Origin: a virus
Direction: 5' to 3' (one strand)
Virus record (IMG/VR): IMGVR_UViG_3300010339_000014
Location: 1-26,089 of that record
DNA length: 26,089 nt
Part shown: positions 1 through 26,089 of the stretch, piece after piece
How positions within the stretch are numbered: the stretch's first letter is position 1
Layout of the letters: each line of letters starts with the position of its first letter
The notes under the pieces: generated by a model
What the model was told of the DNA's origin: nothing
What the model saw: only the letters and a program-made list of their open reading frames with translations
The model's database searches: none
Program-made: the position numbers and the translations under genes

Positions 1-1
1 A

Positions 2-442
2 ATGACATTGGCGATTACCCGCACGGCGCTTTACCTTGCGAACCTCATGCAGGTGCTCGGCTACAAGGCAGGAACCAGTGGCGCGGTGCGTTCGATCAAG
101 CATCACCGTTGGCCTTTCGACATCAAGACCGAAATCGTGTTCAGCCAGCTTGCGACGGAAGACCCGCAATCGGGCTTTGCGACGAAAGCAGATATCCCGA
201 ACGAGGGCGGCTTGAACAACCTCGGCAACCCCGGCCTCTTGGCTGTGGCGACGGTATATGAGGGATGCTGGATGGAATCGTACAACACGGCCTACACCGT
301 GGACACGGCGGCCGTTCAGGAAGACTGCTCGATCACGGTTACTGACATTTTTGACGTGAGCGGTTCAATCTACGGCGAGTTCCTCGACTCCGGGTTGAAC
401 AGCGGCGACAAGACAGGGCGCTCGCTCCTCTACTCCCAGTAA
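2..442 (+). CDS. Unidentified phage protein, probably 5'-truncated by the window edge
   Basis: The reading frame is open from the first bases of the window and ends at TAA 440-442. The ATG at position 2 is only the first visible one, and no ribosome site can be seen, so the real start may lie upstream. The visible 146 residues have no signal peptide, membrane segment or catalytic motif that I recognise. The central part is Gly/Asn-rich and the C-terminal third is rich in beta-forming residues and Ser/Asp, which would suit a structural protein. A strong terminator follows 24 bases after the stop, so this is the last gene of its transcript. I cannot assign a function. That it is coding rests on the long open frame, even codon use and the downstream terminator. 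Confidence 0.6.
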   Translation: MTLAITRTALYLANLMQVLGYKAGTSGAVRSIKHHRWPFDIKTEIVFSQLATEDPQSGFATKADIPNEGGLNNLGNPGLLAVATVYEGCWMESYNTAYTVDTAAVQEDCSITVTDIFDVSGSIYGEFLDSGLNSGDKTGRSLLYSQ

Positions 443-463
443 TAAGTTCTGACAGAACCCACA

Positions 464-493
464 AAAAGCCTCGGCTCATGCCGGGGCTTTTTT
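464..493. terminator. Bidirectional intrinsic terminator
   Basis: A 9-bp GC-rich stem (AAGCCTCGG at 466-474 with CCGGGGCTT at 481-489, one G.T pair) has a 6-nt loop. On the plus strand it runs into seven Ts; on the minus strand the same hairpin is followed by five Ts. It lies between two convergent genes (plus-strand stop at 442, minus-strand stop at 539) and probably ends both transcripts. Confidence 0.88.
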
Positions 494-538
494 ATTTCTA
501 CTTCCGTAAATGCAGTCCCGTGGTCGGGGGTTTGAAAG

Positions 539-715
539 TTATTTTGCTCCCCAAGAGCTTCTAAGAGAGTCCCGCAAGGATATTAATTGCAAAGAAAACT
601 CACCGGGGGGCACATGTTGAATCACCTTCGCCATGAGCGCCGACGCTGCGAGAGCGCACCGGAATCTTGGGGCTTTGTTCTCCAGCAAGGAGTACAGCTT
701 TAGGGCTGTGTCCAT
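539..715 (-). CDS. Small hypothetical protein (58 aa)
   Basis: This frame reads from ATG (complement of 713-715) to TAA (complement of 539-541) and encodes 58 residues. The start is well supported: AGGAGG (complement of 721-726) sits 5 bases upstream. The N-terminal half is helical (MDTALKLYSLLENKAPRF), followed by an Ala/Leu-rich stretch and a basic, Ser-rich tail ending RSSWGAK. I recognise no domain. It lies 80 bases downstream of the DUF932-type gene on the same strand, with a perfect hairpin between them, and ends just before the bidirectional terminator. It is therefore probably the second gene of a two-gene minus-strand unit. Small genes of this kind in phages are often early host-takeover or regulatory proteins, but that is only a guess from position. 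Confidence 0.62.
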   Translation of the reverse strand: MDTALKLYSLLENKAPRFRCALAASALMAKVIQHVPPGEFSLQLISLRDSLRSSWGAK

Positions 716-759
716 TGGTACCTCCTACCCAATCTCCTGATGTAAGTCTACCATTTTGA

Positions 760-779
760 GGGGACAGTTGTCTGTCCCC
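760..779 (-). other. Perfect 8-bp hairpin between two minus-strand genes
   Basis: GGGGACAG (760-767) and CTGTCCCC (772-779) form a perfect stem around a 4-nt loop. It begins 17 bases beyond the stop of the DUF932-type gene (796) and ends 34 bases before the ribosome site of the 58-residue gene. There is no T-run on either strand, so it is not a classical terminator. It may be an mRNA-stabilising or processing hairpin, or an attenuator. Confidence 0.6.
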
Positions 780-795
780 CGGTTGGAGTTGGATT

Positions 796-1542
796 TTAGT
801 TCTTCTGTCCGACCAGCCCGAAGTATTTGCCGATCTCCTGTGTGGCGTCGATGCGGGTGGTCAAAGGCATTTGCTTCGCAACTTCGGTGAAGGAGTTGTG
901 CAAGGACCACGCACAGCGGGGCTCGAATTCCGCATGGCGGGGGTTGAAATACTCAGAGCCGACCGCACGGAAAAAGCGCATCGGCATGGCTTCGCGGGCG
1001 AAAACGTCGTAGATCATAACCTTGGCTTCGGCGTCGGTCAGTTGGCGGTTCTTGAGGTTGTCCACTTCCAGCTTGAGGTTGACGTAGTGCTGCTCGTACT
1101 TGATCACGGCGGCGTCCAGTTCCTCGATCAGGTCCAGACCCGACGTGTGGCGGCGCTTCACGCACACCATGTCGCCGTTGAAACACATGTTGTCGCACAC
1201 GAAGATGCGCATTCCGGCGATCATTTGAATTGACATGGATTTGTCATTGGCGGTACGAATTCCGAGGGAGGCGCAGGAGCCCACGATGCCGTTGAGGTTG
1301 AGGTCAAGGGTGCCGAAGAGGCGGGAGCCATCCGCACGGATGGCGAACAGTTCATGCTCAATGTTGATGTTGCGGCGGTTGAGTGCCTTTTCGAGGGTCT
1401 CGATCAATTCGATGTGGGCAACGGGCTTGAAAGTGTCGGTGCCTTCTACCGGGGGCAAGGCCCTCAGTTCGGCTCGGGTGACGAGGTTGGTGTCAGTGTG
1501 GGCGCTTAAAACCGCTTGAGTTGCTGGTGCTGCTGCTTCCAT
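796..1542 (-). CDS. DUF932-family phage/plasmid-like protein
   Basis: A 248-residue protein that I place in the DUF932 family (PF06067, phage/plasmid-like proteins of unknown biochemical function). The recognisable signature is a central stretch with ELFAIRADGSRLFGTLDL, then GIRTANDKSMSIQMIAGMR and the Cys-containing VCDNMCFNGD, followed by a long helical region. It is shorter than many members (often around 300 residues or more), with little sequence before the core. The start is ATG at 1542 (complement), with AAAGGAG (complement of 1551-1557) 8 bases upstream. Upstream lies a perfect TATAAT box on the same strand. The gene is divergent from the giant plus-strand gene at 1671 and precedes a 58-residue gene. 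Members are common on phages and plasmids; no activity can be assigned. Family assignment fairly sure, role unknown. Confidence 0.82.
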   Translation of the reverse strand: MEAAAPATQAVLSAHTDTNLVTRAELRALPPVEGTDTFKPVAHIELIETLEKALNRRNINIEHELFAIRADGSRLFGTLDLNLNGIVGSCASLGIRTANDKSMSIQMIAGMRIFVCDNMCFNGDMVCVKRRHTSGLDLIEELDAAVIKYEQHYVNLKLEVDNLKNRQLTDAEAKVMIYDVFAREAMPMRFFRAVGSEYFNPRHAEFEPRCAWSLHNSFTEVAKQMPLTTRIDATQEIGKYFGLVGQKN

Positions 1543-1583
1543 GAATGGGGCTCCTTTCGTAATTCGCTGCCCTTTACACTCCT

Positions 1584-1612
1584 ATTATACATCGTACTGG
1601 GGGAAAATGGCT
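1584..1612 (-). promoter_or_regulatory. Probable promoter of the DUF932-type gene
   Basis: On the minus strand a perfect TATAAT (complement of 1584-1589) lies about 40 bases upstream of the start codon at 1542, with TG directly before it (close to, but not exactly, an extended -10). No good TTGACA is found 16-18 bases further upstream. The promoter call rests mainly on the -10 and its position in the divergent intergenic region. Confidence 0.5.
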
Positions 1613-1670
1613 ACCGTTTTAGCTCCCTAATTTCCTACTGTTTTCAGGACTTTTCTCCCCCTTATATAGG

Positions 1671-4600
1671 ATGAACCCCCAACACAAAGCTGGCCTGCTC
1701 AAAAAGAAGGCTTTAGACGCCCTGCTGGAGATGTACAACGATCCCGAGTATGCCACCCACCAGCACCACTCGGACCCCGATTTTACGACCCAGAACGGCA
1801 AGGACTACGCCGGGCGCAATACCACGGAGCCCGAAGAGGGTCTTGATGTCAACATCCCGCCGCAAGACCTGCACTATTCGGCCGAAGAAGTGGCAAAAGA
1901 CATGGATCATCCGCTGGTGAAATGCTCGTGCGGCACGATCCTCATAAATTGCCGCTGCCCGGAGCGCATCCACGCGGCGCTGTTTCCCGGTGGCAGGCCT
2001 GCAAAGGTGATGCAGGACGGCTGCGAGAAGTGCAAGGGTGTGGTGCAGACCGATCCAAAGCTGGAGCCGCCCGAGGGCAAGGAGGACGCCGCGTTCTTCA
2101 AAGAAAGTGATCCTGACCCCGAGATGCGTCCGGTCGAGGTGGAAAGGAAAGAGCACGAGTTCTTCAAGAGAAGCCTGCCGGAATACGAGATGGTCCGGAA
2201 ATCCTCCATGCGCCCGGCCTACACCGCCAAGAAAGCGAAAGAATTCTGGGGCGAGCCGTGTACGGAATGCAACGATTACGAGCAGAACCATCCGAACATG
2301 CGGAAGCCGGAGATGGAGCCGAACGAGCAGTTCGACCGCAAGGAACCCCCGGAGCGACGCATCGCTGCCGAGAAGAAGCCCAAGTGTCCATACTGCGGTT
2401 CCAGCGATTATGCTTTGATGCCTTCCGACTTTGAGACAGCGAAGTGCAGCAAATGCGGCAAGAATTGGGACCATGGCATTGTGCCGGGCATAAATGATCC
2501 CAACGAAAAAACCGCTGCCATTAAAATCGCCCACAAGAATGTTCTTGATCCCGGCGAGTACGACTTCGAGCACGAGACGCATGTCCGCGAGGAGATGAAG
2601 CAGTGGGCGCAATACGCCGAAGAAAAGGACAACACCGAGGACATCAAGCCGTTCGATCCCAGCGGGCAATATCTTTGCGGCACATGCGATATGCGCCGGG
2701 GCACGGATGACTGCATGCGCGTCGAGGCTCCGATCAGCTTCGATACCGGAAGCTGCCGCCTGTACCACCTCGGGATCAAGCCCGAGACCGCACCCTCCAT
2801 GGATGAGAAGTTCACCAAGGAAGAGGCGAAGTACAGCGAGCACGAGGGCGGATTCGGATGCAAGCGTTGCGAGTACGGAACCGCGGCGACAAGTTCCGAT
2901 CCCGAAGGACGCCAGCTTTGGTGTTCGTTCTGGGGCACACACGTAGTCGGCGATGCGTGCTGCTCCGAGTGGGACAAGGATGACGAGAAGGACAAGCTTG
3001 AGGAAGAAGCCCGCAAGGAACTGAAGACCGGGGCAGCCAAGAAGCTCTACCATGTCACATACACCGCCAAGGTGCCCGATATCCAGAAGCAAGGCATTCT
3101 TCCGCTGCAAACATCCAACTGGGTGAAGGCCGAAAACAAGGAACGCTACGGCGGAGGAGAAATATTCGCGTTCGACCATCCGGAAGATGCGATCCGCTGG
3201 GCGGCGAAGATGGACTGGGAATTCAACAAGGAAATGGGCAGCGGGAAGATCAGCATCATCGTGTTCAAGCCCGGCAAGGAGAAGTGGGAAATCGACACAG
3301 CCGATCCCCTGAGCCAAGGCGGAGCCAAGGGGCAATGGTTGAAGGCACACGGTGCTATCAAGCCCGAGCAGATCATCAAAGTTGTGCCCGTCAATCTCAA
3401 CATGACCCGCGCCGTCGTGCAAGGCAAGCCCGTGAAGCTTGCGGGTGCGCAAAAGGAAAAGTTTGAGACGCTTGCGCACCGCTGGAACCCCCTCTACAAG
3501 GGGATTTCCACCATGGGGGACAGGGATGTCACGCTGGAGTCCTGCGCGGCTGATACCTTCGCTCTGCGGGAGTTTGCCGTCAAGTTGATCGAGTTCGTCG
3601 AGGCGAGTCCCAAGGGCGGGCTATTCGACGACGCCTACATCGGCTTTGCCAACGTGTCCCGCTACATCACCATGGCGCTCAAGAGGCTCGGCAATGTCGA
3701 GGCGGACATAAAGCGTGGCGACAAGAGCGGGCTCGATGACATAAGGAGCGAAATCATGATCGCCGCGAGCTTCCTGCACACGGCGCTCCACAACCTCAAC
3801 GCTGAGTTTTACTACTTGGAAAAGGACCGTGAACGCGTGACGGCGGCCACAAAAGCCTATGGGATGGATGTGCCTTTGGACAACCCGGCGAGTGCTGGTA
3901 CAGAATTCTACGGCACGGGCGCTCCGCTCGGCGGCACACCCAACCAGCCAGTGCCAGACCCCGAAGAGGACGAAGAAGAGCAGAAAGCCGCCGCCGCTCA
4001 AGAAGAGGAGTTGGTTGCTGAGGAAGCGCGGATAGCGGCTGAGGTTGAAGCCGAGGATCAAACGTCTATCCGCAAATCCGCCTCGTTGGCGATAAAGCTG
4101 GATTTCTCTCCGTTCAACATCGCGGCATATAAGATTGCTTTTGCGGACGATGCCGGGTGGTTCGCCAAATCCGCCCGCCCCACGCCCCAGAAAATTGAAT
4201 TGCTGCAAAAGCAATTCGGAGTGACTCCGGAGCAAATCGAGCTTTGCATCGCTGCCGATCCAAGCCCCAACCAGACGGATTACGTGGCATGGCTCACCAA
4301 GTGGTTCTCCAAGGGGCAAATCAAGCTGCCCGAGGACACGGAAAAAATCAAGGGGCAACTTGGCACGTTCAACAAGCTGAAGAGGTCTCCGGCGTTCACC
4401 CACAACAAGGACATCCAGCAGTACGACCCCGCGAAGCTGTTCGAGACGCTGGAGCAGGGACAGGGGGCGCTGAGTGAGAAGGACAAGGACCGCGACATCA
4501 TCGCCAAAGGCAGCAAGATCGTCGTGAAGGAAGGCGACCTCGTGATCTACCGGGTCACCGACCCCAAGGCTTTGTCGCTGTTGTCTGGCGGCACCAACTG

Positions 4601-7600
4601 GTGCACCGCTCAGGAATCCACTGCTGGGGGCTATTTGAAGGATGGCCCGAGCTATGTGTTCTTTGAGGGCGGCTCCGCGTTCGCACAGTTCCATCCCGCC
4701 TCCAACCAGCTAATGAACCGCCAAGATTACTGTATGGTTGAGACAGTCCATGAGGACGATCAGAGCGGATACTCCACAGGATGGGGCCGCAGCCACCGCT
4801 ATCACCAGCCCACGGTCCTGACCAAATTCATCGCCGATCCGACACTAGCCGCCGCGCTGCAAAAGCTTTCCGCCGTGGAGCCAAACGTGGCGGAGTGGTT
4901 GAAGGCGAATACTGACGATCCCGAGAAAGCCGAGAAGGCGCTAGCGGAGGCAGCCAAGGCAGAGCAGAAGGAGAACGTGCGACGGGAAAATCCCGTTTAT
5001 TACTACGGCGAACGCGAGAAGAAGTGGAGCATGACCATCCGCCACGCCCTTGCCTCGGGGAAGCAGCTTTCGCCGGAGATCGAGGCGCAGATGGGCAGCG
5101 CCTCCACCGACCTTCTGTTCAAGTACGGAACAAAGTTTCACGCCGGGCAGCGCTGGGAGCCGCTGGAGAAGGCGATCCTCAAAGGAAAGCGCACCTCCAA
5201 GAACATCATTGACTATGCCGTGAAGTTCGTCAAGGGGCGCTGGCCGGAGGGCGAACCAATGCTCCTCAGGGGCGCGTTGCTGAAAACGTACGGCAGCGGC
5301 AACATGAAGCTGGCGCTTGAATACGCGCAACGCGCGGTCAAGGGGCGCTGGCCGGAACTGGAAGCGAAATTCCACAAGGCGAAACCCAGCGAAGCTTCCG
5401 GGTATGGCTCGGCGGAATATGCCATCAACATCTTGAAGCAACGATGGGCGAGCATCGGCGTTAAGCCCCGCAGGGACGGAAAGATCAACGAAGAGGAAAT
5501 CATTATCGTGGGCGCTCCGGGCGAAGCCCGCAGGTACGCCGAGGTGTTCATGCCGGGACAGCGGTGGGCGGAATTTGAACAGGTTGCCATGGGGCACGGA
5601 TACCTTGGTGCGATGATCGATTACGCAACGCAGGTTGTCAAGGGGCGCATGCCGGAGCTTGAGGAGAAAATCCTGTCTGGCGAACGGGACGCCTTCAAGC
5701 GGGAACGCTGGGATCGCAGCCGCGACCTCGCCTTGGATTATTCAAAACAGGTCTTGAAGACCCGCTGGCCCGAGTATGAGCAGAAAATTCTCGAATACAT
5801 CAAGAACACCAAGAAAGAAAATCAGACATATACCCCCATTGGCGCAAGTCGCTATAGCTACGGACGCGCAGGCCTTCCCGATACGGTAGAAAAGTACATC
5901 GAAGAAGTTGTAGGGGCTCGTTGGCCGGAATTAGAACAAACTCTGATGAGCCGTTACCAAGAGCATCCCGACCAGTGGCCAGCCAATCAGAATTGGCTTG
6001 ACGGCTATCTCTTTGCGATCCGTGGGATGTGCGACAGGAAGGAACCGAAGAGCAATGTTCCACAGCTTCAGGACGACTTCATCGACGACCGCACGAGCGA
6101 ACTCCACCAGACGATGGATTTCGAAACCGCCCACGACCAAGCCAAGAAAGAGCAGCAGGACGCCATCGACTCCAAGTACAAAGGCAATCCGCAATGCGAA
6201 TGGCCCGAGGGCGAGAAGCGCCTGAAGAGCAGGGACGAAAATTACGAAAACCTCCTCCTGCGCGAGGTGAAAAGCGACGGGCATCGTCGCTACAAGGATG
6301 ACAGTCCCGAGGATCAAAAAAACGAATGGACCGACTACAAAGGCTATTGGGTCTCGTGGTACGGGAATTCCGAACTTGAAAAGTATGTCGATTTTATCAT
6401 GTCCCTCGGGCTGAGTTTCCCATTGGGTGAAGAACTCATGGCTGTGCAAGAGGATGTGAGTAACCGCAAATACAACCGGAGCGGAAAAAATCCCTACCGC
6501 AAGCAACAGGAACTCCAGTTCCAGTCCAGTCTTTTGAAGAAAGCCATCGTGGACTTCCACGACGCCCCCAAGATGCTCCCGCCCCGCGAGCAGTTCCGCA
6601 AGCACGTTGATGTGGAAGCCGAAAGGGATGTCATGGAAGGTGTCATGGACGGGGTGAAGCAGCCCATCAACGCGGAGCCCCTTCGCCCGAAGCCGTTGCA
6701 CAAGCAATTCGATCCAAATATCAACGGCGATCCGGAATCCTTGCTGATGCAGCAGGAAATACCGGGGATGCCGCAAATCGCCGCTGAGGTTGAGTTGCTG
6801 CCGAAGCGCACGGGCAACTGGAAGCTCTATGCTTGGCCCGCTGGCACGGTGCAGTTCGGGCAGTACGGCGAGATCAAGCGCCCCGCGCCCAAGGGGCAGG
6901 TGTGGTACGTGGGCGACAAGGCGAAAGCGCTTCCGATCATGAAAGAGAACTGGGACTTGTCCCACGGGGAAGAGAACCAGTTGCTCGAACGCGGAGCGCT
7001 GGACTTGCCGGATGTCATACTGCGCCTCACAAACGTCGATTACTATGCGCCGCCGATGAAGTTTCCGCCGAAGCAGAAAAAGTTGCTCACCGGATCGTTG
7101 CTTGAAAAGGAAGCTGGGCCATCGTGGCGAAAAACTGTGCTTCCGCTGGCACTGGGTTTGGGTCTAACTCCGGGCGCTCCAGCACAGACTCCGAAAGCAA
7201 AACCGTCAATCGAACAAAAGTATGATCCAAAGCACGACCCAGCGAACAAGTCAAGGATTGTGATTGAGCCCGCACCCGAGTCAAAACTCAAAACTCCTGT
7301 GATACATAAGAGTCCGAGCGTAGAGCCTCGGTATCTGCTCAGGCATGAGAACCGTTTTGACCCCAATGTCCTCACGCCGGAGCAAATGATCCAGAGGGGT
7401 ATTCTCCGCGGGAAATTAGACCCCACCATGAAAGCCACATTGCTGAAGAATGCGAACGAGCAGAGCGAGGAACTCCCCGACAAAACGCAAACAGACGAGG
7501 ATGAGGCCCGGCAGGCGTTCATGAAGCAGGACTACTTGTTGCAAGAGGCGCAGGATCGGAGATGCTCCATGGAAACGCTGTGGAAAGAAGTTGGGCAAGA

Positions 7601-7667
7601 CTATGCGAATGAGTACTTTGCCAGCAAAGAGAACAGGACGCCCCAAAACTGGCACGCCCAGAGGTAG
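1671..7667 (+). CDS. Giant multidomain 'polyvalent'-type phage protein (zinc ribbons, ART-like, RWPE repeats)
   Basis: A 1998-residue protein. In order: a Cys cluster C85-x-C87...C94-x-C96; a zinc ribbon C239/C242...C259/C262; two further Cys-rich patches around residues 335-430; an ADP-ribosyltransferase-like segment at about 458-575 (Y460-H-V-T, then GGGEIFAFDHPEDAIRWA and IKPEQI); a charged Ala/Glu linker near 770-800; a region around T975-N-W-C-T-A-Q like a domain seen in other large phage proteins; eight or more helical repeats centred on RWPE at about 1150-1430; and a Pro-rich C-terminal part after a short hydrophobic stretch near 1822. This architecture resembles the polyvalent proteins of phages and conjugative elements, thought to travel with the DNA and act early in the host; that role is inferred. 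The start is uncertain: no good ribosome site precedes ATG 1671, and ATATAGG directly abuts it. Confidence 0.85.
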   Translation: MNPQHKAGLLKKKALDALLEMYNDPEYATHQHHSDPDFTTQNGKDYAGRNTTEPEEGLDVNIPPQDLHYSAEEVAKDMDHPLVKCSCGTILINCRCPERIHAALFPGGRPAKVMQDGCEKCKGVVQTDPKLEPPEGKEDAAFFKESDPDPEMRPVEVERKEHEFFKRSLPEYEMVRKSSMRPAYTAKKAKEFWGEPCTECNDYEQNHPNMRKPEMEPNEQFDRKEPPERRIAAEKKPKCPYCGSSDYALMPSDFETAKCSKCGKNWDHGIVPGINDPNEKTAAIKIAHKNVLDPGEYDFEHETHVREEMKQWAQYAEEKDNTEDIKPFDPSGQYLCGTCDMRRGTDDCMRVEAPISFDTGSCRLYHLGIKPETAPSMDEKFTKEEAKYSEHEGGFGCKRCEYGTAATSSDPEGRQLWCSFWGTHVVGDACCSEWDKDDEKDKLEEEARKELKTGAAKKLYHVTYTAKVPDIQKQGILPLQTSNWVKAENKERYGGGEIFAFDHPEDAIRWAAKMDWEFNKEMGSGKISIIVFKPGKEKWEIDTADPLSQGGAKGQWLKAHGAIKPEQIIKVVPVNLNMTRAVVQGKPVKLAGAQKEKFETLAHRWNPLYKGISTMGDRDVTLESCAADTFALREFAVKLIEFVEASPKGGLFDDAYIGFANVSRYITMALKRLGNVEADIKRGDKSGLDDIRSEIMIAASFLHTALHNLNAEFYYLEKDRERVTAATKAYGMDVPLDNPASAGTEFYGTGAPLGGTPNQPVPDPEEDEEEQKAAAAQEEELVAEEARIAAEVEAEDQTSIRKSASLAIKLDFSPFNIAAYKIAFADDAGWFAKSARPTPQKIELLQKQFGVTPEQIELCIAADPSPNQTDYVAWLTKWFSKGQIKLPEDTEKIKGQLGTFNKLKRSPAFTHNKDIQQYDPAKLFETLEQGQGALSEKDKDRDIIAKGSKIVVKEGDLVIYRVTDPKALSLLSGGTNWCTAQESTAGGYLKDGPSYVFFEGGSAFAQFHPASNQLMNRQDYCMVETVHEDDQSGYSTGWGRSHRYHQPTVLTKFIADPTLAAALQKLSAVEPNVAEWLKANTDDPEKAEKALAEAAKAEQKENVRRENPVYYYGEREKKWSMTIRHALASGKQLSPEIEAQMGSASTDLLFKYGTKFHAGQRWEPLEKAILKGKRTSKNIIDYAVKFVKGRWPEGEPMLLRGALLKTYGSGNMKLALEYAQRAVKGRWPELEAKFHKAKPSEASGYGSAEYAINILKQRWASIGVKPRRDGKINEEEIIIVGAPGEARRYAEVFMPGQRWAEFEQVAMGHGYLGAMIDYATQVVKGRMPELEEKILSGERDAFKRERWDRSRDLALDYSKQVLKTRWPEYEQKILEYIKNTKKENQTYTPIGASRYSYGRAGLPDTVEKYIEEVVGARWPELEQTLMSRYQEHPDQWPANQNWLDGYLFAIRGMCDRKEPKSNVPQLQDDFIDDRTSELHQTMDFETAHDQAKKEQQDAIDSKYKGNPQCEWPEGEKRLKSRDENYENLLLREVKSDGHRRYKDDSPEDQKNEWTDYKGYWVSWYGNSELEKYVDFIMSLGLSFPLGEELMAVQEDVSNRKYNRSGKNPYRKQQELQFQSSLLKKAIVDFHDAPKMLPPREQFRKHVDVEAERDVMEGVMDGVKQPINAEPLRPKPLHKQFDPNINGDPESLLMQQEIPGMPQIAAEVELLPKRTGNWKLYAWPAGTVQFGQYGEIKRPAPKGQVWYVGDKAKALPIMKENWDLSHGEENQLLERGALDLPDVILRLTNVDYYAPPMKFPPKQKKLLTGSLLEKEAGPSWRKTVLPLALGLGLTPGAPAQTPKAKPSIEQKYDPKHDPANKSRIVIEPAPESKLKTPVIHKSPSVEPRYLLRHENRFDPNVLTPEQMIQRGILRGKLDPTMKATLLKNANEQSEELPDKTQTDEDEARQAFMKQDYLLQEAQDRRCSMETLWKEVGQDYANEYFASKENRTPQNWHAQR
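5130..5945 (+). repeat. RWPE-type tandem helical repeats within the giant protein
   Basis: At least seven imperfect copies of a unit of about 20-50 residues with consensus Y-A-x-x-V-x-K-G-R-W-P-E-x-E are encoded here. Examples are YAVKFVKGRWPEGE, YAQRAVKGRWPELE, YATQVVKGRMPELE, YSKQVLKTRWPEYE and YIEEVVGARWPELE, with degenerate copies such as GQRWEPLEKA and GQRWAEFEQV. Similar repeats are known to me from large phage proteins. They look like stacked helical hairpins that could act as a spacer or binding surface. At DNA level the short block AAGGGGCGCTGGCCGGA recurs, so copies could recombine. Confidence 0.8.
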
Positions 7668-7733
7668 CCACATAATTTTTCCAACTATTCAGTATTCATA
7701 TAGAAGTACATTTTACGATTGGAGTAATTGAAT

Positions 7734-8540
7734 ATGCGAGTGTTGGACATGGTTGGAAAGAAATTTGGGAATCTCACTGTCATTCGACGCGATGTTAATT
7801 CTGTCGGGGGACAAGCTCGCTGGATAGTCAAATGTGATTGTCCGACACCGATTGAATTCACAGTGTTAGGAAACAACTTAAGGCGGGGGAATACTACCGG
7901 ATGTGCTTGTATCAAGCGAGATCGTGCCAGAAAGGCTATGACCAAGCTTAGAATTGCGATAAATGATGGGATTGAAGCAGAATTCATCGGCAAACAAGTC
8001 GGAAATCTGGTTGTAATTTCTAAGTTTGACGTGACAAATCAGGGCGCTCGTTGGCTTTGCAAATGCATTTGTGGTCGTGACAACGGGGTTTTGGTTCGTA
8101 CCGCCGCGTTGAGGGCAAAAAGCAGGACGGCCTGCAAATATTGCACATCGGATCGCAGAAGTCTGTTGCCTAAGCAAGCTATGCGCAATCAATTGCTTGT
8201 CGTATACAAGGCGGCGGCCAGAAGGAAGGGCCATGAATGGCGGCTATCCGACGAAGAGTTTGATGCGATAACACAATCAAATTGCTGTTATTGTGGCATT
8301 CCTCCGTCTCGAAGGACTGATTGGAAACGGTTCAACGGATTAAATAAAAGCAACGCCTATGTATGCAACGGAATCGACCGAAAGAACAACCTCGAAGGCT
8401 ACACCCCTGAAAATTCATTGCCATGCTGTTCGATTTGCAACCGCGCCAAAGGCGATATGACATACGAAGAATTCATCGTATGGCTTCACAGAGCGGGCAA
8501 AAAACAGTTAGGAATCAACGCTACAGGAGCCTCTGTATAG
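7734..8540 (+). CDS. HNH homing endonuclease with duplicated N-terminal DNA-binding module
   Basis: 268 residues. The C-terminal HNH nuclease has the zinc knuckle C184-C-Y-C187-G, the N-G-I-D215-R motif in place of the classical His-containing beta-strand, then GYTPENSLPCCSICNRAK, the usual form of phage HNH enzymes. The N-terminal half holds two copies of a Cys-containing module (GKKFGNLTVI...W-x-V-K-C-D-C; GKQVGNLVVI...W-L-C-K-C-I-C), as in other phage HNH enzymes, where it probably binds DNA. I chose ATG 7734 because GGAG (7721-7724) is 9 bases upstream; an in-frame TTG at 7728 is too close to it. The gene is visibly A+T-richer than its neighbours and sits between the giant gene and the protease gene, as expected for a selfish insertion. 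It ends 4 bases before the protease start and probably supplies its ribosome site. Confidence 0.92.
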   Translation: MRVLDMVGKKFGNLTVIRRDVNSVGGQARWIVKCDCPTPIEFTVLGNNLRRGNTTGCACIKRDRARKAMTKLRIAINDGIEAEFIGKQVGNLVVISKFDVTNQGARWLCKCICGRDNGVLVRTAALRAKSRTACKYCTSDRRSLLPKQAMRNQLLVVYKAAARRKGHEWRLSDEEFDAITQSNCCYCGIPPSRRTDWKRFNGLNKSNAYVCNGIDRKNNLEGYTPENSLPCCSICNRAKGDMTYEEFIVWLHRAGKKQLGINATGASV

Positions 8541-8544
8541 AGCT

Positions 8545-9456
8545 ATGTCTTTCAAGAAATACGCAAATGCGGTAATAACCGAACCGGTCCTCAAGCTGGA
8601 AGACTGGGAAAAGATGTACGGCAACCGTGCGTTTCGCGGATGCCGCATCGATGGGGACCACCCATTTTGCAAGATGGCATCCATGCGAAAGCTTGCTGCG
8701 GAAACCAGCAAGTATTTGTTGTCCCATGTAACCATCATGGCGTCAGTCCAAACTGAAAAAGAGCCCCTTGACTATCTGATCAAGCCCGAATGCTCGGCGA
8801 TGGTCAATAATAACGACGATGCGTGGGAAAACATGGTTTTGAAGCTGTCCGCTCCTTCATTTGTTGGCGCTTTTAACTTCGTCGAACACTTCCAAAATTC
8901 CAAGTACACAAAGGGGCACATATTAAGCCACGTCCTCCGCAAGATAACACTGGCACCCGATGTTTGGATTTATTACTGCGATCTCCTTGTGGCCACCGAT
9001 CTTACGCATGAAAAGCTTGTTGATGACATCCGCAACAACAAGGTCCGCTACCTGAGCATGGGCTGCGTGACCGACCTCGTGATCTGCTCCTATTGCGGGG
9101 CGCATATCACCGACGCCAGCACCTACTGCAACCACCTCCAGTTCCAGAAGGGCACCTTCCTCGCCGACGACGATGGCATCCCCCGCAGGATCGCCGAGCT
9201 TTGTGGCCACAAGAGCATGCCCAACGGCGGCGTGAAATTCGTGGAGGCAAGCTGGGTCGCCACCCCCGCCTTTCCCGGAGCCGCTAAGCGAAGCATCGTG
9301 TCGGACGAGTGGATCGGGCCGAAGACCCCTTACACCCAGAAACAAAGTTCTGCTGGCAAATTCGCAATGACAGCCTCGGAAAATACTGAATTTGAATCTC
9401 TTTCGTTGGGGGAAGCTTTACTCAATGCTGACCTCCATGGGGAATTGAGACGCTAA
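8545..9456 (+). CDS. Probable prohead (capsid maturation) protease with inserted zinc-finger-like motif
   Basis: 303 residues, placed just before a scaffold-like protein. The segment WIYYCDLLVATDLTHEKL...VRYLS171MG matches the pattern of HK97/herpes-assemblin-type proteases, where a beta-strand and helix precede L-S-x-G carrying the nucleophile. S171 is thus the predicted catalytic Ser, and a His in GHILSHVLRK the likely partner. Directly after it lies C181-x2-C184...C195-x-H197, a zinc-finger-like insertion. The C-terminal part (VEASWVATPAFPGA) fits the strand that follows the active site in the family. The protein would degrade the scaffold and trim head proteins during maturation. The start has AGGAG 15 bases upstream inside the preceding HNH gene, a rather long spacing. 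Alternative: a structural protein of unknown role. The protease call rests on motif and gene order. Confidence 0.65.
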   Translation: MSFKKYANAVITEPVLKLEDWEKMYGNRAFRGCRIDGDHPFCKMASMRKLAAETSKYLLSHVTIMASVQTEKEPLDYLIKPECSAMVNNNDDAWENMVLKLSAPSFVGAFNFVEHFQNSKYTKGHILSHVLRKITLAPDVWIYYCDLLVATDLTHEKLVDDIRNNKVRYLSMGCVTDLVICSYCGAHITDASTYCNHLQFQKGTFLADDDGIPRRIAELCGHKSMPNGGVKFVEASWVATPAFPGAAKRSIVSDEWIGPKTPYTQKQSSAGKFAMTASENTEFESLSLGEALLNADLHGELRR

Positions 9457-9457
9457 T

Positions 9458-11623
9458 ATGGCAAACCTTAAAGCAGTACTCGCTGCCTTGAAAAATAAGA
9501 AAGCGGACCTTGACGTGATCGATGACGAGCTATCCGCCATGCCGGAGATGGCCCCAGACGCGCCAATTGACGCCCCCACCAGCCCGGAATTCGACCTCCT
9601 GAGCGAAAAACGCGAGGAACTTGAGCAAGAGATCACCAAAATGCAGGAAGGTGTTCAGCTTATCTCCGAATGGGAGAAGTTCAAGGATGGGCCGTGGTCC
9701 GAAGAGATCAGGAACATGCTCGGCGAGATCGACATTGAAATCACCGACATAGCTGGGGGCGAACAGGCCCCGGCTGGCGACCTCCTCGGAGGCCCGGAAG
9801 CCCCCAACATGGCTCCGGAACCCATGGCACCCCTCGCCCCCGAAGCCGCACCGATCCCGGAAGCCCCCGTGGTTCCCGAAGCAGTACCCCCCGCTGGGGA
9901 GCCCGTGCTTGAAGCCCCCGCCGCCCCGGCACCACCTATCGAGGAGCCCGCGGCAGCGCCGCTCGTGCCTCCGATGGCAAGCCAAAAATCCCCAACAAGC
10001 AAGAAAAACAGCTTTCAATCCCCTGATAAGAAGGGCATTTCCAGCCCCAAGGAAGGTTCTACCATGGCAACTCAGACCCCCAGCAAGCCGTCTTTGAAGG
10101 AAAAGCTTGCGGAAGTAAAGTCGAAGCGTGAGGCGATCAAGAAAGAAGCGCAACAGCGCGTCGCTGCTGCTTGGACAATCGCCAAGACGATGCTACCCTC
10201 AGCGCCGCCCGAGGTCCAGAAGAAGACGGCCGCCAATCTTCTCCTGAACGACACTCCGACTCTGAACGCCATGCTCCGCCAGACGGCAAAGAACGCGCAC
10301 TATTCGAAGGTCGCCGAGACCTTCAAGCAAGTCCACAAGGTCGAGATGAATGATCTTCTCGAAGACCCCTCCATCCTGAAGTCAGAAAAATCGTCAGTCG
10401 AATCCGAACTCAAGGGCGAAGCGAAATCCGCCGCTGCCCCTAAGGTTGCGGACGACCGCAAGGATGCGGGGCCGCAGACGGAGACGTACAATGACGGTCG
10501 TGGATGCGGCGGCGGGAAGCACTCCGAGCCGAAGGAAATGGACGCTGGCACATCTTCCTCACAGACGGAAGCAGCGAACCGCCCAGCGAATACAATCAAC
10601 AAATCTGAAGGCGAAGGCAAAGGCAAGGAAGCTTCGAAGGCCGCCGCTCCAGCCGCGAAGGACGCTGGCGTGAAGAAGGACGAGAAGAAGGAAGAAAAGA
10701 AGGAAAAGAAGGAAGAGAAGAAGGCTGCCGAAGAGAAGTGCGCAGACTGCGCAAAGCTGGCGGACGGCGAAAAGTGCGCCAAGTGCGGCGCAACCAAAAC
10801 CGCCCAAGACCCGGCACTGCTAGATGCTCCTCCGGCAGAAGGCGCAGAAGCCCCGATTGGGGACGTTCCTCCAGCAGAAGAGGGCGCGATCGAGCCCCCG
10901 GCCGAGTTGCCTCCCGCAGAGGAAGTTCTGGCAGAAGACAGCGCAGCAGAAGTCCTCAGCGACGAAAAGAAGATGGTCGTCGAGGAAAAAATCGAAGAGG
11001 CTCAGGAAGCCATCAGTGCCCTTGAGAAGGAAATTCTCGAAGAGAGCGCCGAAGGCGAAGAGCTTGACTACAGCCAGATTTTCAACGAAGACGAGATGGA
11101 AGACAAGGTTTCCTCGCTAGCCAACGAAGGCGACGAGCACACCGCGGGCAACGGCGAAGAGTTCTTTGCGCCGTCCGCAGCCGAGAGCCTCGAAGCCAAC
11201 CTCGATGAGCCCCAGATGGCCTCGATGGAGGACTTCTTCAGCCTCAAGGGCAGCGATTCCGATCCCCTTGCCAGCTTGATCGCAGGCGAGGTCCGCACCG
11301 CAGCCGAAGTCGCCGGGGTGGAAGTCATCCCGTCGTTCACAGGCGAAGCGGCCAAGAAGTTCGAGTCCGACACCGCCACCGGGGAAACCCGTGACAACGA
11401 AGCCGACCACGAAGGCGACCTGTTTGCCGAGGCAATCGAGCAACAGACCGCCGAAGAAGGCGGGTTTAAGCGCGTGAAGCAGGACGAGACCAACGTGCTG
11501 CAAGAGCCCAAGTCGGCCGCCAAGAAAGAGACCCCGGTGATCAAGAAGTTGAAGCCGATCACTGCCTCTGAAAAGAAGCCCATGGACATCGCCTCCGCGT
11601 TGCTCGGCAACGACGAGTTCTAA
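9458..11623 (+). CDS. Probable scaffold / prohead core protein
   Basis: 721 residues, starting 1 base after the protease stop, so the two are almost certainly cotranslated. The composition is typical of a scaffold: very acidic and low in complexity, with predicted coiled-coil segments near residues 45-70 and 505-530, a Pro/Ala/Glu-rich linker at about 110-190, and a Lys/Glu block near 405-427. A single zinc-knuckle-like motif C428-x2-C431...C440-x2-C443 follows the Lys/Glu block. The second domain (from residue 203, MATQTPSKPSLKEKLAEV) begins at a methionine with its own strong ribosome site, so a shorter 519-residue product is likely. In lambda, overlapping protease/scaffold products are made in a comparable way. 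It would form the inner core of the prohead and be cleaved by the upstream protease. No direct homologue is recognised; the call comes from composition and position. Confidence 0.62.
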   Translation: MANLKAVLAALKNKKADLDVIDDELSAMPEMAPDAPIDAPTSPEFDLLSEKREELEQEITKMQEGVQLISEWEKFKDGPWSEEIRNMLGEIDIEITDIAGGEQAPAGDLLGGPEAPNMAPEPMAPLAPEAAPIPEAPVVPEAVPPAGEPVLEAPAAPAPPIEEPAAAPLVPPMASQKSPTSKKNSFQSPDKKGISSPKEGSTMATQTPSKPSLKEKLAEVKSKREAIKKEAQQRVAAAWTIAKTMLPSAPPEVQKKTAANLLLNDTPTLNAMLRQTAKNAHYSKVAETFKQVHKVEMNDLLEDPSILKSEKSSVESELKGEAKSAAAPKVADDRKDAGPQTETYNDGRGCGGGKHSEPKEMDAGTSSSQTEAANRPANTINKSEGEGKGKEASKAAAPAAKDAGVKKDEKKEEKKEKKEEKKAAEEKCADCAKLADGEKCAKCGATKTAQDPALLDAPPAEGAEAPIGDVPPAEEGAIEPPAELPPAEEVLAEDSAAEVLSDEKKMVVEEKIEEAQEAISALEKEILEESAEGEELDYSQIFNEDEMEDKVSSLANEGDEHTAGNGEEFFAPSAAESLEANLDEPQMASMEDFFSLKGSDSDPLASLIAGEVRTAAEVAGVEVIPSFTGEAAKKFESDTATGETRDNEADHEGDLFAEAIEQQTAEEGGFKRVKQDETNVLQEPKSAAKKETPVIKKLKPITASEKKPMDIASALLGNDEF
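10049..10066 (+). promoter_or_regulatory. Internal ribosome site and in-frame start inside the scaffold gene
   Basis: AAGGAAGG (10049-10056) lies 7 bases before ATG 10064, which is in frame with the host gene (residue 203). This site is better than the one at the annotated gene start. It falls exactly where a Pro-rich linker ends and a new helical domain begins, which argues that it is used. Confidence 0.6.
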
Positions 11624-11732
11624 TTAGATTTAGGCCCAAAAGGCCCAGTATTAGGTTACGGCAACGGGTGACTTAGAACGCAGAAGACTTACTGAGCATA
11701 ACGATACACCCACCGTTTGAGAGCGTTGTCTC

Positions 11733-11811
11733 GCGTCCGTGGTCAAATTGGTGAAGGCATCGGCTTGGTAAGTCGAGGATTCTGTGAGTTCGAATCTCAC
11801 CGGACGCACCA
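11733..11811 (+). tRNA. tRNA-Thr (anticodon GGT), CCA encoded
   Basis: The cloverleaf is complete: acceptor GCGTCCG (11733-11739) with CGGACGC (11801-11807); 3-bp D stem 42-44/56-58 and an 11-nt loop containing GG; anticodon stem TCGGC/GTCGA with one G.T pair and loop TTGGTAA, giving anticodon GGT (reads ACC/ACU); T arm GTGAG-TTCGAAT-CTCAC; discriminator A; genomic CCA. The 7-nt variable loop is slightly long for a class I tRNA. ACC is a frequent Thr codon in the structural genes here, so the tRNA may support late translation. It lies alone between the scaffold gene and a strong terminator. Confidence 0.88.
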
Positions 11812-11830
11812 ACAATCTTACCAAGCCGAC
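11760..11830. repeat. 13-nt perfect inverted repeat: tRNA anticodon arm versus downstream trailer
   Basis: TCGGCTTGGTAAG (11760-11772), the 5' anticodon stem, the whole loop and one further base of the tRNA, is exactly complementary to CTTACCAAGCCGA (11817-11829). That begins 5 bases after the tRNA's CCA and before the terminator. In the primary transcript the two could pair and block the anticodon arm. Confidence 0.9.
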
Positions 11831-11854
11831 GCTCCTGAAGTTTAGAAGCATCGA

Positions 11855-11886
11855 ACAAAACCCCCTTAACTGGGGGTTTTGTTTTT
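11855..11886 (+). terminator. Strong intrinsic terminator after the tRNA
   Basis: An 11-bp stem (ACAAAACCCCC with GGGGGTTTTGT) has a 6-nt loop and a following T-run at 11882-11886. It closes the transcript that carries the scaffold gene and/or the tRNA. Confidence 0.9.
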
Positions 11887-11908
11887 ATGGGCTATTTGAT
11901 TCCTAAGT

Positions 11909-12430
11909 ATGGCACCGCTCGGCTTGATTCTCGCACTACAGTTGGCTCGTCCCTATGTAATCACTACCATGAGTGGCGTGCAGGAGCAGATCGGCTACAG
12001 GCCGATCCTGTCCGTGACTGGTATTGTTGCCAAGGTGCAGACGACCGTGCTGTTCGGCAACGACCTCTTCGTAGTCGGCTGGACTAGCAACCTCGACGAG
12101 CCGACCCTGTTTACGAATTTCGTGAAGTCCTACGCTAACAGGGAAGAGACGTGGGTGCAGCTTCTTGAAATACCCAATCCGCCAGTTCCGTATCCCACCC
12201 TACAATTCCAGTATCGCCAGACCCACCCTCCCGTAGCTTCCGGCAAAATCAAAGTTGTGGATGGAGGTTACGATCCGCTGCGAGGATACTGGGTTGCGTT
12301 CTTGGGCAATTACTTCCTGCATTTTCCGTTGTTCAAGGGCTGGAATGTCACGCGGGACGGTCCTGACTACGGGGGATTCCAACCATCCCAGAACAACCCG
12401 AATTCGCTGAAGTCCGGGTCGGGCTGCTAA
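11909..12430 (+). CDS. Hypothetical phage protein (173 aa)
   Basis: An open frame of 173 residues begins just after the tRNA terminator and ends at TAA 12428-12430. ATG 11909 is the most upstream start in frame (a TGA lies 10 bases before it), but no Shine-Dalgarno sequence precedes it. ATG 11969 is an alternative that would remove a mildly hydrophobic N-terminus (APLGLILALQLARPYVITT). The remainder is rich in aromatic residues and Pro (WVQLLEIPNPPVPYPTLQFQYRQ; FLGNYFLHFPLFKGW), suggesting a compact beta-rich fold. I do not recognise a family. It lies among capsid and appendage genes on the same strand, so a small structural protein is plausible. Codon use matches the neighbouring structural genes. 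Confidence 0.6.
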   Translation: MAPLGLILALQLARPYVITTMSGVQEQIGYRPILSVTGIVAKVQTTVLFGNDLFVVGWTSNLDEPTLFTNFVKSYANREETWVQLLEIPNPPVPYPTLQFQYRQTHPPVASGKIKVVDGGYDPLRGYWVAFLGNYFLHFPLFKGWNVTRDGPDYGGFQPSQNNPNSLKSGSGC

Positions 12431-12496
12431 ACCCATATAATTCATAGCAGTTAAGCCCGGTAAATTTTTGTCTGACTTTTCTTCTTTGTTTTCAAG

Positions 12497-12523
12497 AAGT
12501 TCCAAAAATCGCTAATGGAACTT
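12497..12523 (+). promoter_or_regulatory. Leader hairpin upstream of the fibre-like gene
   Basis: AAGTTCCA (12497-12504) and TGGAACTT (12516-12523) form a perfect 8-bp stem with an 11-nt loop in the 167-base stretch between two genes. No convincing promoter or T-run is attached. It may be a leader structure or a processing site. A TATAAT at 12436-12441 lies upstream but has no recognisable -35 partner. I see nothing else in this stretch. Confidence 0.45.
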
Positions 12524-12597
12524 GGGAGCATTTGGTCATTGATGATGCGATTTCTCGACACCGCTTCCTACAGGGCATAAAGTAGGAGGCAACAAAA

Positions 12598-13980
12598 ATG
12601 GAAGAAGTAGTGCTCATGGCAATTGATTCGACTGGCGCGGAACGCCGCGTGCTCGTAGATACGAACGGCAGCCTTATCGTATCCCCCGTCACAATCAGTT
12701 CCCTTCCTTCGCTCCCTGCCGGATCAAATGTGATCGGCAAGGTTGACATTCAGGACGGATCGGGAAATCCCCTAAGTTCCACAAGCGGGGCTTTGGATGT
12801 CGAAATCCAAAACTTTCCCGCCACGCAGGCTATCAGCGGCACCGTTGCGGTTTCCAATTTTCCATCCGCTTATGCTGTTACGCAGTCTACCTCGCCTTGG
12901 ATCGTAGATGCGAGTGGTAGTACTGTTCCGGTATCCGGCCCTTTGACCGACGCCCAGCTTCGTGCCTCCGCTATTTCTGTGGATGCTTCCGGCACAACCG
13001 TGCCTGTCAATGTCCAGAACTCATCTGTTGCTGTAACTGGAACTTTCTGGCAAGCGACCCAGCCCGTGAGCGGAACGGTATCCGTTTCCGGGACTGTGGC
13101 TGTATCCCAATCGGGTTCGTGGTCCATCAGCGTCTCGAATTTTCCAGCGACGCAACTTGTAAGCGGCACGGTGGCTGCCATCCAATCCGGCACGTGGAAC
13201 ATTGGCACGCTCACGTCCATCACGGATTCTGTCGCGGTAACCGGAACGTTTTGGCAAGCTACGCAGCCGATTTCCGGCACAGTGGAGATCGGAACATCAT
13301 CCGGGGCGTTCTCTTACGCCCTCAATCAAGACAGTAGCGGCAACGTTGGCGTCAATGTTGAGAACAGCGTTGCCGTAACCGGTACGTTCTACCAAACCAC
13401 GCAGCCAGTCTCTATCGCAACAATGCCGACCACCCCAGTTACGGGGACTTTCTGGCAGACCACGCAGCCTGTAAGCGGCACGATTACAGCTAATGCGGGA
13501 ACAGGAACGTTTTCAGTTGATGCTTCTGGTTACACCGTTCCAGTATCAGGAACTTTCTGGCAAACGACACAGCCAGTCTCCGTTGCATCGTTGCCCGCGT
13601 TAGGATCGGGCTCTACCTTCCAGCAAGTTCCAGCCACCTCCGGTGGTATGGGGTTGCCTTACAGCGCATCATTGACTTCTACCAAGGCACAGGTCAAGGG
13701 TGCGGCCGGGCAGATTTATGGTTGGATCATTGTCAACAACGGATCAGCGCTGTGTTATATTCAAGTCTTCAACAAACTCAGCACCAACGTCACCGTGGGC
13801 ACAACAGCCCCGGACTTCGTGATCCCGATCCCGGCCCCAGCATCGGGCACGGGCGGCGCAGGCGTCGCCCAAAGCATCGATCTGGGCATTGCGATGACCA
13901 CAGGCATCACCGTAGCATGCACAACCACCCGCACGGGAGCAACTTCGGCAACTTGCGACGTTCTTTTCTACTACAACTAA
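12598..13980 (+). CDS. Repeat-rich fibre/appendage protein (TGTFWQ repeats)
   Basis: 460 residues, with AGGAGG about 10 bases before ATG 12598. The central two thirds is built from short beta-repeats. V-T/S-G-T-F-W-Q-x-T-Q-P-V/I-S occurs five times at about residues 143, 213, 258, 280 and 315; SNFPATQ-x-VSGTVA-type units also occur; V-D-A-S-G-x-T-V-P-V occurs three times. Such Gly/Ser/Thr/Val repeats are typical of elongated, trimeric beta-helical phage fibres or capsid fibres. The C-terminal 110 residues are non-repetitive (AAGQIYGWIIVNNGSALCYIQVFNK...), consistent with a globular tip domain that could bind the host surface. The N-terminus (MEEVVLMAIDSTGAERRVLV) would be the attachment part. 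No chaperone or glycan-hydrolase motif is seen. Structural role fairly sure; position on the virion unknown. Confidence 0.78.
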   Translation: MEEVVLMAIDSTGAERRVLVDTNGSLIVSPVTISSLPSLPAGSNVIGKVDIQDGSGNPLSSTSGALDVEIQNFPATQAISGTVAVSNFPSAYAVTQSTSPWIVDASGSTVPVSGPLTDAQLRASAISVDASGTTVPVNVQNSSVAVTGTFWQATQPVSGTVSVSGTVAVSQSGSWSISVSNFPATQLVSGTVAAIQSGTWNIGTLTSITDSVAVTGTFWQATQPISGTVEIGTSSGAFSYALNQDSSGNVGVNVENSVAVTGTFYQTTQPVSIATMPTTPVTGTFWQTTQPVSGTITANAGTGTFSVDASGYTVPVSGTFWQTTQPVSVASLPALGSGSTFQQVPATSGGMGLPYSASLTSTKAQVKGAAGQIYGWIIVNNGSALCYIQVFNKLSTNVTVGTTAPDFVIPIPAPASGTGGAGVAQSIDLGIAMTTGITVACTTTRTGATSATCDVLFYYN

Positions 13981-13990
13981 GGCGGATTGA

Positions 13991-14761
13991 ATGTCAATCA
14001 CCCATGTTCAAGAAGCCAGCAACACCAGCGGCGGCAACACCACAGGCTCCCTGTCGGTAAGTTTCTCCCCCACGGTAGCCGGGAACCTGTTGGTCCTGAC
14101 TGTGGTCACGGTGGGCTTGCCGCTCGTGGGCGGCGGCATTCCTTGTACGGTGTCGGACGGTAGCAACACCTATGTGGATTCCGGGGTGGGGATGCAGGGT
14201 TGGTTTTGGGAAATCTCATACATCCCACTCACCGCTGGCGGTGCGATTCAAACGTTCTATGTCAAAGACGCTGCATCCGTAAATTCCGTGACTGTCAGCA
14301 CGTCCTACACTGATGATGGCGGCATCGGCGGCGTTTTCTTCCACGAGTATTCCGGCGTGGATATCGTTTCGCCGCTCGACGGGCATTGCTCCTCGAACAA
14401 CCTTTCGAACTACAATCCGACTTCTTCGACAATCGCAACGACCGGCACGGACTTGATCTATTGCGCGGGGCTGACAGGCAACACCGGTTCGCCAAGCGCA
14501 GGCTCGGGCTTCACAGGGTTGCAGTCGGGGAGTTGGTCGGTCAGCGGCTTTGACTATCCCTATCAGGGTTACGTCGCAACTTGCTACTTCTTGGAGGAAC
14601 ATGTGCTGTCCGTCGCCGTGGGAACCAACACTGTCGGGATGAACATAGGGCACGGCACGGGCGGATCGAGCATAAATTACGGTTCGATTCTGGGCACGGC
14701 TTTCAAGGCAGCACTGAGCAACTTAGTCGATCCCAGCGGAATGACTGGAATGGTTTGGTAA
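13991..14761 (+). CDS. Beta-sandwich appendage protein (256 aa)
   Basis: This gene starts 10 bases after the fibre gene, with AAGGCGG 6 bases before the ATG, so it is probably cotranscribed. The sequence is almost wholly beta-type, rich in Gly, Ser and Thr. It shows a pattern I know from phage appendage proteins: TVAGNLLVL, then CTVSDGSNTYVDSG, then HEYSGVDIVSPLDG, then TIATTGTDLIYCAG. The N-terminal domain of the 605-residue protein encoded at 21155 has the same order of motifs (TVGGLLIAH, AISDTASNVW, AEFSGVGLP, AITTTASNELIL), so the two share a domain. The C-terminus (AALSNLVDPSGMTGMVW) lies directly before a convergent HNH gene. Likely a capsid or tail decoration; exact site unknown. Confidence 0.68.
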   Translation: MSITHVQEASNTSGGNTTGSLSVSFSPTVAGNLLVLTVVTVGLPLVGGGIPCTVSDGSNTYVDSGVGMQGWFWEISYIPLTAGGAIQTFYVKDAASVNSVTVSTSYTDDGGIGGVFFHEYSGVDIVSPLDGHCSSNNLSNYNPTSSTIATTGTDLIYCAGLTGNTGSPSAGSGFTGLQSGSWSVSGFDYPYQGYVATCYFLEEHVLSVAVGTNTVGMNIGHGTGGSSINYGSILGTAFKAALSNLVDPSGMTGMVW

Positions 14762-14766
14762 ACCAT
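14750..14766. other. Small perfect hairpin across a stop codon, between convergent genes
   Basis: ATGGTTT (14750-14756) pairs perfectly with AAACCAT (14760-14766) around a 3-nt loop. It spans the stop codon of the 256-residue gene, 10 bases from the end of the convergent HNH gene. There is no T-run, so it is at most a weak terminator or an mRNA-end structure. Confidence 0.4.
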
Positions 14767-14776
14767 AGTCGGATCA

Positions 14777-15685
14777 CTAAGCGGAATTTTTACTCCAACG
14801 CCATATCGTTTGAAGTGGCAACCCATGCTTGTCGGCAAATTCCCGCATTGACCCAGACCAAGACAAAAATTCCTTTCGCCTTTCCCCGTAATTAAGGCAG
14901 CTTCTCCTGTGGCCGCCGAACACGCCGGGCTTCACTTGCTTGAATTCTTTTCCGCAATCGGGGCAAACGAAATCGTGCAGTTCTGATTTCTGGGGATTCT
15001 TGCGATGTTGACGGGCGCATTTACGGCACCAGTTGGCCCTGCCGAGCCTTGCTTTGCGTTCTATATTAAACGCATCAAGCGGCTTTGGCTTTCTGCATTT
15101 GCTACAATATTTGGTTGTTTCGTTTGTCTGGACGACGAACGGTCGGGCGGGAAGTTCGTTGTCTTTGTGGTGCAGGCAGAAGCGGCGATGGCCGCCAAAT
15201 TCTCCCTTGGTGGTCTGCTTGAATTCTTGTCCGCAGTGCAAGCATTTTCGATCCCGGAGTTTTGAGTTCTCGACCGTGTTTACTTTCATTGCGATACCGG
15301 ACTGCCGTCTCCGGCGCTGCTGCGTCCATGGTTGTTTTTGGGCCAGTCTCCCCCGTTCCAGAATCGCAGCGTATTCGGGCAAGGAACTCGCATCAATATC
15401 CGCGTGATCCACTCTTGCCATTAAGAAAAAGGCCCTTTGGAATGCTCCGCAATCCGGGGCGCAGACAGCCAGCCAATAGTGGGCATAGAGATGGCTGGCA
15501 ACGGAAATTCGGACAATGTTGTTTGGGTGGGTTTTATACTCTGGAAACTCCGTCTTCGGCAATATGTGGTGGCGTTCGCCACGCTCGTCGCACGAGCAAG
15601 ATTCGAGAAAATCAAAATATCTCGTGAAGTCCGTGTCTGGGACTTTGGCTTGCAAGGCTCCTTTAAGATGGTTATCTACTTGCAT
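14777..15685 (-). CDS. HNH homing endonuclease with three zinc-finger-like modules
   Basis: 302 residues from ATG at 15685 (complement); a TTG at 15712 would add nine residues but has no ribosome site. Near the N-terminus is the phage HNH pattern R-H39-H40-I-L-P-K...N55-N-I-V-R-I-S...H65-x3-A-H69, matching enzymes of the 'HHILP...N...H..AH' kind. The C-terminal half has three Cys/His modules: C-L-H-C-G-Q-E-F-K-Q...GGHRRFC, Y-C-S-K-C...W-C-R-K-C, and C-P-D-C-G-K-E-F-K-Q...GGHRRSC. The first and third are clearly duplicated and probably bind DNA. It ends with a helix-turn-helix-like tail (MREFADKHGLPLQTIWRWSK). It is the only gene on this strand for 25 kb either way apart from the DUF932 cassette, and it lies 198 bases upstream of an ORF-less group I intron. 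Confidence 0.88.
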   Translation of the reverse strand: MQVDNHLKGALQAKVPDTDFTRYFDFLESCSCDERGERHHILPKTEFPEYKTHPNNIVRISVASHLYAHYWLAVCAPDCGAFQRAFFLMARVDHADIDASSLPEYAAILERGRLAQKQPWTQQRRRRQSGIAMKVNTVENSKLRDRKCLHCGQEFKQTTKGEFGGHRRFCLHHKDNELPARPFVVQTNETTKYCSKCRKPKPLDAFNIERKARLGRANWCRKCARQHRKNPQKSELHDFVCPDCGKEFKQVKPGVFGGHRRSCLNYGERRKEFLSWSGSMREFADKHGLPLQTIWRWSKNSA

Positions 15686-15730
15686 ACCTACTAAATACCC
15701 TGAAAGTGCCAAAACGACAAAATCGCTAGT

Positions 15731-15753
15731 TTGAGAAAAATCATTTTTCTCAA
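15731..15753. promoter_or_regulatory. Perfect 10-bp inverted repeat between divergent genes
   Basis: TTGAGAAAAA (15731-15740) and TTTTTCTCAA (15744-15753) are exact reverse complements with a 3-base spacer. The site lies between the start of the minus-strand HNH gene (15685) and the start of the intron-split gene (15864). It could be an operator for a dimeric regulator or a hairpin; its AT-rich arms make a classical terminator less likely. Confidence 0.55.
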
Positions 15754-15863
15754 TCCTTCATTGAACGCGCTCTTCTATAGTCCCACCCTCTCCCAAAAGA
15801 GGCCGGATTGGAGGGGCAAACTAAACGTTCAAGTTTCAAACTTAACTGGAGAAACCAACCAAT

Positions 15864-16698
15864 ATGTCACTAAAACTGACCTAAATGTAATGGGTCTCCT
15901 TGGCGGAATCCAAGGGAAAACAACCTTCTCTGATTGACTTGAACGCTGAAACGCCAACAAGGGGCAAGCCGAAAGGCAGCCTGAGAGACTAAGTGAGAGG
16001 GCACCCAGACCGGGTGATGCGATAGTCCGAGCATTACGGGAATAAAAACCGTAAGAGGTGGGCAGAAATGACCCATCCCAGCAAGGCTGGTAACAAACGC
16101 CCCTCAAAATGATTACGGGCAGAATGACAGCGTGAACGTTACGCCTGCCGTCGCGCTCTCAGGCGATCCGGGAACAGACCAACAGACTCTTACCTCGGCT
16201 GGCTATCTTGGCGGCGTCATCGTTGCTCTCACGAGCAATGTCGCCTCGGGATACACTGGCAACGGTACCCCAATAGGGACGGGCGGCTACACACAGCAGT
16301 CCGCCAACGAGCCTGCATTCGGTGCTATTGGCAACATCGTGCCTTGTGACACGTTGACTTCCAACACCACCGGTAACATCCCGTTCGCAACCTTACTCAA
16401 TGGTCCCGGCGAATTTGCTGGCGCTATTGGACCTTCCGGCTCCAAGAAAGCCCCCGTTGTCCGCGCACTTTGGCAGGGCAACGTGGACAATCAGGGCTAT
16501 GATTCTGGTGCATCCACCTTCGCAGTCGGCCAGTACGTTTACTGCGGCTCTTCCGGCTCTTCTGCCGGTGCCGTAGGGAAATATACCGTGGTGACTCGTT
16601 CTGGTGGCGGTACGGCATCAACCGCAATCCCTGTGGGCATCTGCACCCACGTTCCAACCGCTGGCGAGCCTTGGCTCGGCGTAGCGAGTTTGATCTAA
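15864..16698 (+). CDS. Probable capsid decoration protein, split by a group I intron (exons 15864-15882 and 16112-16698)
   Basis: Without splicing, translation from ATG 15864 (GGAG 12 bases upstream) stops after six codons at a TAA formed across the 5' splice site. Joining T15882 to A16112 gives a continuous 201-residue protein beginning MSLKLTYYGQNDSVNVTPAV. The product is small, Gly/Ser/Thr-rich and beta-type, with FAVGQYVY...VGKYTVV and STAIPVGICTH...WLGVASLI, a pattern like head-decoration proteins that sit on the capsid surface. It lies directly upstream of the major capsid gene, the usual place for such a protein. A translation starting at GTG 16132 would give 188 residues but has no ribosome site and would drop the conserved-looking N-terminus. 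Exon structure strongly supported; function inferred from position and composition. Confidence 0.75.
15883..16111 (+). ncRNA. ORF-less group I self-splicing intron (229 nt)
   Basis: Core elements can be paired by eye. P1: exon GACCT (15878-15882) with internal guide GGGTC (15892-15896), giving the required U.G at the 5' splice site. P2: 15898-15903/15910-15915. P3: CCTTCTC 15924-15930 with GAGAGGG 15995-16001. A GAAA-capped stem at 15968-15977 lies in the P4-P6 region. P7: GACTA 15987-15991 with TAGTC 16023-16027 (the GATAGTCC element). P8: 16002-16006/16012-16016. P9: TTACGG/CCGTAA 16034-16039/16049-16054. Further P9-side stems: 16059-16062/16072-16075 and 16078-16082/16086-16090. The intron ends in G16111. 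P10: exon ATTAC (16112-16116) pairs perfectly with GTAAT (15887-15891). It carries no endonuclease gene. Confidence 0.93.
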
Positions 16699-16729
16699 GG
16701 AGGAATCGACTAAGACAACTTCTTAGGAG
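16697..16729 (+). promoter_or_regulatory. Tandem ribosome sites and small hairpin before the capsid gene
   Basis: A near-perfect AAGGAGG (16697-16703) lies just past the decoration gene stop with no start codon in range. A second AGGAG (16725-16729) lies 11 bases before ATG 16741. Between them CTAAGA (16710-16715) and TCTTAG (16721-16726) form a 6-bp hairpin that would partly cover the second site. The upstream site may act as a standby site for this highly expressed gene. Confidence 0.55.
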
Positions 16730-16740
16730 AAAAAACTACT

Positions 16741-17700
16741 ATGGCTAATCTATCTCGCACACAACAGCAAACCGCAATGCTCGGTCAGCTTCTCAAGACC
16801 GCTGGCGGCCGCCAGAAGCTCGCTGCTTCTCTCGGTCCTTCCCTCCGTCGTCGTCGTGACTATATGAGTATCGCCCGCAAGGCGCTCATGGTCGAGACGC
16901 TCCCGGATGGTGCGTTGCCCATCTATGACAAGGAATTTGATACCTCCGCGATGACCGTGGGTTCCACCCCCGGATCGTCCTTCGTCGAAGCATTCGTGGT
17001 TGGCGAAGAGGGCGGAGACATCGTTCGTGTCACCAAGCCCAAGAGGGTCACTGTGCCGACGTTTGAAATCGTCAGCAACCCGATGATCCCCATCACCCAG
17101 ATCAAGGAGCGCCGTTTCGATCTCGTCGCCCGCTCGCTCAACTTGGCTAAGGCCGAAGTTGGCGCGCAGGAAGACGGATACGTCTTCGGTCTTTTTGACG
17201 CCGTGGCCACTGCCGCTGCTGGCAAGTCGGCCAACGACCCGGTTTACAACGTGAGCATCGCCATCAACGCCCCCATCGACATTAACTCGATGGCAGACGG
17301 TTTTGGGCAGGTGCAGCGCCACGACCTCTCGGTGGCATTCATCTTCTTCAACCCGAGGGATTATACCGACTTGCTCAAGTGGACTCAACAAAACATCGAC
17401 AGGGAAACCCAGCGCAAGCTCCTCAAGACCGGCGTCATGGGCTATCTCTGGGGCGCAACGCTCCTCCAGTCCCGTAAGGTCGGCTACGGCTCGATCTACA
17501 TTCTGGCGGACGCAGAGTTCCTCGGCGTGATCCCCGAACGTATTCCGCTCACCGTCATGAGCGCCGACCGTCCTGACCTCCGTCAGATCGGCTTCTCGAT
17601 CTTCGAGAACCTCGGCTTCCTCGTGTTCAACCCGTCCGGCATTCAAGTGCTTCACGTGAACGGACGCTACAGTTCAACCGCCAACACCGGCGAGAACTAA
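16741..17700 (+). CDS. Major capsid protein (HK97 fold)
   Basis: 319 residues. The sequence has the layout of an HK97-type capsid subunit of the kind found in large myoviruses: a basic helical N-arm (LSRTQQQTAMLGQLLKTAGG...LRRRRDYMSIARKALM), an extended-loop region with VTVPTFEIVSNPMIPITQIKERRFDLVARS, the P-domain spine helix (AEVGAQEDGYVFGLFDAVATAA), the A-domain with DLSVAFIFFNPRDYTDLL, and a C-terminal strand region (GSIYILADAEFLGVIPERIPLTV...GFLVFNPSGIQVLHV). There is no separate N-terminal delta domain of the length seen in HK97, consistent with a separate scaffold gene. Gene order (protease, scaffold, decoration, capsid, terminator) supports the call. A strong terminator follows, as expected for the most abundant late product. 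Confidence 0.88.
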   Translation: MANLSRTQQQTAMLGQLLKTAGGRQKLAASLGPSLRRRRDYMSIARKALMVETLPDGALPIYDKEFDTSAMTVGSTPGSSFVEAFVVGEEGGDIVRVTKPKRVTVPTFEIVSNPMIPITQIKERRFDLVARSLNLAKAEVGAQEDGYVFGLFDAVATAAAGKSANDPVYNVSIAINAPIDINSMADGFGQVQRHDLSVAFIFFNPRDYTDLLKWTQQNIDRETQRKLLKTGVMGYLWGATLLQSRKVGYGSIYILADAEFLGVIPERIPLTVMSADRPDLRQIGFSIFENLGFLVFNPSGIQVLHVNGRYSSTANTGEN

Positions 17701-17728
17701 ACCGCTTGGCAGTACCCAGTAGATGTAT

Positions 17729-17764
17729 CAAAGGGCGGGCCTTATCGGTCCGCCCTTTTTGTTT
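17729..17764 (+). terminator. Strong intrinsic terminator after the capsid gene
   Basis: AAAGGGCGG (17730-17738) pairs with CCGCCCTTT (17750-17758) around an inner partly paired loop, followed by TTTTTGTTT. The stem is GC-rich and the T-run good. Confidence 0.9.
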
Positions 17765-17825
17765 ACCCCAATATCCAATCCTTTTAAGTAGCTCCAGTAT
17801 TAAGCCCTTTGGAGGCTGGGTCGCC

Positions 17826-18263
17826 TTGCAGAAATCCTTTGTAGTCAAAAGTTCCATCAATTTCGCAAATTTCGGCTTCTTCGTGCACGTCGGGGATATT
17901 TTGGTTCACGACACTGCAAACGGGAACAAGCTGACTGTGTACCGGAACGGCGAGATCGTAAAGGCCATCACTCAGACGGCCCTCGGCATGGCCGCTCTGC
18001 TCAAGCAGGGCTTTGTCTCCGAATTGCTGGTCTCCCAGCGCCCCGCCGCCGTTCCAGCGTCTCCCAGAGCCCCTGAAGCCCCAAGGAAGCCCACTCCAGC
18101 CCCGGCGTCGGAGTTTGACAGGCTCAAGGCGCAGAAGAACGCCATACTTGAAAAGGAAACCAAGAAGCCCAAGCTGGAGCCCAAGCCGGAGCCAAAGCCG
18201 GAAACCCCGAAGCCGAAACCCGAAGCCCAAAAGGAAAAGCCAAAAGAGAGTGCGGACCTGTAA
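17826..18263 (+). CDS. Hypothetical protein with Pro/Lys-rich tail (145 aa)
   Basis: I place the start at TTG 17826, with GGAGG (17811-17815) 10 bases upstream. A longer in-frame ATG at 17706 would run the gene through the capsid terminator and is rejected. The N-terminal 70 residues form a beta-rich domain (FVVKSSINFANFGFFVHVGDILVHDTANGNKLTVYRNGEIVKAI), like a small SH3-type fold, followed by a helix. The rest is a low-complexity tail of Pro, Lys and Glu (KPKLEPKPEPKPETPKPKPE), probably unstructured. It directly follows the capsid gene and overlaps the next small gene by 14 bases. It could be a head-completion or capsid-associated protein; I do not recognise the family. Confidence 0.6.
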   Translation: MQKSFVVKSSINFANFGFFVHVGDILVHDTANGNKLTVYRNGEIVKAITQTALGMAALLKQGFVSELLVSQRPAAVPASPRAPEAPRKPTPAPASEFDRLKAQKNAILEKETKKPKLEPKPEPKPETPKPKPEAQKEKPKESADL

Positions 18264-18462
18264 GGACATCCCTTGGGTTGTTGACCATTGCAGTATGTGC
18301 CATCGCTGGCTGGACACCCACAATGCTGTTATGAACCTTGGCAAGCATGAAAACGATTTGATTGCATGCTGTTGTTTGGCGTACCGCCTGCTGTATCCCG
18401 GCGACGCAGATAATGCCATTTGCATGAGCGAGCGCAAAGGCTACGCTCTCCGAGGCAAATAA
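18250..18462 (+). CDS. Small Cys/His-rich protein (70 aa)
   Basis: GTG 18250 to TAA 18462 encodes 70 residues. It overlaps the preceding gene by 14 bases, and its stop overlaps the HNH start by one base (TAATG), a typical coupling arrangement. It holds several Cys and His residues (TCKDIPWVVDHCSMCHRWLDTH; HENDLIACCCLAYRLLYP), suggesting a small zinc-binding fold. The C-x2-C-H pair with the later C-C-C could form one site. The start is uncertain: only a weak purine-rich sequence precedes the GTG. An ATG at 18295 would give a shorter product without ribosome site. No family recognised. Confidence 0.45.
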   Translation: MRTCKDIPWVVDHCSMCHRWLDTHNAVMNLGKHENDLIACCCLAYRLLYPGDADNAICMSERKGYALRGK

Positions 18463-18797
18463 TGCCTCGAACCCCACGTAAAACTCAATGGGATCGCACC
18501 GCAAGCAAATGCGACGGCCGCTGCTGGTACTGCGGGCATCTTCCCGACCCCGACGACCTCACGGTGGACCATGCCCTTCCTCGTTCCCGCGGCGGATTCA
18601 ACCACGACGACAACTTGCTTCCGTCTTGTTCCAACTGCAACAATACCAAGGCTAACATGACGGTTAGCGAGTTCCGGAAGTACTGTAAGGTGGCTGTTAT
18701 CCGCAGGGCAATTACCCTTGGCTACTATGCGGGAGATTTAAGTCGAATCAAGATCATGTTTTTTGGTGAAGGCAACTCCAATCCCTTCAGTTTCTAA
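18462..18797 (+). CDS. Small HNH endonuclease (111 aa)
   Basis: A compact HNH domain fills most of the protein: the zinc pair C21-W-Y-C24-G, the catalytic D36-H37 in LTVDHALPRSRGG, N51 in DDNLLPSC, and C56-S-N-C59-N60. These are the classical HNH residues of the McrA/homing type. No separate DNA-binding domain is present, only a basic N-terminus (MPRTPRKTQWDR) and a C-terminal helix. The start overlaps the previous stop (TAATG) with CGAGG 6 bases upstream, so it is coupled to the 70-residue gene. In phages these minimal enzymes are usually selfish; some HNH enzymes near terminase genes take part in packaging, but no terminase is seen here. Confidence 0.88.
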   Translation: MPRTPRKTQWDRTASKCDGRCWYCGHLPDPDDLTVDHALPRSRGGFNHDDNLLPSCSNCNNTKANMTVSEFRKYCKVAVIRRAITLGYYAGDLSRIKIMFFGEGNSNPFSF

Positions 18798-18834
18798 CGA
18801 CTTTCCAAGCCTTCAATGAGGGCTTATCAGGCCA

Positions 18835-19590
18835 ATGGGCATCGTCTACCTAATCACCAACAACGTCAACGGCAAGTTGTACATAGGGCAAACCACCCTA
18901 CCTTTGGCTGCCCGCTGGAAGCTTCACGTCAGTGCTGCTCGCCGTCGAGTCCGTGGTTCTCCTTATCTTGAAGCAGCTATCCGCAAACACGGTGTCAGAG
19001 CTTTTTCTTTTCGAGAATTGACACAAGCTAATTCGCAGGAAGAATTGAACGTTCTAGAAAGGCGATACATTGAGGAGTGTGGAACGCGTTCAACCGGATA
19101 CAACCTTGCCGCTGGTGGACAAAATATAAACCACGCAAAACAGTCGGACTCAGCACGGCTTCGGGCAAACCCCACGAGAGGAAGAAAGTGGATTTATAAG
19201 GACGGGCAAAAAGCGCGAGTGCTTCAAAGTGAAGTCGAAGCTTACTTAGAATTCGGCTGGTGTTTGGGTCAGGGAAACAGACGTTCTATATCGATAGAGG
19301 CCCGCCAAAAGATTAGCAGGGCTTTCAAGGGAAAGCAACTAACGGATGAGCACCGTAAAAACATCGCAACGGGATTGCTTGGACGGCAGTGTTCCGAAAA
19401 TACCCGTAAAAGAATCAGTGAGAAATGGACACCAGAACGTAAGAATGCCCTACGGCTGTGCACCATCAAAAGGAACAAAGCTCAAATTGGAACGCGTTGG
19501 ATTACAAGAGGCGGGATTAACAAACGAGTTTCATCTGAAGAAGCAACCACTCACGTTGGACAGGGCTGGCAATTCGGACGGGTGCTTTAA
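18835..19590 (+). CDS. GIY-YIG homing endonuclease with NUMOD-type DNA-binding repeats
   Basis: 251 residues. The N-terminal nuclease domain carries G2-I-V-Y5 and L15-Y-I-G18 with R27 on the following helix, and ends with LERRYIEECGTRSTGYNLAAGG, which contains the metal-binding Glu and a conserved Asn. The middle has two to three NUMOD3-like repeats (SIEARQKISRAFKGKQ; TDEHRKNIATGLLGRQ; SENTRKRISEKW), known to contact DNA in Seg-type and intron-encoded enzymes. Two copies of a W-I-x-K/R-G-G/x...V-x-S/x-E...GW-x-G/F-G-type module flank them (RKWIYKDGQ...FGWCLG; TRWITRGGI...GWQFG). It is A+T-richer than its neighbours. Its stop overlaps the next gene's start by one base (TAATG). The ribosome site is weak. 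A free-standing selfish gene. Confidence 0.92.
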   Translation: MGIVYLITNNVNGKLYIGQTTLPLAARWKLHVSAARRRVRGSPYLEAAIRKHGVRAFSFRELTQANSQEELNVLERRYIEECGTRSTGYNLAAGGQNINHAKQSDSARLRANPTRGRKWIYKDGQKARVLQSEVEAYLEFGWCLGQGNRRSISIEARQKISRAFKGKQLTDEHRKNIATGLLGRQCSENTRKRISEKWTPERKNALRLCTIKRNKAQIGTRWITRGGINKRVSSEEATTHVGQGWQFGRVL

Positions 19591-21155
19591 TGGACGGGTT
19601 TTTCATCACAATTCCTGTAGTTTTGGCGGACAAGCATCCATTCACAAAAACTGCTATTTCTTTGCCCGAAATTATCAGGCAAACAAATTCGTTTTCCAAA
19701 AAATACAGGCCGGGCTGTGCGCCGAAGCTGCTGGACTCGAATCCGAAGGCTCTCTTCCTCCACTACAACGTGAAATGCAACAAAAAGGACAGCGATCCTG
19801 CGGGCCACGATGTCCGCATCCAGTTCGACGTGACGAAGGTGCAGGAATCCCAGCAGGCGAGAGACCTCGACGTTCAAGTCAGTTGCTCGTGCCCGGCATT
19901 CCTATACTGGGGGGCGCAGTGGAATCTTCATCAACAGGACGGGCTGCTCGGCACCCCGCGTCCGAAGCTCGTCGCCCCGACCGAGCGCCTCGACCTCCGG
20001 GCAAATTATGTAATCTGCAAGCACGTCCACTCAGTCTTCGAGCGCATCCTGCCTTCGGTCCAGCACAACATCGTGAAGATACTGCGCGAGCGGGAAATCC
20101 AGCGCCACAAGGACGAGGAACGCAAGACCCCCGAGCGGCTCAAGAAGAAGCAAGACGAGATGCGTCGGAAGAAGGAACTGGAGAAAATCCACAAGATCAA
20201 GGACAAGAAAATCAGGGACAAGCTGCTCAAGGAACTGGAGAGCGGGGAACAAGCCCGCATCCTGCACGAGCAAGAGTTAACAGACCAAGGCAAGGCTCCG
20301 GGCAAGGTCGAGGAAGAAGTGGTCGAGCGCACGGGTCCGGCGCTTGAGCCCGAGGAAGAAGAAATTATCGAAGACTTGACAGAGCCGGAAAAGGAGCCAG
20401 CCGCGGAGCCCGAAGAGAAAGAGATCGACATCGAGGACTTGACGAAGCAAGAAGAAAAAAGGCGGCACGAAGAAGGCGAGCCGCACATCCACACCGGGCT
20501 TCCGTACGAAACCGAAAAGAAGCCGGAGGAGGAAGAGTCCGCGTCCGACATGCTGAGCAGGCTTTGGAAGCAGGTGAAGAAGCCCGGCAAGAAGTCGCCC
20601 GCATACATGGAGAAGCTGCGCAACGTCTGGAACAAGATCAAGAATTGGGTCACGAGGAAAAAGTCCGCCCTTGAGCCCGAGGAAGACGAGGACCTGTCGG
20701 CGATCCGGGACTTGGTTCAGCGGGAAAGAGGAAAGCTCACCAAGGCCCACACCGCCATAGAGCACCGCGACGCCAAGAAAGGCATGAGGGTCTGCTGGCT
20801 CGCGGACATGAAACTGAAAGGCACCGTGGAGAACGTCGGGAAGAACTATGTCACTGTGCATTGGGACCAAGGGCACGAGAGCACCGTCACCGCCAACCTC
20901 TTGCTTGATATTTCGCCTCAGCGCCGCTTTCAGTTCGCCGCGGTGTTTGACGACCCGGAGGTCGGCGACAAGGTTATATTTTCCAGCGATCCAGCTTACA
21001 AAGACACAGTGGGCACGGTAGTGGAAGCGCGAGGCAGCAACAAATTTTTGGTGGACTGGGGAAAGGACCGCTGGGACAATCCCACCGTTTCCATCCTGCA
21101 TAAGACGCACTTGAAGGTGGTCGAGAAGGCCATGTTCAGCGGAGGCGTTAAGTAA
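19590..21155 (+). CDS. SWIM-type zinc finger and SH3/KOW-like protein (521 aa)
   Basis: The N-terminal part has a SWIM-like zinc motif: C99-S-C101-P-A-F...C143-K-H145, with a long insertion between the halves. SWIM fingers bind DNA or proteins, and phage proteins with this 'CSCPAF...CKHV' form are known to me from large phages, function unassigned. Residues about 165-235 are strongly basic and helical (coiled coil), about 250-320 very acidic. The C-terminal 125 residues carry two SH3/KOW-like beta-barrel segments (about 396-440, KGMRVCWLADMKLKGTVENV; about 458-515, VGDKVIFSSDPAYKDTVGTVV). The start overlaps the GIY-YIG stop and the end overlaps the next start, each by one base. Possibly a DNA- or RNA-contacting internal virion protein. 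Confidence 0.68.
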   Translation: MDGFFITIPVVLADKHPFTKTAISLPEIIRQTNSFSKKYRPGCAPKLLDSNPKALFLHYNVKCNKKDSDPAGHDVRIQFDVTKVQESQQARDLDVQVSCSCPAFLYWGAQWNLHQQDGLLGTPRPKLVAPTERLDLRANYVICKHVHSVFERILPSVQHNIVKILREREIQRHKDEERKTPERLKKKQDEMRRKKELEKIHKIKDKKIRDKLLKELESGEQARILHEQELTDQGKAPGKVEEEVVERTGPALEPEEEEIIEDLTEPEKEPAAEPEEKEIDIEDLTKQEEKRRHEEGEPHIHTGLPYETEKKPEEEESASDMLSRLWKQVKKPGKKSPAYMEKLRNVWNKIKNWVTRKKSALEPEEDEDLSAIRDLVQRERGKLTKAHTAIEHRDAKKGMRVCWLADMKLKGTVENVGKNYVTVHWDQGHESTVTANLLLDISPQRRFQFAAVFDDPEVGDKVIFSSDPAYKDTVGTVVEARGSNKFLVDWGKDRWDNPTVSILHKTHLKVVEKAMFSGGVK

Positions 21156-22972
21156 TGCCGCTCATCAGCCAGCATCCAATATCGGGCGTGAACGCCGGGC
21201 CGGGTCAACCGTGGTCGAGTCCCAACAACATCACGCTCGACACCCCCGGCACTCCGGCTACCGTTCAACTGAGTTTTGGCACCGTTGGGGGTCTCTTGAT
21301 TGCGCATTTCGTAGACTCGTTCGGTCCCGCCGTGAGTTCCTCTTATGCGATTTCAGACACGGCATCCAACGTTTGGACGCAGCTTTTCTTCTATTCCTCT
21401 TCCGTTGGTGGGACTCAGATAGTCTGGTACGCATACACTAACTCGACTAGTCCCACGACGGTGAGCGTGACGGGAGGGGTATCAGGGCCTTATTTCAACG
21501 GCGTCGAATTAGCAGAGTTCTCGGGCGTCGGACTCCCCGACCAAGTTCAAATCCCAGTCTGGAACGGACCCACGAATCCGCTCACGGCGACCGCAATCAC
21601 GACCACGGCATCGAACGAACTCATTCTCAGCTTCGGTTCTATCGTGACTGCATCTGGCTTCAACTTTGTTCCACACAACACGGCTCCGACATCCACTGTC
21701 TTGTCCCCGATGCTGCCCCTCGCGTTCAGCGGTTATCAGGGCGGGATCGATGATTACTACTACGAGCAAATGGGCTACGAGATAGTGAACTCCATCCAGT
21801 CGGGCTTCGTCGCAACGCAGGGGAACCCATTCGGCAACAACGGAACTCTGGGCGTCGCTTCATTCTTCGCTACGGGTACGATAGCCTTGGTTCAAGTCGC
21901 TCAGGGCGTCATTATGAACTATCCGTTCAAGGTTCCCAGTTCTCCAGCCAATGCTGCTACTACTTTTGGCTCGGGTCCGGTTTCCCAAACGCTTCAGGCA
22001 ACCTACGGCGGCTTCGGCGTTCCCCCTGTGAGCATCACGGGACTGGAAATCTCGGTCGGCGGAAACCAAAATTTCGCGGGCTCAGGCTCCTACTTGACCG
22101 CGACGCTCGGGAACACGCCATACACGGCTCCCTCGGTCCAGTTCCAACTGCCTTCCGTTAGCGGGTCCGTAGTGGTGGCGGGTTCCGACCCGTTCTGGGG
22201 ACAGGCAGCCCTCGGCAACGCCGGACTCATAAGCTTGCTCAACAGCGGAAGCGTAACTGTCAACATCCAAGCCGATGCCATGACGAGCCCGCCCGTGGCC
22301 GTCCAATTTGACATCTACGATGTTTCCTTCGGGTACACGTATGCCGTGAGCACGACCACGATCACAAGCGACGTGAATCCGTCCGTGTTCACCAATCCGG
22401 TCACCTTCACGATCAATGTGATGGGCGCGACGAGCCCGCCCACGGCTCCCACGGGAACTATCACCATCTTGGACGGGACCAGTCCCCCTGTCCCCATCAT
22501 CACGGGCGTGCCGCTCGTGTCGGGCGTCGCCCAGTACACCACAAGCAGCTTGAGCACTGGAACTCATGCTTTAACGGCGATCTATGTTCCTTCGGGCAGC
22601 TTCCCAGCGAGCAGCGGCAGCATGGTGCAAGTAGTGACTCCGCTTTCTGGTTTGTGGACTAATGCCCCGTACCCCGGCAGGCTGGCGCTGTACTGCCATC
22701 CGCTGACCGGGCCGTACACGTCCCCCGCTATCGGGTCGTTTGACCCCCGGCGCGACATGCAAATCTACGTGGACGGCGACCTGCTCAACATCGTCTCGTT
22801 CTCGTTCGATCCCGTCAACAACAGGTACCTGCTGTTCAGCTACAGCGTGTTCGACTTGCAGGGGGTCGTGCAGGGCGCATACCATATCCCGAATCCGCCT
22901 TTCGCGGATGCTGCGACCCGGACGGTGCCACCCGCCGCCTTCATCGCGAAATACTCTCCTTACGGGGCCTAA
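21155..22972 (+). CDS. Large appendage protein with Ig-like domain (605 aa)
   Basis: The start is coupled to the preceding gene (TAATG), with GGAGG nearby upstream. Three parts can be seen. Residues 1 to about 240 form a beta-sandwich domain sharing motif order with the 256-residue protein at 13991 (TVGGLLIAH, AISDTASNVWTQL, AEFSGVG, TTTASNELIL). A second beta-rich region follows to about 390. Residues about 395-500 match bacterial Ig-like domains of the Big_3/5 kind (TTTITSDVNPSVFTNPVTFT...PTGTITILDG...LSTGTHALTAIYVPSGSF). The C-terminus (FDPRRDMQIYVDGDLLNIVSF...RYLLFSYSVFDL) may be a receptor- or attachment-domain. Ig-like domains on phage virions usually bind surface glycans weakly. Very probably a virion surface protein; tail versus capsid cannot be decided. 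Confidence 0.75.
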   Translation: MPLISQHPISGVNAGPGQPWSSPNNITLDTPGTPATVQLSFGTVGGLLIAHFVDSFGPAVSSSYAISDTASNVWTQLFFYSSSVGGTQIVWYAYTNSTSPTTVSVTGGVSGPYFNGVELAEFSGVGLPDQVQIPVWNGPTNPLTATAITTTASNELILSFGSIVTASGFNFVPHNTAPTSTVLSPMLPLAFSGYQGGIDDYYYEQMGYEIVNSIQSGFVATQGNPFGNNGTLGVASFFATGTIALVQVAQGVIMNYPFKVPSSPANAATTFGSGPVSQTLQATYGGFGVPPVSITGLEISVGGNQNFAGSGSYLTATLGNTPYTAPSVQFQLPSVSGSVVVAGSDPFWGQAALGNAGLISLLNSGSVTVNIQADAMTSPPVAVQFDIYDVSFGYTYAVSTTTITSDVNPSVFTNPVTFTINVMGATSPPTAPTGTITILDGTSPPVPIITGVPLVSGVAQYTTSSLSTGTHALTAIYVPSGSFPASSGSMVQVVTPLSGLWTNAPYPGRLALYCHPLTGPYTSPAIGSFDPRRDMQIYVDGDLLNIVSFSFDPVNNRYLLFSYSVFDLQGVVQGAYHIPNPPFADAATRTVPPAAFIAKYSPYGA

Positions 22973-23024
22973 GGGCGGCTTTTCCCGCAAACCCAAGAAA
23001 AACCAGCTACAGCTTCCATTGTAG

Positions 23025-23055
23025 GGCTCGCTTTGAGCCTATCCCTAGCTAGGAG
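23025..23055 (+). promoter_or_regulatory. Hairpin and palindrome overlapping the next ribosome site
   Basis: GGCTC/GAGCC (23025-23029/23035-23039) forms a 5-bp hairpin. The 10-base palindrome CCTAGCTAGG (23044-23053) overlaps the AGGAG ribosome site (23051-23055) of the gene starting at 23062, so it could modulate its translation. Confidence 0.4.
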
Positions 23056-23061
23056 AACCAA

Positions 23062-23289
23062 ATGAGTAAGAAAATCGCAAAGGTTGACAACGAGGCCATG
23101 AATTCGCTCTACGGCTCGGAATTCGCCCGCCTTGCAGGCAAGAAGACCGCAGATTGGCAGGACGAGAAGGGCGCTCCGAAGGACCCGCAGGCGTTTCGCG
23201 ATCACGAAGAGTATCTCGCCACCTTGAAGTCCGTGTTGGCTGAAGACGGCTCTCAGGACCACGATCCCAACGACAAAATTTTGGATTAG
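23062..23289 (+). CDS. Small acidic hypothetical protein (75 aa)
   Basis: ATG 23062 has AGGAG 6 bases upstream. The 75 residues are charged and helical with an acidic, probably unstructured C-terminus (LAEDGSQDHDPNDKILD). It contains GKKTADW, one of the short K-T-A motifs that recur in several proteins of this window. There is no membrane segment and no family that I recognise. It follows the appendage gene after an 89-base gap and is followed within 13 bases by a GIY-YIG gene, so it was probably adjacent to the 23871 gene before that insertion. A small virion or assembly protein is possible. Confidence 0.7.
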   Translation: MSKKIAKVDNEAMNSLYGSEFARLAGKKTADWQDEKGAPKDPQAFRDHEEYLATLKSVLAEDGSQDHDPNDKILD

Positions 23290-23302
23290 TCGCGAGGAAC
23301 GC

Positions 23303-23881
23303 ATGCTGGTTTACCGTATCACAAATACGGTGAACGGCAAGGTCTATATCGGCATCCACGGGAAGACTTCCGACGTACAAAACCGTTGGATGGTTCATCT
23401 GAAAAAGGCGAAGTGCGGTAGTCAGTTGTATATCCACCGCGCTATCCGCAAGTATGGGCCGGGCTCTTTCACCGTCGAAGTCTTGCATCATGCCAAGACT
23501 GAGGAAGAACTCCGTGCAATGGAGACTTTTTTCATCGCCCAGCATCAATCCCATATTCGTGAAAACGGTTACAACCAGACTTCAGGCGGTGATGGCCTTT
23601 GGAATCCTTCGGACGAGCTTCGAAGGAGATTAAGCAGAATCCACACAGAAACTCAAGCCTCACCAGAATATCGTGCGAAGATGAGCGCAAAAATGAAGCT
23701 GGTTACGCCAACTGCAAACAATTGCTGTAAGTCAAAATCTGTACACTGTTTGGATACGGGTGAAACGTTCCCGTCTCTGCAAGAAGTTGTGGAACGTCTC
23801 GGTGGTTGCACAAGAAATTTATCCCGAGCCATTCAACGTAACTGGAAGTTCTTCGGAAGGCGTTTTGAGTATGTCCAATAA
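23303..23881 (+). CDS. GIY-YIG homing endonuclease with NUMOD1 tail (192 aa)
   Basis: The N-terminal nuclease domain shows V3-Y-R-I and the paired K-V-Y-I-G strand, an Arg/His-containing helix (NRWMVHLKKAKCG), and AMETFFIAQHQSH...NGYNQTSGGDG with the metal-ligand Glu. A short NUMOD3-like stretch follows (SDELRRRLSRIHTETQ; SPEYRAKMSAKMK). The C-terminus is a NUMOD1-type helix-turn-helix (SVHCLDTGETFPSLQEVVERLG...AIQRNWKFFGRRFEYV), which binds DNA in homing enzymes. GAGGAA precedes ATG 23303. Its last 11 bases overlap the next gene, whose ribosome site (GGAAGG, 23855-23860) lies in this gene. It resembles the 18835 enzyme in class but has a different tail, so it is not a recent copy. Confidence 0.92.
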   Translation: MLVYRITNTVNGKVYIGIHGKTSDVQNRWMVHLKKAKCGSQLYIHRAIRKYGPGSFTVEVLHHAKTEEELRAMETFFIAQHQSHIRENGYNQTSGGDGLWNPSDELRRRLSRIHTETQASPEYRAKMSAKMKLVTPTANNCCKSKSVHCLDTGETFPSLQEVVERLGGCTRNLSRAIQRNWKFFGRRFEYVQ

Positions 23882-26089
23882 ACTCTCATCCTGCGAGCCG
23901 GGCCAGATCGTGCACGGAATCGATCTGTCCGCCTATCGGGTTACGTCCAAGATTGCCGGGCCTGAAGGCGTCGTCGTCAAGCTGGCAAGCCTCTCCGGTG
24001 AGCCTGTTTCGCTTCCCGCCGATTTCACACCAATCGGACCTCGCATGACGCACCTCGCGTCGGCGATGTTCCTGCATTTAGCCTACAACAAAGACCTTGA
24101 TTTGTATGTTCGCGCATGCTGCGAGCAGGCGGGGCTTCCCGTCCCCGTCGGCCCCGATGGCCAGCCCTTCCGCTGGGCGGATTGGTTCCAGAAGACCGTC
24201 GCCCCGAAGCTCATCTCCCCGATCAGGGGCGAAGAGGGCGATGCGATCAAGGACGAAGCCATCCACGAGATGCTCTCCAACACGCTCCTCCAACGCAACA
24301 TCCTCAAGGACTTCAAGAAATCGATCAAAAAGAGATTCCCTGAGTACGTTCAGAAACTTCCCGTGGCGAAGCAGCTTACCGTCTACCTCGTCAAGAATTT
24401 CCGCTGGCGCGTGGAGGAGATGAACCGCAAGATCAAGGAGCAGATGCCGCCTGAGGAAGTCTCCATGATGAAGTCGATTGGGGGTCCGGGGCACGGCGAG
24501 GACGAAGAAGTCAACATTCTTGACACCGAGGAATATGCCACCCAGCCGGAATTCGGCGAGCAGACCGAGCACGATGTCCGCAAATTCCGCGACGGCTTCT
24601 ACGGGTGGCTGAAGAAGCACCAGAGCGAAACATCCGCCAAGTCATTCATCACCCTGTTCGACATTTATTGGGAGTGGGTGTCCGAGTCCACGGAGTCGGC
24701 GAATGAGGAGACAGGACGCCCCGGCTACATGCCAGCGCGCCGCCACCTTGAACCGCTGTGGAAAGAAAAAACGCAATTGAGCAGCGCCTCGCTCTACGAA
24801 TATATCGGCCGCCTCGCCAAGCTGCTTGAGCAATACATCCAAGAGAACCGCCACACCCTCGGCGAAGGCGACATCTTCGTGAAGCTGATTGACAACATCC
24901 ACCACGAGAGGGAGAAACTCCGCAGGCGGAGAAGGCCGAAGGTGAAGGCATCGTTGGCATCATTGAATCTTGCGGCTGCGGATTCTTATTGCGATGCGTG
25001 CGACCGTCCGGAAGCCAAATGCACCTGCGATCCCTGCCACTGTGACAAAACAGCCTCCATGAAGACCGCTAGACACCTTATCAGCGGGAACGAATTGACT
25101 CCCGAGATGCTCCAGCAGGTGAAGGACGCCTTCATTTATCGCTGGACATCGGACAACCCGCATCGCACTACAAGCTATCATTGCGACAAGTGCGACATCA
25201 ACAATCCATACGTCAACACGGAATCGTCCGAAGGGCATGACCACCCGACGATCCCGCTCCAGACCGATGCCCAGTGGCTCAGCGATAAAGCTTTCTACTT
25301 TACGAACGCCGGGCGTTTGTATCCCGGACACTTCGAGCCCGGCATCTTGGCGAATCCGGTGCTCTCGAACCCACATGGCGTGCCGCATGGCGGGGATACC
25401 CAACCTTTTGACGAGCACGGGAACGAGAACACGGGATACGCAGGAGAGCACACCGGGGCTGTGAAAGTGCTGCCAAGCAAGCCATGCCCCAAATGCCAAA
25501 GCGATAATACTCGCGTCACTGACGACGGCAGGATGGAGCGCATCGGCTGCAAGGATTGCGGACAAGTTACTTTGAACGCCAAGAAAATTGCACTGCTTGA
25601 TGAAGAAAAACTGGAACGTCGTTTTGCTTTAATCAAGAATCTTATTCACCACGGTGCGAAGCCCGAATATAAAACCCAGTGGCACCAGATGAGCATTAAA
25701 GAGCTTGAAAACCTATTGCATAATGTTGAGCGAGCGGCTGGCTGGGATTTTGAGCACCCGTCACAACGTCGGCAGCTTGCTAGTGAAAAGACCGCGGAAT
25801 TCGCCGAGAACGTTCTTCCACCAGATGAAGCGGTAATGTGTAAAGCATGCGGATTCGAGGAAGCCGTTAAGGGGAAAGAGTATTGCGAGGGCTGCTTGGC
25901 GGACGTGGAACACCCTGTCTGCCCCCGTTGTCTCGAATGTACTCAATGCAACCTCCGTCCGTGCCGTGGTGGCGGACCCCATATGCCGGGCGTGGAACGT
26001 AACGAGGCATGGCGCATAAATAAGGAAATGGCTCAACAGGGTAAGCTTGGCACCGAAGCAAAGAAAGCTATGACGCTCGACGAAGCCAA
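23871..26089 (+). CDS. Large zinc-ribbon protein, open at the window end
   Basis: ATG 23871, with GGAAGG (23855-23860) 10 bases upstream, opens a frame that runs without a stop to the window edge: 739 complete codons seen. The N-terminal 330 residues are helical and charged (EAIHEMLSNTLLQRNILKDFKKSIKKRF...SLYEYIGRLAKLLEQYI), vaguely like sigma-factor-type helical domains, but no motif settles this. Then come a Cys cluster from C374 (YCDACDRPEAKCTCDPCHCDK), YHCDKCD near 435, a classic zinc ribbon C539-x2-C542...C560-x2-C563, and a further Cys-rich region from C657 (MCKACGF...YCEGC...CPRCLECTQCNLRPC). Multiple zinc ribbons and KTA motifs link it in style to the 1998-residue protein. Function unknown; a virion-carried nucleic-acid-binding protein is possible. 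Confidence 0.8.
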   Translation, partial: MSNKLSSCEPGQIVHGIDLSAYRVTSKIAGPEGVVVKLASLSGEPVSLPADFTPIGPRMTHLASAMFLHLAYNKDLDLYVRACCEQAGLPVPVGPDGQPFRWADWFQKTVAPKLISPIRGEEGDAIKDEAIHEMLSNTLLQRNILKDFKKSIKKRFPEYVQKLPVAKQLTVYLVKNFRWRVEEMNRKIKEQMPPEEVSMMKSIGGPGHGEDEEVNILDTEEYATQPEFGEQTEHDVRKFRDGFYGWLKKHQSETSAKSFITLFDIYWEWVSESTESANEETGRPGYMPARRHLEPLWKEKTQLSSASLYEYIGRLAKLLEQYIQENRHTLGEGDIFVKLIDNIHHEREKLRRRRRPKVKASLASLNLAAADSYCDACDRPEAKCTCDPCHCDKTASMKTARHLISGNELTPEMLQQVKDAFIYRWTSDNPHRTTSYHCDKCDINNPYVNTESSEGHDHPTIPLQTDAQWLSDKAFYFTNAGRLYPGHFEPGILANPVLSNPHGVPHGGDTQPFDEHGNENTGYAGEHTGAVKVLPSKPCPKCQSDNTRVTDDGRMERIGCKDCGQVTLNAKKIALLDEEKLERRFALIKNLIHHGAKPEYKTQWHQMSIKELENLLHNVERAAGWDFEHPSQRRQLASEKTAEFAENVLPPDEAVMCKACGFEEAVKGKEYCEGCLADVEHPVCPRCLECTQCNLRPCRGGGPHMPGVERNEAWRINKEMAQQGKLGTEAKKAMTLDEA

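Follow-up and report, generated by a model that had tools for sequence, protein, structure and literature searches.

The window, that is, the whole stretch of DNA analysed here, comprises positions 1 to 26,089 of the 26-kb virus record IMGVR_UViG_3300010339_000014. On its gene content, it belongs to the late module of a jumbo acidobacterial phage, a relative of Tunturiibacter phage Tunturi_5, since it carries a major head protein gene (16741-17700, PHROG 2522), whose product is 72% identical to that of Tunturi_5, together with a gene matching the head maturation protease family (8545-9456). Related viral contigs are numerous in IMG/VR. Among the other genes of the window, one encodes a 1998-aa protein (1671-7667) without Pfam or PHROG match, the translation of which displays CxxC motifs of zinc-ribbon type close to the N-terminus and an RWPE-containing motif that recurs, and free-standing HNH and GIY-YIG endonuclease genes are scattered through the late module (18420-18797, 18835-19590 and 23303-23881 in the window). 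ARAGORN analysis of the whole window returned a single tRNA gene, at 11733-11811, which sits between the stop codon of a 721-aa late gene and a terminator. The features of this locus are as follows.

11638 to 11653, + strand: promoter-like motif AAAAGGCCCAGTATTA, 15 nt past the stop codon of the upstream 721-aa late gene
11654 to 11732, + strand: 5' leader, spanning the stretch from the promoter-like motif to the tRNA
11733 to 11811, + strand: tRNA gene with anticodon GGT and encoded CCA (ARAGORN; Rfam RF00005, 57.3 bits)
11760 to 11772, + strand: target arm TCGGC-TTGGTAA-G, comprising the 5' anticodon stem, the loop and one further base (repeat search)
11817 to 11832, + strand: anti-arm element CTTACCAAGCCGA(CGC), with 13 exact pairs, one A-C mismatch and further pairs after it (repeat search)
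11831 to 11849, + strand: small imperfect hairpin GCTCCT-GAAGTTT-AGAAGC, directly after the anti-arm (read from the sequence)
11854 to 11886, + strand: intrinsic terminator AACAAAACCCCC-TTAACT-GGGGGTTTTGTT with a T tail (terminator and repeat search)

The core of the anti-arm, CTTACCAAGCCGA at 11817-11829, is the exact complement of 11760-11772 and starts 5 nt past the encoded CCA. The match takes in the 5 nt of the anticodon stem on its 5' side, all 7 nt of the loop and the initial base of the 3' strand, which bears out a preliminary description of this locus that had reported a perfect 13-nt antisense copy after the CCA with boundaries coinciding with those of the anticodon arm. When one mismatch was allowed, the inverted repeat extended to 16 nt (11757-11772 with 11817-11832). 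A search for TCGGCTTGGTAAG allowing up to two mismatches returned two sites in the window, both of them exact (11760-11772 on the + strand and 11817-11829 on the - strand), and the best target of the window anti-arm among all tRNAs compared was its own arm.

The same description had regarded a 13-base match at this distance as very unlikely by chance, which proved to be overstated. Non-redundant sequence of related phages, 2.65 Mb in total, contains 25 perfect inverted repeats that are 12 nt or longer and have arms separated by 30-120 nt, compared with 14-16 in Markov-shuffled sequence; repeats of such size thus turn up roughly every 100 kb in these phages, close to the chance level. The single repeat in the window is weak evidence when taken alone, and its significance comes from relatives that repeat the arrangement.

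Two related cassettes, also from these giant soil phages, have the same design with different tRNAs. The first (L014 and identical contigs) contains a lone tRNA with anticodon GGG, the trailer complement of which is 12 nt when exact and 17 nt with G-U pairs, and the other (L303) contains a lone tRNA with anticodon CTG and a complement of 11 nt exact, or 18 contiguous nt with one G-U pair. The tRNAs of the three cassettes (GGT, GGG and CTG) are mutually unrelated in sequence, and in all three the best target of the trailer is its own arm. A cloverleaf was recognised by both ARAGORN and Rfam in the window and L303 tRNAs and by ARAGORN only in the L014 tRNA, with the L014 record having no Rfam match at E 1e-3. 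Across 507 distinct tRNAs (319 from these phages, 88 from hosts, 84 from other phages and 16 from random viral contigs), a trailer complement longer than 10 nt was present in three, namely those of the window, L014 and L303, and the three cassettes also took ranks 1, 2 and 3 for arm-trailer duplex energy among 314 tRNAs. The GGG cassette was found by the search itself and the CTG cassette later, among loci fetched via a neighbouring gene, so that the latter constitutes the cleanest independent test. Within the GGG cassette, a further anti-arm copy of lower quality, TTTTCCCAAGGGC (L014 307-335), separates the tRNA from the good copy, and it too has the cassette's own arm as its best target.

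When the three cassettes were aligned on the anticodon, 17 pairs lined up in a common register that starts 4 nt ahead of the anticodon stem and ends one base past the loop. In this alignment 50 of 51 pair cells form (98%) and 11 of the 17 pairs are changed on both sides, while sliding the partner by one column reduced pairing to 39-46%; the aligned segments were picked for pairing, so these counts show a shared register and do not amount to an independent probability. Chance alone was rejected on the basis of this recurrence in the same register across three cassettes, and the pairing between arm and trailer is, on these sequence comparisons, well supported.

Comparison of 96 late-gene 3' slots of relatives revealed a tRNA in only three, all three with an anti-arm. 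The L014 and L303 cassettes occupy one genomic slot, with a common upstream promoter region (83.6%) and entirely different tRNA and anti-arm blocks; arm and anti-arm therefore differ together, as if they had been swapped as a matched unit. The preliminary description had named relatives carrying the same tRNA without the trailer element as evidence that would count against it. No such relative was found: in relatives such as L003, whose flanks are 88% identical to those of the window and whose slot holds a plain terminator, the whole cassette is absent, and the related lone cassettes have a different tRNA together with a matching trailer. Several genes near these slots were also recorded: a DUF932 gene in the window (796-1542, - strand) lies downstream of the gene after which two relatives have tRNA cassettes, a gene beside the GGG cassette (L014 440-895) reads as an HNH-type endonuclease from its sequence, and the L297 slot near 4506 contains, by eye, an apparent short remnant of a transposon-associated (TnpB-like) gene.

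The sample consists of three cassettes from one phage group, with the GGG cassette copies all identical, and the relatives compared contained neither a close homologue of the window cassette nor diverged copies of any single cassette. The pattern CTTGGTAAGN{35,65}CTTACCAAG matched 22 contigs across IMG/VR and 0 tRNAs, and thus no other tRNA-Thr(GGT) with the same trailer, and a looser pattern with CACCA yielded no further anti-arm tRNA among the IMG/VR matches listed. Scans via a divergent major capsid protein, via the tail sheath and via a divergent relative of the first gene of the window returned no new cassette. Lone tRNAs elsewhere in L258 and L262 have no anti-arm, and no such trailer was observed among the tRNAs examined of Tunturi_5, the closest isolate found.

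The order of the unit is the same in all three cassettes: promoter-like motif, leader, tRNA, anti-arm, small hairpin and terminator. They have in common the start motif AAAAGnnnAGTATT[AG], represented in the window by AAAAGGCCCAGTATTA, which was not found in the other slot sequences listed (the late-gene 3' slots of relatives). The sequence [CG]AGTATTA, located at 11647-11653 of the window and in many further intergenic regions (e.g. L062, L230, L646 and L694), is the top strand-biased 8-mer of co-directional intergenic regions in these phages, in which CAGTATTA occurs 39 times in sense and 2 times in antisense orientation; because this bias is the strongest in such regions, [CG]AGTATTA is probably the phage's own promoter. 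A co-transcribed 3' UTR without a promoter is less likely, given the promoter-like motif. Small hairpins comparable to that of the window also lie 3' of the anti-arm in the L014 and L303 cassettes. Of the 319 tRNAs of the phage group, 5 have a terminator no more than 150 nt away, and 3 of those 5 belong to the anti-arm cassettes. Unlike a canonical phage tRNA gene, the window tRNA lies outside any tRNA cluster and has its own terminator, and the trailers of the cassettes combine a pairing region with an intrinsic terminator, as does a functional tRNA trailer of the 3'ETS type.

The bodies of these tRNAs are unlike those of the isotypes given by their anticodons. When the anticodon arm was masked for comparison, the closest genes were phage tRNA-Leu for the window tRNA and tRNA-Lys for the CTG tRNA, and the GGG tRNA, which has a long variable arm, G73 and A37, is nearest to Leu at low similarity with nothing close, so none of the bodies was assigned to the Thr, Pro or Gln of the anticodons GGT, GGG and CTG in this nearest-neighbour test, an approximate one that uses a small reference set and is right for 82% of other tRNAs. 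Because body isotype and anticodon differ, the amino acid loaded may not match the anticodon, which we regard as a lead and not as proof. Alternatively, the mismatch could indicate that the tRNA never decodes.

Since three unrelated tRNAs have the same arrangement, the tail is probably functional and not accidental, and it probably switches or masks its own tRNA. The explanation we favour, tentatively and with slightly less than even confidence, is that the cassette is a self-contained phage RNA gene with a bistable precursor, in which the trailer masks or unfolds the anticodon arm in cis and thereby gates decoding. The precursor would have two mutually exclusive folds, namely the cloverleaf and an alternative made when the trailer anneals to the loop and invades the stem at its 5' strand. 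By spanning the unpaired loop together with one strand of the stem, the element is built as toehold-mediated strand invasion would require: the 7-nt loop would act as the toehold, and 13-18 pairs would replace the 5-pair anticodon stem. As long as the trailer is attached, the anticodon would be masked and the arm open, and a tRNA that can read codons would be set free once the trailer is cut or trimmed, so that the anti-arm would gate in cis when, or whether, the tRNA with a GGT anticodon and a Leu-like body decodes. A point against this fold is that the linker between the CCA and the anti-arm is just 5 nt in the window, and the acceptor stem would therefore probably have to open too. RNA folding predicted the anti-arm fold to be more stable than an enforced cloverleaf, by 4.0, 6.6 and 13.8 kcal/mol for the respective members, energies that describe secondary structure only and leave out tertiary contacts, modified bases and co-transcriptional folding, the last of which would favour the cloverleaf because it is made first. 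A switchable precursor was one of the options raised in the preliminary description, and these predicted energies, along with the pairing kept across three tRNAs, support it as the best reading. Use of the promoter, folding in the cell and the gating of decoding are what we infer from the sequence, as distinct from features read directly from it.

A second option of that description, an RNA released against host tRNA-Thr(GGT), gained no support from the host genes. Host tRNA-Thr genes read CTTGGTAAG-GGAG, CTTGGTAAG-GAGG and similar, and the arm sought in them differs, with a 5' stem of CTCCC in complete host genes compared with TCGGC in the phage tRNA. The trailer is complementary to host tRNA-Thr over about 9 nt, as against 13 nt for its own tRNA, which makes host-directed antisense unlikely, and we rejected it. 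A trailer that is excised and acts in trans as a small antisense RNA on the mature form of the same phage tRNA, or on other phage tRNAs, is a more serious candidate, which we nevertheless consider unlikely. Its layout of a seed followed by a terminator hairpin is that of bacterial sRNAs, its best target in each cassette is the cassette's own arm, and a functional excised tRNA trailer has a precedent in E. coli 3'ETS-leuZ (PMC8166272). However, host tRNA arms fit poorly, and tRNA and trailer are present 1:1 on a single transcript, so cis pairing should win; moreover, the window phage is seen through a 26-kb fragment, with its full tRNA set beyond the record.

The trailer might instead be a neutral relic without function, written when template switching during replication placed an inverted copy of the arm downstream, which corresponds to the inverted duplication also considered in the preliminary description. 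Template switching yields perfect inverted copies at short distance, and RNA hairpins made in this way (PMC8794818) resemble the cassettes in having such a copy near its source; the perfect copy in the window and the second, poorer copy in the GGG cassette would both fit. This origin seems improbable, and the earlier suggestion is weakened, as genome-wide inverted repeats exceed chance only slightly, the same arm in the same register would be needed in three unrelated lone tRNAs and in none of the other 504, and, unlike template-switch hairpins, the cassettes recur on one tRNA arm only and keep their pairing through G-U pairs and two-sided changes. The 13-18 bp duplex could also serve in processing or protection instead of acting as a decoding switch, e.g. 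as a target of RNase III or by guarding the accumulating precursor from anticodon nucleases. The three duplexes are long and nearly contiguous, and evasion of host anticodon nucleases has been proposed for phage tRNAs (PMC10264068), but a masked arm would shield the unprocessed tRNA only and no nuclease is known for these cassettes, and we consider this explanation quite improbable. Least convincing is a role of the repeat as DNA, its two halves being sites for recombination or for a homing endonuclease with the anticodon loop at their centre, a role to which we assign a very low probability. Anticodon arms of tRNAs are classical integration cores, and homing-type endonuclease genes are frequent in the late module, one of them adjoining the GGG cassette; yet no recombinase was seen beside the cassettes, no endonuclease gene directly adjoins the window or CTG cassette, the matching half-site is one-sided, and the G-U substitutions fit RNA and not DNA.

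Among known systems, T-box riboswitches are non-coding RNAs that pair with an anticodon and precede a terminator, and the cassette trailers are likewise non-coding, anticodon-pairing and followed by a terminator. T-boxes, however, read tRNA in trans through a 3-nt specifier, whereas the cassettes pair over 13-18 nt in cis and their terminator does not overlap the element; in the window only the tRNA reached the Rfam gathering score, and no T-box did. The nearest precedent is the functional trailer 3'ETS-leuZ, an excised tRNA trailer of E. coli that serves as an sRNA sponge for RyhB and RybB (Lalaouna et al. 2015, via PMC8166272). It is likewise a tRNA trailer with a single-stranded part pairing with another RNA, but its targets are sRNAs, whereas a cassette trailer has its best target within its own transcript, in the anticodon arm, and its match differs from tRNA to tRNA. 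In being phage-encoded, with an anticodon arm unlike that of the host, the cassettes also resemble ordinary phage tRNA genes, among them those for which evasion of anticodon nucleases has been proposed (van den Berg et al. 2023, PMC10264068). In contrast to them, the cassettes are lone and possess their own promoter-like motif and terminator, an off-isotype body and an anti-arm trailer, the last of which was present in 0 of the 504 other tRNAs examined. We found no description, in the open-licence literature, of a tRNA gene that also specifies an antisense to the anticodon arm of its product.

A broader proposal, which is possible although we hold it to be doubtful, is that the cassettes represent a new class of phage RNA gene, in which a tRNA-shaped RNA with an exchangeable anticodon arm is always encoded with its own cis-antisense and would provide a self-masked or conditionally unmasked, mis-decoding or decoy tRNA during infection, e.g. 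against tRNA-targeting defences. Why phages carry tRNAs is a long-standing question, to which the cassettes contribute three phage tRNAs that are apparently transcribed from promoters of their own and carry the complement of the anticodon arm within the same gene. Should the switch exist, this would be, as far as we found, the first tRNA whose availability is controlled in cis by the trailer attached to it, and a compact natural device for decoding on condition. In phage T4, the small stable RNAs rnaC and rnaD are located just past the tRNA cluster (L737 10909-11172).
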